Source: Asinibacterium sp. OR53 (lineage in GTDB: Bacteria > Bacteroidota > Bacteroidia > Chitinophagales > Chitinophagaceae). From it: DNA of 64,000 nucleotides. The first letter of the stretch is position 1. Every line of letters begins with the position of its first letter. The stretch spans positions 2,192,501 through 2,256,500 of the forward strand of contig NZ_KI911562.1 of NCBI RefSeq assembly GCF_000515315.1, written 5' to 3'. Below, one piece after another: positions 1 to 64,000 of this stretch. The notes under the pieces were generated by a model, which worked only from the letters and a program-made list of their open reading frames with translations, ran no database searches and was not told the origin of the DNA. The position numbers were made by a program, and so were the translations under genes.

Positions 1-29
1 TAAGTGCGTTAAAAAAATTATTTTTGCTG

Positions 30-1028
30 ATGCAGAAAGTCCTGGTCGTTCAGACTGCTTTTATCGGGGATGTTGTATTGGCAACAGGGTTGCTTGAAAA
101 ACTACACGCATATTTTCCCCAGGCTTCCATTGATATAGCTGTTAGAAAAGGAAATGAATCCTTATTCATAGAACATCCTTATGTACACGAAGTACTGGTA
201 TGGGATAAAAAGAAAAATAAATACCGCAACCTGTTCCAACTACTGAAACAGATCAGGTCAAACCGGTACGATTGTGTGATCAATGTACAGCGTTATGCTG
301 CAACCGGCTTGCTCACCGCTTTTTCTAGAGCACGCAGAACCATTGGTTTTGATAAAAACCCATTCAGTTTTTTGTTCACAGATGTTATCCGGCACGTGTT
401 TTCAGAAGAGGGCAAAGGCATCCATGAAATAGAACGCAATCACCTGTTGGTCGCCTCTTTAACGGATGCGCATGCGGCCAGGCCCAGGTTGTATCCATCG
501 CAGCGGGATATGGAAGCGGTAGCTCCTTGGCAAACACAGACCTATGTTTGCATGGCTCCCGCATCGGTATGGTTCACCAAACAATTTCCGGCCGATCAGT
601 GGATATCGTTGATCGGATCTTTGCCGGCGGAATATAAAGTGTACCTGCTGGGTGCACCCGGCGATCGGGCATTGTGTGATGAGATGACGAACGCCGTGCA
701 GGGCAGACAGGTAGAAAATTTAGCCGGCAAACTCAGTTTCCTGCAGTCGGCTGCCCTGATGCAGGGAGCGCTGATGAATTATGTGAACGATTCTGCGCCG
801 ATGCATTTTGCATCGGCAGTGAATGCTCCGGTAACGGCTGTTTATTGTTCCACTATTCCCGCATTTGGATATGGGCCATTGTCTGATAACAGTCATATTG
901 TGGAGGTAACAGAAGCACTTTCGTGCAGGCCTTGCGGACTCCATGGAAAAAAAACCTGTCCGCAAGCCCATTTCCATTGCGCAAGGCATATCACCACCCG
1001 GCAATTACTCGATTGCCTTCCCCGTTGA
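30..1028 (+). CDS. Glycosyltransferase family 9 (heptosyltransferase-like)
   Basis: Probable ADP-heptose:LPS heptosyltransferase-type enzyme, which would add a sugar to the lipid A core at the inner face of the cytoplasmic membrane. The N-terminus [19 protein letters not shown] matches the GT9 Rossmann start with its GD-x-(I/V) signature. The C-terminal half has [12 protein letters not shown] and [18 protein letters not shown], the usual GT9 donor-binding blocks. Length is 332 aa, normal for the family. I chose the ATG at 30 over an in-frame TTG at 24 because the family begins with two or three residues before the VLVV strand. It lies just before the CCA enzyme on the same strand. The sugar specificity cannot be read from sequence. 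Confidence 0.85.
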
Positions 1029-1054
1029 TCCAAAACAAAACAGCGCTACATTTG
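1025..1054 (+). promoter_or_regulatory. Bacteroidota promoter of the CCA-adding enzyme gene
   Basis: TTG at 1025-1027 is followed after 19 bases by TACATTTG at 1047-1054, matching the Bacteroidota pattern TTG-N19-TAnnTTTG. The start codon at 1061 lies 7 bases past the box, where transcription would begin, so the mRNA may be leaderless. Confidence 0.6.
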
Positions 1055-1060
1055 CAGTTT

Positions 1061-2479
1061 ATGGACATAGTTTGCTCTGATAAGGAAAAGCAGGTACTGG
1101 AGAAAATTGCGAAAGCTGCAACGGCTTTGGATACGCCTTGTTATCTCATAGGAGGATTTGTGCGCGACAAGATCATTGGCAGACCTACCAAAGACGCTGA
1201 TATCGTTTGTATGGGAGATGGTATTGCGCTGGCGCACAAAGTGGCAGAAATGTTTAAGCCCAAACCACAAGTGGCTTATTTTAAGAATTTCGGTACGGCA
1301 CAGATCAAACTCGAAGATTTTGAAGTGGAATTCGTAGGCGCCCGGAAAGAAAGTTACCGCTCACATAGCCGCAAGCCGGAAGTAATGCCCGGCACTATTG
1401 AAGACGATCAGAACAGGAGGGATTTTACCATCAATGCACTTGCTATCAGCCTGAACAAAAAAGATTTTGGCAAACTGGTCGATCCTTTCAATGGGGTGAC
1501 GGATATTGAGCGGAAGATCATCCAAACACCACTGGCCCCTGCGCAAACATTCAGCGACGATCCGTTGCGCATGATGCGCGCCATAAGGTTTGCTGCCCAA
1601 CTGCGTTTTACCATATTACCTGAAACCTTTGCTGCTATAGGAGAAAATGCCAAACGTATCAAAATTGTTTCACAGGAAAGGATCACCGATGAGTTGAACA
1701 AGATCATGTTGTGCGAACGACCATCGATTGGGTGGGACCTGCTGTTTAAAAGCGGACTCCTGCAACTGATCTTTCCGCAAATGATAGAACTGCATGGAGC
1801 AGAATACATAGATGGAAAAGGACACAAGGATAATTTTTACCATACCCTGCAGGTACTGGATAATATTGCCGATAAAACAACCGATCTCTGGTTGCGTTGG
1901 GCAGCATTGCTGCATGATATAGGCAAGCCGGGTACCAAAAAGTTTGAAGAAGGGCATGGGTGGACTTTTCACGGGCATGAAGTGGTAGGAGCCAGGATGG
2001 TTCCGAAGATTTTTACCAAACTTAAACTGCCACTCAATGAGAAAATGAAGCTGGTGCAGAAGCTGGTATTGTTGCATTTGCGACCCATCAGCCTTACCAA
2101 AGAAAATATTACCGACAGCGCCATCCGCCGGTTACTGTTTGATGCAGGTGAAGACATAGATGCATTGATGATGCTTTGTGAAGCGGATATCACCAGCAAG
2201 AATAAAGGGAAAGTAAAAAGATACCTGCAGAACTTCGAGCTGGTGCGGGAAAGATTGTACCAGGTGGAGGAAAGCGACCGTATCCGAAACTGGCAACCGC
2301 CTGTTACAGGGGAGATGATCATGCAAACATTCGGATTGGCACCAGGCAAGAAAGTAGGCATCATCAAAGACGCCATACGGGAAGCAATACTGGACGGTGT
2401 TATTCCCAACAACTATGAAGCGGCTTACCATTTCATGCTTGAAAAGGGCAAGGAACTGCACTTGCAGGCCGTTGAATAA
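1061..2479 (+). CDS. cca: CCA tRNA nucleotidyltransferase with HD domain
   Basis: Adds or repairs the 3'-CCA of tRNAs. Head motif [19 protein letters not shown] (from about residue 31) carries the G-G-x-V-R-D and DxD metal-binding features of class II nucleotidyltransferases. [10 protein letters not shown] and [15 protein letters not shown] are the next conserved blocks. An HD phosphohydrolase part follows ([11 protein letters not shown], about 283-293, and the FHGHE histidines). Length is 472 aa, typical for the Bacteroidota HD-fused form. The reading frame stays open upstream to 923 over the previous gene, but family similarity begins at the ATG at 1061, which also sits directly behind a TAnnTTTG box. 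Confidence 0.92.
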
Positions 2480-2523
2480 ATTGTATTTTGCAGCAATTAT
2501 AAACAACTAACAATTCACGAAGA

Positions 2524-3084
2524 ATGGCTGTTTTAAAATTCAGGGTATATCTGGAAGAAGATGATGCGGTTTACAGGGACATCGTCATACAGCACAAACA
2601 GTTTTTTCAGGACCTGCATTTTGCGATCCTGAAAGCTTATGAATTCGATAGCAAACACCAGGCTACATTTTTCAGAAGTAACGATAACTGGCAAAGGGGT
2701 AGGGAGATCAGTTTTGCCAAATACGATAAATCTTATGTTGCAGAGCCATTACTCATGTCCGAGACCACTATCGGCAGTGAGATCAGGGATACCAACCAGC
2801 GGTTTATTTATGTGTATGATTTTACAAAGAACTGGACCTTCCTGGTAGAACTCATCAATGTAAGCAAGGAAGAAAGCAGCAAGATCACTTATCCTGCTGT
2901 TTCAAGAACAGAAGGGATCGGCCCGCAGCAATATGGAACCAAAAGTTTGCTGGGCGATAAATTTGCAGACATAGAAGAGAAATACGATCTCTCAGAAGCA
3001 GCAGAAGGTTTTGGTGAAGAAGGGGAAGAAAACGGAGGTGAACACGAAGAAGAAGGAAACAGCGGAGGCGAAGAAGATTTTTAA
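2524..3084 (+). CDS. Plasmid pRiA4b ORF-3-like family protein
   Basis: Matches the pRiA4b ORF-3-like domain family by its start VLKFRVYLEEDDAVYRDIVI and the HFAILKAYEFDSKHQATFF block. The family is common in Bacteroidota and its function is unknown. The fold covers about residues 1-145. The last 35 residues are a strongly acidic Glu/Gly tail (EEGEENGGEHEEEG), probably disordered. 186 aa. The stop is 9 bases before the miaA start, so it is probably co-transcribed with miaA. A near-consensus box (TATTTTG, one base short) lies at about 2484-2490. Confidence 0.75.
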   Translation: MAVLKFRVYLEEDDAVYRDIVIQHKQFFQDLHFAILKAYEFDSKHQATFFRSNDNWQRGREISFAKYDKSYVAEPLLMSETTIGSEIRDTNQRFIYVYDFTKNWTFLVELINVSKEESSKITYPAVSRTEGIGPQQYGTKSLLGDKFADIEEKYDLSEAAEGFGEEGEENGGEHEEEGNSGGEEDF

Positions 3085-3093
3085 TCGCGGCTT

Positions 3094-4005
3094 ATGCAGC
3101 CAGTTGCAGCAAAACATGTCATCATCATTGTTGGTCCTACTGCAGTAGGGAAAACAGCCGTTGCTGTTGACCTCGCCCGGCGCTTGCATACAAACATCAT
3201 TTCTGCCGACTCCAGGCAATGTTACCGGGAACTGAATATTGGCGTAGCCAGACCTTCACCCGAAGAATTGGCAGCCGTGAAACATTATTTTATTGCTTCT
3301 CATTCGGTGAAAGAAACCGTAAACGCAGCAAGCTTTGAGCAATATGCATTACAGGCGGCCGATGAAATTTTCCAACAGCAGCAGTATGCGGTGATGGTAG
3401 GCGGCACCGGTTTGTACATCAAAACTTTTTGTGAAGGATTGGATGAAATGCCTGTAGTGTCGCCGTTGGTGCGCAAACAGATCATAGAGGCTTACAAAGA
3501 AAAGGGGTTGGACTGGCTACAACAGGAATTGCGCACCAAAGACCCCGCTTTCTGGGAGATAGCTGAACAACAGAACCCGCAACGTCTCATGCGTGCATTG
3601 GAAATTATGGAAGCTACGGGGCAATCTATTACTGTCTTTCGTCAACGCAACCAGGTAGAGCGTCCGTTTACTGTATCAAAGATCGGATTGGAACTTCCCC
3701 GTGAACGCTTATATGAACGCATCAATGCGAGGGTAGACCAGATGATGGAAGCGGGTTTGCTGGAAGAGGTCCGTTCAGTTGCTTCATATCAACACCTTAA
3801 CGCGTTGCAAACGGTGGGTTATAAAGAATTATTCCAGCATCTGGCTGGACAATATTCGCTAGACGAAGCGGTTCGCCTGATCAAACAAAATACCCGTCAT
3901 TATGCCAAGCGGCAGATGACCTGGTTTAAAAAAGACAGTTCCATTCAATGGATCGACGCACGAAATGCCGGTCAGCGGCTATCAGAGTTTTATCCCGAAA
4001 GTTAG
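3094..4005 (+). CDS. miaA: tRNA dimethylallyltransferase
   Basis: Transfers a dimethylallyl group to N6 of A37 in tRNAs that read codons starting with U. P-loop GPTAVGKTAVAVDLA lies at about residues 13-27. ISADSRQCYRELNIGVARPS carries the catalytic Asp and substrate Gln region. VGGTGLYIKTFCEGL and the C-terminal LNALQTVGYKELFQHLAG and TRHYAKRQMTWFKK are classic MiaA motifs. 303 aa, full length. Its last 24 bases overlap the 3' end of the convergent porin gene. Confidence 0.95.
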   Translation: MQPVAAKHVIIIVGPTAVGKTAVAVDLARRLHTNIISADSRQCYRELNIGVARPSPEELAAVKHYFIASHSVKETVNAASFEQYALQAADEIFQQQQYAVMVGGTGLYIKTFCEGLDEMPVVSPLVRKQIIEAYKEKGLDWLQQELRTKDPAFWEIAEQQNPQRLMRALEIMEATGQSITVFRQRNQVERPFTVSKIGLELPRERLYERINARVDQMMEAGLLEEVRSVASYQHLNALQTVGYKELFQHLAGQYSLDEAVRLIKQNTRHYAKRQMTWFKKDSSIQWIDARNAGQRLSEFYPES

Positions 4006-5514
4006 CATGAGGTTACCGGCGCTGCCACTTTGTTCTGCAAAAGTGTTGGGCTTATCGTTGAGGCGATAGGGGAATTGTGCATCTGTGTTGAAAGCATGCG
4101 CATAGCCTAGATCAATGAAAATACCATGATCGCGGTAACCGATACCGCCGCTGGCCACAATACGGTTGGCTTTGATGGCGGCATCTGCATAGGGACTGCC
4201 ATAGTACGCGCCTCCCAACCGGAACATGATGGTGTGCAGTTTGAGTTCACCGCCTAGTTTGAAATTAATATTGCCTTTATAAGATGCTTTAACGGCATCG
4301 TTCACCTGGTGATAATAATTTGCTAATGCCTGGTCACCACCATCGGTAGAATAAAAACGAGCACCGCGGTAATTTACATACTCGAGGTCGGCGCTGATGA
4401 AAGCCCTTTGCAAACGCGTATCCCTGATCTCACGGAATACATAACTACCACTAACAATGGCCCTCCAGGGAGTTAACAGGTTGTAGGAGCGTCTGCCGGG
4501 GTCACCACTGTTGAGGCGATCGCTGGTTTCACTTACTGTTCCTGCAAAACCTTCGGTATTGGTAGTCATAGATGCCCTGAGTTCATCTTTGAAACCAATG
4601 AATTGCGGCGTGTGTATCGCGAAGCCAATGCGCCAGAAATCCTTCGGTTTATAAATGATACCAAACTTGCCGCCAATGCCTATACCCCGGGAATTGAACT
4701 GTTCTTTGAAAGTAGAATAAGCAAAATGATTATTGGGGTTATTGGTGGCATCCGTTTCTGTGTAGGTGAGGTCGCGCGCATAACTGATTACCGGGATGGT
4801 GAAGCTGCCGCCTATGTACAATTTATTATCCATATTGCCGGCGAATCCCAAAGCGATCTCATGGTATCCGCCGCGCGTAACGGCATCATACATCTGATTC
4901 ACACCTGTTGAAATGGGCACCATGCTTTGATAACCGGCCAGCGTACCGCCGGGTCCCCGCAAAGTATCTACGAGGTAAGTACGGAAAGCAAGAGAAGAAC
5001 CAAAAATATAATTGCTGAGTGCTGCATTGGTATCGGCACGGTCGCGCGTAAGCTCTTCCAGGAATTGCTCGGAATAAGAACTGAAATTATTGAAACCTTT
5101 GAACTGGATATGGTTGTTATAATTCGCTACTTCCATCACCGATAAAGCGAATGCGCTGCTCGTCCACTTCCTGGTGCCATCGTGATTAGCCGAACTGAGA
5201 ATAAAACCCGATGTGCCGTAGTTGAAACGGTTGAGACTACTGGTGGTATCGGAACCTCTGAAATTAAATTTATTATTGTTCAATAAAAACGCAGGAGATA
5301 AAACCAACTCATTGGTCTTGTACATACCAATACCCGCGGGGTTCACGTGATTGGCTGTGATCTCTCCGCCGAGAGAACCCATTACACCACCAATTGCAAC
5401 GTTGCGTGCCGTACCATTCTGTGTGAACCAGGCGGTACGCAATGCATCTTCCGGTGTTTGGGCAGATGCAAACAAAGCAAAGAGCAATAAAGAACCCAGT
5501 GTAAATGATTTCAT
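3982..5514 (-). CDS. OmpP1/FadL-like outer membrane beta-barrel protein
   Basis: Outer-membrane transporter of the OmpP1/FadL/TodX type, thought to pass hydrophobic compounds. After a signal peptide (MKSFTLGSLLLFALFASAQ) comes TPEDALRTAWFTQNGTARNVAIGGVMGSLGG, then HVNPAGIGMYKTNEL, which resembles the FadL N-terminal N-P-A-(G/A) hatch. The rest is alternating beta-barrel strands, ending in a strand with FGIKL. I chose ATG 5514 (510 aa) over 5535 because the signal peptide begins there. The 3' end overlaps miaA by 24 bases. The substrate is unknown. Confidence 0.7.
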   Translation of the reverse strand: MKSFTLGSLLLFALFASAQTPEDALRTAWFTQNGTARNVAIGGVMGSLGGEITANHVNPAGIGMYKTNELVLSPAFLLNNNKFNFRGSDTTSSLNRFNYGTSGFILSSANHDGTRKWTSSAFALSVMEVANYNNHIQFKGFNNFSSYSEQFLEELTRDRADTNAALSNYIFGSSLAFRTYLVDTLRGPGGTLAGYQSMVPISTGVNQMYDAVTRGGYHEIALGFAGNMDNKLYIGGSFTIPVISYARDLTYTETDATNNPNNHFAYSTFKEQFNSRGIGIGGKFGIIYKPKDFWRIGFAIHTPQFIGFKDELRASMTTNTEGFAGTVSETSDRLNSGDPGRRSYNLLTPWRAIVSGSYVFREIRDTRLQRAFISADLEYVNYRGARFYSTDGGDQALANYYHQVNDAVKASYKGNINFKLGGELKLHTIMFRLGGAYYGSPYADAAIKANRIVASGGIGYRDHGIFIDLGYAHAFNTDAQFPYRLNDKPNTFAEQSGSAGNLMLTFGIKL

Positions 5515-5593
5515 AATAGTTTTGTTTGGATGCACTTATCACTAACGACAGGCAAACCATTCACCTGACGTGCATGTGCTGAAGACGTTTGTA

Positions 5594-6424
5594 CTAATTA
5601 CCCCTGCTACGGCCACCACCCGCACTGCTGCCTGTGCTTTTGTAGCCGCCGCTATTGCCGCCTGCACTACTGCTGCTGGAAGAACTGGATGAGGAGTTGT
5701 TATTGCCGGAAGAATAAGTGTTGGTATTGCTGAAAGTACGCACGGGCCTGTCCCAACTGCTGGCATTGCTGGAATTATTGGGTGCAGGACTAAACACCCG
5801 TTTCATCAGGTTGCCAAAACGATTCTGGTTGTTGTCAACATTAATCCATTGTCCGGATTTGTTATCCCGGTAACCGGAATTGGTGTTGTTGTAAGTCCTG
5901 TTGCGGAAAGCCGCTATATTCGTTCCCGAGTTGAAATTTACATAGGTATTGTTTCCGTAAAAAGCTTTCGGATTCGCATAACCGATCACAGTGTAAGCGG
6001 GACAATTCCACCCCAGACCCCATCCTGGCCGCCACATGCCGTAACTCAATCCATAATTCCAGGCCGGGTACATTGAATAGGAGTAGGGGTTCCAGGCATA
6101 TAAGTTGTTCCAGGTATTGTAACCACCATAACCGTAATAGTACTGGCCAAAATCATAGCGGCTGTCATACCAGTAATTGAAGTCATCCAATGCACTCCAA
6201 CGGTTGCGGTTGGCTACTTTCATGCGCAGGTACTGGTCGTCCTGGCTGCTGATATAATCTTCATAACGCGATTTGTCATCCTGGTGCTTTTGCTGACGCA
6301 CCACCTGACCTTCTCTTCCGGGGGAATAATAAACATCATCGGGCGTTTGTCCGGATTTGTACATAGTAGAACAGCCAGCCAGTAAACTGGAACCGATGAG
6401 ACCGAGGAGTAGCATTCTTTTCAT
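5594..6424 (-). CDS. Tyr/Asn/Ser-rich putative lipoprotein
   Basis: I do not recognise a family with a known function. MKRMLLLGLIGSSLLAGCSTMYKSG is a lipoprotein signal with lipobox LLAGC (Cys at about 18). The middle (about 75-150) is very rich in Tyr, Trp, Asn and Gly. The C-terminus is low-complexity Ser/Asn/Gly with a run of serines and ends SAGGGRSRGN. 276 aa. Probably surface- or periplasm-exposed and partly disordered. It is read divergently from proS. Confidence 0.65.
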   Translation of the reverse strand: MKRMLLLGLIGSSLLAGCSTMYKSGQTPDDVYYSPGREGQVVRQQKHQDDKSRYEDYISSQDDQYLRMKVANRNRWSALDDFNYWYDSRYDFGQYYYGYGGYNTWNNLYAWNPYSYSMYPAWNYGLSYGMWRPGWGLGWNCPAYTVIGYANPKAFYGNNTYVNFNSGTNIAAFRNRTYNNTNSGYRDNKSGQWINVDNNQNRFGNLMKRVFSPAPNNSSNASSWDRPVRTFSNTNTYSSGNNNSSSSSSSSSSAGGNSGGYKSTGSSAGGGRSRGN

Positions 6425-6462
6425 AACGCCAGCATTAAGAAGTTAGATACTGTGAAGTTACA

Positions 6463-6470
6463 TACATTTG
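6463..6470 (+). promoter_or_regulatory. Possible -7 box upstream of proS
   Basis: TACATTTG matches TAnnTTTG and points toward proS, which would give a leader of about 90 bases. No good TTG is seen about 20 bases upstream, so this is a weak call. Confidence 0.3.
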
Positions 6471-6565
6471 CGTCTCTGTTGATAGGTAATAATTAAGCGT
6501 CAAAGAGTTTGCCAACAAACGATAGTAAGTAAACTATTTTGTTAATAGAATTGTAAAAATTTATA

Positions 6566-8044
6566 ATGAGTAAGGAAATCACATCCCGGGAACAGGATTA
6601 TTCGCAATGGTATAACGATCTGGTGTTGAAAGGTGGTCTTGCCGATTACAGTGCAGTACGTGGTTGTATGGTGATTAAGCCCTACGGTTTTGCTTTGTGG
6701 GAGAACATGCGGGATGTGCTGGACAGGATGTTCAAAGATACCGGGCATCAGAACGCCTATTTCCCACTCTTTGTTCCTAAAAGTCTTTTTGAAGCGGAAG
6801 AAAAAAATGCAGAAGGTTTTGCAAAAGAATGTGCAGTGGTAACCCATTACCGCCTCAAAAACGATCCGTCCCAGCCGGGCAAACTCATGGTAGATCCTGA
6901 AGCGAGGCTGGAGGAAGAGTTGGTGGTAAGACCTACCAGTGAAGCGATCATCTGGAATACTTATAAAGGATGGATACAATCGTATCGTGATCTTCCCATA
7001 CTTGTTAACCAATGGGCCAACGTGGTTCGCTGGGAAATGCGCACCCGTTTATTCTTGCGCACAGCCGAGTTCCTATGGCAGGAAGGACATACCGCGCACG
7101 CCAGTAAGGAAGAAGCGATTGAAGAAACCCGGAAGATGCTGGATGTATATGCCGATTTCGTAGAGAATTGGATGGCGGTACCGGTGATCAAAGGCGTAAA
7201 AAGTCCGAATGAACGTTTTGCCGGTGCAGAAGATACTTATTGTATAGAAGCGCTGATGCAGGATGGGAAAGCATTACAGGCCGGTACTTCACATTTCCTG
7301 GGGCAGAATTTTGCGAAAGCGTTTGATGTGAAGTTCAGCGATAAAGAAAACAAACTCGATTATGTATGGGCTACCAGCTGGGGGGTGAGCACCCGCCTCA
7401 TCGGTGCCCTGGTAATGGCGCATAGTGATGATGATGGCCTGATACTTCCTCCGAAGATTGCACCGGTTCAGGTAGTGATCGTACCTATTTATAAAGGCGA
7501 TGAGCAAAAAGCATTGATCGATGTGAAAGCGCACGAGCTCGTGAAGAAATTAAAAGGACTGGGCATTTCTGTGAAATACGATAACTCTGATAATTCACGC
7601 CCCGGTTGGAAATTTGCCGAATACGAAATGAAGGGCGTTCCTGTTCGCATGGCCATCGGCGCGCGCGATATGCAAAACAATGTAGTGGAGGTAGCACGCA
7701 GGGACACTAAAGAAAAACAAACGGTGAGTATGGATGGCATTGAATTCTATGTGCAAACCCTGCTCGAAGAAATACAACTGCATATTTACAACAAAGCCAA
7801 AACCTATCGCGATGAACACATCACGAAGGCCGACGATTGGAATACATTTGTAAACCTGCTGGATACCAAAGGCGGTTTTATCTCAGCACATTGGGATGGT
7901 ACTGCTGAAACGGAAGAACAGATCAAAGAACAAACCAAAGCAACCATTCGTTGTATTCCACTGGATGCAAAAGAAGAAGCAGGAAAATGCATCCTCACTG
8001 GCAAGCCTTCTTCCGTAAGGGTATTGTTTGCAAGGGCTTATTGA
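6566..8044 (+). CDS. proS: Prolyl-tRNA synthetase (archaeal/eukaryotic type)
   Basis: Charges tRNA-Pro with proline in the cytoplasm. Class II motifs are visible: [22 protein letters not shown] (motif 1), [16 protein letters not shown] with [25 protein letters not shown] (motif 2), and [28 protein letters not shown] (motif 3). An anticodon-binding domain follows ([11 protein letters not shown] onward), then the C-terminal zinc-type domain. 492 aa without the bacterial editing insertion is the archaeal-type ProS normally found in Bacteroidota. The stop is 2 bases before the truB start, suggesting co-transcription. Confidence 0.95.
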
Positions 8045-8046
8045 TT

Positions 8047-8757
8047 ATGCGACAGAAAGAAATTCATCCTTCCATGCAACCTTACCTCGATGGTAAGGTT
8101 TTGCTGTTTGATAAGCCTTTGGAATGGACTTCCTTTGATGTGGTGAAGAAAGTACGTATCCTCACGCGTATCAGCAAAGTAGGCCACGCCGGCACACTGG
8201 ATCCGCTCGCTACGGGATTGCTCATTGTATGTACGGGTAAGTTTACCAAAAAGATCAATGAGTATATGGGAATGGAAAAAGAGTACACGGGCACATTCAC
8301 GCTCGGAGCTGTTACTCCCACTTATGATTTAGAAAGCGAGCCGGAGAACAGTAAAGATATCACTCATCTTACACCGGAAATGATCCATGCGGCAACAAGG
8401 CAATTTACCGGTCCCATCATGCAAGTACCTCCTGCGCATTCTGCCATCAAAAAAGACGGGAAGCCTGTGTACCTGGCTGCAAGAAAAGGAGAAGACGTGC
8501 AATTGGAGCCCAGGCCGGTGACCATTCACGCTTTTGAGATTGAAAAAATAGAATTACCCAAAGTGTATTTCAGGGTGGTATGTTCTACTGGAACCTATAT
8601 CCGCAGCCTCGCTAATGACTTCGGTGCAGCATTGGGTGTGGGTGGATACATGAGCAGTTTATGCAGAACCCGCATTGGCGTTTTTGAACTCAGCGAAGCC
8701 ATGTCGCTGACCGACTTTGAAGCATCCATCAAAAAAACGCTGGCATCAGAAGGGTAG
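8047..8757 (+). CDS. truB: tRNA pseudouridine-55 synthase
   Basis: Makes pseudouridine 55 in the T-loop of tRNAs. LLFDKPLEWTSFDVVKKVR and the catalytic block GHAGTLDPLATGLLIVCTG (catalytic Asp in TLDP) are diagnostic. Other TruB blocks are YTGTFTLG, QVPPAHSAIKKDGKPVYLAARKG and CSTGTYIRSLANDFGAALG. 236 aa. ATG at 8047 was chosen because it lies directly after the proS stop and fits the family start. Its 3' end overlaps tamL by 12 bases. Confidence 0.95.
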   Translation: MRQKEIHPSMQPYLDGKVLLFDKPLEWTSFDVVKKVRILTRISKVGHAGTLDPLATGLLIVCTGKFTKKINEYMGMEKEYTGTFTLGAVTPTYDLESEPENSKDITHLTPEMIHAATRQFTGPIMQVPPAHSAIKKDGKPVYLAARKGEDVQLEPRPVTIHAFEIEKIELPKVYFRVVCSTGTYIRSLANDFGAALGVGGYMSSLCRTRIGVFELSEAMSLTDFEASIKKTLASEG

Positions 8758-11124
8758 GTTGATACCGAACTGGAAGGCATAGTTGTCTACTTTCAATCCA
8801 TTCTGCCTGGTATCGGTCCATTCAAAATTTTTGAGACTCATCCAGCCGCCGTTCTGCAAGCGCGCAGGATCTTTTACTTTATAAGCAACATCGAGTCGTA
8901 TCAACACATACGAGAAGTCGATGCGGATACCGGTTCCCACGCCAATAGCCAGGTCGCGGCCCAGACGTGAAAATGAAAACTGTGCATCGGGATCTGCGCT
9001 GTTGTTTTTGATGTTCCAGATATTACCGATATCGGCATACAACGCACTGCCTATCTTGAAGCCGGCGATCGTCGTAAGGGGGAAACGGTATTCAATGTTT
9101 GCTTCTATCTGCATATCGCCAAACCGATCGTGGTACCTGCTGGTGGTGATCGTATCACTCGATAAAGAACTACCCGGACCCAGTTGCCGCAATGCCCATG
9201 CGCGCATGCTGTAAGGGCCTCCAGCTATGAACTGTTTGAAGAAAGGCAATGTTCTGCCGATAGCAGAATCATTTCCATAGTTGTAACCGGCACCAATGAA
9301 TCCCCGGTAAGCCAGTTCTGTTTTACCCATTTTGGTAGACTGCTTGTATTCGGCTTCTGCTTTGATGTAGCGATAAATATTATTGGTGAGGTCAGGTATC
9401 ATCCCGAATAACCCACCTGCCTCTTCCACCCCTAAACGGATAAAATGGCTTTTATTTTTATTGTTGGGATTGCTCACCGATCTGTACAATGTAAGACTTT
9501 GACTCAACACATTGCCTTCGTTGAAAGAAGCCCGCAGGAAAGGATTGATAGCGATCAGTTTTCTAAGACTGTCGAGTTTGTCAATACCGTATAATTCCAG
9601 GTTCAATGGTTTGTATAGCCAAAGATTATCTCCATTACGTTTCTGCACTTTCCATTCATAACCAAAGCTGGTTACGAGTGAACGCAGACGGTAAATATCG
9701 CGCCTGTCTACATAAGAACCATTGATGGAAAGCAGGGTCCTTTTGTTGTCAAGTGCTTTCAACGCTTTCCAGTTTTTGAAGGGCTGGATCAACCGGGGAA
9801 ATGCATAAGTATGCCCCAGACTGAGTAAGAATGTTTGCACCAGCCGGTCACTTGTTTGCGAGAATAAATTGAGTTCAACTCCCGTGCGCAGGGTGGTGAC
9901 GGACTGGATGGCCTGTTTCCATACATTTTTGTTGTGGTAAGAGAAGTTGGTAGAAACGCCCCAGGTATTACCCGATATGATATCGGCCCTGTTGAGACTG
10001 GTTTCCAGGTCTACGGTAAAACTTTGTTTAACAGCCGGTATGAGAAAATAATAGAGATCGATACTGTCTTTCCCCCTCACCACCGGTGTTACATCTACTT
10101 GCTGCCAGGCGCCGATCTGGCCAAGGTTGTTGATGGATTTGAGGTAGCTGTCTTCATTGTAAAGATCGCCGCGCCGGAGATAAGTATGTTCTCTGAGCGG
10201 ACGGTAATTGAAGAGTCCTTTTTTATAACGAAGAATGCCTTCTTTTCTCCTGATCTCATAAAAACCGAGCCCGTGTTGTGCAATCAGGCTGTCTGTGACA
10301 TCGCCCGACCTGGTCTCGGGATAATAATAATTGTTGGCGATATAGAATGGCTTGATGACAGCCGAATCGGTCACGGGTCGCTGTCGTATGTCTATATCCC
10401 AGGCGGGATTTTCTTTCCGGTGTTTGGCTGCTTCGGCAATCAGCTTTGCCTGCTGGAAAGGGTCGAGGGTGAGCGCCAGCAACCTGGCATCGGTACTGTC
10501 AACCTGCGCATAAATATTGTCGCGGGTAAACCTGAAGTAGCCGTTTTGCCGGTATAGACTTACGAGCCTGTCGAGTTCAGAGCTGATGATGCCCTTGCTG
10601 TAAGGGTTGCCCTTTTTGAGCAGGCTGTTCTTTTCCTGCTTACGCGTGAGGCGTTGCAGGTTGCTGTCGCTGAGCGTATAGGAAACGGAATCGATGGTAA
10701 CATTCTTCCCCGCTTCAATGATCATTTGGATATTGGTGCGCAACTGGTCTTTGAATGTATCGATGTTGACAGAGTCTTTGAAACGGGCGTAATAATATCC
10801 CTGCGAGTTCAGGTAAGCGTTCATGAAACTAATGGAACGGATAATATTCGTGCTGTCGAAGACCGGCGGGTTTTTGATACGGTCGAAGAAAAAGAACTGG
10901 CGAACCTTGCGGCTTTTCAAGCTGTCGTCCCAATAATTCTCCAGGTCGGTGGTTAACCTATTTTTCTCATCTTTGGAAAGATTCCCGTTCAGGATTACTT
11001 TATTGGAATAAACAAAAGGGCGGCCGATGGGATAGTTTTGTTTAGCGCAGGAACAGAACAACGCCAGTAAAAACAGCAGTGAAAAGAGACTGAAAAGGGA
11101 TATTCGTTTACCGTTCAAATACAT
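8746..11124 (-). CDS. tamL: TamL-type BamA/TamA-family outer membrane lipoprotein
   Basis: Outer-membrane 16-strand barrel of the Omp85 superfamily. In Bacteroidota the TamA counterpart is a lipoprotein named TamL and works with TamB in moving proteins or lipids to the outer membrane. The signal peptide ends LLALFCSCAKQNYPIG, with a lipid-acceptor Cys at about 26. POTRA-like repeats cover about 40-370 and the barrel about 380-792, with the conserved FKQFIAGGPYSMRAWALRQLGPG block (xRGF-like) and a terminal aromatic strand ending NLPF. 792 aa. No tamB is adjacent. Its start lies 5 bases from the divergent RNA methylase start. Confidence 0.82.
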   Translation of the reverse strand: MYLNGKRISLFSLFSLLFLLALFCSCAKQNYPIGRPFVYSNKVILNGNLSKDEKNRLTTDLENYWDDSLKSRKVRQFFFFDRIKNPPVFDSTNIIRSISFMNAYLNSQGYYYARFKDSVNIDTFKDQLRTNIQMIIEAGKNVTIDSVSYTLSDSNLQRLTRKQEKNSLLKKGNPYSKGIISSELDRLVSLYRQNGYFRFTRDNIYAQVDSTDARLLALTLDPFQQAKLIAEAAKHRKENPAWDIDIRQRPVTDSAVIKPFYIANNYYYPETRSGDVTDSLIAQHGLGFYEIRRKEGILRYKKGLFNYRPLREHTYLRRGDLYNEDSYLKSINNLGQIGAWQQVDVTPVVRGKDSIDLYYFLIPAVKQSFTVDLETSLNRADIISGNTWGVSTNFSYHNKNVWKQAIQSVTTLRTGVELNLFSQTSDRLVQTFLLSLGHTYAFPRLIQPFKNWKALKALDNKRTLLSINGSYVDRRDIYRLRSLVTSFGYEWKVQKRNGDNLWLYKPLNLELYGIDKLDSLRKLIAINPFLRASFNEGNVLSQSLTLYRSVSNPNNKNKSHFIRLGVEEAGGLFGMIPDLTNNIYRYIKAEAEYKQSTKMGKTELAYRGFIGAGYNYGNDSAIGRTLPFFKQFIAGGPYSMRAWALRQLGPGSSLSSDTITTSRYHDRFGDMQIEANIEYRFPLTTIAGFKIGSALYADIGNIWNIKNNSADPDAQFSFSRLGRDLAIGVGTGIRIDFSYVLIRLDVAYKVKDPARLQNGGWMSLKNFEWTDTRQNGLKVDNYAFQFGINLPF

Positions 11125-11129
11125 ACAGG

Positions 11130-11852
11130 ATGTTAAGCAAGAATGAACTCAAATATATTCAATCTTTGTGCCACAAAAAACAAAGGCAGGAGACGGGCCT
11201 TTTCCTGGCCGAAGGCCCCAAGCTGGTAGAAGAACTGTTGCACAGCGATTACAGGATCAAAAAGATACTCGCTACCGGCCAGTGGACTGAGGAACACGGA
11301 ACAAATCACCTTGTTGAGCAGGTAACTGAAGCGGAATTGGAAAAGATCAGCGCGTTGCAAACGCCTAACCAGGTATTGGCGATTGTAGAACAAAAGGCGC
11401 TTGTTACTGAACCAGTGATAGAGGGCCGCCTGAGCCTGGTATTGGATGGAATACAGGATCCCGGCAATATGGGAACCATTATACGTATTGCAGACTGGTT
11501 CGGTATTGAACAAATCATTGCCAGTGAAGATACCGTTGAGCTGTATAACCCCAAAGTGATCCAGAGCACCATGGGCAGTTTCATGCGGATAAAACTATGG
11601 TACAAACCGCTGACACATTTTTTATCTACTCTACAAGTTCCTGTATATGGTGCTTTGTTAACAGGAAATAATTTGTATGAACAACCGTTGCTGAAGGAAG
11701 GCGTTCTGGTAATCGGCAATGAATCGAAGGGCATCCGTCCGGAGTTGCTTCCGTTCATCAATCATCCGGTAACCATTCCCAGGATAGGAGGAGCAGAATC
11801 CTTGAATGCAGCGGTTGCTACCGGCATCCTGCTTTCCCACCTGATCAAATGA
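11130..11852 (+). CDS. TrmH/SpoU-family RNA 2'-O-methyltransferase
   Basis: Methylates a ribose 2'-OH in rRNA or tRNA using S-adenosylmethionine through the knotted SPOUT fold. An N-terminal substrate-binding domain (about 1-85, KNELKYIQSLCHKKQRQ...FLAEGPKLVEELL) is followed by the three SpoU motifs: LDGIQDPGNMGTIIRIADWFG, VLVIGNESKGIRPELL, and VTIPRIGGAESLNAAVATGILLSHL. 240 aa. It resembles RlmB/TsnR-type enzymes, but the target nucleotide cannot be set. It is convergent with the thioredoxin-like gene, with a 3-base gap. Confidence 0.88.
   Translation: MLSKNELKYIQSLCHKKQRQETGLFLAEGPKLVEELLHSDYRIKKILATGQWTEEHGTNHLVEQVTEAELEKISALQTPNQVLAIVEQKALVTEPVIEGRLSLVLDGIQDPGNMGTIIRIADWFGIEQIIASEDTVELYNPKVIQSTMGSFMRIKLWYKPLTHFLSTLQVPVYGALLTGNNLYEQPLLKEGVLVIGNESKGIRPELLPFINHPVTIPRIGGAESLNAAVATGILLSHLIK
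11150..11157 (-). promoter_or_regulatory. -7 box of tamL
   Basis: On the minus strand this reads TATATTTG (TAnnTTTG), 25 bases before the tamL start. It lies inside the first codons of the divergent methylase gene, so the two genes must share promoter DNA. Confidence 0.5.
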
Positions 11853-11855
11853 TCT

Positions 11856-12335
11856 CTACAGTTTGTGCAATTGGCTGGCCAGTTCGGCTAGCGGAACATT
11901 TTGCATATAAGAACTGATCAGGTTACCATTCTTATCATATAAAGCTGCAAAAGGAACACCGGTCATTTTATAATAATTACGAAGGAAAAAAGAATTGCCT
12001 TCGGTGCCGGTAACGATATTGGGGTATTTATATACTTTATGTTCCTGCACGAACTGGTTAACAGCCGCTAAAGGAAAATAAGTGATCATCACAACAGACG
12101 CCTTATCAAAATCATGAACACGCTTGAAAAAAGCATCCATCATCACTTTGCAATGATCACAATCGGGAGAGAAGTAAATGAGCAGGATGGGTTTGCCCAT
12201 AGGCAATTCCGTAGCCCTGTATAGTTTGGCGTCACTCTTAACAATTTTGAAAGGGGGCAATTTGCCGCTTTGTGCACAAACAAGGCTGGCGCCGGATAAA
12301 AACATTGCCAGAAGCAGGGTAAAGTATTTTTTCAT
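11856..12335 (-). CDS. Thioredoxin-like (TlpA/AhpC-TSA) periplasmic protein
   Basis: Has a signal peptide (MKKYFTLLLAMFLSGASLVCAQ) and then a thioredoxin fold: KPILLIYFSPDCDHCKVMMDAFF holds a CxxC site of sequence CDHC instead of CGPC, and MTGVPFAALYDKNGNLI contains the cis-proline loop (GVP). 159 aa. Likely a periplasmic thiol-disulfide protein, though reduction partners are unknown. It lies between the methylase and the fructan locus and appears unrelated to either. Confidence 0.75.
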   Translation of the reverse strand: MKKYFTLLLAMFLSGASLVCAQSGKLPPFKIVKSDAKLYRATELPMGKPILLIYFSPDCDHCKVMMDAFFKRVHDFDKASVVMITYFPLAAVNQFVQEHKVYKYPNIVTGTEGNSFFLRNYYKMTGVPFAALYDKNGNLISSYMQNVPLAELASQLHKL

Positions 12336-12420
12336 ATTTGGGAATGATTGATAGAGCTACCGGCAATTTAAGCAATTGTTGTTGCTTATGCCTGCTCCGG
12401 TTTGCCGGCAGCTTTTATCA

Positions 12421-13938
12421 TTACCAGGTACTTTTCAACGGGGTATGTACCAATTTTTTAATAATGAGGTCTTTGGAAGCTTTCACCGCCAGCCGGTGAT
12501 AGGGCTGGTGAGGGAAGAATATCTCTGTCATTACACTCAGCCCTCCATCGGCAAACAATTCTACCGAACTCCTATCAACTACGAAGTCCAGCTTTATGCC
12601 GGCAGCCTGGCTGAAGCGTGGCGCTGTATGCCTTCCGGCGAAACCCTTTTTGAAATCTATTTCGCCCGAACGTGAGCGATCAATATAATATTGATGAGAC
12701 AGGGCATCATAACCAATCTCTACTTGCTCACCTGCTTCATTGAACAATACCAGTGAAAGATCCTCGGCTTTATCTGCCTCCAGTTGCAACCGGAAAGGTT
12801 GCCCATCGATACCCAGCGATTGGGTAAGATCGATACTGGAATGAACGGCCAACTGACTTTTCACTACCGGCTTCTTTTCAATAACATGCATGGCAGATAC
12901 AGGTGCCGATGCCACCAGCCATTCCTGTTTTACCTGTTTCAAACTTAATACACGTGGGATGGTCATAGCACTTCTCCAAGGGGAAGTGGGTACTACATTG
13001 GCATAGTTCCAGTTACTCATCCAGCCCAGGAAAATTCTTTCTGAACCGGTGTTGGACCAGGTAACACCTGCGTATTCATCCGGCCCGTAATCGATCCACC
13101 TGGTGCGGGTATCAACGGGTGTGAATTGATGACCGTTGAAGTTCCCAACAAAATATTGCGTGGCAGAACCTCCATTAGGACCTCCGGGATTCAGATTCAC
13201 GATCAGTACCCAATGTTGTTTGCCATGCTCATCAGCTAATGTAAACAGATCGGGACATTCCCAAACACCGCCATGTGCTCCAAACGCTTTACCAAACTCG
13301 CTTTCTTTGGTCCACTCTTTTAAATTGGGTGAAGAGAAAAAGCTGATGCAATCTTTGGTGGCTAGTGTCATGATCCATTTGTGTTGCGGTTCATACCACA
13401 TCACTTTCGGATCGCGGGAATCAGTGATGCCGGGATTCTTCAACACGGGGTTGCCTGCATATTTGGTCCAGGTCTTGCCATCGTCCAGACTGTATGCCAG
13501 GCTTTGATGTTGATAATCGTTTCTCTTTGCACGCAGTGCCGCTGTATCATGGTGTGTGAAGATGGCAACGAGTGGCGTTTGCCCACCGGTTCCAAATCCA
13601 GTGGTATTGTGTTCGTCCACTACGGCACTGCCCGAGAAAATATACCCCAGGCTATCTGGATACAACGCAACCGGCTGATGTTGCCAATGCATAAGGTCAG
13701 TGCTGGTAGCATGCCCCCAGTGCATAGGACCCCATACCATTGCACCGGGATAGTACTGGTAAAAAAGATGGTAAGTGCCTTTGTAGTACAACATTCCATT
13801 GGGATCGTTCATCCATTTTTCTTTGGGAGAGAAATGGATCTGCGGGCGGTGTGGTTCCTGGTAGGTGGACTGCGCCTGCGATGACAAGGTGGTAACTATG
13901 ACCATCAACAAAGCAGGTATCCGAATATGGTTCTTCAT
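12421..13938 (-). CDS. Glycoside hydrolase family 32 (exo-levanase/fructanase)
   Basis: Releases fructose from fructans or sucrose. Signal peptide of about 23 residues, then the five-bladed propeller with all three acidic residues: WMNDPNG (nucleophile Asp about 45), SRDPK (stabilising Asp about 176) and WECPD (acid/base Glu about 227). The C-terminal beta-sandwich covers about 350-505 (SSVELFADGGLSVMTEIFFP). 505 aa. It is last in the minus-strand run after SusC and SusD (31-base gap), as in fructan loci. There is no lipobox, so it is probably periplasmic. Exo action on levan is inferred from context; inulin or sucrose use is possible. Confidence 0.9.
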   Translation of the reverse strand: MKNHIRIPALLMVIVTTLSSQAQSTYQEPHRPQIHFSPKEKWMNDPNGMLYYKGTYHLFYQYYPGAMVWGPMHWGHATSTDLMHWQHQPVALYPDSLGYIFSGSAVVDEHNTTGFGTGGQTPLVAIFTHHDTAALRAKRNDYQHQSLAYSLDDGKTWTKYAGNPVLKNPGITDSRDPKVMWYEPQHKWIMTLATKDCISFFSSPNLKEWTKESEFGKAFGAHGGVWECPDLFTLADEHGKQHWVLIVNLNPGGPNGGSATQYFVGNFNGHQFTPVDTRTRWIDYGPDEYAGVTWSNTGSERIFLGWMSNWNYANVVPTSPWRSAMTIPRVLSLKQVKQEWLVASAPVSAMHVIEKKPVVKSQLAVHSSIDLTQSLGIDGQPFRLQLEADKAEDLSLVLFNEAGEQVEIGYDALSHQYYIDRSRSGEIDFKKGFAGRHTAPRFSQAAGIKLDFVVDRSSVELFADGGLSVMTEIFFPHQPYHRLAVKASKDLIIKKLVHTPLKSTW

Positions 13939-13969
13939 GTAAAAGGTTTTATACGCACAGAATATGTGA

Positions 13970-15679
13970 TCAGTACCCGGGGTTTTGTTTATATAAACCG
14001 TTGGTAAATGTAATCTCCGATTGAGGGATTGGCAAATACTCGTCGCGGCCTGCAGTGAATTTTGCTGTTGCTAAAAAAGACCTCCTGTTTTTTTCAACAG
14101 CGATATAGGCATTCAATGTTGGTTCAGCAATACCCCAGCGTACAAGATCAAAGAAGCGGGATCCTTCCGTTGCAAACTCCAGCCTTCTTTCCCATTGCAA
14201 TGCTTTGCGTGCATAATCCTGGGTCCAGCCGGTGGCAGGATAAGGTTGGATATTGTATTTGGACGGGAAAGTACCATCGGCTTTTTTAAGTCTTCCTGTG
14301 CTGGCTGCCGCTCTTACCCTGAGCTGGTTGATCAATGGCAAAGCATTGTTTTGTTGTCCCAGTTCAATATAAGCTTCTGCCTGTATCAATAAAATATCAT
14401 CGTAGCGAAGCACATCTTCATTCAATGCAGTGCCCATGAATGGCCCGAGCTTCAGGTAAAACGGACTGTTCGCCAGCTGTTGGTGACGCATAGTATGGAA
14501 GTTTCCATACACACCCGGATCGCGTACCCAGCTGTTACTAAAAGGCCTGGTATTATCGTATTTGTAAGGATGTCCATCGATGCCAACGGTATGATCCAGG
14601 CGGGGATCTACTGTTGCCGTGCTGAGATCAGCGATGCTATTATTGAAATTATCAAAATTGGGCAAACCATTGATATCTGTTGTATGCGCATTGACCAGGT
14701 TCTGACTCGCAGCATGGAAACCACAACAACCATACTGTGGCGCACCGTGCGGATAATTCAAACCATCTTCAAAAGCCAACCGGCCGTTGGTGGTACCATC
14801 ATTGATGCTGAACTGGATCGCAAAAATAGACTCGGGTCCGTTCTTGGTTTCAGCTAAAAAGTTATCACCGATATCTGCGCTCAAAGCATATTTACCCGAT
14901 GAGATCACTGCCTGTGTTAAGGCCACTACTTCCTGCAGCCTGGTTTTGTTGATGTTGATCACCTGGTGTTTGTCGTCCTGCTCGTAAGCCTGGTATAATT
15001 TTAGTTTTGCCAGGTAAGCCTGTGCTGCCAGTTTGTTGGCCCTGCCGAGTTCTGGTTGCGATACAGGTAAATTGTCAATCGCATATTGAAAATCGGCCGC
15101 GATCTTATTCCAGGAATCATCGTTCTTCAGATTATTGGAGGTCTTCAGGATATCTGCATCGGTGGCAGTCTCATCGAAAATGGGAATGTTTTTGTACAGG
15201 CGCTTCATCGTAAAATAACTATGCGCCCGCAGGAACTTCAGTTCGGCCAAACGGATTTTCTTGTTAGGGAAGCTGGCATCGGGGATGGCATTCACGGCGC
15301 GTATGGCTACATTGGCCCTTGAAATGGATTTGAACAGGTTTTGCCAGGTGCGGGAAACGAAAGCGCCCATGGTAGGCGCTACCAGGTTATAATGTTCCAT
15401 GGCGTCGATTTCACCAACATCACTGGTTCCGCCACCGCCTTTGTATGCGTCGTCTGAACGAACGCTGCCATAAGCCCAGTTACTATAGATGGGACCGATC
15501 ATATCGCCATTGCCAATAGCGGCATAAGCGGCTGTTACCAAGCCTTCCACAGCAGTGGGTGATGTGAGGTCTGTAGATGATAATACGCCTGTTGGTGTAT
15601 AGTCCAGCGCTTTTTTACAGGAACCCAATAACAAGAGACCTGATAAAACGGTGGATGATAATATTATTTTAGTTTTCAT
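13970..15679 (-). CDS. SusD/RagB-family nutrient-binding lipoprotein (fructan locus)
   Basis: Surface lipoprotein that forms the lid of its SusC partner and binds the glycan. The signal MKTKIILSSTVLSGLLLLGSC has its lipid Cys at 21. Typical SusD blocks: LRAHSYFTMKRLYKNIPI (TPR region), then RYDDILLIQAEAYIELGQQNNALPLINQLRVRA, WERRLEFATEGSRFFDLVRWG and YLPIPQSEI near the end. 569 aa. It starts 19 bases after the SusC stop. Fructan specificity is inferred from the neighbouring GH32 and fructokinase. Confidence 0.92.
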   Translation of the reverse strand: MKTKIILSSTVLSGLLLLGSCKKALDYTPTGVLSSTDLTSPTAVEGLVTAAYAAIGNGDMIGPIYSNWAYGSVRSDDAYKGGGGTSDVGEIDAMEHYNLVAPTMGAFVSRTWQNLFKSISRANVAIRAVNAIPDASFPNKKIRLAELKFLRAHSYFTMKRLYKNIPIFDETATDADILKTSNNLKNDDSWNKIAADFQYAIDNLPVSQPELGRANKLAAQAYLAKLKLYQAYEQDDKHQVININKTRLQEVVALTQAVISSGKYALSADIGDNFLAETKNGPESIFAIQFSINDGTTNGRLAFEDGLNYPHGAPQYGCCGFHAASQNLVNAHTTDINGLPNFDNFNNSIADLSTATVDPRLDHTVGIDGHPYKYDNTRPFSNSWVRDPGVYGNFHTMRHQQLANSPFYLKLGPFMGTALNEDVLRYDDILLIQAEAYIELGQQNNALPLINQLRVRAAASTGRLKKADGTFPSKYNIQPYPATGWTQDYARKALQWERRLEFATEGSRFFDLVRWGIAEPTLNAYIAVEKNRRSFLATAKFTAGRDEYLPIPQSEITFTNGLYKQNPGY

Positions 15680-15698
15680 GATGATTCAATTTTATGGG

Positions 15699-18600
15699 TT
15701 AAAATGAAGCGTTGACACCGAATGAGAATGTTCTGGGGATGGGTATCGGATCAAGACTGATGCGCTCCGGATCGGGACTTTGGTATTTCTTGCTCTTGAG
15801 CGTCAGCAGATTTTCGGCCATCAGGTAAAAACGCAGTCTTGAAAAAATAGATCTCGGAATGATGGTGTAACCCAATTGAACGTTACGCAGTTTAAAATAA
15901 GAGGTGTTCACAATGAAGTAGTCGGAAGTCCGGCTTTCGTTGTTGTTGTCTTTCAGCGTCAAAGCAGGAATGGTAGTATTGGTGTTGGTGGGCGTCCAGC
16001 CATTGAATACGCCGGGGCCTACGTTTTCCCTGCTTTTCATGATGTTGTTGTACAAGGTATACACATCAAATCCTGATCGTCCGCCAACACCTGAACCGAA
16101 AAGAGACAGATCAAATTGCTTGTAACTCATGTCTATCCTAGCACCGTATTCCAGGGAAGGCAATGTGGTACCTATCCAGGTTCTGTCGTTGTCATCAATT
16201 TTACCATCGCCATTGACATCTACATAACGGATGCGGCCCGGGCCTGCGCCAATCTGTGAGGGAGCTGCATTCACATCGGCCTGCGACTGGAAGAGTCCTG
16301 CGGTTTTATAACCGAAGATGTCAAACTGCGAATGACCAATGATGGTATTGAGCAGGTTGCCGGGATAAGCCGGGCGAACATTTTCGGGTAACTCTGTGAT
16401 CTTATCCCTGAAATGAGAAAAGTTCAGTGTTACATTGTATTTGAAATCACCTGTCTGCGGACCATGATAACCCAATACGAGTTCCCAGCCTTTGTTGCTT
16501 TTGGAAGCGCCGTTCACTGCTTTCGATTGACCTTCGCCCAGCGCCGATGCAACAGGTGGTACGATCAGGATACCTGTTGTATTTCGCGTGAAATAATCAA
16601 ACGAACCAAAGATCTTATTGCTGAGAATAGAAAAATCTATACCCGCGTTGATCTCATCGGTAGTTTCCCATTTGAGTCCGGGGTTGGCCGCCTGTGTTTG
16701 CACAAAGCCTGAAGGCAAAGTACCGGTAGAAGCGCCGGACAAAGAGTAGGCGGTACCAATGTTCATGTATTGCTCCCAGAAACCACCTACGAGTTGCGAC
16801 AATACAGTGCCATACCTGGTATCGAACAATCCAAAGCGAGCGAGATCGCCGATCTGCTGATTACCTACACGGCCTATACCCACCCTTGCCTTTAACTCGG
16901 AGAACAGCCGGTTGTTTTTCATGAAACTTTCTTTTTCGATTCTCCATCCCAATGAAGCTGCGGGAAAAATTCCGTACTGGTTATCGGAACCAAACCTGGA
17001 TGAACCATCACGGCGTACGGTTAATGCAGCCAGGTATTTATTCGAGAAGCTATAATCGATGCGGCCGAATTGAGAGAACAACTGATTTCCTGTAGAACCT
17101 CCGGAAACAGTGGTATTGCCCGTACCTGCATTCAGCGTGAAATATTCCTGGGTCTGGATGGCGAATTTTTCTTTCTTGGTGGTCTGGAAGTCCAGCGTGG
17201 TTTTGATGTATTCCGTACCTGCCAGGAATTTGAAATGATGATTGGCATTCAGGTCCCAGTTGTATCGCAGTGTATTGGAGAAAGTGGTACTCAGGAAATG
17301 ATTCTGATCGAAAGAGAGGCTATTGGTAGTACGGTTCAATGCGCCTTCTGAAAAAGTAGGAGTGATCACTTTACTCAGATAAGTAGCATTGTCTGCTCCG
17401 AAATTGGATTTGAAAAAGAGGTTTTTTACAGGTTGAATTTCAACAAATACGTTACCGAATGTGCTCAGGCGGTTGGCATTGTTCCATTTGGCCAGGTCTT
17501 GCATGTGCAGCGGATTATTCCGGTCTGAATAACCTGCACCCAGTTCTCCTGCATAGGTAGTACCATCTTTCTGGTACACCGGAATAGTGGGCGCTAACGT
17601 AACGGCTAAGAATGTGGTAAGGGCGCCACCCAAATCTTTGGCCGCCAGTTTTTCATTCGAATTGGACATGCGAAGGTTTACACCAAAAGTGACTTTGTCA
17701 TTAAAAGCATGGGTGATGGCGTTGATGCTTCCACCGATGCGGTTGTAGCCAGTGAATCGCAACATGCCCGAATTATTCAATTGGTTCAGGTTGATCTCGA
17801 GCGATGAACTTTTATTTCCCACAGATGCGGTAAGACTGTTGCTGGTAACGATACCTGTTTTGTACATCACGCTTTGCCAGTCGGTATTTCCCACCGGTGT
17901 GTTGGGATCGCCGCCAACAAATGGTTGAAGCGATACGCTGTTCAATACGGGATTGTTGTAATCTTTGTTCCAATCGAAATTATAGATCTGGCCATATCCG
18001 GCAGTTGGATCCTGTTTGTCGTTGACAGAAGCCTGCCATAAGGCTTTACCCCTATCCAGTGAGTTCAGCATTTTTAACCGGAATGGTTTTTCCGACTGGA
18101 ATGCAGTGCTGCTGTTGAACTGGAAATCTACTTTGCCATTGGTGTTCCCACCGTTCCGGGTAGTCACAATGATTACACCATTAGAGGCACGTGAACCATA
18201 AATAGATTCTGCAGACGCATCTTTCAAAACTTGTACAGAAGCAATATTGGCAGGGTCCAGGTTCTGAAATACCTCGGGTCTCGTAGTAGGTATACCGTCT
18301 ATTATATACAGCGGATCATTGTTGCCGAGCGTATTGGCACCCCTGATGAGTATCCTGCTCGTTGATCCGTTCGGAGAGCCGCTTTTTTCGATATATAGAC
18401 CTGCAACCCTGCCTTGTAACGCCTGCATAGCATTGCCTGAAGTATTGTTTTTGACAGGCGCCATATCTACAACTGCTACAGAACCCGTCAAGTCTTGTTT
18501 TCTTTGTGCGGTATAACCAACGATCACCACATCTTCCAGCGCTTTGCCGGCAGCCGTTAAGATGATATCTATTTGTTGTTTTCCTTCTACAGCAACCGTT

Positions 18601-18839
18601 CGGGATTCGTATCCAATATAGCTGACCAGTATGAATTTTACTTTGTTGGGAACTGTGATGCTGAATTTACCTTCAGCATTGGTGGCGGTACCACCGGCAG
18701 CACCCTGGAAGGTAATGTTGGCGCCGGCCAATGGTTCATTGGTGCGTGCGGCCCTGACAGTACCGGTTAATTGTTTTTGTGCATTGGCATATTGCAATGC
18801 AAAGAGCATTACAATCAAAAAAAGCAGGTTCTTTTTCAT
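15699..18839 (-). CDS. SusC/RagA TonB-linked outer membrane protein (fructan locus)
   Basis: TonB-dependent channel that imports oligosaccharides with SusD. Signal peptide MKKNLLFLIVMLFALQYANA, then a carboxypeptidase-regulatory-like domain (about 22-100, LTGTVRAARTNEPLAGANI), a TonB-box-like segment around DVVIVGYTAQRKQDLTGSVA, a plug domain with ESIYGSRASNGVIIVTTRNG, and a long beta barrel ending in FSFGVNASF. 1046 aa from ATG 18839, chosen over 18863 because the signal peptide begins there. Part of the minus-strand fructan run. Confidence 0.93.
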   Translation of the reverse strand: MKKNLLFLIVMLFALQYANAQKQLTGTVRAARTNEPLAGANITFQGAAGGTATNAEGKFSITVPNKVKFILVSYIGYESRTVAVEGKQQIDIILTAAGKALEDVVIVGYTAQRKQDLTGSVAVVDMAPVKNNTSGNAMQALQGRVAGLYIEKSGSPNGSTSRILIRGANTLGNNDPLYIIDGIPTTRPEVFQNLDPANIASVQVLKDASAESIYGSRASNGVIIVTTRNGGNTNGKVDFQFNSSTAFQSEKPFRLKMLNSLDRGKALWQASVNDKQDPTAGYGQIYNFDWNKDYNNPVLNSVSLQPFVGGDPNTPVGNTDWQSVMYKTGIVTSNSLTASVGNKSSSLEINLNQLNNSGMLRFTGYNRIGGSINAITHAFNDKVTFGVNLRMSNSNEKLAAKDLGGALTTFLAVTLAPTIPVYQKDGTTYAGELGAGYSDRNNPLHMQDLAKWNNANRLSTFGNVFVEIQPVKNLFFKSNFGADNATYLSKVITPTFSEGALNRTTNSLSFDQNHFLSTTFSNTLRYNWDLNANHHFKFLAGTEYIKTTLDFQTTKKEKFAIQTQEYFTLNAGTGNTTVSGGSTGNQLFSQFGRIDYSFSNKYLAALTVRRDGSSRFGSDNQYGIFPAASLGWRIEKESFMKNNRLFSELKARVGIGRVGNQQIGDLARFGLFDTRYGTVLSQLVGGFWEQYMNIGTAYSLSGASTGTLPSGFVQTQAANPGLKWETTDEINAGIDFSILSNKIFGSFDYFTRNTTGILIVPPVASALGEGQSKAVNGASKSNKGWELVLGYHGPQTGDFKYNVTLNFSHFRDKITELPENVRPAYPGNLLNTIIGHSQFDIFGYKTAGLFQSQADVNAAPSQIGAGPGRIRYVDVNGDGKIDDNDRTWIGTTLPSLEYGARIDMSYKQFDLSLFGSGVGGRSGFDVYTLYNNIMKSRENVGPGVFNGWTPTNTNTTIPALTLKDNNNESRTSDYFIVNTSYFKLRNVQLGYTIIPRSIFSRLRFYLMAENLLTLKSKKYQSPDPERISLDPIPIPRTFSFGVNASF

Positions 18840-18896
18840 AGCGCAGTTTTTAATGGTTGGCAATCCTGAGGAATTGAAAATGAGCAGATGCTCGGG

Positions 18897-18912
18897 TGCG
18901 GCATCAGCCGCA
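18897..18912 (-). repeat. Short hairpin between fructokinase and susC
   Basis: 6-bp stem TGCGGC/GCCGCA with a 4-base loop in the 138-base gap before susC. There is no T-tract, so it is not a simple terminator. It could be an mRNA processing or stabilising hairpin within the fructan operon. Confidence 0.4.
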
Positions 18913-18977
18913 TGGCTAATTGTGATGGCAATCGCATAAGTGTTGGGGTTTTAGGTTGTATGTGCAGTGAATTCTTT

Positions 18978-19865
18978 TTAATGGCGAATGAGATCGATTT
19001 CCGTGACCAGGTAATTGGGGCATCCGCCTTTTTTGGTAGCAATGAGTGCGCCCATGGCGCAGGCAAAAGCCAGTGCGTCTTCAACAGCGGCTCCATTGAT
19101 GAGTTGATGGAGTAATCCGGCAAGGAATGCATCACCGCTGCCTACTGTATCGGCTACTTCAACAGTGTAGCCAGCATGTTGGTATAATTGACCCTCTTTG
19201 TAAAGCATAGCGCCTTCACTTCCCATGGTTACTACGATCATGGGTGTTTTGAATTTTTCGTATACGGCTTCAATGCGTTTGGCATGCGTAGGATAATGAC
19301 CCAGCCAGGAAGCCACCAGCTCCAGCTCGTGAATGTTCAGTTTGAATATGGTTGCTTCACTGATGAGGTATTCGATGGTAAACTGATCATAGTGTGGCGC
19401 ACGGAGATTGATATCGAGTACTTTGGTACGAGCCAGGTGCAACAATTTGAAAAGAGTGTCTCTTGATCGCAGGCTCCTTGCCGATAAACTGCCGTAAATA
19501 AAATAGTTGGCATTGACGGCCAGCTCAAGGTTTTCATGGTCAGCCACGATCTCATCCCAGGCAGCGGGCTTCACAATATCATAGACCACATCGGTTTGCT
19601 CGTTGGCGAGCACTCTCACTAAACCAGTTGCATAAGTTTTATCTAACTGCACATACTGCGTGCTGAGTCCTGCATTTTTCATCACTTCCACCAGGTCAGA
19701 TCCGTATTGATCGGAACCGATACGGGTGATGAGTGCGGGCGCCAGGCCCAGCTTTTGCAAGTGATAGGCTACATTCATGGGAGCCCCTCCGGGCTTGGCA
19801 CCCGACGGAAAAAGATCCCAAAGGATTTCGCCATAAGAGACGATGTTGTGTTTGTGTTGATTCAT
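18978..19865 (-). CDS. PfkB-family carbohydrate kinase (fructokinase)
   Basis: Phosphorylates fructose using ATP. The ribokinase fold shows NIVSYGEILWDLFPSGAKPGGAPMNVAYHLQKLGL (substrate site with GG and N) and the PfkB signature 2, VADTVGSGDAFLAGLLH, with the catalytic Asp in GSGDAF. 295 aa from ATG 19865; an in-frame start at 19883 adds six residues. It follows the MFS porter by 30 bases and precedes susC, so its substrate is most probably fructose released by the GH32. Confidence 0.88.
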   Translation of the reverse strand: MNQHKHNIVSYGEILWDLFPSGAKPGGAPMNVAYHLQKLGLAPALITRIGSDQYGSDLVEVMKNAGLSTQYVQLDKTYATGLVRVLANEQTDVVYDIVKPAAWDEIVADHENLELAVNANYFIYGSLSARSLRSRDTLFKLLHLARTKVLDINLRAPHYDQFTIEYLISEATIFKLNIHELELVASWLGHYPTHAKRIEAVYEKFKTPMIVVTMGSEGAMLYKEGQLYQHAGYTVEVADTVGSGDAFLAGLLHQLINGAAVEDALAFACAMGALIATKKGGCPNYLVTEIDLIRH

Positions 19866-19895
19866 ATAGCAGTCATTAAGCAATCATGGATGATT

Positions 19896-21227
19896 TTAGT
19901 GCAACACCAGGCTTCTTTCAATCTGTTCAAGCGATTTGCCCTTGGTTTCCGGCATGAACTTCCATACGAATACCAGTTGCACCAACATCATCACCGTGAA
20001 AAACAAAAATGTATGTCCGCCTCCGAGTTTCTCTGCCAGTACCGGGAAGGAAAAAGCGATCAATGCCGCCATGAACCAGTGTGTGAAGCTGCCCAGGGTC
20101 TGGCCTTTGGCCCGCACCTGGTTGGGAAATATCTCTGAAATAAATACCCATATCACAGCCCCCTGACTGAATGCGAAAAATGCGATGTATACGAGCAGGT
20201 AAACTACAATGCCTGGTCCGCTGAAATCCTGCAGGTAAAAAGATCTGGCTACGAGGCCCAGGGTGAAGATCAATCCTACAGACCCGATCAGCATCAGTTT
20301 TTTTCTGCCTATCCGGTCAATGAAATTGATGGCTACCAGCGTGAACAGAAAATTTACACCGCCGATACCTACAGTCGATAAAAGAGAAGAGCTGCGGCCT
20401 AAACCTGTCATTTCAAAAATGCGTGGCGCAAAATAAATAATAGCATTGATGCCCGATACCTGGTTGAATATGGCAAATGCCACCGCTAGAAAAATAGGGA
20501 ACTTGTTTTTCCTGGTGAACAATACCTCTCCGCCGCCACTGGCAGCTTCCTGCGCTGCATTAGCTTCGATACCGGCGAGTACCGTATCTGCATTTTGCGG
20601 ATTGATGATGGTAAGGATGTTCGCAGCTTCTTCTTTCCTGCCTTTGTGCAGCAATAGCCAACGCGGGCTTTCCGGTATCAAACGCAACAACAGCAGGAAA
20701 AGAAGCGAAGGCAGGGCCTGGATACCCAACATCCACCGCCAGGACAAGCCGCCGGTTTCGCCGATCAGGTAATTGGAAAAATAAGAGATGAGTATGCCCA
20801 GCACTACATTGAACTGGAACATGGCTACCATCCTGCCGCGCGACTCCGGGGGCGAGATTTCGGAAATATACACTGGTGCGGTTACAGAGGAAGCACCTAC
20901 TCCCCATCCGCCCAATAAACGGAATAATAAAAACAGGTACCAGTTGGTGGCAAAGGCCGTACCAAGAGAGGCAATAAGATAGGTAGTGGCAATGATCATC
21001 AGGGTTTTCTTTCTGCCCAGGTTGTCGCTGGGCATGCTGCCGGTGAGGGCTCCGATGATGGTGCCGATCAATGCAATGGAAATGGTTAGTCCATGTTGAA
21101 GAGAACTGAGGTGCCAATATTGCTGGATAGATTGCTCGGCACCGGAAATCACAGCCGTATCAAATCCGAATAAAAATCCACCCAGAGAAACAATGACACT
21201 CCAAAGAAGTACTTTTCGTTTGTTCAT
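19896..21227 (-). CDS. MFS sugar porter (probable fructose permease)
   Basis: Inner-membrane sugar:proton symporter of the sugar porter family with 12 membrane segments. Signatures seen: GFLFGFDTAVISGAEQSIQ (helix 1), DNLGRKKTLMI and DRIGRKKLMLIGS (the two loop 2-3 and 8-9 motifs), PESPRWLLLHKGR (PESPR), FAFSQGAVIWVFISEIFPNQVR, and PETKGKSLEQIE at the end. 443 aa from ATG 21227. First gene of the minus-strand fructan run, divergent from the HTCS regulator. Confidence 0.9.
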   Translation of the reverse strand: MNKRKVLLWSVIVSLGGFLFGFDTAVISGAEQSIQQYWHLSSLQHGLTISIALIGTIIGALTGSMPSDNLGRKKTLMIIATTYLIASLGTAFATNWYLFLLFRLLGGWGVGASSVTAPVYISEISPPESRGRMVAMFQFNVVLGILISYFSNYLIGETGGLSWRWMLGIQALPSLLFLLLLRLIPESPRWLLLHKGRKEEAANILTIINPQNADTVLAGIEANAAQEAASGGGEVLFTRKNKFPIFLAVAFAIFNQVSGINAIIYFAPRIFEMTGLGRSSSLLSTVGIGGVNFLFTLVAINFIDRIGRKKLMLIGSVGLIFTLGLVARSFYLQDFSGPGIVVYLLVYIAFFAFSQGAVIWVFISEIFPNQVRAKGQTLGSFTHWFMAALIAFSFPVLAEKLGGGHTFLFFTVMMLVQLVFVWKFMPETKGKSLEQIERSLVLH

Positions 21228-21245
21228 ATAGCAAGCTTTCGGGAT

Positions 21246-21253
21246 CAAACTTA
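21246..21253 (-). promoter_or_regulatory. -7 box of the fructan operon
   Basis: Minus strand reads TAAGTTTG (TAnnTTTG), 18 bases before the MFS start, giving a leader of about 13 bases. No clear TTG is seen about 20 bases upstream, as expected of an activator-dependent promoter. Confidence 0.5.
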
Positions 21254-21549
21254 GCTTTGGAGGGCGGGACTTTATTTTAGAAATTGTATCAAATAATTTT
21301 AGAAGAGCACTTTCATAGGAATATTTTTATATTATTGATAATCAACTATTTAATAAATTTTTGAAGCTTGCTTGCTTTTCTTTCTTATAATTTTGTTTCA
21401 ATAATTTTTAAAAATATTCCAATTTTAATAGACCAATCCTGCTTGAAAGGGTCGATAAGTGGTACTCGCCGGATGTTTTTCTATATTAATGAGGGGAATG
21501 CTTATTTCACCTTTCCAAGCAAACATTGTTCAACGATTGTGAGTATGCC
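21254..21549. other. Divergent intergenic region of the fructan locus
   Basis: About 300 bases of AT-rich DNA between the MFS porter and the HTCS gene, with no gene seen. It contains an 11-bp inverted repeat TTGATAATCAA at 21335-21345, a candidate regulator site, and a TTG-N17-TAATTTTG promoter at 21368-21395 reading toward the HTCS, which would leave a leader of about 150 bases. The HTCS AraC domain most likely binds somewhere here. Confidence 0.5.
21368..21395 (+). promoter_or_regulatory. Candidate promoter of the HTCS regulator gene
   Basis: TTG at 21368-21370, 17-base gap, TAATTTTG at 21388-21395, consistent with the Bacteroidota consensus. The start codon is about 150 bases downstream. 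Confidence 0.45.
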
Positions 21550-24303
21550 ATGAGAAAATACTATTTCATCCTTATTTTAACGACTATCGGGTTCCTGACG
21601 GGGTGCACCCGCGGTGGAAACAAAGACAACCAGTTCCGGATCGGTTTTTCGCAATGTGTGGGATCGGACCAGTGGAGGAAAAGCATGCTGTTAGGTATGC
21701 AGCGGGAACTAAGTTTTTCTCCGAATACCACACTATTATATAAAGATGCCGATAACAGCAGCGAAGTACAGATTGCCCAAATCAATGAATTATTGAAGGA
21801 AGGGATTGATCTGTTGATTGTAAGTCCCAATGAAGCCGCACCCCTTACACCGATCATTGAACAAGTATACACCCGCGGAATTCCCGTGATCGTGATCGAC
21901 CGCAAAACAAGCTCGCCACTTTATACGGCCTATATTGGCAGCGATAATTATGAAATAGGAAAGCGGGTAGGGCAATACACGGCCAATATGCTGCATGGCA
22001 AAGGCAATGTGATTGAAGTAACAGGGTTAGCGGGATCATCTCCGGCTATTGAAAGAGAAAAAGGATTTTATGAAGCTTTGAAAGGATATCCCGAAATCAG
22101 GATCATTGCTCATTTGCATGGCAACTGGCTGAAGGATAAAGCTTACCGGGAGTTGAGCAACCTTCCGAAAGAAGTAAGGGCATCTGCCGATGTGGTTTTT
22201 GCACACAATGATATGATGGCGCTGGGATCGTATGAATGTTTTAAGACAGCGGGTCAATTGAGCAGGGCGCATTTTATAGGTGTGGATGCTTTGCCGGCGA
22301 CAGGGTTACAATTTGTGTCGGATAGAATATTAAGTGCTTCTGCTTTATATGGCACGGGCGGACAGGAAGCCATTCAGACAGCCATGGCCATTTTGCGTCA
22401 TGAAGATTTTAAAAAAGAAAACATCCTGAAAACGGTGTTGATCGATTCCACGAATGTGGACCTGATGAAGCTGCAGAACGAAAAAGTCAACAGCCAACAA
22501 GCAGATATTGTACGACAGCAAAAGATGATCGACACGCAGCGAAGAATTTATCAGAACCAGAGTGTCACCCTGCTCATCATCCTTGCCAGCCTGATCATTG
22601 CGGTGATACTGGCGGCCGTTACCTTTTACTACCTGCGCGAAAATAAAAAGATCGCCAAACGGTTGCGGCAAAAAAACGAAGAGATCATCCGGCAACAACA
22701 GCAGCTGATTGAAATGTCCGATAAAGCGGAAGCGGCACATGACGCCAAACTGAAATTTTTTACCAATATCTCGCACGAGTTCAGGACACCGTTGACACTG
22801 ATATTGGCACCGCTGGAAGACCTGCTGAATAATCCCAAACTCAATTTTGTTACCCGCAACCACTTGAACCTGATCAGGAAGAATGTCATTCGTTTGTTGC
22901 GGCTGGTGAATCAATTGATGGATTTCAGAAAAATAGAGTTGGACAAACTGCAATTGAAAGCATCGGAAAACGATTTCATTGGTTTTGTTACCGATATCAT
23001 GGACGCTTTCAAAGACCTCGCAGCTAAACGGAATATTGATTTCCGGTTACTGACCAAAGAAAAGCAACTGCCTCTCTGGTTCGATGTTAACATGTTGGAC
23101 AAAGTGATCTTCAATCTTTTGTCCAATGCGTTTAAGTTTACCAGTGATGGCGGATATATACACCTGCACATTGCCCAACAAAACAATAGCCATCATGTTT
23201 TGCTCAGGATAGAAGACAACGGTGTTGGTATGAGCAAGGATACCGTGGATCACGCTTTTGAATTGTTTTATCAGGGTGAATATGAAAATTACAAGGGATC
23301 GGGTTTGGGGCTGGCTTTGTCGAAAGAGCTCATTGTATTGCACAGAGGTACTATACAGTTGTCAAGTGAAAAATGGAAGGGGAGCAGTTTTGAGATCAGG
23401 CTGCCGTTAGGCAATGCCCACCTGGAACCCCAGGAAATGGTGTCAACAGACGCAAATACCCAGGTGCCGTACAACGATGAAAAGATATATACCGAAGAAC
23501 TGCGCCTGGAATCAATGCCCTTACCCGAATCAACATCGGTTGAACAGGCAAAAGAGCATACCATTCTGATAGTAGAAGACCATGCCGACCTGCGGAATTT
23601 CATCACAGCCAAATTATCACCTGCTTATGAAATCATTGAAGCGGATAACAGCCAGACTGCTTTGCAGCAGGCGTTCGATACTATTCCCGACCTGATCATT
23701 TGCGATGTGGTGATCCCGGGTAAGGATGGCATCGCGTTGACGAATATCCTTAAATCGGATATCCGTACTTCGCATATTCCTGTAATCCTGCTGACAGCCA
23801 AAACGGGTGTGGAAGAACAGATAGAAGGCATGAAGAAGAAAGCGGACTGTTACATTACGAAACCTTTCAACGTGCAATACCTCGAAGAAACAGTGAGCAG
23901 TCTGATTGCCAACCGCTCTATGTTAAAAGAGCATTATACCGGCGAATTACCTGCTAACCTGAAAACGCAGGTGGTCAGCAAAGACGATAAAAAGTTTACA
24001 ACCGCATTCACCGCGCTGGTGGAAGCTAACCTGTCTAACGAACATTTTGATGTGGAAGAAATATGCAGGTCGATGGGCGTTTCCAGGGTGCAATTGTACA
24101 GGAAAGTCAAAGCATTACTGGATGTGAATGTAAATGAATACATCCTTCAGAAAAGATTGCAGAAAGCCAAATATCTTTTAAAACAGGAAACAGGGCCGAT
24201 AGGGGAAGTGGCGTATAAAGTTGGTTTCTCTTCTCCGGCATATTTTTCCACTGTATTTAAATCCCGGTTTGGTATCACACCCAAAGAATTCAGGGAGCGA
24301 TAG
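21550..24303 (+). CDS. Hybrid two-component system regulator with sugar-binding periplasmic sensor
   Basis: Sensor kinase and response regulator in one 917-aa chain. Order: lipobox-like signal (FLTGC, Cys about 19); periplasmic-binding-protein sensor (about 30-300; RIGFSQCVGSDQWRKSMLLG, PVIVIDRKTSS, FAHNDMMALG); membrane helix about 338-361; HisKA with ISHEFRTPLTL (His about 409); HATPase with NLLSNAFKFT and EDNGVGMS plus GSGLGLALSKEL; receiver with ICDVVIPGKDG (Asp about 719) and ITKPF; AraC-type HTH (about 820-917). Bacteroides BT1754, the fructose sensor of the fructan locus, has this design, so fructose sensing is inferred. The start at 21550 gives the signal peptide. Confidence 0.92.
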   Translation: MRKYYFILILTTIGFLTGCTRGGNKDNQFRIGFSQCVGSDQWRKSMLLGMQRELSFSPNTTLLYKDADNSSEVQIAQINELLKEGIDLLIVSPNEAAPLTPIIEQVYTRGIPVIVIDRKTSSPLYTAYIGSDNYEIGKRVGQYTANMLHGKGNVIEVTGLAGSSPAIEREKGFYEALKGYPEIRIIAHLHGNWLKDKAYRELSNLPKEVRASADVVFAHNDMMALGSYECFKTAGQLSRAHFIGVDALPATGLQFVSDRILSASALYGTGGQEAIQTAMAILRHEDFKKENILKTVLIDSTNVDLMKLQNEKVNSQQADIVRQQKMIDTQRRIYQNQSVTLLIILASLIIAVILAAVTFYYLRENKKIAKRLRQKNEEIIRQQQQLIEMSDKAEAAHDAKLKFFTNISHEFRTPLTLILAPLEDLLNNPKLNFVTRNHLNLIRKNVIRLLRLVNQLMDFRKIELDKLQLKASENDFIGFVTDIMDAFKDLAAKRNIDFRLLTKEKQLPLWFDVNMLDKVIFNLLSNAFKFTSDGGYIHLHIAQQNNSHHVLLRIEDNGVGMSKDTVDHAFELFYQGEYENYKGSGLGLALSKELIVLHRGTIQLSSEKWKGSSFEIRLPLGNAHLEPQEMVSTDANTQVPYNDEKIYTEELRLESMPLPESTSVEQAKEHTILIVEDHADLRNFITAKLSPAYEIIEADNSQTALQQAFDTIPDLIICDVVIPGKDGIALTNILKSDIRTSHIPVILLTAKTGVEEQIEGMKKKADCYITKPFNVQYLEETVSSLIANRSMLKEHYTGELPANLKTQVVSKDDKKFTTAFTALVEANLSNEHFDVEEICRSMGVSRVQLYRKVKALLDVNVNEYILQKRLQKAKYLLKQETGPIGEVAYKVGFSSPAYFSTVFKSRFGITPKEFRER

Positions 24304-24304
24304 T

Positions 24305-25867
24305 TCAGAAAGGCAGGCGGAATTTGGTATAGAGCAGATCACCCTTGCCTTCATACAGTATTCCTATTGCACCATCGCCCGTATATACCAGTGAAGAATA
24401 CCCGAAGAAAGGCCGCTCATCTACCAATATATTGTATTGCGGTAACCATGTTTTGCCTTCATCGAAACTGAACTGGATAGTGAGGTTCCTCCGGCCTTTC
24501 TGCACATGTGGGTTTGAAAAAGCCAGTATTTTTTTTCCATGATACATGAAAGAGATCATGCTGCCCATGCAGATAGGATCAATCAGTTGTTTTTTACCCT
24601 CTTCTTGATCCTGCCAGTGCTGTCCGAGGTCACTGCTGCGATAAAGACTCCTGTAACCACCACGGTTATCCCGCATATTCAATAAAAGACTGCCATCAGT
24701 AGTTTCAATGACTGCAGCTTCTGTAGTATTAGGCAGCACACCTTTTCCTATTTGCCATGTGTAGCCGCTGTCTTTGCTATACGCGATGGTACTGTATACC
24801 ATGCCTGTTGCATCTTTGAACTGTGCGGGGAATACCAGTGTACCGTTTTTCAGACAGATGCCATTACCCGGGCCCTGGAATGCCAGGCGCCATTCGGGGT
24901 TCTTCACCTGGGTAGTGATATTATAGAGGGCTGACCACGTGCTGCCATCGTCTTTACTGGAACTGAGTACCCATTGTCCGCTTTGATCGGGGCTCCATCC
25001 GGGACCTGAATGATGAAAAGCGTGGTCTCCTTTACTCCACAAGGCGGCCACCCACAGGGTATTCGTTTTGTTGTCAAATAAGACACAAGGATCGCCAATG
25101 CCATTGGTGGTATCCTGTAATTTTTCACGGTGCATAATGATCTGCATCTTACTCCAGGTGCTGCCCTGATCGTCGCTGTAAGACATGCCGATATCTATAT
25201 TTCCCGGAAGGTCCCATGGCGAACTATAGCGAACATCGTAAACGGAAACAAGCCTTCCCGATGCGGTCATGACAATGCCGGGTATCCGGTAAGTGTGTAC
25301 GCCGTCCTGCCCTTTGTTTCGGACGATTTTTCCAACGGGTAAACGATGAAGCGGGCTACAGTTTTCATTGAGACTGATTCCGGTATCGGCATCTGCAAAC
25401 TTCACACGGGAAAAACGTGCGCCGATACTGTCTCCCGCAACGACATGCGCTTGAGGGCCTATGCCAATGACCAGGCTCACTGAATCGTTTTCGGTGTACA
25501 AAGTGGGTAGCTTGAAACGTACAATCAAATCGTTTTCCCTGATCCGGCTGCTGTCGAGCAATACAAGAGAATCACAACTGTTGTAACGGCTGTAAAGAAA
25601 AACACTGTTGATGCTGCCGGCTGATTTTTTATCGAAAGAGCAATAAATACTATCCATGAAATCAGCCCGCCTGTATCTCATTTCCAATAACGGATCACTT
25701 TTTCTGTCCGCAAAAACCGGGTGGTCACCCAAGACCACCCTTAACATCGATACACTGGTATCGCGGGTTTTTACGGAACTGGAATTGCACGTTGAAGCCG
25801 TTGCCATGAAACGGATGGTGGTGCAAAACAATGACAGGAAAATGAGGTTCAGGCGGACTGCTTTCAT
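24305..25867 (-). CDS. Exo-alpha-sialidase (GH33)
   Basis: Cleaves terminal sialic acids from glycoconjugates. The six-bladed propeller is marked by the catalytic-arginine motif YRIPGIV (RIP at about 194-196) and five Asp-boxes of type SxDxGxTW: SDDQGSTW, SKDDGSTW, SKDSGYTW, SSDLGQHW and SFDEGKTW. An N-terminal domain (about 30-165) resembles the sialidase-associated beta-sandwich. Signal peptide at the N-terminus. 520 aa. It follows SusD by 18 bases on the minus strand and ends 1 base from the convergent HTCS stop. Confidence 0.88.
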   Translation of the reverse strand: MKAVRLNLIFLSLFCTTIRFMATASTCNSSSVKTRDTSVSMLRVVLGDHPVFADRKSDPLLEMRYRRADFMDSIYCSFDKKSAGSINSVFLYSRYNSCDSLVLLDSSRIRENDLIVRFKLPTLYTENDSVSLVIGIGPQAHVVAGDSIGARFSRVKFADADTGISLNENCSPLHRLPVGKIVRNKGQDGVHTYRIPGIVMTASGRLVSVYDVRYSSPWDLPGNIDIGMSYSDDQGSTWSKMQIIMHREKLQDTTNGIGDPCVLFDNKTNTLWVAALWSKGDHAFHHSGPGWSPDQSGQWVLSSSKDDGSTWSALYNITTQVKNPEWRLAFQGPGNGICLKNGTLVFPAQFKDATGMVYSTIAYSKDSGYTWQIGKGVLPNTTEAAVIETTDGSLLLNMRDNRGGYRSLYRSSDLGQHWQDQEEGKKQLIDPICMGSMISFMYHGKKILAFSNPHVQKGRRNLTIQFSFDEGKTWLPQYNILVDERPFFGYSSLVYTGDGAIGILYEGKGDLLYTKFRLPF

Positions 25868-25885
25868 AATGAATAATAGACGGCT

Positions 25886-27508
25886 TTACCAGCCGGGGTT
25901 GTTGATCATGTATTTGTTGGCTTGCAATTCATTGGCGGGGATGGGCATCCACTCGTCTTTTCCTTTTTTGAAGGGAGTATATGAACTGTACTTTTTGAAA
26001 TTGGGATCGCTGTTTTCCAGGGCTGCGAATCTTGCTGCAAGTTTTCCCCAACGTAGCAAATCATAAAAACGATGCCCTTCATTGCTGAGTTCCAATATGC
26101 GTTCCTGTTCAATCGTATTCATATCAGGAGTAGCGGTTATAGGAGGCATGTTCACAGAAGGTCGCTGCCTGACCTGGTTGATGGCAGCTAGGGGACTAAT
26201 ACCGCCGCCGGGTGTTGCACCTCCCTGGATAACGGCTTCGGCATACATGAGGAGTACATCGGCATAGCGGATGTAACGATAGTTGACAGCATTGGCCCGT
26301 GTAGAAGCGTTGAACTGCGTTTGGGTAAGGGAAAAATCAATGCCTTTTTTATTGGCAGCAGTATAGTTAGGAGCATATTTTGTGATCAATGCCGCAGGTT
26401 GCGACTGGCCTGCAAAACCTGTAACACCCTGTCCCGGGCGTTTCTGAACCGATTGATCGTCGAATATCAATGTACTGAATACCCTGGGATCAATATTCCC
26501 GCTTGCATCTACCGATTGCTTGAAAGCATCCAGCACCCAGTTGTGCACAATGGCTTCATTCGCGCCGTTAAAAGCGCCGCAGGGCGCAATACCCCTGCCA
26601 TCGAACCATACACCCGAACTGGAAGTACCGGGGTTGAAATTGGTATTGACCAGGTCGGCCTTGTATTGAAGTTCAAATAAAGATTCGTCATTGTTACTGT
26701 TCACTGCATCAAAATTGTCACCGTAATTGCTCACCAAACGATAGGCGCCATATTTACCCGTAATGATGTCGTTGAATTCACCGGCAGCCTGGGCGTAATA
26801 CTGGTTTTGATTTTCGATGCCCGCCCTGTAAAGGAATACTTTACCCAAAAGTGCAGAGGCAGATCCGGCTGTTACTCTTCCTGTGTTGGAGCCTGTCCAG
26901 TATCCTTTAGATGGCAATAATGACTTGGCAATTTGCAGGTCGGCAATAACAGAATCCCAAACCACGGCAGGGGGGGATTGGGGTTTCAGGTAATCAGCCG
27001 CGGTTTTGGGAGTTGCTGTATATAATTTGATATTGCGATAACTCATCAACAGAAAGAAATGGCAGAAGGCCCTCAGGCAATGCGCTTCGCCCAGGTAAGC
27101 ATTTTTCAGTTTTGCATCGGAAAAATTGATGGAAGGCACTTTCTCCAATACATCATTGGCTGCATACAATGCTGCATACGTGAACTGCCAGGGTTCCTGG
27201 CTGGTATAAAACGTACCGTCTACAGTATGCTGACCGATTTTGCCATAATCAGCGCCGGTGGACATTTCATCACCTCTTAACAACCCTGCCCGCTGCCCCT
27301 CCAGTGCGTAACTGCGCGGTGTAGTAATGTAACCGTAAATTCCCAAGACGGCAAGGTTAGCGTCCTGTGGTGTTTTATAAAAAGAAGCAACGGATAATTG
27401 TGTAGGATTGATGGAATAATCATTCAACTGTTTTTTGCAGGCCACAAAAGGCAGGCTGCAACAGGTCAGCAGCAACAGTGAAAGTGAATATGAACTATTT
27501 TTCATCAT
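25886..27508 (-). CDS. SusD/RagB-family lipoprotein (sialidase locus)
   Basis: Glycan-binding surface lipoprotein pairing with the adjacent SusC. The signal ends LTCCSLPFVACKKQLNDY, with the probable lipid Cys in FVAC (about 24). SusD features: LGEAHCLRAFCHFFLLMSYRNIKLY, IRYADVLLMYAEAVIQGG, ISPLAAINQVRQRPSV, LELSNEGHRFYDLLRWGKL, EWMPIPANEL and a final NPGW. 540 aa, 20 bases after SusC. The substrate is inferred as a sialylated glycan from the sialidase next to it. Confidence 0.9.
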   Translation of the reverse strand: MMKNSSYSLSLLLLTCCSLPFVACKKQLNDYSINPTQLSVASFYKTPQDANLAVLGIYGYITTPRSYALEGQRAGLLRGDEMSTGADYGKIGQHTVDGTFYTSQEPWQFTYAALYAANDVLEKVPSINFSDAKLKNAYLGEAHCLRAFCHFFLLMSYRNIKLYTATPKTAADYLKPQSPPAVVWDSVIADLQIAKSLLPSKGYWTGSNTGRVTAGSASALLGKVFLYRAGIENQNQYYAQAAGEFNDIITGKYGAYRLVSNYGDNFDAVNSNNDESLFELQYKADLVNTNFNPGTSSSGVWFDGRGIAPCGAFNGANEAIVHNWVLDAFKQSVDASGNIDPRVFSTLIFDDQSVQKRPGQGVTGFAGQSQPAALITKYAPNYTAANKKGIDFSLTQTQFNASTRANAVNYRYIRYADVLLMYAEAVIQGGATPGGGISPLAAINQVRQRPSVNMPPITATPDMNTIEQERILELSNEGHRFYDLLRWGKLAARFAALENSDPNFKKYSSYTPFKKGKDEWMPIPANELQANKYMINNPGW

Positions 27509-27528
27509 GATCGGTTTAAAGTTTTGAA

Positions 27529-30500
27529 TTAAAATGAAGCCTGGATGCCAATGATATAAGTCCGGTCACGCGGGTAAGCCCTGATGTCTACACCACGATT
27601 AAACAATACATTAGCTCCTGTGCCCCTGCCGTCTGTTCCCTGTCCCGGTAAAATGCCCGCAGCAGAACCTAATTCAGGATCATAGCCGGAGTAATGGGTG
27701 AAGGTGAGCAGGTTTTGAACACCTGCATAAAACCTGATGCGGCTGAAAGGCAGCTTCGGGCATTTGTCTTTCAGCAATGAATAACCTGCCTGCAGGTTTT
27801 TAAGCCGCAGATAAGAACCGTCTTCAATGTAGTAACTGCTGGGTAATGCATTACCACCGGTTCTGTTGCTGGCCGACAAGCGTGGCTGAGCAGTATTGGT
27901 ATGTTGCGGCGTCCATGCATCCAATGCATCGGCCGTTTTAGCAAAATCGAGCTGGAAATAATTGGCGTATCTGGTAAGGTTGAAGATCTGGTTTCCATAA
28001 GCGCCTGCCAGGTACAGGGTAAAATCAAACGCTTTAAAAGACCCTGAAAAATTCAGGCTGTATTCCAGCTTGGGAAACGGAGTGCCAATCATGGTTTTGT
28101 CATTATTATCGATCTTGCCATTGTTGTCCAGATCGGCAAATTTGAGATCACCTGCTTTTTTACCACTGTCCTTTTCAGGACCTGCGGCTACTTCTGCATC
28201 TGACTGGTAAATACCTGTTGTACGGTATCCCCAGAAAGCGCCTACCGGCAAACCCGGTTGTGTAATCGTGGGCCTGTCACCAAAAAATGCACTCATCGGA
28301 TAGCCGTTGATGGGCAGTACATTATCACCCAATGCAATGACTTTGTTCTTCACCTGCGATGCATTGGCTGTTATATTGAATTTGAATATTCCGGTAGTTT
28401 TATGATAAGCAAGCGACGCTTCGAACCCTTTGTTTTCAATACTGGCCGAGTTATATACGGCAGAACCTGCAGAGCCGTTATACAGACCCTGTCCGGATGA
28501 AGGCGGCGGTGTAAGACTTGCCAGCAGGTCGATATTTTTCTTGTAGAAATAATCCACACTCAGTGTAATCTTGTTAGACAGTATACCGAGATCAATACCA
28601 ATATTGGATGTTTGCGAAGTTTCCCATTTCAGATTCGAGTTAGCCAGTTGTGTGATGGACCCGTATTGCCGTACATTTCCGAAAATAACCGGCACTGTTG
28701 AATTAACGGTAGAGAAATAGCTGTACGGGGGAATGAAATTGGCGCCCAGCTCACCATAGCTGATACGGATCTTTGCCAGTGAAATGAGTTTTGACGAAAA
28801 GAATGGTTCATGATGGATGTTCCAGCCTGCGGAAACAGAAGGGAAAATACCGGAACGATTGGTTTCGGCAAACTTGGTAGACTGATCATTTCTTGCGCTG
28901 ACGGATAAAAGGTACCGGTTCTTGTACCCATAGTTGATACGACCGAATACCGACAGCAGCGCAGAACTGAACTCCTGGCCAGAGGCCGACACATTACCCT
29001 GGGGAACAGTAATGGCGTTGTTGGGAAAGTTATTATCGCCGGAAGTAGTAATGATGTTCCTGTTTTTTTCTGCCAGCCAGCTTTGTCCCAGTAATACATC
29101 AATATCGTGCCCATTGATTTCTTTTTTATAAGAAAGCAGGTTGTCCAGCGTGTACTGGAAATATTCACCCCTGGTTTCGGTCAGCGATCTTTGCTGGCTG
29201 AATTGCGTTACACCGGTTAAATCGGTCAGGGTATAGTTGGGGGTATTATAGCGGGTATTGCTCACGACATAGTTTCCACTCAAACCGAGACTGTATACAA
29301 GGCCCCTGGTTATTTCATAACTGGCTTTGATGCTGCCGGTAAGGGTGGTTGTATTTTCCTGCCAGGAAGACAAAGCGCCTGCGGCATAGGGGCTGGACAA
29401 ATTGATGCCGCCTTTGTCGATATAATAGTTGGAGTTGCCCGTATTGAAACCGTTTGAATTGACCCCGGAACGGGTAAGATCGGGATTGGTATTGGCAATG
29501 GTAGGAATGGTGAGTCCGTTATTCAGCGTTGTATATGCGTAGTTGGGTTTGTTCTCATTCCGGTTCACCGAAAACGATTCTTCCAGTTTGAATTTATTGC
29601 GTACCTGGGTGGTATTTAACCTGAAATCATACCGTTTGAACTCGCTGTTGACGAGGAGACTTTGCTGGTTGAAATAATTGAAGCTGGAATAAATAGACGA
29701 TTCTTTCTGACCGCCGGAAAAATCCAATCCCGCATTAAACATAGGTGCATTGCGAAGCCATAACCGCTGATAATCTTCATTGATGGCAGGGTTGAATTGT
29801 GCGTCATTGAAAGGAATCCTGGGCGTTCCTGCGGCATCGGAAACAGTATTCATGAGGTCTGCATATTGCCGTGCATTCAGGTAAGACAGCATTTTAGCGG
29901 GCGTTTGCAAACCGTAACTGGTATTGAAATTGATCCTGGTTTTACCGGGAGTGCCTTTTTTAGTGGTTACCAACACCACTCCGTTGGCGGCGCGTGAACC
30001 GTAGATGGCAGCAGAAGAAGCGTCTTTTAAAATGTCTATGCTTTCAATATCATTGGGATTCACCGAGCTGAGGTCGGTAGCGAATGCACCGTCGATCACA
30101 TAGAGTGGTGCAACGTTGGTGAGGGAGCTGGCACCCCGGATGACGATGTTCACGGCAGCGCCGGCAACACCGCCATCTGACAATACGCTCACGCCTGGGG
30201 TACGCCCCTGCAGCGCGGAAGCAACATTGCCTGTGGTCATTTTTTGAATTTCTTTTGCTGAAACGGAAGCAACAGAACCGGTGAGGTTCCCTTTTTTCTG
30301 GGTACCATATCCCACTACTACTACGTCGCCCAGTGCTTGTACTTTGAGTTGTAATGAAACATTCAGTCGTGATTGGTTGTTAATGGGGGCGATGAGCAAA
30401 GCGTAGCCGCTGTAGCTGAACAACAATGTGTCGGTAAGCTGTGCTTTGATTGAATAGCTGCCATCGGCAGCAGTTTGAACGCCTGTTTTCTTGTCTTTGA

Positions 30501-30648
30501 TCACGACCGATACCCCTTGCAAAGGTTCTCCGTTGTTTTGTGTGGTAACGCGGCCGGTGATGACAGGGGTTTGTGCAGTCAGTAGGTTGAAGAAGAGAAT
30601 TCCAAGAGCGGACATGACAGCCCGGAAGAATCCCGTTGTTGGTTTCAT
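27529..30648 (-). CDS. SusC/RagA TonB-linked outer membrane protein (sialidase locus)
   Basis: TonB-dependent importer partner of the SusD. Signal peptide to about residue 25 (LLTAQ), carboxypeptidase-regulatory-like domain (ITGRVTTQNNGEPLQGVSV), TonB-box region DVVVVGYGTQKKGNLTGSVA, plug with IRGASSLTNVAPLYVIDGA and AAIYGSRAANGVVLVTTKKG, and a barrel ending YIIGIQASF. 1039 aa. First gene of the second locus. No sigma/anti-sigma pair or HTCS is next to it, so its regulator is elsewhere. Confidence 0.92.
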   Translation of the reverse strand: MKPTTGFFRAVMSALGILFFNLLTAQTPVITGRVTTQNNGEPLQGVSVVIKDKKTGVQTAADGSYSIKAQLTDTLLFSYSGYALLIAPINNQSRLNVSLQLKVQALGDVVVVGYGTQKKGNLTGSVASVSAKEIQKMTTGNVASALQGRTPGVSVLSDGGVAGAAVNIVIRGASSLTNVAPLYVIDGAFATDLSSVNPNDIESIDILKDASSAAIYGSRAANGVVLVTTKKGTPGKTRINFNTSYGLQTPAKMLSYLNARQYADLMNTVSDAAGTPRIPFNDAQFNPAINEDYQRLWLRNAPMFNAGLDFSGGQKESSIYSSFNYFNQQSLLVNSEFKRYDFRLNTTQVRNKFKLEESFSVNRNENKPNYAYTTLNNGLTIPTIANTNPDLTRSGVNSNGFNTGNSNYYIDKGGINLSSPYAAGALSSWQENTTTLTGSIKASYEITRGLVYSLGLSGNYVVSNTRYNTPNYTLTDLTGVTQFSQQRSLTETRGEYFQYTLDNLLSYKKEINGHDIDVLLGQSWLAEKNRNIITTSGDNNFPNNAITVPQGNVSASGQEFSSALLSVFGRINYGYKNRYLLSVSARNDQSTKFAETNRSGIFPSVSAGWNIHHEPFFSSKLISLAKIRISYGELGANFIPPYSYFSTVNSTVPVIFGNVRQYGSITQLANSNLKWETSQTSNIGIDLGILSNKITLSVDYFYKKNIDLLASLTPPPSSGQGLYNGSAGSAVYNSASIENKGFEASLAYHKTTGIFKFNITANASQVKNKVIALGDNVLPINGYPMSAFFGDRPTITQPGLPVGAFWGYRTTGIYQSDAEVAAGPEKDSGKKAGDLKFADLDNNGKIDNNDKTMIGTPFPKLEYSLNFSGSFKAFDFTLYLAGAYGNQIFNLTRYANYFQLDFAKTADALDAWTPQHTNTAQPRLSASNRTGGNALPSSYYIEDGSYLRLKNLQAGYSLLKDKCPKLPFSRIRFYAGVQNLLTFTHYSGYDPELGSAAGILPGQGTDGRGTGANVLFNRGVDIRAYPRDRTYIIGIQASF

Positions 30649-30676
30649 AATGGCAAGGTTTCGTAATAAGTATTAT

Positions 30677-30690
30677 GTATTATGTAATAC
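30677..30690. promoter_or_regulatory. Inverted repeat upstream of sialidase-locus susC
   Basis: GTATTATGTAATAC is a 6-bp perfect inverted repeat with a 2-base centre, about 30 bases upstream of the susC start, in AT-rich DNA. It is a candidate operator for an unlinked regulator. The rest of the gap (30649-30878) shows no gene. Confidence 0.35.
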
Positions 30691-30878
30691 AAATAAAAAA
30701 CTTTCTCACGTTCTTGCAAATTAAAATAGAAAGAAATATAATGTATTGATAATGAAGCTATTAGGCGATTTTCGACACAAGTATATTAATATAAATATGT
30801 ATAATGTATTGAAATAACGAGATCATCATATAGGGTGATCATAACATGCCCGGAAGCATATTTTCATCATCCAAAATA

Positions 30879-32111
30879 CTACCTGAACTGAATGGCTTTA
30901 ACAGGCCTGATTTTCCTGATGAGCCAGGTGGGCAATAAAAGAGAAAGGTAACAAACCAATGCAGTGGTCATACAAACCACTGCAACCTGCACCCAGTTGA
31001 TCGTGACAGGTGCATACCGTACATAATATGAAGCTTCATCGAGTTTGATGAAATGTGTGTACTGTTGCAGCAGGCAGATGCCGGCGCCCATCACAAACCC
31101 AATACCAATACCCGCAAGGGTAATAACAGTAGCATGGTACAGAAACACACGCTGTATCAGCCAGTCGGTAGCACCGATGGCTTTTAGGATACCAATCATG
31201 CGGGTTCTTTCCAGCATCAGTATCAGTAAACAAGTGGCCAGGTTGATAATGGCCACCACAGACATGACAATGAAAATGACATTCCTGTTCACATCCTGGA
31301 TATTGAGCCAATCGAAAATATTGGGATAGATCTCGGGTATGCTCCGGCTCATCCATTCCGGCGGCAGACGATTCAGCAAAGCATCATTGATGGCCGACAT
31401 GGAATGGTCATCTTTTACAAACAATTCATAGCCGCCGATCTCATCATCCTGCCAACTGTTTACGCGCCTGATCAGCCGCAGGTCGCCGATGATGAACAGT
31501 TTATCGTATTCTTCAATACCGGTTTTGTAAATGCCGGCTATGCTCAGCCTGCGGTAAGTTCTGCTGCCGTCGATGGATGAAATGAAATAAACAGTAATGG
31601 TATCGTTCAGGTTCACTTTTAATTGCGAAGCCAGTTGTGCAGAAAGCAACAATTCGCGGCTATATAGGCTGTCATTGAAATGTATCCAACGGCCCTCCAC
31701 GAGGTAAGGCTTCAGCCGGCTGCTGTCATAATTCTCCTCAATGCCTTTGAGCAGCACGCCTTCGATCTCTTTATTTTTTTCCAACACCACCGATTTGGTA
31801 GCAAACCCCTGCACTTGTGTTACACCGGGTTGCTGACGAATGATGTTTTCTACTGAAGGATCTTTTTGAAGAGGGGTTTCTTCGGCGACCAGCGATTTCC
31901 CGGCCTCATATTTCTGTACACGGATATGCCCCCAGAAGCTGAATACTTTTTCCGACACTTTCTGCTGGAACCCATTTACAAAAGAGAGGGTAATGATCAT
32001 GGCCGCCACGCTTAAAGCCGTTGCAGCAACCGATAACCGGATGATGAACCTGGAAAATGATTTTTGACGGTTGAAGGCAACACGCTTTGCAATATCAAGG
32101 GCAAGACCCAA
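30879..32111 (-). CDS. FtsX/LolE-like ABC transporter permease
   Basis: Inner-membrane permease of the lipoprotein-releasing (LolC/E) or MacB type. One N-terminal helix (about 22-47, FIIRLSVAATALSVAAMIITL) is followed by a large periplasmic domain (about 50-265) and three C-terminal helices with the FtsX fold (ILMLERTRMIGILKAIGATDWLIQRVFLYH). 410 aa. No ATG fits; the start is a TTG at 32111, supported by family alignment (LDIAKRVAFN) and by a good promoter 23 bases upstream. The ATPase partner is not nearby. Confidence 0.85.
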   Translation of the reverse strand: MGLALDIAKRVAFNRQKSFSRFIIRLSVAATALSVAAMIITLSFVNGFQQKVSEKVFSFWGHIRVQKYEAGKSLVAEETPLQKDPSVENIIRQQPGVTQVQGFATKSVVLEKNKEIEGVLLKGIEENYDSSRLKPYLVEGRWIHFNDSLYSRELLLSAQLASQLKVNLNDTITVYFISSIDGSRTYRRLSIAGIYKTGIEEYDKLFIIGDLRLIRRVNSWQDDEIGGYELFVKDDHSMSAINDALLNRLPPEWMSRSIPEIYPNIFDWLNIQDVNRNVIFIVMSVVAIINLATCLLILMLERTRMIGILKAIGATDWLIQRVFLYHATVITLAGIGIGFVMGAGICLLQQYTHFIKLDEASYYVRYAPVTINWVQVAVVCMTTALVCYLSLLLPTWLIRKIRPVKAIQFR

Positions 32112-32133
32112 ACGGCATTGATTTTGATTCAGC

Positions 32134-32164
32134 CAAATCTACGGAGCCGCCTGCAATGCAGCAA
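32134..32164 (-). promoter_or_regulatory. Promoter of the LolE-like gene
   Basis: Minus strand: TTG (32164-32162), 20-base gap, TAGATTTG (32141-32134). Transcription would start near 32128, 17 bases before the TTG start codon. The -33 element lies inside the left arm of the hairpin at 32156-32196. Confidence 0.6.
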
Positions 32165-32196
32165 AATGAATTGACGGACAGTCCGTTTTGCTGCAT
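32156..32196. repeat. Long perfect hairpin in the divergent promoter region
   Basis: Outer arms ATGCAGCAAAA (32156-32166) and TTTTGCTGCAT (32186-32196) are perfect inverted repeats. An inner pair ACGGAC/GTCCGT (32174-32179, 32181-32186) closes on one base. The right arm ends 9 bases before the ATG of the T9SS plug gene. It is not a terminator, since the genes are divergent, and may be a regulator site. Confidence 0.75.
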
Positions 32197-32205
32197 CTTT
32201 ACAAC

Positions 32206-33483
32206 ATGAAAAAGTTGCTCCTGGTATTACTGGCCTGGCAGGGTTGTTTTTTGTTGCATGCACAGCGTTTGCCTGATCATGTGTATATGCCGGGCATCAG
32301 AACCGTCAAATTATTCCAGCAGAACAACCAGCAGAGCCTGCCGGTTATCCGGCTCAATTCTCCCGACCTGCTGGAGCTGCATTTCGATGATCTCGACGGA
32401 TATGCGAAGAATTATTTTTACACCCTTCAGTTGTGTAATGCAGACTGGACGCCGGCGGACCTGAGTCCGTTCGACTATATCAATGGTTTTCAGCAAAACC
32501 GTTTGTACCAGTATCGCATGTCATCTATCAGTACTACTCCCTATGTACATTACCAGGCCCTGCTGCCCGAACGGAATTGTATTCCTACCCGGAGCGGTAA
32601 TTACCTGTTGAAAGTATTCCTTAACGGCGATACTTCGCAATTGGCGTTTACCAAACGCCTCATGGTGATGGAAGATAAGATGTCTGTCGGGGCGCGAATG
32701 TTACAACCGTTTGATAATGCATTGATACAAACCCACCAAAAACTGCAGTTTTTCATCAACACCCGTGAAATGAATGTGCTCAATGTGCAGCAGCAGGTGA
32801 AAGTAGTTGTGTTGCAAAACAACCGTTGGGATGATGCGGTTACCGGCATTCAGCCATCCTTCATCCGTAACAATGTACTGGAGTATAATGGAGAGCGCGA
32901 TTGTGTTTTTGCAGCCGGGAAAGAATACCGCTGGGCCGATTTGCAGAGCTTTCGTTTTGAAAGCGATCGCGTAGATCATATCGACCAGCGCGAGCGGCCA
33001 TTTGCCGTATACATGAAACCCGATTTTCAGCGGCAACAACTTCCTTATGTTTTCTTTACAGATCGCAACGGTTGGGACCAGATCAGTGCTACAGAATCGA
33101 TCAACCCCTGGTGGCAGAGCGATTATGCGCAAGTGAAGTTCACATTGGCGCCGGCGAATAAACAGCCTCTTGCAGGGCGCCGTGTGTATTTGTTGGGTGA
33201 ATGTACCGGCAACCAGGTAAGCGATACTTCCCTGATGCAGTTCGATGAAACGAATGGCGTATATACCAAGACCCTGTTGCTCAAACAAGGTTATTACAGC
33301 TATATCTATGTTACCAAATCTGTTAAAGATCGGGACGAAAGAGCTGCTACCGATCTCACCGAAGGAAATTATTGGGAAACGGAGAACGATTATACCATAT
33401 TGGTCTACTATCGTTCATTGAGTGGCAGGCATGATGAATTGCTGGGCATCAGCACACTCAATTCACGTACTGCCAGGTATTAG
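32206..33483 (+). CDS. DUF5103 protein, type IX secretion system plug protein
   Basis: Matches DUF5103, the family of the plug protein that closes the SprA translocon of the type IX secretion system in Bacteroidota. Signal peptide MKKLLLVLLAWQGCFLLHAQ, then KLFQQNNQQSLPVIRLNSPDLLELHFDDLDG, NYFYTLQLCNADWTPADLSPFDYINGF and QYRMSSISTTPYVHYQALLP, which are the hallmark blocks. The C-terminal domain has YSYIYVTKSV and EGNYWETENDYTILVYYR. 425 aa from ATG 32206. No other T9SS gene is in the window. Confidence 0.82.
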   Translation: MKKLLLVLLAWQGCFLLHAQRLPDHVYMPGIRTVKLFQQNNQQSLPVIRLNSPDLLELHFDDLDGYAKNYFYTLQLCNADWTPADLSPFDYINGFQQNRLYQYRMSSISTTPYVHYQALLPERNCIPTRSGNYLLKVFLNGDTSQLAFTKRLMVMEDKMSVGARMLQPFDNALIQTHQKLQFFINTREMNVLNVQQQVKVVVLQNNRWDDAVTGIQPSFIRNNVLEYNGERDCVFAAGKEYRWADLQSFRFESDRVDHIDQRERPFAVYMKPDFQRQQLPYVFFTDRNGWDQISATESINPWWQSDYAQVKFTLAPANKQPLAGRRVYLLGECTGNQVSDTSLMQFDETNGVYTKTLLLKQGYYSYIYVTKSVKDRDERAATDLTEGNYWETENDYTILVYYRSLSGRHDELLGISTLNSRTARY

Positions 33484-33487
33484 GTAT

Positions 33488-34591
33488 TTAGTCAGGCAGG
33501 CGGCTCGTAAGATAGAGATAAGGCAGGATGCCGTGGTGTATGAATACTTTTTGCGGATTATCGGGATATTTCCGGTAATAAGCAGTATCAGCCTGTAAAA
33601 CAATGTATTGTCCGCAGCGGGCGTAATTCATACTGGGTATATATTTTGGCGGTTCATAACCCGGAAGATATTTCTTTGCCAAGCCTCCTGCAGTTTTGCC
33701 CAGGTATCGCTCATATTTTTTTCTTGAGCGGATAGGAGATTTGTTCAGTTGATTGTATACATGACGAATGAACAGGTTCTTGGGAAATTTTTGTTTTTTA
33801 ATAAGAGGTGAAATATTGCTGAAAGGATTGACAGCGTTGAAATCATCCAGGGTTTGAATAGATACGGGCGTTTCCGGTACCCAATCGGCCTGGTTCACAA
33901 CCGTCAATCCCCATCCCCCCATGGTCAATCGCTCATAGTCGTACGCAAAATACAGGTTGCCGGGTTTGGGTGCAGCACTTGAATAAGTTTTGAAACGGAT
34001 ATCACTTGGCAGGCGTTTGGTTGATTTTTGATTTTCCAGGTATGCGGTCAACAGGAATGAAATGGTGCCACCCTGGCTATGTCCCAGGATGATGAATTGT
34101 TTTGTACCCTTTGCATACAGCGAATCGATCTTCGGCAATATGTCTTTGGAAAGAAAAGCCGTTCCAATAAGCCAGCCCGCATGAACGGCAGCGCGAGGAT
34201 GATCGGTCAGGTGATAGTTGAAAGTAAAATCGTTGGTCAGTTTGATGCTTCCTGCTGCAGGCACCATAGCTGCATAAAAATTTTCCAACCAGCTGGCATC
34301 GTGGGAAGTGGTGCCGCGGATACTGATCACTGCGATGCCATTGGAAGAAGTCCAGAGTTCCCACCGGTTGTCCAGCCCACTCGTTGCAGAAAGATAAATC
34401 CTTACAAAATGTTCGGGTGCGGGAATCGAAGCTACTTCAGGGGCATCTGACTGGCGGGCCGAGATCTTCAATAACTCTGTGTATTCGGCTTTGTTGAAGC
34501 CGGGTTTTAACAAGATTGTCTGACCTTTGGCATTCAGGTAACAGATAAACAATAGTGAATATATGCAGGTGACGATCTTACGTATTGGCAT
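33488..34591 (-). CDS. Lipase class 3 family alpha/beta hydrolase
   Basis: Secreted or periplasmic esterase/lipase candidate. Signal peptide to about residue 23 (CYLNAKGQ). GIAVISIRGTTSHDASWLENF is the class 3 lipase oxyanion strand, and KQFIILGHSQGGTISFLLTAYL holds the nucleophile elbow GHSQG. Asp and His of the triad are not certain; a late Asp-Asp/His candidate set is NQADWVPETP and FIRHVYNQ. 367 aa. Convergent with the plug gene, 4-base gap. Confidence 0.72.
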   Translation of the reverse strand: MPIRKIVTCIYSLLFICYLNAKGQTILLKPGFNKAEYTELLKISARQSDAPEVASIPAPEHFVRIYLSATSGLDNRWELWTSSNGIAVISIRGTTSHDASWLENFYAAMVPAAGSIKLTNDFTFNYHLTDHPRAAVHAGWLIGTAFLSKDILPKIDSLYAKGTKQFIILGHSQGGTISFLLTAYLENQKSTKRLPSDIRFKTYSSAAPKPGNLYFAYDYERLTMGGWGLTVVNQADWVPETPVSIQTLDDFNAVNPFSNISPLIKKQKFPKNLFIRHVYNQLNKSPIRSRKKYERYLGKTAGGLAKKYLPGYEPPKYIPSMNYARCGQYIVLQADTAYYRKYPDNPQKVFIHHGILPYLYLTSRLPD

Positions 34592-34607
34592 TGGATTGGA
34601 TTGTACT

Positions 34608-34615
34608 CAAATATA
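34608..34615 (-). promoter_or_regulatory. -7 box of the lipase gene
   Basis: Minus strand TATATTTG, 16 bases before the ATG at 34591, giving a leader of about 11 bases. Confidence 0.5.
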
Positions 34616-34655
34616 CCCAATGCTAAAAAAAACGGGAAAATAAACTGTGATGCCT

Positions 34656-34663
34656 TAGCTTTG
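34656..34663 (+). promoter_or_regulatory. -7 box of the SRP RNA gene
   Basis: TAGCTTTG fits TAnnTTTG. Transcription would begin about 6 bases downstream, at 34669, exactly where the 5' strand of the SRP RNA terminal stem begins. Confidence 0.6.
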
Positions 34664-34668
34664 CAACT

Positions 34669-34762
34669 GGCAGGTCTTACACGACCAGCTCCTGCTGAAC
34701 CTCCCCAGGGCAGGAATGCAGCAAGGATAAGTGGTTGAGCGGTGCGATGTGAGTAGCCTGCC
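34669..34762 (+). ncRNA. ffs: Small signal recognition particle RNA (4.5S type)
   Basis: The conserved helix 8 loop region is recognised in CCTGCTGAACCTCCCCAGGG followed by CAGGAATGCAGCAAGGATAAG, with the GGAA-like tetraloop side and the symmetrical internal loop that binds Ffh. 3' part GGTGCGATGTGAGTAGCCTGCC. The 5' GGCAGG (34669-34674) pairs with CCTGCC (34757-34762) to close the hairpin. About 94 nt, followed by a T-run. The RNA targets nascent membrane proteins together with Ffh. Confidence 0.9.
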
Positions 34763-34827
34763 ATTTTTTACCCCCTCTACCCCCGATGGGGGCATTTCAT
34801 TTGAGGGGGAAGCTAATTTTAAACCGC

Positions 34828-35478
34828 ATGAAATTTTTTATCGACACGGGTAATCTTTCCCAGATCAAAGAAGCCCATGACCTGGGTATCCTCGATGGTG
34901 TAACCACCAATCCTTCCCTGATGGCAAAAGAAGGCATCAAAGGAGAAGCTGCTATTGCCAATCATTACAAAACCATTTGCGAGCTGGTAGATGGCGATGT
35001 AAGTGCAGAAGTGTTATCAACCGATTTCGCTACTATTGTTGAAGAAGGGAAAAAACTGGCGGCCATTCACCCCAATATCGTGGTGAAAGTTCCCATGATC
35101 AAAGACGGCGTAAAAGCCATCAAATGGTTTACCGATAAGGGTATCCGTACCAATTGCACTTTGGTATTCTCTGCCGGACAAGCCATCCTGGCTGCCAAAG
35201 CAGGTGCCAGTTATGTATCGCCTTTCATCGGCCGTATCGACGATAGTGGTTGGGATGGTATGGAACTGATTGCGCAGATCCGCCATATCTATGATATACA
35301 GAATTTCAAAACAGAAATTCTGGCGGCTTCTATCCGCAGTGCACTGCATATCACCAAAGCTGCGGAAGCAGGTGCGGATGTATGTACTTGTCCGCTCGAT
35401 TCCATCCTCGGCTTGCTCAAACATCCTTTAACGGATATCGGTCTGGCCAAGTTCCTGGAAGATGCCAAGAAAATGTAA
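34828..35478 (+). CDS. Transaldolase-like / fructose-6-phosphate aldolase
   Basis: Small TalC/FSA-type class I aldolase. MKFFIDTGNLSQIKEAHDLGILDGVTTNPSLMAKEG is the family start, IVVKVPMIKDGVKAIK carries the Schiff-base lysine (VKVP), and TLVFSAGQAILAAKAGASYVSPFIGRIDD and CPLDSILGLLKHPLTDIGLAKFLEDAKK complete the barrel. 216 aa. The frame is open from 34786, but the family starts at ATG 34828. In Bacteroidota such proteins are often annotated as the cell's transaldolase; the two activities cannot be separated here. Confidence 0.9.
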   Translation: MKFFIDTGNLSQIKEAHDLGILDGVTTNPSLMAKEGIKGEAAIANHYKTICELVDGDVSAEVLSTDFATIVEEGKKLAAIHPNIVVKVPMIKDGVKAIKWFTDKGIRTNCTLVFSAGQAILAAKAGASYVSPFIGRIDDSGWDGMELIAQIRHIYDIQNFKTEILAASIRSALHITKAAEAGADVCTCPLDSILGLLKHPLTDIGLAKFLEDAKKM

Positions 35479-35498
35479 ATGAATGATATTGATTAATA

Positions 35499-35528
35499 AA
35501 AAAGCCCTCCGCATACGGGGGGCTTTTT
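35499..35528 (+). terminator. Intrinsic terminator after the aldolase gene
   Basis: 13-bp stem AAAAAGCCCTCCG / CGGGGGGCTTTTT with loop CATA and one G-U pair, ending in a T-run. It also works in reverse for the convergent oxidoreductase gene that ends at 35544. Confidence 0.85.
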
Positions 35529-35543
35529 ATTGGCATGATGATA

Positions 35544-36587
35544 TTATAATTGGATCAGCTTGCCTGCTGCACTGCTTTGCACTGCAGTTTCAATGATCCG
35601 CACAACATTGATACCATCTTGTACGGTAACAGGCATCTCTGTGTTTTGGGTGAGTGCATGATAAACGGCTTCATAATATGCATAATAATTACCCTGTAGT
35701 GTATGAACCCGTTCCCTGATAATTTTTCCGTTCTTTTCTGTATGCAATAATCCTTCTTCGGATACAGGTTCTATTCCCCAATCGGTTCCGCCCGGCTTTT
35801 TATTTTCTATCAGATCCGCTTCCTGTACATCCGCGCGTGTTTTGATAAATGATCCTTTGTGACCGTGCACGATAAAAGAAGGCAGCGGCTCTCTCACCAG
35901 GTAACCTGCTTTCAGGCGTACCCGCATGGTTTTATAATAAAGCAATAACTCAAAATAATCATCCACCTGCGATACCGGCCTGGTAATGCGGATATCGGCA
36001 AACAGGGCATCGGGCATACCAAAAAGGAACAGGGCCTGGTCAATCAAATGCGGACCCAGGTCGTTGAGCACACCTGCACCGGGACCGGGAATTTCTTTGT
36101 GCATCTTGGGACTCAATTCTTCCTTGTACCTGTCGAAATGAAACTCGGCTTCGGTGATATCGCCGAGCCATCCTTCTTCTACTATTTTTTTTACGGTCTT
36201 GAAATCACTATCCCACCTGCGGTTCTGGAATACGCTTATTTTTTTATGCTTTTGTGCGGCCAGTTGTTGCAGTTCAATGGCTTCTGCCACGGAAGTGGTG
36301 AATGCTTTTTCCACCACCGCATGTTTACCTGCTTCCAATACTTTTTTGGTGTATTCAAAATGCGTATTGGTGGGTGTATTCACAATCACCAGTTCAATGC
36401 GCTCATCGGCAAGCAGTTCTTCCAGCGAACGGAAGATGCGAATGCCCGGGTAAAATTCGAGTGAGGCGGATTTTGTTCTTTCCCACACATCATATAATTC
36501 AAGGCCGGGATGCAAATGAATGAAGGGGGCATGGAATACCCTGCCCGACATTCCAAAAGACAGCAGTGCGGTTCTGATCTGTTGCAT
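35544..36587 (-). CDS. Gfo/Idh/MocA-family oxidoreductase
   Basis: NAD(P)-dependent sugar or polyol dehydrogenase. The Rossmann start IRTALLSFGMSGRVFHAPFI differs slightly from GxGxxG (G-M-S-G). VIVNTPTNTHFEYTKKVLEAGKHAVVEKAFTTSVAEAIEL is the cofactor/substrate block with EKA in place of the usual EKP. GPGAGVLNDLGPHLIDQALFLFGMP is the G-G-x-x-x-D-x-G-x-H-x-x-D block. 347 aa. Third gene of a minus-strand run after the FAD oxidase. The substrate is unknown. Confidence 0.88.
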   Translation of the reverse strand: MQQIRTALLSFGMSGRVFHAPFIHLHPGLELYDVWERTKSASLEFYPGIRIFRSLEELLADERIELVIVNTPTNTHFEYTKKVLEAGKHAVVEKAFTTSVAEAIELQQLAAQKHKKISVFQNRRWDSDFKTVKKIVEEGWLGDITEAEFHFDRYKEELSPKMHKEIPGPGAGVLNDLGPHLIDQALFLFGMPDALFADIRITRPVSQVDDYFELLLYYKTMRVRLKAGYLVREPLPSFIVHGHKGSFIKTRADVQEADLIENKKPGGTDWGIEPVSEEGLLHTEKNGKIIRERVHTLQGNYYAYYEAVYHALTQNTEMPVTVQDGINVVRIIETAVQSSAAGKLIQL

Positions 36588-36610
36588 AATATCAATGAAT
36601 AATGATTCGG

Positions 36611-37954
36611 TTAAAATTCTTTTTTCTTTTCTTTTGGCAAGTGCTGGAGATCTTTTTGGTAATACTTAGCCCAGCCATTGCTGCAAGCGAAGACCACCGG
36701 TTTGCCCAAAAGATGCTCAACCCATACAGGGATTGCAAAATAACGACGATCGGTAAAATATTCGAAGTATTTATGGCTGTCCTCATCGGCTGTACCCAGG
36801 ATATTGCGGGCTACAAAATCACCGCAGAAGCTGGCCCAGGGAAGCCCCACCACACCCAGTATAAAGTGAATACGCGGATTGGAAGCATCGCGTACAATGG
36901 TAGGCAACAGGTCACGTGTGGTATCGATCAGGCCAGGCCAATATTGAATAAAATGCAGGTCGCGCAGAAAAGGGAAATGCGATTTAAAACGTTTGTGCAC
37001 ACCGTCGATCACATCTTCATGGTTCCAGGCTTTGGGAAGAAAAGTCGTAATGGCATTGCCACCGCCAAGTAAAATACGGTTGCCTTCCACCAAACGCCAG
37101 TAAGAATATACCAATGTACTATCCCACATCTGCAAGTCATCTCCCGATGGATACAGCTGGTACAATTCCTGGTCATTCAACGGCTCACTGATGCTTAAAA
37201 AAGTTTGTGCATGAAATACTTCATCGGCCACTTTGTTGAATTGATGCTCCATTTTATCGATGGCAACAATGATCTGGCCGGCAGCAACAGAGCCGGCATG
37301 CGTATATGCTGTATTGCCTTCGATGCGTAACACTTCGGTACTCTCATAAATATCAATACCCGCTTCCTGTAAATGATGCTTCATGCCTTGCAGGTATTGC
37401 AGCGGGTTGATGCCATAAGTATCGGTATACCTTACAGCACCTGTAAACCCGGCAGAACCTACCAGGTTGTCCAGCTCTTGTTTATTGTAGAGGGTCTGGT
37501 TGGTAAAACCCACATGCTTCCTGCATTTCATCTCATCCTGTACATCCTGCCAGCCGCTTTTGCCAATGCCCATAAAAAGACTGTCCTGCACCCTGAAATC
37601 GCAATTGATGTGGTATTTCGTTACATATTCTTTGATCAGTGCAATGCCCTTGACCGGTACTTCCCATATTTCATTCGCTCCCTTCAACCCATAACGCCTC
37701 ACCAATTGTGATAATTCCAGTTCACTATCGGGTGTGAGAAAACCGGCGCTGCGACCGCTGGAACTACCGCCCAGGATATTTTTCTCAAGCAATACGACAG
37801 ACAAACCCTTGTTCATCAAAGCCGCTGCTGCACTTACGCCCGACATGCCACCCCCGATGATCAGCACATCGCATTTGCGGTGTGCCTGCAAAGGTTTGCA
37901 GAACATATATTTTTCTTCCAATAATGTAGTTACCCACCAGTTTTGAATGATCAT
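36611..37954 (-). CDS. FAD-dependent amine/amino-acid oxidoreductase (DAO family)
   Basis: Resembles gamma-glutamylputrescine oxidase and glycine oxidases. The FAD motif DVLIIGGGMSGVSAAAALMNKGLSVVLLEK (about 29-58), GRSAGFLTPDSELELSQLVRRYG, AGSVAAGQIIVAI and the C-terminal GVVGLPWASFCGDFVARNIL fit the DAO fold. 447 aa. The first 4 bases of its coding region overlap the end of the upstream class A protein gene. The C-terminal tail is lysine-rich (KEKKKEF). The substrate is unknown. Confidence 0.8.
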   Translation of the reverse strand: MIIQNWWVTTLLEEKYMFCKPLQAHRKCDVLIIGGGMSGVSAAAALMNKGLSVVLLEKNILGGSSSGRSAGFLTPDSELELSQLVRRYGLKGANEIWEVPVKGIALIKEYVTKYHINCDFRVQDSLFMGIGKSGWQDVQDEMKCRKHVGFTNQTLYNKQELDNLVGSAGFTGAVRYTDTYGINPLQYLQGMKHHLQEAGIDIYESTEVLRIEGNTAYTHAGSVAAGQIIVAIDKMEHQFNKVADEVFHAQTFLSISEPLNDQELYQLYPSGDDLQMWDSTLVYSYWRLVEGNRILLGGGNAITTFLPKAWNHEDVIDGVHKRFKSHFPFLRDLHFIQYWPGLIDTTRDLLPTIVRDASNPRIHFILGVVGLPWASFCGDFVARNILGTADEDSHKYFEYFTDRRYFAIPVWVEHLLGKPVVFACSNGWAKYYQKDLQHLPKEKKKEF

Positions 37955-39222
37955 GGTATTGCTTTTTTAAAGGCAAATTTGCTCAGGTTGGGTTGATGAG
38001 AACGTTTCCGGTTTTGTTCATATTCATATATGATCCTGCCTACTTCTTTAAAGAAAGGATAACCGGTTTCTTCATACTCGTATTTGTCATCGTTCAAAAT
38101 TCCATCGCGATTAACATATATGACACCAGAGAGCATGAATTCAATTTTTTTCTCGAAGTCAACGATATAAGCTGCATCGGTAAGATAGCCATAAGACCAT
38201 CCCGTTTTATTAAAGATACGGATATTGGAAGGTATTTTTTGACGGCCATCTTTGAACAGGAAGAATTTGGTATAGCTGTCGAAATAGGTGGTGGTGTCAT
38301 AGCGTGGATGCTCACTTTCAGAAGGGTATTCCGACATATACCGGTATAAGAGTTGTTCATCCTCATCCGATAAATGGAATCGTTTCGATGCAGGAACCGA
38401 TTGAGGAAAGAGCACCGACTGAAGTATCTGTTGCAGGTCTTCCAACGGAAAATTGTTGTGCCGCGTGAAATCCATCGGTTGATGAATGAGTGAATCGTGA
38501 CGGTCGTAAAAAGCATTTCCTACCAATGCCTGCTTACTGTAATCGAATGGAATATCGCTGTATGCGGCAGGTTGTTGATATAGCAATGTTCCATTCTTTT
38601 CAAAGCGGATAGCGTTCGTATGACGGTTTTCTTCTTCACTCATAGGTGTAAACCGCCGCACAATGCGTATATCAGGATAACCTTTGCTCCATAAAGTACG
38701 GTTGAGTGTTGCCTGTCCCACGAATTCATACAAGCGGTTGTATGCATCATTATCACTGATGAGGAATATTTTTTTGATGTAGTGTTCAACAGAAGGATAA
38801 CCATCTGCGGAAGAACTATCGCTCCATACGGCAGACTGGGAACTGAAGCTGCTATCGGTTAACATATGTGTTCGCCTGTCAACCCCATATTTACTGAGCG
38901 TGCGTAATTTTTCCAACGCCACCAACGCAGTAGGTAGTTTAACTGTAGAAGCAGGATTGAAATACCGGTTACGGTCTACATGCAGGTAATGATTTTTGAA
39001 ATGAGGCCGGTTGTTGGCGTCGCGGTTGATTTCTGTATAGATGATCTGGTATTGAAAACTGTCGGGATGGTTCAATACCTTTTGCAGCAGCGGTGGCGCT
39101 TTACTGTTCAGCAGTTGTTGCAGCCAGGGATCTGTTTTTTCCTGGGCAGGAACGAGGCGGGGGCACAGCAGGAGCAGCAACAGCCAGACAGCTTGTTGTC
39201 GGTGGAGAAATAAAATACGCAT
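37951..39222 (-). CDS. Class A beta-lactamase-fold serine hydrolase
   Basis: Signal peptide to about residue 26 (LVPAQ). The class A active site is complete: STVK (Ser92/Lys95), SDN (156-158) and KTG (339-341). The spacing of SxxK to SDN (about 64) is near class A, but SDN to KTG (about 180) is longer than in true beta-lactamases, and the glutamate of the omega loop is not evident. 423 aa versus about 290 for ordinary class A enzymes. It may be a penicillin-binding or peptidoglycan-related hydrolase; resistance should not be assumed. First in a three-gene minus run. Confidence 0.75.
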   Translation of the reverse strand: MRILFLHRQQAVWLLLLLLCPRLVPAQEKTDPWLQQLLNSKAPPLLQKVLNHPDSFQYQIIYTEINRDANNRPHFKNHYLHVDRNRYFNPASTVKLPTALVALEKLRTLSKYGVDRRTHMLTDSSFSSQSAVWSDSSSADGYPSVEHYIKKIFLISDNDAYNRLYEFVGQATLNRTLWSKGYPDIRIVRRFTPMSEEENRHTNAIRFEKNGTLLYQQPAAYSDIPFDYSKQALVGNAFYDRHDSLIHQPMDFTRHNNFPLEDLQQILQSVLFPQSVPASKRFHLSDEDEQLLYRYMSEYPSESEHPRYDTTTYFDSYTKFFLFKDGRQKIPSNIRIFNKTGWSYGYLTDAAYIVDFEKKIEFMLSGVIYVNRDGILNDDKYEYEETGYPFFKEVGRIIYEYEQNRKRSHQPNLSKFAFKKAIP

Positions 39223-39334
39223 GATGATGAACTGTTTGCGAACTAAATAGAACTAAATATAAATACAAATTCCGTTTCATGTTTTTTTTGGCATGGCATT
39301 TGGAAATACAAGACATGAATCAAACAATATTGTA

Positions 39335-39907
39335 ATGAAAAAGATTATGATGGTAATGGGAGCATTCCTGATGGTATGCTGCTTTACAAAAGCAAAGGCG
39401 CAGGTTATGGGAGTAAAGGGCGGTTTCAGCATAGCGGATATATCCAGTACTGGTGGCAATAGCCGTACCAGCGGACATGCAGGTTTGTTTTTCAATTCAT
39501 TGCTTACAAAATCATCAAGAAATTGGTATATCCAGCCGGAGATATTGTATTCCGGTGAAGGCGAAAGATTCCAGACACCGGTGGGCGACAGGGTGATTGC
39601 ATTGAGTTATATCAATGTGCCTGTGATGTTCCAATACTATCCTGCCAGGCAGGTTTATGTGGAAGCGGGCCCGCAACTGGGAATGCTGGTAGGCGCGGCC
39701 GACAAGGATCCCAGCAGCAAAATAAATGTCATGAGCGATTATAATAAGTTCGCATTGAGTGCTGGCCTGGGAGTGGGGATACAGGCAACGGATCAGATAG
39801 GGTTCGACGCGCGATATAATTTTGGTCTTACCAACATTGTAGCCAATACCAATTCCTTGCATTATAGCAATGTGCTGCAGGTAGGGGTTGCGGTGAGGAT
39901 AAAATAA
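39335..39907 (+). CDS. PorT-like outer membrane beta-barrel protein
   Basis: Signal peptide MKKIMMVMGAFLMVCCFTKAKAQ, then GVKGGFSIADISSTGG, NWYIQPEILYSGEG, NVPVMFQYYPARQVYVEAGPQLGMLVGA and ALSAGLGVGIQATDQIGFDARYNFGLTNI. These are the blocks of the small eight-stranded PorT/OMP_b-brl family in Bacteroidota. 190 aa from ATG 39335; the frame is open from 39293, but the signal peptide sets the start. Function unknown. Confidence 0.82.
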   Translation: MKKIMMVMGAFLMVCCFTKAKAQVMGVKGGFSIADISSTGGNSRTSGHAGLFFNSLLTKSSRNWYIQPEILYSGEGERFQTPVGDRVIALSYINVPVMFQYYPARQVYVEAGPQLGMLVGAADKDPSSKINVMSDYNKFALSAGLGVGIQATDQIGFDARYNFGLTNIVANTNSLHYSNVLQVGVAVRIK

Positions 39908-39954
39908 AACCAGCAGGCAACAACGAATAAACAACAGCAACAACAGGTAAAACA

Positions 39955-39982
39955 AAGGCCTTACCGATATCGGTAAGGCCTT
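39955..39982. terminator. Bidirectional terminator, perfect 28-bp palindrome
   Basis: A perfect palindrome of 28 bases centred on GATATC (arms AAGGCCTTACCGAT). It lies 48 bases after the porin stop and 4 bases before the stop of the convergent small gene, so it can serve both. Confidence 0.75.
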
Positions 39983-39986
39983 ATTG

Positions 39987-40295
39987 TTATTGCGGCTCAT
40001 TGGTTGAGTCGCCGGGTTGTTGGTGTTTGTTTCGCACATGAAGTATATGTGCCGCTTCCACCAATCTTTCCATTTTTTCATAAAAGAAAAGTATAGAGCC
40101 TCTCTCGTGCTGATCAAGACCATCAGAAAAGTCTCCGTTCACCGTGGTTTTCAGCCAAAGCCATAAAAGCTCTCTCACATCCGGGAGATGCGCGTAATCA
40201 AAAAGTTCATCGATTACCAGCAGGGGATGCTCAACCTCTTCTTTGCTGAGTTTTCTGGAATGGGATTCCCATTCCGGGTACTGTGTCAAAGGCAT
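39987..40295 (-). CDS. Hypothetical protein, 102 aa
   Basis: Not recognised. 102 aa, no signal peptide, start MPLTQYPEWESHSRKLSKEEVEHP, helical and Leu/Trp-rich in the middle (LRELLWLWL-like stretch about 40-50), ending with a polar tail. It has its own terminator and coding-like composition, so I think it is real. It could be a small cytoplasmic protein found in related Chitinophagaceae; the function is unknown. Confidence 0.6.
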   Translation of the reverse strand: MPLTQYPEWESHSRKLSKEEVEHPLLVIDELFDYAHLPDVRELLWLWLKTTVNGDFSDGLDQHERGSILFFYEKMERLVEAAHILHVRNKHQQPGDSTNEPQ

Positions 40296-40657
40296 TTTTT
40301 ACTGTTTTTAATAGTGATCAATCGCTCTTTGCTTGCTGGACTTTTTGTGCGATGCTGTGCACAATACCCCGGGGTTTGTATTGTTACAAAGCAGTTGTTA
40401 GTATACAACCACTTCCCCGATAGTGGCGGTATACTTTGGGTTCGTTTTACGAGATAGGTTTGGACCGTAGATTTGTCTTGTAGGTTGACGGATGGTTCTG
40501 CATACCCGCTGTGAGTTAAGACAAATTACCGTATAAACAACCATTGTGATGTCATACAGATTGATTTACTTCGTAAAACATTTCAGCCACAATAATAGTA
40601 ATATTTCTATTAATAATAAAATTTTTAGCAAACTTATTTCTAATAAATTTATCCACA
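40296..40657. other. Intergenic region with tandem -7 boxes
   Basis: 360 bases without a gene that I can support. Two TAnnTTTG boxes point right (TAGGTTTG 40455-40462, TAGATTTG 40468-40475) about 190 bases before the next start. The last 80 bases are AT-rich, with a near-consensus TAAATTTA box at 40644-40651. Confidence 0.4.
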
Positions 40658-41059
40658 TTGACGATCATTGAACGCTTATACCAATACATGGATTTTCGTG
40701 GTCTCTCTGCTTATGAAGTAGAACATGCCTGCAGCATATCCAACGGATATCTTGGCAAGCAGCGAAAGAAACAGGGAGCCGTAGGTACCGATATCCTGGA
40801 AAGAATCAAAACACAGTATCCAGAGCTCAGCATCATCTGGCTCTTTTCAGGCAGGGGTAATATGCTCATCGATGCAAGCCTGCCGCCTGAAGAACAATTG
40901 GCCTACGAAATGAATGAAGAGAAAGCAGCCTATCTCACTTCCAAAGATGAAATCATCGCACTCCTCAGGACCCAGGTAATATTGTTGGAAAATGCACTGA
41001 CCGACAAACAAAAACTGATCACACTGCTGGAAAAAGAAACAGAAAGAAAAAAGCCGTAA
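40658..41059 (+). CDS. HTH-type protein with coiled-coil tail
   Basis: 133 aa. The N-terminal MTIIERLYQYMDFRGLSAYEVEHACSISNGYLGKQRKK region looks like a Cro/CI-type helix-turn-helix (about 1-60) of the short Bacteroidota class related to phage repressors. The C-terminus (about 85-130) is a heptad-like helix (ALLRTQVILLENALTDKQKLITLLEKE), probably for dimerisation. The start is a TTG (no upstream ATG), 6 bases after a TAAATTTA box, so the mRNA may be leaderless. It ends in the terminator at 41049-41091. The target is unknown. Confidence 0.65.
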   Translation: MTIIERLYQYMDFRGLSAYEVEHACSISNGYLGKQRKKQGAVGTDILERIKTQYPELSIIWLFSGRGNMLIDASLPPEEQLAYEMNEEKAAYLTSKDEIIALLRTQVILLENALTDKQKLITLLEKETERKKP

Positions 41060-41091
41060 GCAAATGAACGCATCATTTTCTTACGGCTTTT
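41049..41091. terminator. Bidirectional terminator between HTH gene and gcvP
   Basis: 12-bp perfect stem AAAAGCCGTAAG (41049-41060) / CTTACGGCTTTT (41080-41091) with a 19-base loop and T-rich flanks. It contains the stop codon of the HTH gene. Confidence 0.8.
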
Positions 41092-41112
41092 GGTTTTGAT
41101 CAACGGTATAGC

Positions 41113-43992
41113 TTATGCATTTTCTGCGTAAGCCGAAACAGGTTCGCAAGTGCATACCAGGTTGCGATCACCGTGTGTGTTATTCACCCTCGCCACGCTC
41201 GGCCAGAATTTATTCTGTGTAACATAGTACAATGGAAACGCTGCTTCCTTACGTGAATAGGCATGCGGCCATTCATCACCACAAACAACGGCTTGCGTAT
41301 GTGGTGCATGCTTAAGCGGATTATCGGCTTTGTCGGAATGTCCTTCCTCTATAGCCCTGATCTCTTCATAAATTGAGATCAATGCATCACAGAAACGATC
41401 GAGTTCGGCTTTATCCTCACTCTCGGTAGGTTCAATCATAATAGTGCCCGGAACAGGAAAACTCAGTGTGGGCGCATGGAAACCATAATCGATCAAACGC
41501 TTGGCCACATCTTCTGCTTCAATACCCACGCTTTGTTTGAACGGTCGCAGGTCAACAATGAACTCGTGCGCACAGGTTCCATTGCTGCCGGTGTACAATA
41601 TCTTATAGTATTTTTCAAGCCGCGCTTTCATGTAATTGGCATTCAGGATGGCATATTCAGTTGCCATCTTCACACCATCTGCACCCAGCATTTTGATATA
41701 AGCATAGCTGATGAGCAGGATGCTGGCCGATCCGTAAGGCGCCGCACTTACAGCCAACCGGCCATTGCCTGTGTTGGCATGACCGGGAAGGTATGGAGCG
41801 AGTTTGTCGTTCACACAAATAGGGCCCATGCCGGGACCGCCACCGCCATGCGGGATAGCGAAGGTTTTGTGCAGGTTGAGGTGACACACATCGGCGCCAA
41901 TGGTACCCGGACTGGTCAGTCCTACCTGCGCATTCATATTCGCTCCATCCATGTACACAAGACCACCATTCTCGTGTATGATATTGCAGATGTCTTTGAT
42001 GGTTTCTTCAAAAACACCATGGGTCGATGGGTAAGTAACCATCAACACACCCAATGTGTCTTTGTATTGTACTGCTTTTTCTTTCAGATCAGCTACATCG
42101 ATATTTCCTGCATCATCACATTTTACCACCACCACTTTGAAACCGGCCATGACCGCACTGGCAGGATTGGTGCCGTGCGCACTGATAGGTATCAACACTA
42201 CATTGCGATGTGCCTGGTTATGCGCCGCATGATATGAGCGGATAGACAACAGACCGGCATATTCACCCTGAGCGCCGCTATTAGGTTGGAGGCTGCAGGC
42301 AGTAAAGCCGGTGATCTGGCAAAGAAATGCACTGAGTTCTTCAATGATCTGCTGGTATCCTGTTGCCTGTTCTGCGGGAACAAAAGGATGAAGACCGCCG
42401 AACTCAGGCCAGCTCACAGGAATCATTTCAGTAGCGGCATTCAATTTCATCGTACAACTGCCCAAACTGATCATGCTGGTATTCAGTGAAAGGTCTTTGT
42501 TTTCCAGTTGTTTCAGGTAACGCATCATCTGGCTCTCGCTGCGGTGTGTATTGAACACAGGGTGTGTTAAATATTCAGAGCTACGCAGCAGGGCATTGGG
42601 TAACTGGTAAGCAACACCGTTTGCATTGGCTGCTGTTAACAGATAGCCCGTACTTTTCTCGGTAAGTGATTCAAATATTTTGATGATGGTATTAGCATCT
42701 TCTATGGATGTGGTTTCGTCTATGCTGATATGCACAGTGCCATCGGCTGCATAATGGAAATTGGTATGGAATTTCTCTGCCATTTTTTTCAAAGCCGCCG
42801 CATCAACACCTGCAACATGCAGTGTGTCGAAATAGAACGCATTCTTTTGTTCAATACCCAGCTTGCTCAATCCTTTGGCTACCGCTTGTGTCAATGCATG
42901 TACCCGGGAAGCGATGGCTTTGAGTCCAGCTGCACCATGATACACAGCATACATAGCCGCCATATTGGCCAGCAATGCCTGCGCCGTACAAATATTAGAC
43001 GTTGCTTTTTCGCGTTTGATGTGTTGCTCCCTCGTTTGCAAAGCCATACGCAATGCACGGTTGCCCTGCGCATCGATGCTCACGCCGATCAACCTGCCGG
43101 GCATGCCGCGTTTGAATTCGTCTTTGGTGGCAAAGAAAGCGGCGTGCGGACCACCATATCCCATCGGAACGCCAAAACGTTGTGTGTTGCCAACGGCCAC
43201 ATCTGCACCCAGTTCTCCGGGAGGAGTGAGTAAAGTGAGTGCCAATATATCGGTGGCCATGATCACCAATCCGCCTGCTGCATGCACCTGTTCAATGAAA
43301 GCGCGCTGGTCTTCAACAGCACCGTGACTATTGGGGTATTGCAGGATGGCACCAAAATAAGTATTGTCCAGAGACGCAGTATGATAATCGCCATATACCA
43401 GTTCAATACCAATGGGTGTTGCCCTGGTAACCAATACGTCTTTGGTCTGTTGGAAAATGCTATTGTCAACAAACAACCTGGGTTTGCTGATCACATCCGT
43501 TTTATTCAGGTGATGAAAGATCATGGCCATGGCTTCTGCGGCGGCAGTGGCTTCATCGAGCAATGAAGCGTTGGCTATGGGCAGTCCCGTGAGATCAGCC
43601 ACCATGGTCTGGAAGTTCAACAGGCTCTCTAACCGGCCCTGTGAAATCTCGGCCTGGTAAGGGGTGTACTGTGTGTACCATCCCGGGTTCTCAAAAACGT
43701 TGCGGAGAATGACACTGGGTGTGATAGTGCCGTAATAACCCTGACCAATATAATTTTTATACACCTTGTTTTTGGCCGCTACTTTTTTCAACTCGCTGAG
43801 GTATTCAAACTCACTGATGGCCGCGGGAAGATCGAGTGGCTTTTTAATACGAATGGCATCAGGAACGGTTTTGCCAACCAGCTCTTCCAGTGTAGAGGCG
43901 CCGATGGTCTTTAACATGGCTTGGGTGTCTTGTTCACCGGGACCAATATGCCTGTGTTGAAATTCAACGGACTGTTCTTCAAATAACTTCAT
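41113..43992 (-). CDS. gcvP: Glycine dehydrogenase (decarboxylating), P protein
   Basis: P protein of the glycine cleavage system: decarboxylates glycine with PLP and passes the aminomethyl group to lipoyl-GcvH. 959 aa from ATG 43992. Motifs: [12 protein letters not shown] at the N-terminus, [39 protein letters not shown], and in the C-terminal half [20 protein letters not shown] and [22 protein letters not shown] with the PLP lysine in LHKTF. The frame is open upstream to 44136, but similarity starts at 43992. The other gcv genes are not adjacent. Confidence 0.95.
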
Positions 43993-44018
43993 AGCAATAG
44001 CTGTTTTTTCAGACGCCG

Positions 44019-44026
44019 CAAAGGTA
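44019..44026 (-). promoter_or_regulatory. -7 box of gcvP
   Basis: Minus strand TACCTTTG, 26 bases before the gcvP start, leader about 21 bases. No obvious -33 TTG. Confidence 0.4.
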
Positions 44027-44097
44027 AGATGATATACTGTTAAAAAAACGCTGTCGTAACCGGCTGGGGAAAAGCCGGGCCTAACCGGTGAGAATGG

Positions 44098-44105
44098 TAT
44101 CTTTG
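44098..44105 (+). promoter_or_regulatory. -7 box of the YkgJ-like gene
   Basis: TATCTTTG fits TAnnTTTG, with the ATG at 44127 about 15 bases past the expected start of transcription. The two divergent boxes (this and gcvP's) are about 70 bases apart. Confidence 0.45.
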
Positions 44106-44126
44106 TCATCGACCGAAAACCAGTGA

Positions 44127-44624
44127 ATGGATGCAATCAACATGGATAATTGGGAGAAAAAGTCTGCCGAGCACCAAAAGCAATACCGGCAGTACTTGCA
44201 ACGGGCCGATAAGCAAAAGACATTGAAACTGCTGCCGCGCCTGCATGAAGAGGCTTTTGAACAGATCAACTGCCTGCAATGCGCCAATTGTTGTAAAAAC
44301 TACTCCCCGCGCTTCAAAACCCCTGATATCAAACGGATCAGCAAGCACCTTAAGCTGAAAGAAAGTGTTTTCATCGATACGTACCTCCGGTTGGATGAAG
44401 ACGGCGACTATGTGGTGAAGAACAGTCCCTGTCCTTTTTTGGGAGAAGGAAACTATTGCTCCATTTATGAGCAGCGTCCTTCCGATTGTCACCGCTTTCC
44501 TTACACAGATGAAGATGTTTTATTGAAACGTCCCGCCATCACACTGAAAAATTCGAGTTTCTGTCCCGCAGTGCATTATGTATTAGAGAAACTTTTGCAT
44601 ATTCTTGCGAAAAACAGCCTATGA
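44127..44624 (+). CDS. YkgJ-family cysteine-cluster protein
   Basis: Putative zinc- or iron-binding protein. [11 protein letters not shown] gives the C-x2-C-x2-CC cluster (about 49-56), with further Cys in [31 protein letters not shown] and a late FCPAVHY. 165 aa. An alternative ATG at 44142 would remove 5 residues. The stop overlaps the start of the antiporter gene by 4 bases, so the two are translationally coupled. Function unknown. Confidence 0.8.
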
Positions 44625-46846
44625 ACCATGTACCCGCCCTGATCAAAGATTTGGCGCTGATTCTTGGTGCCGCAGGAGTCATCACCTTGTTTTTCAAGCG
44701 GTTGAAACAACCTGTAGTATTGGGTTATATCATTGCGGGTCTTTTTGTAGGTCCCAATTTCAGGCTATTTCCTACCATTACCGATCTCGAAGGGATCAAG
44801 ATATGGGGCGAAATAGGCGTGGTGTTTTTACTGTTTGCATTGGGTATTGAATTCAGCTTTAAAAAACTGGTCAAGGTAGGCGGATCGGCAGCCATCACCG
44901 GCGTGGTGGAACTGGCATGTATGATGCTTACGGGTTATGGAATGGGGCAATTGCTCGGTTGGCCTTATATGGACAGCCTCTTTTTAGGGGGCATAATAGC
45001 GATTTCATCCACTACCATTATTTTCAGAGCCTTCGAGGAGCTAGGGTTAAAATCAAAGCAGTTCACCGGACTGGTATTGGGCGTATTGGTGATAGAAGAC
45101 CTGGTAGCCATCTTGTTATTGGTATTGCTCTCAACCGTTGCTGTCAGCCGCCAGTTCGAAGGTTCGCAAATGGTTTTCTCCATCCTGAAATTGTTGTTTT
45201 TTCTCTGTCTCTGGTTTGTCATGGGCATATTCCTGCTGCCTACTTTTTTCAAAAGGGTTTCCAAATGGCTAAGCAGTGAAACTTTATTGGTGGTTTCCCT
45301 GGCGCTTTGCCTGGGCATGGTGGTGTTGGCAGACAAAGTAGGGTTCTCTGCTGCATTGGGCGCGTTCATCATGGGATCTATATTGGCCGAAACCACACAG
45401 TCGGAAAAAATTGAACACCTTATTGCTTCCGTTAAAGATTTGTTCGGTGCCATTTTCTTTGTTTCGGTAGGAATGCTCATCAACCCTGCCATCCTGGTGG
45501 AATATGCGGTGCCCGTATTGTTGCTAACGCTGGCCGTTTTGCTTGGAAAGACTTTATTCGTAAGCGTAGGAGCCCTCCTCGCAGGAAAGCCACTCAAACA
45601 GGCGGTACAGGCGGGCACTAGTATGTCGCAGATCGGGGAGTTCTCGTTCATTATTGCTACACTGGGACTTTCATTGAATGTAACCAGTTCCTATCTCTAT
45701 CCCATAGCAGTAGGTGTATCGGTGATCACCACCTTCACCACGCCTTATATGATGAAGCTCGCAGAACCTTTATATACACTGTTACAGAAAATATTACCGG
45801 CTCGTTGGCTGGCAGGCCTGGAAAAATACAGCAGCAGCTCGCAGATCATTGAAAGCGAGAGCAACTGGAAAAAATTGCTCCGTTTTTATTTCCAGGTAGT
45901 AGTAGTGAATAGTGTAGTGATCATTGCGTTGATCCTGTTGGTTAGTTATATACTGTTGCCGTTTGTATTGCTTCATTTTGAAAACCAGCAACTGGGAAGA
46001 ATCATCACTACTGTGGTAGCGCTCCTGATGATGGCGCCGTTTGTATGGGCCCTGACAGCGAAAAAAATGAAACGCAGCGCTTATGCAGCATTGTGGCTCG
46101 ATAATAAATACAACCACGGTCCGCTGGTGATGCTCGAAATAGCCCGTAATATCCTGGCCGTTTTATTGGTGGGCTTCTTATTGCGACAACTATATCCTTT
46201 CTGGACCGCCGTAACCGGTACCATTGTGGTGATGGTTGTAGTAGGCGTGATATTCCGGCAGCGGCTGCAAAAATTCTACCAGCGTATCGAAGACCGTTTT
46301 CTCGCCAACCTGCACGAAAAAGAAATGCTGGAACTGCAAAAAAGCCAAAGCCATCTCTCACCCTGGGATGCGCACCTGGTGCATTATAATATCAGTCCGC
46401 ATGCGCCTTTCATAGGCCATACACTGGAACAACTCCAATGGCGTGAACAATACGGTATCAACATAGCTTTTATAGAAAGGGGCAATGAAACATTGTACGC
46501 CCCTGCGCGAACAGAACATATTTTTCCCTTCGATACCATCGGAGTAATTGGTACCGACCAGCAATTGCAGGAGTTTGGCAAGATCATCGTTGCGTATGAA
46601 GCCAATTTCCCTGCAGAGAAAGAAACGGTGGAGTTGGAAACCATCATAGTGGATGAACACAACCGGCTGAAAGGAAAAACCATCCGTGAATCGGGCATCA
46701 GGGAAGAAACAGACGGGCTCGTAGTAGGCATAGAAAGAGGGGGGGAACGCATGTTGAACCCTTCTTCGCAAACCATCCTCGAATGGGGCGATATACTTTG
46801 GATAGTGGGTAACCGGAAAAAGATCAGGAAGTTAAATGTGGGCTAA
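44621..46846 (+). CDS. CPA2-family cation:proton antiporter with two RCK-C domains
   Basis: Inner-membrane K+ or Na+/H+ antiporter of the KefB/KefC class: 12 membrane helices in about 1-390 (GYIIAGLFVGPN; LFALGIEFSF; SSTTIIFRAFEELGLKSK; LVLGVLVIEDLVAILLLVLL; GAFIMGSILAETTQSE). A second hydrophobic block follows at about 415-545. Two TrkA_C-type domains follow (about 570-650 and 655-735). The NAD-binding RCK-N fold normally between them was not found. 741 aa. Coupled to the YkgJ-like gene. Ion specificity unknown. Confidence 0.85.
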   Translation: MNHVPALIKDLALILGAAGVITLFFKRLKQPVVLGYIIAGLFVGPNFRLFPTITDLEGIKIWGEIGVVFLLFALGIEFSFKKLVKVGGSAAITGVVELACMMLTGYGMGQLLGWPYMDSLFLGGIIAISSTTIIFRAFEELGLKSKQFTGLVLGVLVIEDLVAILLLVLLSTVAVSRQFEGSQMVFSILKLLFFLCLWFVMGIFLLPTFFKRVSKWLSSETLLVVSLALCLGMVVLADKVGFSAALGAFIMGSILAETTQSEKIEHLIASVKDLFGAIFFVSVGMLINPAILVEYAVPVLLLTLAVLLGKTLFVSVGALLAGKPLKQAVQAGTSMSQIGEFSFIIATLGLSLNVTSSYLYPIAVGVSVITTFTTPYMMKLAEPLYTLLQKILPARWLAGLEKYSSSSQIIESESNWKKLLRFYFQVVVVNSVVIIALILLVSYILLPFVLLHFENQQLGRIITTVVALLMMAPFVWALTAKKMKRSAYAALWLDNKYNHGPLVMLEIARNILAVLLVGFLLRQLYPFWTAVTGTIVVMVVVGVIFRQRLQKFYQRIEDRFLANLHEKEMLELQKSQSHLSPWDAHLVHYNISPHAPFIGHTLEQLQWREQYGINIAFIERGNETLYAPARTEHIFPFDTIGVIGTDQQLQEFGKIIVAYEANFPAEKETVELETIIVDEHNRLKGKTIRESGIREETDGLVVGIERGGERMLNPSSQTILEWGDILWIVGNRKKIRKLNVG

Positions 46847-48093
46847 TATTCCATTTTTCGCAAGCTGGGAGCTTTGAACCAGGTAACCACTACCACACCC
46901 AGCGTCATGCATCCGCCAAACACAACGGAAGGTACTACGCCCATGAGCTTTGCAGCTACACCGCTTTCAAACTGACCTAATTCATTGCTGCTGTTGATGA
47001 ACATGGAGTTCACGCTCATAACCCTTCCGCGCATATTATCGGGTGTTTTCAATTGCATGATGGTACCGCGTACTACCATGCTAACACCGTCGAGAATTCC
47101 ACTCAGCATCAATGCAGCAAAAGACAACCAGAAAGTGGTTGAGAGCGCAAATGTGATGATGCACAACCCGAATCCCGCCACTGCAAACAATAATTTTCTT
47201 CCCTGTTTTTTGCGTAAGGGAAACAAAGCCAGCAATACCACAATGCAAATGGCACCTATATCAGATGCGCCATTCAAAAAGCCGAACCCACGCGGGCCTA
47301 CATTTAAAATATCTCTCGCATAAACAGGTACCATGGCTACGGCGCCACCAAACAATACCGCAAAAAGATCGAGCGAAAGCGCACCCAGCACTTCTTTTGT
47401 TTTGAAAACAAAGTCGATCCCTTCTTTTACACTTTCCCAGGTCTTTTTCTCACCGCGTTCGTTCAGGGGAGGATGCTGTTTGAGTCTTGATGAAAAGAGC
47501 AGTGCTGCAGCCATCAGGCAGGCGATGGTGATCAGTGTGCCGGTATTACCCAAACCGGCTATGAGAAATCCGCCGATAGCGTGACCCGATACCGATGCAG
47601 TGAGCCAGGCCCCCTGGTTCCAGGTGGTGGCATTCTGTAGTTTGGATTTAGGTACTACCTGCGCCAGGATCACATTGAATACCGGACCAGTGAAGGAACG
47701 AATGATACCCGTGCAAAAAATAACCAGGTAAATACTCAGGGCGATCCAGTGATGAGAAAGACGGGCATCGGTGAAACGCGATGAAAGCAAAACCAATAAA
47801 AGCGCTGCAAGCAGGTACAGGCTTAAGCCGGTACGCATCAGCCTTTTTTTCTCGCTCAGGTCAATAATATGACCGGCATATAATGCCATCGAAATGGCAG
47901 GGATCACTTCAGACAGGCCAATCAAACCAATTGCGAAAGGTGCATTGGTGAGTTCATAGATCCACCAGCCAACCAGGGTACTCATCATGCGCAACCCCAT
48001 GATGAACAGGAACCTGACGGTGACCAGGCTCCTGAATTCTGAAATACGCACTGCTTCAAACGGGTCTCTTTTGTTACTATCGGTATTCGTCAT
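46843..48093 (-). CDS. MFS transporter (DHA3/EntS-like)
   Basis: Inner-membrane 12-helix drug or siderophore exporter of the DHA3 group. IGLIGLSEVIPAISMALYAGHIIDLSEKKRLMRTGL (motif A-like), GGAVAMVPVYARDILNVGPRGFGFLNGASDIGAI and GVSMVVRGTIMQLKTPDNMRGRVMSVNSMFINSSNELGQFESG are typical of EntS-like proteins. 416 aa. Last in the run folK-dNK-MFS (10-base gap). Its stop overlaps the antiporter stop in the shared CTAA. Confidence 0.85.
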   Translation of the reverse strand: MTNTDSNKRDPFEAVRISEFRSLVTVRFLFIMGLRMMSTLVGWWIYELTNAPFAIGLIGLSEVIPAISMALYAGHIIDLSEKKRLMRTGLSLYLLAALLLVLLSSRFTDARLSHHWIALSIYLVIFCTGIIRSFTGPVFNVILAQVVPKSKLQNATTWNQGAWLTASVSGHAIGGFLIAGLGNTGTLITIACLMAAALLFSSRLKQHPPLNERGEKKTWESVKEGIDFVFKTKEVLGALSLDLFAVLFGGAVAMVPVYARDILNVGPRGFGFLNGASDIGAICIVVLLALFPLRKKQGRKLLFAVAGFGLCIITFALSTTFWLSFAALMLSGILDGVSMVVRGTIMQLKTPDNMRGRVMSVNSMFINSSNELGQFESGVAAKLMGVVPSVVFGGCMTLGVVVVTWFKAPSLRKMEY

Positions 48094-48103
48094 GTTTCAT
48101 GGT

Positions 48104-48736
48104 CTATGGCAACGTAAAATAATGTTGCCCAACGTCATAATCTTTATCCAATGCATCCAGTACTACCTGCAAATGCTTTTCATTACCCAGGAAATCGGCA
48201 TTGCTGGCGTCGATGAAAATGGTTTTGATGTTGTGTTGTTTGATATAGCTGGTATAAGTTTCCTGGATGCTGAACAGGTATTCATCGGGTATGGACTGTT
48301 CATAATCGCGGTTCCTTTTTTTGATGTTGGCCTGTAGTTTATGCACGGGCGCATGCAGGTATATGAGGATGTCGGGAAATACCAGTTGCTGGTGAATGAT
48401 CTCGAACAATTTCTGGTAAAGCCTGAACTCTTCCTCGGGCAGGTTCACTTTGGCAAAGAGCAGGCATTTGGTAAAGAGATAATCTGAAACGGTCACGTGT
48501 TGGAAAAGGTCCTTGGTGTGTACCAGGTCTTTCATCTGTTTGTAGCGCTCGGCCATAAAGAACAGCTCGAGCGGAAAAGCATATTGTTGGGGATTCTCGT
48601 AGAATTTAGGCAGGAAAGGATTGTCTGCAAATTCTTCCAGGATGATCCTCGCATTGAAATGTTTGGCCAATAAATGGGCCAATGTTGTTTTGCCGGCGCC
48701 GATATTCCCTTCTACCGTAATAAAATGATGCTTCAT
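48104..48736 (-). CDS. Deoxynucleoside kinase (dGK/dAK type)
   Basis: Phosphorylates deoxynucleosides with ATP for salvage. P-loop FITVEGNIGAGKTTLAHLLAKHF, RIILEEFADNPFLPKFYENPQQYAFPLELFFMAERYKQ (substrate site), VSDYLFTKCLLFA and IYLHAPVHKLQANIKKRNRDYEQSI (lid). 210 aa from ATG 48736. Sits between folK and the MFS gene in one minus-strand run; the folK-dNK pair is common in Bacteroidota. Confidence 0.88.
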   Translation of the reverse strand: MKHHFITVEGNIGAGKTTLAHLLAKHFNARIILEEFADNPFLPKFYENPQQYAFPLELFFMAERYKQMKDLVHTKDLFQHVTVSDYLFTKCLLFAKVNLPEEEFRLYQKLFEIIHQQLVFPDILIYLHAPVHKLQANIKKRNRDYEQSIPDEYLFSIQETYTSYIKQHNIKTIFIDASNADFLGNEKHLQVVLDALDKDYDVGQHYFTLP

Positions 48737-48757
48737 TAGTTGCTGGTCGGTGACTTT

Positions 48758-48765
48758 CAAAATTA
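48758..48765 (-). promoter_or_regulatory. -7 box of the deoxynucleoside kinase gene
   Basis: Minus strand TAATTTTG, 21 bases before the start. It may give the dNK-MFS pair its own promoter downstream of folK. Confidence 0.4.
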
Positions 48766-48787
48766 ACCGTCATGGGCAACTGTACCC

Positions 48788-49267
48788 TTATTTTTTTTGC
48801 ACATGGAGCCGGTCGGGGCATTCATCCAGTAATTGCCGGATAGTTTTATGCAATACAGGATGCACCAATTCGGCTGCTATCTGGGCCAGGGGCGCCAGTG
48901 CAAACCTTCTTAAGGCCAGTGCAGGATGTGGAACAGAAAGCTTTGGCGTGTCCATCACCAGGTCGTCGATCAATAAAATGTCTATATCAATGATCCTGGG
49001 ACCCATTTTGATGTCGCGTTTTCTCCCCATCCGTTCCTCAATACCAAGTAGCTCATTCATGAGTAGTGGCGGCTCAAAGAAAGATTCCAGCGCCAGCGCC
49101 TGGTTATAAAAGGACGGCTGGTCTGTAAGGCCCCAGGCTTCCGTTTCATAAACAGCTGAACGGCGCGTAATAATACCGCAAGACGCTTCGATCTCGTCTG
49201 AAGCCTGTTGCAGGTAAGCCAGCCGGTTGCCCATGTTACCGCCTATCAGCAAATATGCTGTTCTCAT
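48788..49267 (-). CDS. folK: 6-hydroxymethyl-dihydropterin pyrophosphokinase
   Basis: Adds pyrophosphate to the pterin in folate synthesis. YLLIGGNMGNRLAYLQQASDEIE is the N-terminal block, YETEAWGLTDQPSFYNQALALE holds the substrate Trp region, and GRKRDIKMGPRIIDIDILLIDDLV the HPPK signature with the metal-binding D-x-D. 159 aa, normal. It starts the folK-dNK-MFS run. Confidence 0.93.
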   Translation of the reverse strand: MRTAYLLIGGNMGNRLAYLQQASDEIEASCGIITRRSAVYETEAWGLTDQPSFYNQALALESFFEPPLLMNELLGIEERMGRKRDIKMGPRIIDIDILLIDDLVMDTPKLSVPHPALALRRFALAPLAQIAAELVHPVLHKTIRQLLDECPDRLHVQKK

Positions 49268-49326
49268 AAATTGGTAGAATAATTGGCTTCAAATATCTTT
49301 AAATTCATAAAGCCGTAATTAAAAAT

Positions 49327-51087
49327 ATGAAAAGCTTTTTTAAAACCTTTTTTGCCGTCCTGCTTGCGCTGGTTGTTTTATGTGTGATTGGTATTTTCAT
49401 TCTTGCCGGTTTCATTGCCAGCGCTACTTCTGCCGAAAAACCCACCATTGGGAATGATGCGGTACTGGTAGTAGATCTCGCCAATCATTTCAGGGAAAGA
49501 AAGCAGGAAAACCCCATCGGTTCAATTCTCGATGATGGGGCCTATGATATACCGTCACTCTACGATGTGGTGCGGATGATCCGGTATGCAAAAGCAGATA
49601 CGGCCATCAAAGGGATATACCTGGTATGCGGACATAATGCCAATGGCTTCGCTGCCAGTGAAGAACTCCGCAAAGCCCTGGCAGATTTCAAAGACAGCAA
49701 AAAGTTCATCGTGGCTTATGGCGAAGCGATTTCGCAGAAAGGGTATTACGTGGGTACCATAGCCAATAAGTTGTACTGCCATCCCGAAGGTGGTGTTGAA
49801 TGGGGTGGCTTTTCATCGGGGATGCTGTACCTGAAGGGAGCGCTCGACAAGCTGGAGATACAGCCGCAGATATTTTATGCCGGCAAATTCAAGAGCGCTA
49901 CCGAGCCTTTACGTGAGACACACATGACCGAAGCCAATCGGCTGCAGACCTCCGTATGGCTGGGCGATTTATATAGCCGCCTTTTGCAGACCACTTCTGA
50001 GAGCCGTGATCTCGATACGGCCAAACTGAGGATGCTGGCGGTGAACGGATCCATACAGACTGCTCAGGATGCTTTGCAGCAAGGATTGGTAGACGGTTTG
50101 AAGTACGATGATGAAGTGAAAACCGCGATACTCCGGAAACTCCACGCTGCAAAGGAGGAACAGAAAATCAATTTTGTAAAATTGAATGATTATGCAAGAG
50201 CTGTTGATTTCAAAAAAACAGGCAACGATGGCCGCATTGCTATTGTATATGCTGCGGGAGATATCGTAGATGGAAAAGGGGAGAGCGACCAGGTATCCAG
50301 TGATGAATTCAGGAACCTGATACGCAAGCTGCGGCTCGATAAAGACATTAAGGCCATTGTGTTCAGAGTAAATTCACCGGGCGGCAGCTCGCTGGCAAGC
50401 GATGTGATCTGGCGCGAGATTACCCTGGCAAGAAAAGAAAAGCCTGTGGTAGTGAGCATGGGTGATGTAGCGGCATCCGGGGGGTATTATATTTCCTGCA
50501 ATGCCGACTCTGTTTTTGCCAATGCCAATACCATCACAGGTTCTATTGGCGTATTCAGCATTGTTCCCAACTTCGAATCCTTTTTCAGGAATAAGCTCGG
50601 TGTAACATTCGACAGGGTAAAGACAGCCCCCTTTGCCGATATGGGTTCGGGCGACAGGCCGCTGAATGAAACAGAGAAAAGATTTGTCCAGTCAGCCGTT
50701 GATTCAATCTACCATACATTCAAAACAAGGGTAAGCGAAGGAAGAAAAAGAGACATGGTGTATGTAGACAGTATAGCACAGGGCCGTGTATGGACAGGAA
50801 CACGCGCCTCACAGATCGGTTTGGTAGATAGGGTAGGAACGATGCAGGATGCGGTTGATTGTGCCGCACGGATGGCGAAACTGAAAGACTATCGCACCAG
50901 GGAATACCCCGAGAAAAAAGGATTTTTGGAACAATTGATGAGCAATTATAAAAAGTCCGTAAGCAAAGACCTGATCAAAGAAGAGATCGGTGCAGAACAG
51001 TGGAAAGTCTTACAACAGGTAAAGCAGGTACGCCAGATGATCGGGGTACCACAGGCCCGCATGCCGTTTACGGTAGATGTGAACTAA
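49327..51087 (+). CDS. sppA: Signal peptide peptidase SppA, 67-kDa type
   Basis: Membrane-anchored serine protease that degrades cleaved signal peptides. N-terminal membrane helix (about 9-36), then two tandem S49 domains: the first has ESKAT-like KFKSATEPLRETHMTEANR after GGVEWGGFSSGMLYLKGAL (general-base Lys region), the second has VNSPGGSSLASDVIWREI and VSMGDVAASGGYYISCNADSVFANANTITGSIGVFS with the catalytic Ser in ASGGYY. 586 aa. The last 20 bases overlap the toxin gene on the other strand. Confidence 0.93.
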   Translation: MKSFFKTFFAVLLALVVLCVIGIFILAGFIASATSAEKPTIGNDAVLVVDLANHFRERKQENPIGSILDDGAYDIPSLYDVVRMIRYAKADTAIKGIYLVCGHNANGFAASEELRKALADFKDSKKFIVAYGEAISQKGYYVGTIANKLYCHPEGGVEWGGFSSGMLYLKGALDKLEIQPQIFYAGKFKSATEPLRETHMTEANRLQTSVWLGDLYSRLLQTTSESRDLDTAKLRMLAVNGSIQTAQDALQQGLVDGLKYDDEVKTAILRKLHAAKEEQKINFVKLNDYARAVDFKKTGNDGRIAIVYAAGDIVDGKGESDQVSSDEFRNLIRKLRLDKDIKAIVFRVNSPGGSSLASDVIWREITLARKEKPVVVSMGDVAASGGYYISCNADSVFANANTITGSIGVFSIVPNFESFFRNKLGVTFDRVKTAPFADMGSGDRPLNETEKRFVQSAVDSIYHTFKTRVSEGRKRDMVYVDSIAQGRVWTGTRASQIGLVDRVGTMQDAVDCAARMAKLKDYRTREYPEKKGFLEQLMSNYKKSVSKDLIKEEIGAEQWKVLQQVKQVRQMIGVPQARMPFTVDVN

Positions 51088-51547
51088 TAGTTTGTTTGAA
51101 CAGCCGGTGATCGAATTCAAAATCACTTACTTCGGTCAGCTTGATGCGTTCAAAATCGGTGTGCAGGGGATTGATGAGGTAATTATGTTCCTGGGGTACC
51201 ACTGCAGAAGGACAGCGGATGTAAAGTACTTCTTTGTTACGGACGATTTCCTGTCCCATCCATTGTGTGTAATCAAAATCCTGTTGCCAGTTCTTTTTCA
51301 GGTTCTTATTCTCTATGATGTGACTGTGGGCAGTGCGGCCCGGAATTTCGATCTGCATGAGCCGCAACATTTGCAGGTCTTCCAGCGAGCATGCGTTCAC
51401 CAGGGTCTCGAGCAGGGCCAATGAAATATGTTCACTGGTATACAGCAATGGTAATCCTTTTGGATTCCACCTGCCACCTCTCAGCCGGGCACCCGTTCCT
51501 GAAAGATCGTCTGCATATTTTTTATGTGCAATGCGGTAGACGATCAT
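51068..51547 (-). CDS. RES-domain NAD+-degrading toxin
   Basis: Toxin of the RES-Xre type II system; known members break down NAD+. MIVYRIAHKKYADDLSGTGARLRGGRWNPKGLPLLYTSEHISLALLETLV gives the conserved R (GGRWN), tyrosine region and E of the RES signature, with the Ser later near PLHTDF. 159 aa. Starts 4 bases before the antitoxin stop (overlap 51544-51547), so toxin translation is coupled to the antitoxin. The stop region overlaps the sppA 3' end by 20 bases. Confidence 0.85.
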   Translation of the reverse strand: MIVYRIAHKKYADDLSGTGARLRGGRWNPKGLPLLYTSEHISLALLETLVNACSLEDLQMLRLMQIEIPGRTAHSHIIENKNLKKNWQQDFDYTQWMGQEIVRNKEVLYIRCPSAVVPQEHNYLINPLHTDFERIKLTEVSDFEFDHRLFKQTISSHLP

Positions 51548-51996
51548 GAATAGACCCCGTATTGAATCCTGGCTAACTGATCGGTGAGTTCAATGATGCC
51601 GCGGCTGTTGTATAACGACTCGAAATTGAGGTTGTGCCCCAGTATTTGCTTGTCTTTTTTGAGCCAGCGGTAAAAAGCATCGGAGGAAGAAAAGGTTTCG
51701 AGGCCGGTTTCAATAAGCTCCTGCATTTCAAGGATACGGTCTGTGTAAATGCCTTCGAAAGAACTGTTGTTTTTGGCATAACGCTGTAGGGTTCTTTCGG
51801 AAAGGTGAAGAATATTGGCCCATTCGGTTTGTGTAAAAGGAACGAGATCGGCAATTTTTTTAAATTTTCGGTAACTGAAATCGGCAACACTGATGGGCTG
51901 CTTTTTAGCAGGCATATAAGCTGCCGGCTCTTCACTTACTTTGGGAGGAAGGGCATCTTGTTTGGGGTATTTTCTCGCTTTTGCCATATCCGTCAT
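51544..51996 (-). CDS. Xre/MbcA/ParS-type antitoxin
   Basis: Antitoxin partner of the RES toxin. A Lys/Pro-rich N-terminus (about 1-40) precedes a Xre-like HTH (QTEWANILHLSERTLQRYAKNNSS, about 56-80) and the C-terminal DUF2384 toxin-binding region (FSSSDAFYRWLKKDKQILGHNLNFESLYNSRGIIELTDQLARIQYGVYS). 150 aa from ATG 51996; an alternative ATG at 51987 is possible. An inverted repeat covers the start (see 51995-52009), consistent with autorepression. Confidence 0.85.
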   Translation of the reverse strand: MTDMAKARKYPKQDALPPKVSEEPAAYMPAKKQPISVADFSYRKFKKIADLVPFTQTEWANILHLSERTLQRYAKNNSSFEGIYTDRILEMQELIETGLETFSSSDAFYRWLKKDKQILGHNLNFESLYNSRGIIELTDQLARIQYGVYS

Positions 51997-52009
51997 TTGT
52001 TATACAAAT
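51995..52009. promoter_or_regulatory. Operator-like inverted repeat at the toxin-antitoxin promoter
   Basis: ATTTGT-TAT-ACAAAT, a perfect 6-bp inverted repeat that overlaps the antitoxin start codon and half of its -7 box (TATATTTG on the minus strand, 52012-52005). A second pair, TGTTC-CTCC-GAACA, lies at 52024-52037. Confidence 0.55.
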
Positions 52010-52049
52010 ATACGACTTTTGTCTGTTCCTCCGAACAAAAAATAAAAAA

Positions 52050-52057
52050 TAGATTTG
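52050..52057 (+). promoter_or_regulatory. -7 box of the ABC-2 permease gene
   Basis: TAGATTTG fits TAnnTTTG, with the ATG at 52076 about 13 bases past the expected transcription start. The divergent antitoxin promoter is about 40 bases to the left. Confidence 0.5.
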
Positions 52058-52075
52058 TCCCCTAATCAACAACGC

Positions 52076-53182
52076 ATGACAGGTACTTATAGCCAGGCCA
52101 AAGCGATGCTCGCCATCACCAAAGGCAGCCTGAGAGCCACTTTCCGCAGCCCTTCGGCCGTAATTTTCAGCATTGCTTTCCCCCTGATCTTTATCCTGGT
52201 TTTCGGATTCATTGGCGGAGGAGGTAAGGTGTCGGTCAACATTGCATTCGCCAGCCATACCGATACCACCAACCCCGTTTACCAGGCCATCAGGAACATC
52301 GCAGCTTTGCATGTGGTGAACAAATCCGAGGCTGAGATAAAAGAAGACCTTGAAAAAGGGAGACTGACAGCCGTCATCAACATTGAAAAATCAGGACTTA
52401 CCAATCCACCTTACAAGATCAGCCTGCAGAGCTCGGAGGCTGTGAGTCCGCAGAACATCCAGGTGCTGCAATCCATCCTTAATGCGGTCATATCCGGTAT
52501 CAACCAACGCGCTTATCCTAACATACCTACCATCGCCATCATCAACAATAACGTGCAGAAAATCCCTGGCCGCATTTACAGGACCATTGATTTTATCCTG
52601 CCTGGTCAGCTTGGCTTTTCGTTGCTCAGCTCCGGTGTATTTGGTGTAGCGTTTCTCTTCTTCAACCTTCGCCAGCAACTGGTATTGAAAAGGTTTTATG
52701 CAACGCCTATCCGGCGCTCCTATATTGTGCTGGGGGAAGCCATCAGCCGGGTATTGTTCCAGATGTTTACGGCGATCATTATCATAGGAGTGGGGCATTT
52801 CCTGTTCAAGTTCACGCTGGTGCATGGCATGCAGACCTTCCTGGAGATCATGTTGCTCAGCTTCGTGGCCCTGATCTTATTCATGGGCTTTGGTTTTATT
52901 GTGAGCAGTGTGGCGAAGAACGAAAGCACCATTCCGCCCTTTGCCAACCTCATCACTTTGCCGCAATTCCTGCTGGCAGGCACTTTCTTCTCCATCGAAG
53001 CTTTTCCCGCCTGGCTGCAGCCTTTGTGTAAGCTGCTGCCATTAACGCATTTCAACAATGCCATGCGCAATATCGCTTTTGAAGGCGCCAGCCTGGCGAG
53101 TTGCTGGAGGGAATTGGGTATTTTGGGAATATGGGCGGTAGTGATTTACGCCATTGCTTTTAAAACCTTCAAATGGGAATAA
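52076..53182 (+). CDS. ABC-2 type transporter permease
   Basis: Inner-membrane permease of the ABC-2/YhgE class. One N-terminal helix (VIFSIAFPLIFILVFGFIGGGG, about 27-48) is followed by a soluble part (about 50-185) and five C-terminal helices (FLLSSGVFGVAFLFF-like start, then GVGHFLFKF, ILFMGFGFIVSSVAKNESTIPPFANLITLPQFLLAGTFFSIEAFPAWLQPLCKLLPLTHF). The last block is the ABC-2 signature. 368 aa from ATG 52076. No ATP-binding partner is adjacent; the next gene (3-base gap) is a SRPBCC protein. Confidence 0.85.
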   Translation: MTGTYSQAKAMLAITKGSLRATFRSPSAVIFSIAFPLIFILVFGFIGGGGKVSVNIAFASHTDTTNPVYQAIRNIAALHVVNKSEAEIKEDLEKGRLTAVINIEKSGLTNPPYKISLQSSEAVSPQNIQVLQSILNAVISGINQRAYPNIPTIAIINNNVQKIPGRIYRTIDFILPGQLGFSLLSSGVFGVAFLFFNLRQQLVLKRFYATPIRRSYIVLGEAISRVLFQMFTAIIIIGVGHFLFKFTLVHGMQTFLEIMLLSFVALILFMGFGFIVSSVAKNESTIPPFANLITLPQFLLAGTFFSIEAFPAWLQPLCKLLPLTHFNNAMRNIAFEGASLASCWRELGILGIWAVVIYAIAFKTFKWE

Positions 53183-53185
53183 CCG

Positions 53186-53677
53186 ATGCGATTGATTAAA
53201 CTGGTACTGGTAAGCCTGGTAATACTTTTTGCCCTCTCTACCGGGCTTTCTCTTTTATTGCCCTCCATGGTGCTGGTGTCCAGGGCCGTGACCATAGAGG
53301 CGCCGCCCGATTCGGTCCTTGCTAAAGTGAAAGATATACGTCAATGGACAGCGTGGGTGGATGGAATGGAAAGCCCCGGGGTTCAAATACATTCGGCCAC
53401 CAGCGCCACATTGGGTGGAACGGAGGTAACCATCGGCACGGTGTCCGATACTGCGATAGTATCGAACTGGACCAGTAAAAAAAGCAACCCGCAGGTAGCC
53501 ACCATCCGGCTGATCTCACGGCCCGGGCAGCCCCAAACGGTGGTACAATGGCAATTCGTAGAGCAGGTAAAATGGTATCCATGGGCCAAACTGGGGTCTA
53601 TGATGAACGACAAGATCATGGGACCAATGATGGAGAAAAACCTCGACAACCTTAAAAGAAGCTTAGAAAATAAATAA
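53186..53677 (+). CDS. SRPBCC-family (START-like) membrane-anchored protein
   Basis: 163 aa. An N-terminal hydrophobic helix (LVLVSLVILFALSTGLSLLLPSMVLVSR) is followed by a helix-grip lipid-binding fold: VTIEAPPDSVLAKVKDIRQWTAWVDGM, TEVTIGTVSDTAIVSNW, and TVVQWQFVEQVKWYPWAKL and DKIMGPMMEKNLDNLKRSLE at the end. Ligand unknown. Co-transcribed with the ABC-2 permease. Confidence 0.8.
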   Translation: MRLIKLVLVSLVILFALSTGLSLLLPSMVLVSRAVTIEAPPDSVLAKVKDIRQWTAWVDGMESPGVQIHSATSATLGGTEVTIGTVSDTAIVSNWTSKKSNPQVATIRLISRPGQPQTVVQWQFVEQVKWYPWAKLGSMMNDKIMGPMMEKNLDNLKRSLENK

Positions 53678-53681
53678 TCGT

Positions 53682-53793
53682 TAAATTTGGTCAGGTTGGA
53701 CGGCCGCTGTTCGTTAGTTTAGCTCACGATTCGGTTTGACCGTATACTTATCCCCCCAAACTAACAATGCACATGGGGAACAATTCTCGAAAT
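53682..53793 (+). other. Gap with orphan promoter box, possible small RNA
   Basis: TAAATTTG (TAnnTTTG) at 53682-53689 lies behind the SRPBCC stop and before a strong terminator (53794-53829), so a transcript of about 135 nt could be made. A CGGTTTGACCG hairpin is present. No TTG -33 element is seen, so this is weak. Confidence 0.25.
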
Positions 53794-53829
53794 AAAGAAG
53801 CCACCCGGTTTATGCCAGGTGGCTTCTTT
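53794..53829. terminator. Bidirectional terminator after queA
   Basis: 12-bp perfect stem AAAGAAGCCACC / GGTGGCTTCTTT with a 12-base loop. It lies 26 bases beyond the queA stop and can also end rightward transcription. Confidence 0.85.
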
Positions 53830-53854
53830 CATAATGCCATCGTTGTGGTACAGA

Positions 53855-54904
53855 TCAGATGATCAGCAAGGCATCGCCGTAGCTGAAGAAACGGTATTTA
53901 TCCTTGATGGCTTTTTTATAAGCTTCCATAGCCAGGTCATAACCCGCAAAGGCGCATGTCATGATAAGCAGGCTGGTTTTAGGCAGGTGAAAATTGGTTA
54001 CCAGGCTGTCCGCCACATTGAATGTATAAGGCGGATGGATGAAATGGTTGGTCCATCCTTCACTCGGCTTCAGTAATTTCTGCGCAGTGAAGCTGCTTTC
54101 CATGGCGCGCATGGTAGTGGTGCCGATAGAACAAACGCGGCGACCGGTTTCTTTTGCTTTATTAACGATCCGGCACGCTTCTTCGGTAATGGCGTAATAT
54201 TCAGCATCCATCTTGTGTTTGCTGAGGTCTTCCACTTCAATAGGACGGAAAGTGCCAAGGCCGGTATGCAGGGTTACTTCTGCAAAACGGATACCCAGTA
54301 TCTCGCAACGCTTGATCAGCTCCTTGCTGAAATGCAAGCCAGCCGTAGGAGCGGCAACAGCCCCCTCGTATTTGGCATATACAGTTTGGTAACGTTCTTT
54401 GTCTTCTTCATCGGGCTTGCGCTTGATGTATTTGGGCAGCGGTGTCTCACCCAAAAATTCGAGCATTTTTTTGAAGCTCTCATCATCATCATCCCAAAGG
54501 AAACGGATGGTACGTCCGCGGCTGGTAGTATTGTCAATTACTTCCGCCACCAGTTCTTCATTGTCTCCGAAGTACAGTTTATTACCTACCCTTATCTTTC
54601 TTGCGGGATCAACGATCACATCCCACAAACGGTTGGGCTTGTTCAGCTCACGCAACAGAAAAACTTCGATCTTGGCGCCGGTCTTTTCCTTGCGGCCATA
54701 CATACGCGCAGGAAACACTTTGGTGTTGTTCACTACAAACACATCCTTGTCATCGAAGTATTCAATGATGTCGCGGAAATGTCTGTTTTCCATGTGACCG
54801 CTTTTACGGTCTACCACCATCATTCGGCTGTCTTCTCGTCTTTTGGTTGGATTTTGTGCAATAAGGTTTAAAGGAAGGTCAAATTTGAATTGTGATAATT
54901 TCAT
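53855..54904 (-). CDS. queA: S-adenosylmethionine:tRNA ribosyltransferase-isomerase
   Basis: Makes epoxyqueuosine in tRNA by transferring the ribose part of [39 protein letters not shown] is the QueA start; [57 protein letters not shown] and [20 protein letters not shown] are family motifs. 349 aa, complete. Confidence 0.95.
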
Positions 54905-54935
54905 GTTACGGCATGAGTTTTTTTAGTGAAGTCGG

Positions 54936-54943
54936 CAAAGGTA
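54936..54943 (-). promoter_or_regulatory. -7 box of queA
   Basis: Minus strand TACCTTTG, 31 bases before the start, leader about 26 bases. No good -33. Confidence 0.35.
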
Positions 54944-54966
54944 CGAAATTTTGCTCAAACAGCCTT

Positions 54967-56661
54967 TTACCGCGGTATGGAGGCAATCAGGCGTTGCGTA
55001 TAAGCAGATTGTGGCTGATGGTAAACCTGTTCAGCCGGTCCGTATTCTTCAATGCGGCCTTTGTTCATGACCATGATCCTGTCGCTGATATAACGTACTA
55101 CCGACAGGTCGTGCGAGATGAAGACAGCCGTAAACCCGAAAGTTTTTTTCAGGTCGTTCAACAGGTTGAGCACCTGGGCCTGCACACTTACATCCAGCGC
55201 CGATACGCTTTCGTCGCATACCACAAACCGGGGGTTCAGCGCAAGCGCCCGTGCTATTACGATCCGCTGGCGCTGTCCGCCGCTGAACTCATGCGGATAC
55301 CTATTGTAATGCGACGGCTGGAGGCCAACTTTTTCCAACAGGTCAATCACCCTTTCTTTTCTTTCTTTGGAAGAAGGAACCAGTCCGTGTACCAGCAAAG
55401 GCTCGGCAATGGCTTCACCAATCGTTATCCGCGGGTTGAGGGAAGAATAAGGGTCCTGGAAAACAATTTGCAGTTCCCTGCGCAAATGCTTCAATTTGCT
55501 GCCCCTGGCCGCCAACAGATCTTCCCCTTTATAATGGAGGCTGCCGTTGCTTACATCGATTAAACGCAACAAGGCCCGGCCCAGTGTACTCTTGCCACAG
55601 CCCGATTCGCCTACGAGTCCCAGCGTTTCTCCTTCATACACTTCAAAACTTACATTGTCCACCGCTTTGTTGTATGTTGATACACGGCCCAGGAAATTCT
55701 TTTTGCCGGGATAGTGTACAGAAAGATTGGAGACTTTTAAGAGCGTTGTTAGTTGAGCGTTGTTAGTTGTTAGTTGTGAGGTGTTGGTTGAGGGGTGAGC
55801 AGGCTGCGATGTCCCTTCCATGAAATCACTTACTACCGGTAATCGTTCTCCTTTCGAATACAAAGCAGGGCGACAGGCCAGCAGCGCTTTGGTATAAGGA
55901 TGTTGCGGCGCTTTGAGCAGGTTGGCTGTTGTGTTTTGTTCTACCAACTGCCCCTTGTACATCACAGCTACCCGGTCTGCAATGGCAGACACCACTCCAA
56001 AATCGTGCGTAATAAAAATAACGCCCATATTGTTCCGTTGTTGCAGGCGGCGTATCAACAGCAGGATGCTTTGTTGAACGGTTACATCCAGCGCGGTAGT
56101 AGGCTCGTCACAAATGAGCAGGGCAGGATCGCAACTCATAGCCATGGCAATCATCACGCGCTGTTTTTGTCCACCGCTGAGCTGGTGCGGATAACGATCG
56201 AACAGCGCCGCCGGATCGGGCAATTGCACTTCTTCAAACAGCGCGATTGTTTTTTCCCGTGCTTCAGCTGCCGAGAGCGAAAAATGCTCCCTGATGGCTT
56301 CCATGACCTGGAAACCGCAGGTGAGCAAAGGGTTCAGCGATGTCATGGGTTCCTGGAAGATCATGGCAATATGCCGGCCGCGTAATGCCTGGAGTTCCGG
56401 AGGAGAAAGCCGGAGAATATCCCTGGTGTGGCCATCGTGTGAAAACAATATCTCGCCCGACCGGTACAGGGCGGGAGGAGCCGGCAATAACTGCAATATG
56501 GAAAGGGAAGTGACCGATTTGCCCGATCCCGATTCACCTACGATGGCCAATATTTCCCCACGTGCTACAGTGAGGCTGATATGCTGTAACGCTTGTGTAA
56601 CAAGGCCATCGGAGCTAAAATCTATGGAGAGATCGTTGATTTGTAAGAGGGGTTGATGCAT
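54967..56661 (-). CDS. Fused dipeptide/oligopeptide ABC transporter ATPase (DppD-DppF type)
   Basis: Two ABC ATPase domains in one chain. Domain 1 (about 5-255): GESGSGKS (42-49), [32 protein letters not shown]. Linker (about 265-305) of low complexity ([20 protein letters not shown]), coded by CAACTAA heptamers. Domain 2 (about 310-564): [41 protein letters not shown]. 564 aa from ATG 56661. The oligopeptide-binding and permease subunits are not adjacent, so the substrate is unproved. Confidence 0.9.
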
Positions 56662-56709
56662 ATCTTCACTCCACAAGTTAAACATCTATTCACTAATCAT
56701 ACATTTCCC

Positions 56710-56717
56710 CTAATTTT
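56710..56717. repeat. Left 8-bp target-site duplication of the IS1595-family element
   Basis: CTAATTTT directly before the left inverted repeat. The same 8 bases follow the right end (59847-59854). An 8-bp duplication is usual for the IS1595 family. Confidence 0.92.
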
Positions 56718-56740
56718 GGCAACTATATACAAGTTGGGCG
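56718..56740 (+). repeat. Left terminal inverted repeat (23 bp)
   Basis: Begins GGCAACTATATAC and ends GTTGGGCG. It is the exact reverse complement of the right end at 59824-59846. Confidence 0.95.
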
Positions 56741-56774
56741 TAAATCTGATATTTAATTGAGAATCAGTTCTTTT

Positions 56775-56915
56775 TTATTTTTTGCCCTTCTTTTTGGCCG
56801 CTTTTTGGGGTGTTGGCGGCTTTCCCACTGAGATACGAATAACGTCTTCAAAACTGCCTTTTATAGCCAGTTTCTTATCCTGTTTGGTGGGTAGCTTTTT
56901 AGTACTCTTTGCCAT
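56775..56915 (-). CDS. Small lysine-rich protein of the IS1595-family element
   Basis: 46 aa, starting MAKSTKKLPTKQDKKLAIKG and ending PQKAAKKKGKK. It is highly basic, with a conserved-looking core SFEDVIRISVGKPP. Function unknown; a nucleic-acid binder is a guess. It reads divergently from the zinc-ribbon gene. Its leader carries the same 16-nt sequence as that gene's leader, which supports it being a real gene. Confidence 0.6.
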   Translation of the reverse strand: MAKSTKKLPTKQDKKLAIKGSFEDVIRISVGKPPTPQKAAKKKGKK

Positions 56916-56932
56916 AAGCCAGATATTTTATT

Positions 56933-57025
56933 GTCCTACTTAATGGTAGTATATTTTTAACTGTCATAGATAAAGGTAACAATTGTCATTCAATCGAATG
57001 TAACTTACTTACCATTAAGTAGGAC
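56933..57025. promoter_or_regulatory. Divergent control region with 16-bp inverted repeat arms
   Basis: Left arm 56933-56948 (GTCCTACTTAATGGTA) and right arm 57010-57025 are perfect reverse complements. As each faces its own gene, both transcripts would carry TACCATTAAGTAGGAC just ahead of the start codon. No clear TAnnTTTG box is seen between them. Confidence 0.7.
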
Positions 57026-57027
57026 GC

Positions 57028-57405
57028 ATGGAATTGGAAATATTATATAACAAATTTAAGACTCAGGAAGACTGTATTAAACTTCTTGAAAAGATTTTAT
57101 GGGACGATAAACCAAAATGCCCATACTGCTCATCCAAGAATAAGACTGCCATGCCTAGGGAAAGTCGATACCACTGCGGCAATTGCAGGTCTTCCTATAG
57201 CGTAACAGCCCGAACGATATTCCATAAAACAAAGGTTGATCTACAAAAATGGTTTGTCGCAATACCTCTAATAACAAAAGACAAGATTAGTGCGAGGCAG
57301 TTGGCAAAAGCCATTCATGTGACAAAGGATACTGCTTGTTTTATGGCGAATAGGATTAAGATTGCTAACCAGGAGTCACCAGAATTCATTAAACATTTTA
57401 TATAA
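57028..57405 (+). CDS. Zinc-ribbon/HTH protein related to the IS1595 transposase N-terminus
   Basis: 125 aa that align along their whole length with residues 1-120 of the transposase at 58667. Zinc ribbon C31-PY-C34 ... C50-GN-C53, then SVTARTIFHKTKVDLQKWFVAIPLI and an HTH-like KISARQLAKAIHVTKDTACFMANRIK. The catalytic DDE domain is missing, and the protein ends cleanly before the next gene. I infer a DNA-binding regulator or inhibitor of transposition; a decayed transposase copy is the alternative. Confidence 0.75.
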   Translation: MELEILYNKFKTQEDCIKLLEKILWDDKPKCPYCSSKNKTAMPRESRYHCGNCRSSYSVTARTIFHKTKVDLQKWFVAIPLITKDKISARQLAKAIHVTKDTACFMANRIKIANQESPEFIKHFI

Positions 57406-57421
57406 AATTAAATTCGCTAAA

Positions 57422-58357
57422 ATGAGAAAGAAAACTAACAATAAAGTATTAGAAGCGAAATTCGGTTCTGCCGACAAACCGCTTATAATTGGAGAAATTG
57501 AAATACCCTGTTATGTATTGGAGGATGGAAGACGCGTAATTGTACAACGTGGGTTATATAAGGCGTTAGGGGTTACACAAGGTGGTTCTAGGGATAAATA
57601 CAAGGAATATGGGGGTGCTGCCCGATTGGTAAGATTTTTAGACCAAAACAATCTTATTACATTGATTAGCACTGGTTTAGATGTGCTGCTCAACCCTATA
57701 GTGTTTAGTGTTAATAAAACAGATCACTATGGGTATGAGGCAACACTACTTCAAGAAATAGTTAGGGCAGTTTCTAAGGCTTATTTGCGAGGGGAACTAA
57801 GTGAAAGAAACCAAACAATTGGACAAAATGCTGAAATACTTGATGATGCTTTTGCAAAGGTGGGTATTATCGCATTAGTTGACGAGGTTACAGGATACCA
57901 AGAATTGAGAGAAAAAAATGCCTTGCAGGAATTCTTATCAAAGTTTATTAGGGAGGAAAGAGGCATCTATATAAAGACATACCCAGATGAGTTTTTTGAA
58001 GCAATTTTTAAAATGCGAAATCTTAATTGGTCCTTGGCTAACAAAGGGAAAAAGCCTCAATATATTGGTCATTACATAAACAATTACGTCTATTCTAGGA
58101 TTGCACCTAATGTCTTAACAGAATTGAGAACTATAAATCCTAAAGATGAGAGCGGCAAAAGAAAGGCTAAACACACACAGCATATTGATATTGATTATGG
58201 ACACCCAATGCTAAAGGAGCACTTAAAAGCATTAACCCTGTTTGCTAAGGCAGCAGGTTATAATTGGGCTAATTGGGAAAGAATGGTAAACCGCGCGCTT
58301 CCAAAATTTGAATCAGACGGAAGCCAAGTTCAGGAACTAGATTTCGATGATATATAA
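57422..58357 (+). CDS. P63C-domain protein (transposon cargo)
   Basis: 311 aa. IGEIEIPCYVLEDGRRVIVQRGLYKALG at the start and LDQNNLITLISTGLDVLLNPIVFSV then FAKVGIIALVDEVTGYQ and LQEFLSKFIREERGIYIKTYPDEFFEAIFKMRNLNW match the P63C domain, known from phage and mobile-element proteins but without a defined biochemical role. The start ATG 57422 is 16 bases after the zinc-ribbon stop; an open frame begins at 57362, but similarity does not. Codon use is AT-rich. No transposition role is established. Confidence 0.75.
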   Translation: MRKKTNNKVLEAKFGSADKPLIIGEIEIPCYVLEDGRRVIVQRGLYKALGVTQGGSRDKYKEYGGAARLVRFLDQNNLITLISTGLDVLLNPIVFSVNKTDHYGYEATLLQEIVRAVSKAYLRGELSERNQTIGQNAEILDDAFAKVGIIALVDEVTGYQELREKNALQEFLSKFIREERGIYIKTYPDEFFEAIFKMRNLNWSLANKGKKPQYIGHYINNYVYSRIAPNVLTELRTINPKDESGKRKAKHTQHIDIDYGHPMLKEHLKALTLFAKAAGYNWANWERMVNRALPKFESDGSQVQELDFDDI

Positions 58358-58364
58358 ATAAAAA

Positions 58365-58383
58365 AACCACTAAATGAGTGGTT
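58365..58383 (+). terminator. Weak terminator after the P63C gene
   Basis: 7-bp stem AACCACT / AGTGGTT with loop AAATG, 7 bases beyond the stop. The T-tract is short, so termination may be partial. Confidence 0.45.
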
Positions 58384-58513
58384 GAAATTCGGTTCATTCC
58401 ATAATAGAGTTCGCTGCGTACCCAGCCAGTATATACTGGGCAGTCCAGAACTGGTAGTAAAAGATCGGATTCATAATCCGAAACCTTACACACTATTTAA
58501 ACAGCAGACCAAC

Positions 58514-58544
58514 AAAGGGGCAGTCTCGCAAGGGCTGCCTCTTT
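58514..58544 (+). terminator. Terminator-like hairpin before the transposase promoter
   Basis: 10-bp stem AAAGGGGCAG / CTGCCTCTTT with one G-U pair and an 11-base loop, ending in T-rich DNA. It may shield the transposase from read-through, as is common in insertion elements. Confidence 0.65.
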
Positions 58545-58584
58545 ACATTTCAAAGATACTTCTTTTTGTGGTTTATGCAAGAAA

Positions 58585-58625
58585 GTGTAAATATTTTTTA
58601 CAATTAGTGTAAAATAATTTTACAC
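58585..58625. promoter_or_regulatory. Four-site operator array upstream of the transposase
   Basis: GTGTAAAT (58585-58592, +), TTTTACAA (58596-58603, inverted), GTGTAAAA (58607-58614, +) and TTTTACAC (58618-58625, inverted). The centres are exactly 11 bases apart, so all four lie on one helix face. The last site sits where the -33 element would be. Confidence 0.75.
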
Positions 58626-58641
58626 TTTCGGGTATTTCCCC

Positions 58642-58649
58642 TATATTTG
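58642..58649 (+). promoter_or_regulatory. -7 box of the transposase gene
   Basis: TATATTTG, with the ATG at 58667 about 12 bases past the expected start of transcription. No TTG -33; the region is filled by the operator array. Confidence 0.55.
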
Positions 58650-58666
58650 TCTAACAAATAAACCTG

Positions 58667-59587
58667 ATGAATTTCAAGAACCTACAGCAGCTTTTCGACA
58701 CTTTCAAGGATGAAGATACCTGCAAAAAGTATTTGGAGCAGCAAAGATGGGGCGATTCGCCTGAATGCCCCTTTTGTGGCTGCTCTAAGGTTTACAGGAC
58801 GAGCCGCGGATATCGTTGTGGGGATAAATTCTGTGATAAGAAGTTCTCCGTAACAGTAGGCACAATCTATGAAAACAGCAAAATAAGCCTTAGAACTTGG
58901 TTTGCAGCCGTATATCTGTTCACCTCTTCAAAGAAAGGTATCAGTTCTTTGCAATTAGGGCGTCAATTGGGGGTAACTCAAAAGACAGCGTGGTTTATGT
59001 TACACCGTATCCGTGAAATGCTACGAGCAAAAGCCCCGCAAATGCTCAAAACCGAAGTTCAGATTGATGAAACCTATGTGGGTGGTAAAGAGAAAAACAA
59101 GCATTTAAGTAAACGCAAGGTAAAGCCCGAAGGTGTAGGCCGGACGGACGATAAAACCCCTGTATTCGGTATTGTTGAAACTGGTGGTAAGATTGTGGTA
59201 CAGGTTTCTGAATGGGTAACCAAAAAGAATGCAAAGGAATTGATCGACACCTATGTAGAGAAGGGCAGCACTATGGTAACAGATTCTTACAGTATGTATG
59301 CTTTCCTTTCTAAGGAAAATAACTTTACCCATGTGGTTATTGACCATAGCAAAGGACAGTATGTAAATGGTAAGTTCCACACCAATGGAGTAGAGAACTT
59401 CTGGAGCCTCCTGAAACGTGGCTTGTACGGTATTTACCATCAAGTAAGCCCGCAGCACCTACAGAGGTATTGCGATGAATTTGCAGCACGGTATAATACC
59501 CGTAGAATAGCAGATAATGAAAGATTTGATGTCAGCTTGCAGAACAGTGAGGGAAGATTAACGTATAACCGTTTAATTGGCAAATAA
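58667..59587 (+). CDS. IS1595-family (ISXO2-like) transposase
   Basis: 306 aa, complete. Zinc ribbon C34-PF-C37 / C51-GDKF-C56, HTH in GISSLQLGRQLGVTQKTAWFMLHRIR, then the DDE-like domain: VQIDETYVGGKEKNKH (Asp 134), VTDSYSMY (Asp 206) and FHTNGVENFWSLLKRGLYG (Asn 240/Glu 243, with K/R after). A near-complete C-terminal block RYCDEFAARYNTR is present. The operator array and promoter lie just upstream. Confidence 0.93.
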   Translation: MNFKNLQQLFDTFKDEDTCKKYLEQQRWGDSPECPFCGCSKVYRTSRGYRCGDKFCDKKFSVTVGTIYENSKISLRTWFAAVYLFTSSKKGISSLQLGRQLGVTQKTAWFMLHRIREMLRAKAPQMLKTEVQIDETYVGGKEKNKHLSKRKVKPEGVGRTDDKTPVFGIVETGGKIVVQVSEWVTKKNAKELIDTYVEKGSTMVTDSYSMYAFLSKENNFTHVVIDHSKGQYVNGKFHTNGVENFWSLLKRGLYGIYHQVSPQHLQRYCDEFAARYNTRRIADNERFDVSLQNSEGRLTYNRLIGK

Positions 59588-59799
59588 TGGAACTAAAAGA
59601 AGCCATTGAACACCTGATAGGCTCCGAGCAGTTTAAAGCAAAGGCAAAGCAGAAAAACGGGGAAGGGGCAAAATACCGTATGTTCTTGGCAAGACATAAG
59701 AAAGATGAACTTAAAAACGGGGCTGTTATTGACTTCCTACTGGATCACAGTTACCGGGTGGATGTGAGAACTCCTCTTAAAATTCAGAAGAACGGGTGA
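59587..59799 (+). CDS. Small protein coupled to the transposase
   Basis: 70 aa, MELKEAIEHLIGSEQFKAKAKQK to RTPLKIQKNG. Its ATG overlaps the transposase stop by one base (TAATG), so it is translated with it. The central KNGAVIDFLLDHSYRVDV resembles a short HTH-like helix pair, but I cannot assign a family. It probably helps or regulates transposition (inference). Confidence 0.6.
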   Translation: MELKEAIEHLIGSEQFKAKAKQKNGEGAKYRMFLARHKKDELKNGAVIDFLLDHSYRVDVRTPLKIQKNG

Positions 59800-59814
59800 T
59801 TCCGTTCTTTTTTT
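59788..59814 (+). terminator. Terminator at the right end of the element
   Basis: 8-bp stem AAGAACGG / CCGTTCTT with a 6-base loop followed by seven T; the stem includes the stop codon of the 70-aa gene. It ends 10 bases before the right inverted repeat. Confidence 0.75.
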
Positions 59815-59823
59815 ATTCATTTC

Positions 59824-59846
59824 CGCCCAACTTGTATATAGTTGCC
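59824..59846 (-). repeat. Right terminal inverted repeat (23 bp)
   Basis: Begins CGCCCAACTTGTATATAG and ends TTGCC, the reverse complement of the left end. Confidence 0.95.
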
Positions 59847-59854
59847 CTAATTTT
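59847..59854. repeat. Right 8-bp target-site duplication
   Basis: CTAATTTT, identical to 56710-56717. Confidence 0.92.
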
Positions 59855-59855
59855 G
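59848..59855 (+). promoter_or_regulatory. -7 box of ccmC, rebuilt by the target duplication
   Basis: TAATTTTG fits TAnnTTTG. Seven of its eight bases are the duplicated target. The upstream part of the promoter is now element DNA. The ccmC ATG is at 59894. Confidence 0.45.
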
Positions 59856-59893
59856 CGCTCACAGTTGTTAGTTTATCTGCAAAAAACAGATTC

Positions 59894-60577
59894 ATGATTC
59901 GCAAATCCTGGTGGAAGATTCTGGCATTCGTACTGCTTATTTATACCTGCTCGGTCGGTTTTTTGGTGAAAGTGCCTTCCCCGCCGGGCGTGCCGCTTCA
60001 CCAGACCATCCGCAACCTTTTTTTCCATGTGCCCATGTGGATAGCCATGATGGTGTGTTTCACCGTTTCAGTAGTGTACGCCATCAAATACTTGAACAAG
60101 CCGGATGTAACGGCAGACATCTATTCAATAGAATTTGCAAGAACGGGGGCTTTCTTTGGCGTACTGGGGTTGCTCACTGGTATGATCTGGGCTAGCTCCC
60201 AATGGGGCAAAGCCTGGAGTAGCGACCCGAAACAGAATGGGGCGGCCATTGGTGTGCTGATCTATTTTGCTTATTTCGTGGTACGCGGCAGCCTGCATGA
60301 TGAAGAAAAACGCGCACGTATAGGAGCGGTATATAACATATTTGCCTTTTTCATGCTATTCCCTACAATTTGGATACTGCCCAGGTTAACGGAAAGCCTG
60401 CATCCGGGGGGACAGGGAAGTGAAGGGAACCCCGGACTCAATCCCAAAGACAGCTCACCCGCCATGCGCAGCGTGATGTATCCGGCTTTTATCGGATGGA
60501 CATTACTGGGCGTATGGATCACCACCCTGCGGATCCGCGTTCAACTCATTCAACAAAAAAGACTGGCTCATGAATAA
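59894..60577 (+). CDS. ccmC: Cytochrome c biogenesis / heme exporter protein CcmC
   Basis: Inner-membrane heme-handling protein for cytochrome c maturation. Six membrane helices; PPGVPLHQTIRNLFFHVPMWIAMM (first heme-His region), the WGKAWSSDPKQN loop (the tryptophan-rich heme loop of CcmC, here altered), and a conserved His in SLHDEEKRARIG. The tail has a low-complexity Gly/Pro/Ser loop. 227 aa. Overlaps ccmD by 8 bases. A CcmB fragment lies 3 kb away on the minus strand. Confidence 0.88.
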   Translation: MIRKSWWKILAFVLLIYTCSVGFLVKVPSPPGVPLHQTIRNLFFHVPMWIAMMVCFTVSVVYAIKYLNKPDVTADIYSIEFARTGAFFGVLGLLTGMIWASSQWGKAWSSDPKQNGAAIGVLIYFAYFVVRGSLHDEEKRARIGAVYNIFAFFMLFPTIWILPRLTESLHPGGQGSEGNPGLNPKDSSPAMRSVMYPAFIGWTLLGVWITTLRIRVQLIQQKRLAHE

Positions 60578-60785
60578 GTTCACAAGAATATTCCTGGTAT
60601 TAACAATGATGATGGTATCGGTAATTACACATGCACAGACTACCGTTCCGAACGAACCCAACGATTTCATGCACAGCAATGGCAGGATCTATGTGGTGGT
60701 TGCCGTAGTATTGACCATATTACTCGGCATGTTCGTATACCTCTTTATGCTGGATAAAAAGATTTCGCAGATGGAGAAAAAATAA
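60570..60785 (+). CDS. ccmD: CcmD-family small membrane protein
   Basis: 71 aa. A signal-like hydrophobic start (RIFLVLTMMMVSVITHAQ) and a second helix (IYVVVAVVLTILLGMFVYLFMLDKKISQMEKK) with the CcmD-type Lys-rich end. It follows ccmC with an 8-base overlap and probably works in the same heme-export complex. The family is short and divergent, so assignment rests partly on position. Confidence 0.75.
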   Translation: MNKFTRIFLVLTMMMVSVITHAQTTVPNEPNDFMHSNGRIYVVVAVVLTILLGMFVYLFMLDKKISQMEKK

Positions 60786-60798
60786 AATCGTTCAACGG

Positions 60799-60816
60799 GC
60801 AGTGCGCTCACACTGC
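60799..60816 (+). repeat. Hairpin before gdhA
   Basis: GCAGTG-CGCTCA-CACTGC, 6-bp perfect stem between ccmD and gdhA. No T-run follows, so it may be a leader structure or partial terminator. Confidence 0.35.
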
Positions 60817-60860
60817 TGTTCTATACAAGTCAAAAAAAACTAACTAAAAACGATTAGCTC

Positions 60861-62282
60861 ATGTCAGAACAAAAACCGTACAGCTTCTTTCAAAGCGTTG
60901 AAAGGAGTTTTGATAAAGCGGCCAAATTTACCCGATGGGAGAAGGGGGTGCTGGAACAGATCAAAGCCTGTAACAGCGTGTACAGTATGCGTTTCCCTGT
61001 TAAGATGGATGATGGAAGTATTGAAGTGATCGAAGCGTACCGGGTGCAACACTCACAGCATAAATCGCCTTGCAAAGGTGGTATCCGTTTCAGCGAAGAA
61101 GTGAACCAGGATGAAGTGATGGCGCTGGCGTCGCTCATGACTTATAAATGCGCTATCGTGAATGTTCCGTTCGGTGGAGGTAAAGGAGGCATCAAGATCA
61201 ACCCGCGCAAGCACAGTGTGTATGAACTGGAAAAGATCACAAGACGTTATACGAGTGAACTGGTAAAGAAAAATTTCATCGGACCAGGCATTGATGTACC
61301 GGCTCCCGATTACGGAACCGGTGAAAGAGAAATGGCCTGGATCGTAGATACCTATACTTCATTGAAACCCGGTGAGATCGATGCAGCCGGCTGTGTAACC
61401 GGTAAACCCGTTTCGCAAGGCGGGGTAAGGGGACGAAAAGAAGCAACAGGCCTGGGTGTGTTCTTCGGTATCAGAGAAGTGTGCAGCATGCCGGATGTAA
61501 TGGGTAAACTCGGACTCGCCACCGGTGTGGAAGGAAAAACAGTAGTAGTTCAGGGATTGGGTAATGTAGGATACCATTCTGCCAGGTTTTTCCGCGAACA
61601 CGGATCCAAAGTGATAGCCATTGCCGAATACGAAGGCGCCATTTACAGTGAGAAAGGATTGAATGAAGAAGAAGTATTCCAGCACCGTAAAAAAACAGGC
61701 TCCATACTCAATTTCCCCGGAGCACAAAACCTGCAAAGCAGCAATGAAGCCCTCGAACTGGCTTGCGATATATTGATACCGGCGGCATTGGAAAATGTGA
61801 TCAATGCCGGCAATGCGGCGCGTGTGAAAGCGAAGATCATTGGTGAAGCAGCCAATGGCCCGCTTACACCCGAAGCGGATGAAATACTCGTAGCCAATGG
61901 AACCTTGGTGGTACCCGATATGTACCTGAATGCAGGCGGTGTAACCGTTTCTTATTTTGAATGGCTGAAGAACCTGAGCCATGTACGTTATGGCCGGATG
62001 GAAAAAAGGTTCACCGAGAATATGAACAGCCATATTCTGAGCCAAATTGAGGTGCTCACCGATAAAAAAGTTACGGAAGCAGAACGTTCATTTATTTTGC
62101 ATGGTCCGGAAGAGGTAGACCTGGTACACAGCGGACTGGAAGAAACCATGATCGCTGCTACGCGTGAGATCATGGATATCTGGAAAGCTAACCCTGCTAT
62201 TCCGGATATGCGCACGGCGGCGTATGTTTGCGCCATTAATAAAGTGGGTACGTCGTATGCGGAGCTGGGTATCTTTCCTTAG
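60861..62282 (+). CDS. gdhA: Glutamate dehydrogenase
   Basis: Reversible oxidative deamination of glutamate. CKGGIRFSEEVNQDEVMALASLMTYKCAIVNVPFGGGKGGIKINP holds the catalytic lysine block of hexameric GDH, GPGIDVPAPDYGTGEREMAWIVDTY follows, KTVVVQGLGNVGYHSARFF is the NAD(P) fold (GxGxxG) and NAGGVTVSYFEWLKN is the C-terminal signature. 473 aa. Cofactor specificity is not evident. Terminator follows at 62309. Confidence 0.93.
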   Translation: MSEQKPYSFFQSVERSFDKAAKFTRWEKGVLEQIKACNSVYSMRFPVKMDDGSIEVIEAYRVQHSQHKSPCKGGIRFSEEVNQDEVMALASLMTYKCAIVNVPFGGGKGGIKINPRKHSVYELEKITRRYTSELVKKNFIGPGIDVPAPDYGTGEREMAWIVDTYTSLKPGEIDAAGCVTGKPVSQGGVRGRKEATGLGVFFGIREVCSMPDVMGKLGLATGVEGKTVVVQGLGNVGYHSARFFREHGSKVIAIAEYEGAIYSEKGLNEEEVFQHRKKTGSILNFPGAQNLQSSNEALELACDILIPAALENVINAGNAARVKAKIIGEAANGPLTPEADEILVANGTLVVPDMYLNAGGVTVSYFEWLKNLSHVRYGRMEKRFTENMNSHILSQIEVLTDKKVTEAERSFILHGPEEVDLVHSGLEETMIAATREIMDIWKANPAIPDMRTAAYVCAINKVGTSYAELGIFP

Positions 62283-62308
62283 TGTTTTGAGGTTCACTAT
62301 ACATATGG

Positions 62309-62337
62309 GCCGTTGCAGCAATGCAGCGGCTTTTTTT
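62309..62337 (+). terminator. Intrinsic terminator of gdhA
   Basis: 9-bp stem GCCGTTGCA / TGCAGCGGC with one G-U pair, loop GCAA, and seven T. Confidence 0.9.
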
Positions 62338-62348
62338 ATGCGGCATCT

Positions 62349-62777
62349 TTAATAAGGAGGCAGCGCTTCCAGTTCTGCTAAGCGGCCGTTTTCAACAAGA
62401 TATCCCTGCGTATAGCTGCCGTTTGTTACAACAATGAAAGGCGCTTTCAACACAATATTATAATGGAGGGCTTGCCGGAATACGGCTTCGGTGAGAGACG
62501 TGGTGGTATCCTTGCATTCGATCACCATCCAGGGAACCTGGTCTTTGTACACTACAATATCGAATCGTTTTTTGAGTTCACCCAGTTCAATTTCTTTTTC
62601 AACTGCAATCAGTGAAGCAGGATATTTTTTTTCCTGTACCAGGTATTGAAGAAAATGTTGTCTTACCCATTCTTCCGGCGTGAGGCGTACCCATTGCTTG
62701 CGAATGGGGTCGAATACCCATTCTTTCCCGGCTTCTTCTTTGATCCTGAAATCGTATGAAGGATAAGTTATTTTCAT
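62349..62777 (-). CDS. HsdR N-terminal-like restriction-fold protein
   Basis: 142 aa. KKYPASLIAVEKEIELGELKKRFDIVVYKDQVPWMVIECKDTTTSLTEAVFRQALHYN has the PD-(D/E)XK signature of type I restriction HsdR N-domains (D in FDIVVY, ECK), followed by FIVVTNG. The rest of HsdR is absent, as in the stand-alone HSDR_N_2 proteins common in Bacteroidota. No modification or specificity genes are nearby. I chose ATG 62777 (or 62780); the longer frame to 62819 would need a TTG start. Confidence 0.75.
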   Translation of the reverse strand: MKITYPSYDFRIKEEAGKEWVFDPIRKQWVRLTPEEWVRQHFLQYLVQEKKYPASLIAVEKEIELGELKKRFDIVVYKDQVPWMVIECKDTTTSLTEAVFRQALHYNIVLKAPFIVVTNGSYTQGYLVENGRLAELEALPPY

Positions 62778-62829
62778 CATAACGCTTGTCCCGCCGCTGT
62801 TTTTTCGTATTTTAGCCAATTAACTTTTT

Positions 62830-62837
62830 CAAAGATA
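62830..62837 (-). promoter_or_regulatory. -7 box of the HsdR_N-like gene
   Basis: Minus strand TATCTTTG. The transcription start would be near 62824, so the leader to ATG 62780 is about 45 bases. Confidence 0.4.
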
Positions 62838-62856
62838 TTGACTAAAAGATGCATTT

Positions 62857-63627
62857 ATGAAGACGAAAGAAGAGATTGTTGAGAACTGGCTGCCGCGTTA
62901 TACGGGTGAGAAGCTGAAGAATTTTGGCCAATACATATTACTCACCAATTTCAGTAATTATGTAACACTTTTTGCCAAATGGAATAATGTAAAAGTAGTG
63001 GGGCACGATAAACCCATGCAGTGTGCTACCGCCAATGGTATTACCATCATCAACTTCGGCATGGGCAGTCCCGGTGCTGCCACCATCATGGACCTGCTCA
63101 CGGCCATCGAGCCCCAGGCTGTGTTGTTCCTGGGCAAATGCGGCGGACTGAAGAAAAGAAATAAACTCGGCGACCTGATCCTCCCCATCGCAGCCATCAG
63201 GGGTGAGGGTACATCCGGTGATTATTTTCCACCCGAAGTGCCGGCCATGCCTGCCTTTGCCCTGCAAAAAGCGGTCTCCACCACGATACGTGATTACAAA
63301 GTGGATTACTGGACGGGCACCGTATACACTACCAACCGCCGCGTATGGGAGCACGATGATGATTTCAAAGGATACCTTACCAAAGTGCGTGCTTATGCCA
63401 TTGACATGGAAACGGCTACCATCTTTACAGTAGGTTTCTATAATAAAATTCCCACAGGGGCTCTGTTACTGGTGAGTGATCAACCCATGATTCCCGATGG
63501 TGTGAAAACAGAAGCCAGTGATAAGAAAGTAACGACAGACTATGTAGAGAAGCACCTGAAGATTGGTATCGACTCATTGAAGCAGTTGATCAACAAAGGG
63601 CTTACTGTGCGTCACCTGCGGTTTTAA
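62857..63627 (+). CDS. amn: AMP nucleosidase
   Basis: Hydrolyses AMP to adenine and ribose 5-phosphate. Purine-phosphorylase fold: ITIINFGMGSPGAATIMDLLTAIEPQAVLFLGKCGGLKKRNKLGDLILP (GxG and the CGG loop), RVWEHDDDFKGYLTKVRAYAIDMETATIFTVGFYNKIPTGALLLVSD with the substrate-binding DMETA and SD. 256 aa, the short Bacteroidota form. The final TTAA is shared with the ccmB stop. Confidence 0.9.
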   Translation: MKTKEEIVENWLPRYTGEKLKNFGQYILLTNFSNYVTLFAKWNNVKVVGHDKPMQCATANGITIINFGMGSPGAATIMDLLTAIEPQAVLFLGKCGGLKKRNKLGDLILPIAAIRGEGTSGDYFPPEVPAMPAFALQKAVSTTIRDYKVDYWTGTVYTTNRRVWEHDDDFKGYLTKVRAYAIDMETATIFTVGFYNKIPTGALLLVSDQPMIPDGVKTEASDKKVTTDYVEKHLKIGIDSLKQLINKGLTVRHLRF

Positions 63628-64000
63628 TCTTTCCAGAGAAAAGGAAACAAAATCACCGCCAGCGCTACCACCATCAGGTCGAGCGCTACCAACAATACTA
63701 CCATTTGCCAGAAGCCGCCCTGCACTACATCCGAGAATGCGGCATTGGCTATTTTCATGAGCAATAATAATTGAGGAATGATGATGGGGAAACCCATGAT
63801 GGCCATCAGGGCCGATTGCTGCTGGGCTTTGGCGGCGATCGCCGCGAGGAAAGTGAATACCAGCCCCAGGCTCATGCCCCCCAGGCAGGCGATACCAATA
63901 AAAGCAGGCATCTTTTGAATGGGATTGCCCAACAACACTGTAAACACGCCCAGGCTCAGCAGGCTCATGGCCAACATGAGCAGCAGGTTGAAGAGTAGTT
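63624..64000 (-). CDS. ccmB: Heme exporter protein CcmB, C-terminal part (cut by the window end)
   Basis: Only the C-terminal 125 residues are present. They are hydrophobic, with several helices, and include LLMLAMSLLSLGVFTVLLGNPIQKMPAFIGIACLGGMSLGLVFTFLAAIAAKAQQQSALMAIMGFPIIIPQLLL, the CcmB signature region. The frame is open through to 64000, so the start lies to the right of the window. An internal ATG at 63977 is not the real start. CcmB partners CcmC in heme export. Confidence 0.82.
   Translation of the reverse strand, partial: LLFNLLLMLAMSLLSLGVFTVLLGNPIQKMPAFIGIACLGGMSLGLVFTFLAAIAAKAQQQSALMAIMGFPIIIPQLLLLMKIANAAFSDVVQGGFWQMVVLLVALDLMVVALAVILFPFLWKD

Follow-up and report, generated by a model that had tools for sequence, protein, structure and literature searches.

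Structure and gene content of the transposon

The window, a 64,000-nt stretch of DNA, holds an IS1595-family transposon at positions 56718–59846 (Table 1). Loci in related genomes are designated L and genomes G, each followed by a number. The initial annotation had proposed perfect 23-bp inverted repeats, an 8-bp target duplication and a size of 3129 bp, all of which were confirmed, the size by the end coordinates. When exact 8-bp duplications were sought next to 20-bp inverted ends on either side of P63C, the chosen pair scored 20/20 and the runner-up 11/20. The element occurs once in its genome. The comparison with empty sites that had been suggested gave a clear answer: in same-genus genomes, both flanking genes are adjacent and the element is absent, leaving uninterrupted sites. 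The element is a complete and probably autonomous transposon.

Table 1. Features of the transposon and its target site (positions in the window).
Feature	Position	Strand	Basis
Left 8-bp target duplication copy, CTAATTTT	56710..56717	.	sequence and end search
Left terminal inverted repeat, GGCAACTATATACAAGTTGGGCG, 23 bp, perfect	56718..56740	+	
46-aa Lys-rich gene	56775..56915	-	ORF list
Operator-like site GTCCTACTTAATGGTA; matches TIR-A motif at 12/16 and forms a perfect 16-nt inverted repeat with 57010-57025	56933..56948	+	
Operator-like site GTCATAGATAAAGGTA; matches L123 terminal repeat at 16/16	56963..56978	+	
Operator-like site, inverted, two bases 5' of ZnR start codon	57010..57025	-	
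ZnR, 125 aa, IS1595 transposase derivative without DDE: zinc ribbon and HTH	57028..57405	+	Pfam, tree
P63C protein, 311 aa; P63C domain at residues 172-264	57422..58357	+	Pfam
Strongly folding intergenic stretch (part): two terminator-like hairpins and CGGATTCATAATCCG palindrome	58364..58542	+	
Inverted pair with GTGTAAA/TTTACAC, upstream of transposase	58581..58629	.	
TATATTTG, fits TAnnTTTG	58642..58649	+	sequence
Full IS1595 transposase, 306 aa: zinc ribbon, HTH, DDE domain	58667..59587	+	Pfam, NF033547
70-aa gene, overlaps transposase stop	59587..59799	+	ORF list
Right terminal inverted repeat, 23 bp, perfect with left one	59824..59846	-	
Right 8-bp target duplication copy, CTAATTTT	59847..59854	.	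sequence and end search

All five ORFs were found as first listed. The DDE_Tnp_IS1595 domain (PF12762) is present in the 306-aa protein only (132.3 bits; Pfam cut-off 27), together with an N-terminal zinc ribbon (PF12760; 41.1 bits, cut-off 25.4), and this protein scores 218.6 bits against NF033547 (cut-off 75), which upholds the original assignment of a full IS1595 transposase. Zn_ribbon_IS1595 exceeds its Pfam cut-off in both the 306-aa and the 125-aa protein. The latter, ZnR, had been described as a zinc-ribbon-only protein but is the ribbon and HTH half of a transposase, and matches positions 1–52 of 215 in NF033547, under that model's cut-off. The 311-aa protein, P63C, belongs to family PF10546 (78 bits, cut-off 26.1). 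No Pfam family was found above cut-off in the 46-aa protein, which gave one chance-level row (E 0.15), or in the 70-aa protein; in G092, a 65% relative of the 70-aa gene lies divergently from an IS1595 transposase.

IS1595-family elements are described as having an N-terminal zinc ribbon, the IS1016 group excepted, and usually a single transposase gene (PMC8101967). The window element combines the DDE_Tnp_IS1595 domain and N-terminal zinc ribbon with inverted ends and an 8-bp duplication, and encodes one full transposase and one DDE-less derivative. As the family description says 'usually', the second transposase-like gene is compatible with membership.

The intergenic stretch 3' of P63C matched neither a tRNA nor a known RNA: ARAGORN found no tRNA in the window and all Rfam rows were under the gathering score. 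Rfam searches of eight relative loci gave two matches (tmRNA and DUF805 RNA), both outside the elements. TTTACACT, part of the inverted pair upstream of the transposase, also occurs in the ends of the related Tnp-P63C elements L129, L130 and L142. TAnnTTTG is the consensus of the Bacteroidota -7 box; the ZnR promoter in the window contains no clean copy of it.

A recurrent set of genes in related transposons

A Lys-rich gene, ZnR, P63C and an IS1595 transposase are found together, flanked by similar ends, in five elements from other genomes (L008, L124, L126, L127 and L163). A contig edge truncates L127, so that its second end and all but the start of its transposase are missing. The layout predicted to recur elsewhere was thus recovered for these four core genes, though in no fixed order; the 70-aa gene is not part of the shared set. 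The window order is seen in L124 only, plus an extra 74-aa ORF. What overlaps the transposase stop in L008, L124 and L126 is a 69-aa XRE-type gene. A small Lys-rich-type gene is present in all five, the likeness being weaker for the window and L163. Among 25 IS1595-P63C loci, window included, 18 have inverted ends matching at 15/20 or better and an exact 8-bp duplication. Since ZnR and P63C form a pair that recurs across transposons, the label 'cargo' given to them in the initial annotation had to be dropped.

P63C is associated with IS1595 transposases

P63C was detected in 11 of 396 genomes of the order. Besides the window, 17 full-length P63C loci were found in genomes of the phylum, and in 15 of them the gene immediately upstream encodes an IS1595 transposase or the DNA-binding half of one, so P63C is not random cargo; judging from the spacing, the two are probably co-transcribed. 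The pairing also occurs in viral contigs, where an alignment query found at least 523 P63C relatives and a single-protein query no close ones: P63C adjoins IS1595 in 9 of the 80 loci kept, a count in which a neighbour may be missed because some contigs end close to P63C. The 17 loci exclude G384, which is below the Pfam cut-off, and G429, G166, G666, G990, G996 and G1019, where the match is limited to the C-terminal part of P63C and the flank examined contains no IS1595. P63C also occurs without IS1595 nearby in G406 and G792.

An alternative is that P63C is plain cargo serving its carrier in defence, counter-defence or lysogeny control, a role it may also have in phages and plasmids, its closeness to IS1595 being historical, a reading compatible with the one we give for ZnR below. 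No IS1595 was seen beside P63C in the plasmid regions (5 of 14) and phage regions (3 of 47, annotation only) inspected, and some plasmid or phage P63C genes lie near an integrase or as a single gene on the opposite strand. Two relatives of the window transposon furthermore contain defence-type genes (restriction-modification, 2TM/1TM proteins), which are absent from the window element. A defence system as cargo of the window element was rejected: among its four accessory proteins, the single PADLOC row at E ≤ 0.1 was a weak one, JetB for P63C (E 0.025). The plain-cargo reading is further opposed by the fact that P63C directly follows a transposase, or the DNA-binding half of one, for transposases of more than one clade, and by the correlation of transposase and P63C distances (Mantel r 0.479; 14 of 20,000 permutations), though both may also follow host groups. 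We regard it as possible, while leaning against it.

The predicted P63C model (pLDDT 86.4, pTM 0.62) is weakly KilA-N/Bro-N-like over residues 13–160. Its closest fold in BFVD is p63 of Myxococcus phage Mx8 (E 2.8e-7), followed by weak Bro-N rows (E about 0.03) and antirepressor rows. No PDB row reached E ≤ 0.001; weak structure matches were 4ye7 (Z 5.5 over 94 residues), 1mb1 (Z 3.0) and DdrC (Z 6.4), where Z below 8 may reflect a common arrangement. The N-terminal domain weakly resembles Orf22 of a granulovirus and Mbp1. DdrC was the top PDB row in both programs, yet at E 0.056 and an rmsd of 13.6 it is a lead only and was not accepted as a true relative; three rows from a sequence search against solved structures (E 0.77 or worse) were judged to be chance. 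These weak fold matches point to a possible KilA-N/Bro-N-like DNA-binding domain in P63C. The protein shares the P63C domain with Mx8 p63 but, unlike the P63C/KilA-N/Bro-N phage proteins, is linked to IS1595 transposons and not to a phage.

ZnR stems from a different transposase clade

In the tree, ZnR is a transposase without a DDE domain from a clade other than that of its own element's transposase. A 100/100 split divides the tree: a single clade of five ZnR proteins (99/98) lies with L123, L007, L043, L060 and L080, and the full transposases of the window, L008, L124 and L126 lie on the opposite side. The P63C proteins of L126 and L127 fall on another P63C branch than that of the window, so ZnR and P63C have not had a fully shared history. 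The five intact ZnR ORFs are 37–52% identical pairwise; a sixth, in L163, is 47% identical to the window ZnR. As dS was saturated in the dN/dS analysis (returned -1), codon-position differences were used, and third positions were the most divergent in 10/10 ZnR pairs. A Trp following the HTH is kept in all 19 transposases compared and replaced in 7 of 8 DDE-less proteins.

L046 is also DDE-less but is a separate lineage, grouping with L080/L043/L060 (96/91). It has three candidate tandem GTCCTAG... sites, spotted by eye. At L132 (G315), a DDE-less protein that keeps the Trp adjoins P63C. This locus was considered as a domesticated ZnR-P63C operon; no element ends were found, and no end-like site lies upstream of the DDE-less gene (best match 9/16). 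Its only relatives among 149 genomes of its family, in G1126 (29%) and G1142 (25%), both stand beside an IS1595 transposase between inverted ends.

Sites upstream of ZnR resemble the ends of the other clade

Within 120 bp upstream of ZnR, the best matches to GTCATAGWTAAAGGTA in five elements, that of the window included, are 16, 16, 16, 15 and 13 of 16, whereas the maximum in 19,866 random windows is 13/16 and none reaches 14. In the window, the match to the other clade's terminal repeat is complete (16/16); L163, an element identified afterwards, scores 15/16 against GTCATAGWTAAAGGTA. L124 has weak sites: 65 of the 19,866 random windows score as high (13/16). The motif was derived from the window, L007 and L008, and A/T at the eighth position was subsequently allowed; only L124, L126, L127 and L163 are therefore tests on sequence unused for its choice, and with the unrelaxed motif they score 12/16, 15/16, 15/16 and 14/16, respectively. 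Over 24 bases, the upstream sites match their own element's ends at 11–13 positions and the L123/L007 ends at 15–19; for L124, the values are 13/24 and 15/24.

Could ZnR be the decaying transposase fragment of a nested insertion, and the end-like motifs its functionless fossil end? Loss of the DDE domain is a common fate, and the upstream site begins 65–78 bp before the ZnR start codon in the window, L008, L126 and L127, a spacing much like that of the end in L123 (83 bp) and L007 (90 bp), both intact tnp-P63C elements. Simple decay is, however, hard to reconcile with six intact and divergent ZnR ORFs and with the third-position excess in the ten ZnR pairs. The same four elements carry a second, inverted site adjoining the ZnR start codon, and the window has three site copies; its genome contains no second end-like site within 2 mismatches, the GTCATAGATAAAGGTA site being the sole occurrence in 3.716 Mb. 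The tandem sites of the separate L046 lineage likewise argue against decay, which we judge unlikely.

The resemblance to the ends of the other clade, and not to their own, would also fit an exclusion module, in which ZnR binds the ends of incoming other-clade tnp-P63C elements, blocks their movement and so protects the host of the resident transposon. The window's genome indeed lacks any other such site within 2 mismatches, but this is expected anyway, as P63C elements are rare in the order. Autoregulation accounts for the sites more simply, and exclusion seems to us distinctly improbable.

A putative repressor, probably derived from a captured transposon

IS1 InsA represses the left-end promoter and competes for both ends, according to PMC12428005. 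Like ZnR, it combines a zinc finger with an HTH and corresponds to the DNA-binding half of a transposase. InsA, as described there, is read from the transposase gene itself, with a rare frameshift needed for the transposase, whereas ZnR has a separate gene. ZnR moreover originates from another IS1595 clade rather than from its element's own transposase gene, adjoins P63C and has upstream sites unlike its own element's ends. MTnSag1 and tISCpe8 are IS1595-type elements with extra genes, described as mobilizable; tISCpe8 is termed a lincomycin resistance element in a title cited there (PMC5704250). As in the window element, an IS1595-type DDE transposase and additional genes lie between inverted ends as one mobile unit, but neither P63C nor a DDE-less second transposase is mentioned in that account of them.

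Our preferred reading, which we consider probable, is that a tnp-P63C transposon was captured and that its transposase, once disarmed, came to act as an InsA-like autoregulator whose operators derive from the ends of that transposon. From the element and its relatives, the loss of the DDE domain, the separate clade and the end-like sites, all read from sequence, we infer the binding, the repression and the capture history. The 306-aa transposase would be the mobility module acting on the 23-bp ends, as family knowledge suggests. ZnR and P63C would be a second module inside the element, from a different kind of IS1595 transposon with a full transposase directly followed by P63C, a likely DNA-binding protein. 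The transposase of this second module would have lost its DDE domain and retained the zinc ribbon and HTH, and copies of the former terminal repeat would have been kept and multiplied 5' of the ZnR start codon. ZnR would bind these candidate operators and repress its own ZnR-P63C promoter, and would also repress the gene facing it, namely the Lys-rich gene in the window and L124 and the full transposase in L008, L126, L127 and L163, where transposition would therefore be damped. The ZnR-P63C pair may thus be a regulatory switch. TldR proteins, nuclease-dead TnpB repressors, are another case of a transposon protein without catalysis turned regulator; they are RNA-guided and belong to another protein family.

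More tentatively, a disarmed transposase and former terminal repeats could have become a repressor-operator pair that, with the phage-type protein P63C, controls a transposon whose driving IS1595 transposase belongs to another clade, and this conversion could have happened at least twice, in the window clade and in L046. If true, these elements would form a natural series from transposase and terminal repeat to repressor and operator, with both forms still present, and the widespread P63C gene would gain a setting in which to probe its role: a small transposon with and without P63C.

Structure and insertion site of the transposon

The initial annotation proposed a complete IS1595-family transposon with exact ends, a claim borne out both at its borders and by comparison with empty sites. 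The 3129-bp element ends in perfect inverted repeats of 23 bp and is flanked on both sides by a duplication of 8 bp, CTAATTTT. It is inserted between an ABC-transporter gene and a gene for a 227-aa protein, which are adjacent in the same-genus genomes G1028, G441 and G032. In G1028 and G441 the target is uninterrupted in the alignment (TTTCACCTATTTTTGCGCTCACA versus TTTCCCCTAATTTT/GCGCTCACA in the window), and the G032 alignment covers the same span. The element occurs once in the 3.716-Mb single-contig genome, which holds a second IS1595 transposase of 44% identity. No P63C match was found in 59 other genomes of a sample of relatives.

Coordinates of the features described, each counted within its own locus
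Feature	Locus	Coordinates	Strand
Complete IS1595-family transposon	Window	56718-59846	
ZnR gene	Window	57028-57405	+
Strongly folding stretch after P63C	Window	58358-58650	
Palindrome	Window	58463-58477	
Type II restriction-modification pair	L060	4857-6679	
Single-gene fusion element	L117	3796-4922	
Second IS1595 element of the window's genome	L134	2349-6728	
~406-aa gene and C-terminal-only P63C	L024	4048-5866	
~406-aa gene and C-terminal-only P63C	L025	4023-5848	

The second IS1595 element of this genome has ends matching at 17/20 positions and the duplication TAAAAATT. The stop of its transposase is overlapped by a gene of 142 aa, and the same stretch also holds IS3-type genes.

Genes of the element

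With a zinc ribbon and a DDE domain, both above Pfam cut-offs, the protein of 306 aa is a full transposase. Residues D134, D206 and E243, which we take to be catalytic, are invariant in all six transposases compared. The gene annotated as zinc-ribbon-only does encode a zinc ribbon, but its 125-aa product (ZnR) also matches the model of the full transposase, over its first quarter only, and is therefore a transposase's DNA-binding half. A P63C domain lies in the 311-aa protein, and neither the 46-aa Lys-rich nor the 70-aa protein has a family match above cut-off.

The initial annotation had named recurrence of the five-gene set in other copies as support. The core of this set is present in five related elements (L008, L124, L126, L127 and L163), but the gene order varies and the 70-aa gene is not among the shared genes: the transposase stop, overlapped by this gene in the window, is overlapped by a 69-aa XRE-type gene in L008, L124 and L126. 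Besides the window's own, a relative of the 70-aa protein turned up in one of 207 genomes; its gene and that of an IS1595 transposase are divergent there. Among the Lys-rich proteins, FHNIM.ASVK is common to those of L008, L124, L126 and L127; the likeness is weaker for the window and L163.

Association of P63C with IS1595

P63C was sampled in partly overlapping sets of 395, 396, 324 and 149 genomes of one phylum, presumably Bacteroidota (to judge from the closest named relatives, which are a Ferruginibacter and a Flavobacterium MAG), and by a contig search. This gave 17 distinct full-length loci, window excluded (G315, G406, G564, G608, G792, G786, G784, G565, G787, G783, G693, G904, G944, G1126, G1142, L007 and L008). 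In 15 of them P63C is directly preceded, on its own strand, by an IS1595 transposase or the DNA-binding half of one; the L007 transposase is frameshifted, and G406 and G792 have P63C without IS1595 upstream. Six further loci with a C-terminal-only P63C match showed no IS1595 in the flank examined. At least 523 relatives were found on viral contigs; of the 80 loci retained from these, 9 have an IS1595 match adjoining P63C, which in L059 is only a transposase tail and in L117 a fusion. None adjoined P63C in five plasmid regions (of 14 records) or three phage regions (of 47) examined, and none was found near P63C in L062-L075.

Of the 25 IS1595-P63C loci, window included, 18 have the pair between inverted ends that match at 15/20 positions or more and are bordered by an exact duplication of 8 bp. 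L128 has 20/20 ends and a duplication of 6/8 bases, a contig edge cuts the L127 element, and such ends with duplication were not found for L132, L046, L048, L059 and L114. Inverted ends at loci without IS1595 reach at most 13/20 among the matches listed, which do not include L062-L075.

In two genomes (L024 and L025) a C-terminal-only P63C of ~198 aa immediately follows a gene of ~406 aa whose product, by eye, resembles XRE plus metallopeptidase. This is possibly a regulator or toxin-antitoxin-like pair.

Two kinds of element

The first kind combines a full transposase with P63C (L007, L123, L128-L131, L141, L142 and L162; on viral contigs L043, L048, L060, L080, L094 and L114), and its further genes vary. 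The transposon of L060 includes a type II restriction-modification pair (PADLOC E 1.2e-52 and 5e-54). The second kind, comprising the window, L008, L124, L126, L127 and L163, has Lys-rich, ZnR and P63C genes with a full transposase of another clade, truncated in L127 by the contig edge. L124 has the window's order plus an extra 74-aa ORF; ZnR is faced by the full transposase in L008, L126, L127 and L163. Defence-type proteins (2TM and 1TM) are further encoded in L008, and a nuclease of Holliday-junction type in L126. The 1127-bp element of L117, bounded by 20/20 ends and flanked by an exact duplication, has a single gene joining part of the IS1595 transposase DNA-binding half to P63C.

ZnR belongs to another transposase clade

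In a tree of the DNA-binding half (27 rows, L163 left out, midpoint root for drawing only), the five ZnR proteins form one clade (99/98) on the side of the L123/L007/L043/L060/L080-type transposases. The full transposases of the window, L008, L124 and L126 lie across a 100/100 split from this clade. ZnR is a disarmed transposase from a clade other than that of the element's own full transposase. Two further DDE-less proteins lie beside P63C. That of L046, on a viral contig, groups with L080, L043 and L060 (96/91), and its DDE loss appears separate from that of the ZnR clade; that of L132 falls among the transposases opposite ZnR. When the five ZnR genes are compared pairwise, each of the ten comparisons shows most differences at third and fewest at second codon positions. 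A Trp after the HTH, kept in 19/19 transposases and L132, is replaced in L046 and in the ZnR proteins of the window, L008, L124, L126, L127 and L163.

End-like sites upstream of ZnR

The first-kind elements L123 and L007 have the terminal repeats GGTAATGTCATAG(A/T)TAAAGGTAGT. Upstream of ZnR in the window lies GTCATAGATAAAGGTA, identical to the L123 end at 16/16 bases, with two more copies at 12/16, one inverted, adjoining the start codon. GTCATAGWTAAAGGTA, a motif derived from the window, L007 and L008 with an A to W change made after the sites were first inspected, was scored over the 120 bp before ZnR: its best match is 16 in the window, L126 and L127, 15 in L008 and 13 in L124. None of 19,866 windows drawn at random from these loci and similar ones reaches 14; 65 reach 13. 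In sequence not used in its choice, the unrelaxed motif scores 15 in L126 and L127 and 12 in L124; L163, found after the motif was chosen, scores 15 with W and 14 without. The best match upstream in L132 is 9/16. Across the whole genome of the window, the 16-mer with up to two mismatches occurs once, upstream of ZnR, and a reversed control pattern nine times. Over 24 bases, 11-13 positions of the regions upstream of ZnR agree with the end of the element they lie in, against 15-19 for whichever of the L123 and L007 ends fits better (15 being L124). These sites are candidate operators, probably derived from transposon ends. By eye, L046 has three tandem GTCCTAG... sites like the L080 end GTCCTAGATTAAGG of its own clade.

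A TAnnTTTG box, which we take to be the Bacteroidota promoter consensus, lies between upstream site and start codon in L007, L008, L127 and L163, the arrangement expected of an autorepressor. The region upstream of ZnR in the window has no clean box of this kind.

P63C and the stretch that follows it

The P63C model, predicted from a 63-row alignment (mean pLDDT 86.4, pTM 0.62), had no PDB match at E <= 0.001. Its N-terminal domain gave weak structural matches to 4ye7 (Z 5.5) and 1mb1 (Z 3.0), presumably KilA-N/Bro-N/APSES-type proteins, and most of its length bears a weak likeness to Deinococcus DdrC (Z 6.4). In a viral structure library, p63 of phage Mx8 ranked first (E 2.8e-7); the matches after it, Bro-N and antirepressor, are weak. 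P63C is likely a DNA-binding protein, which may aid transposition, control it or benefit the carrier. Across 13 elements, distances between transposases correlate with those between P63C proteins (Mantel r 0.479; 14 of 20,000 permutations), though both may also track host groups.

The stretch after P63C folds unusually strongly in the window (z -6.2), with values of -5.3 in L128, -4.9 in L126, -4.3 in L007, -3.6 in L127, -2.7 in L163 and -2.0 in L124; it is not unusually folded in L123 (-0.9), L008 (-0.5) and L141 (-0.3). The motif ATCTCATTAG recurs there in L008, L124 and L126, and Rfam returned no family above gathering score for the stretch. A palindrome in the window, CGGATTCATAATCCG, seems to us to resemble the tRNA-Met anticodon arm; ARAGORN predicted no tRNA at this position.

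Proposed mode of action

Our literature search covered IS1595 passenger and accessory genes, P63C and IS1595 subgroup names. In the accessible parts of the open-access literature, no paper joining P63C with IS1595 was found. The link is absent from the accessible text of PMC6536676, PMC13414232, PMC7371123, PMC8101967, PMC5704250 and PMC12428005, and that of PMC10868621 mentions P63C once.

InsA of IS1, a zinc finger/HTH protein, represses the left-end promoter and competes with the transposase for the ends (PMC12428005). ZnR likewise combines a zinc ribbon with an HTH and, by this analogy, would be expected to bind the end-derived sites. It could then repress ZnR-P63C together with the gene facing ZnR, which in the window and L124 is the Lys-rich gene. 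In L008, L126, L127 and L163 the full transposase takes that position, and ZnR would there directly curb transposition.
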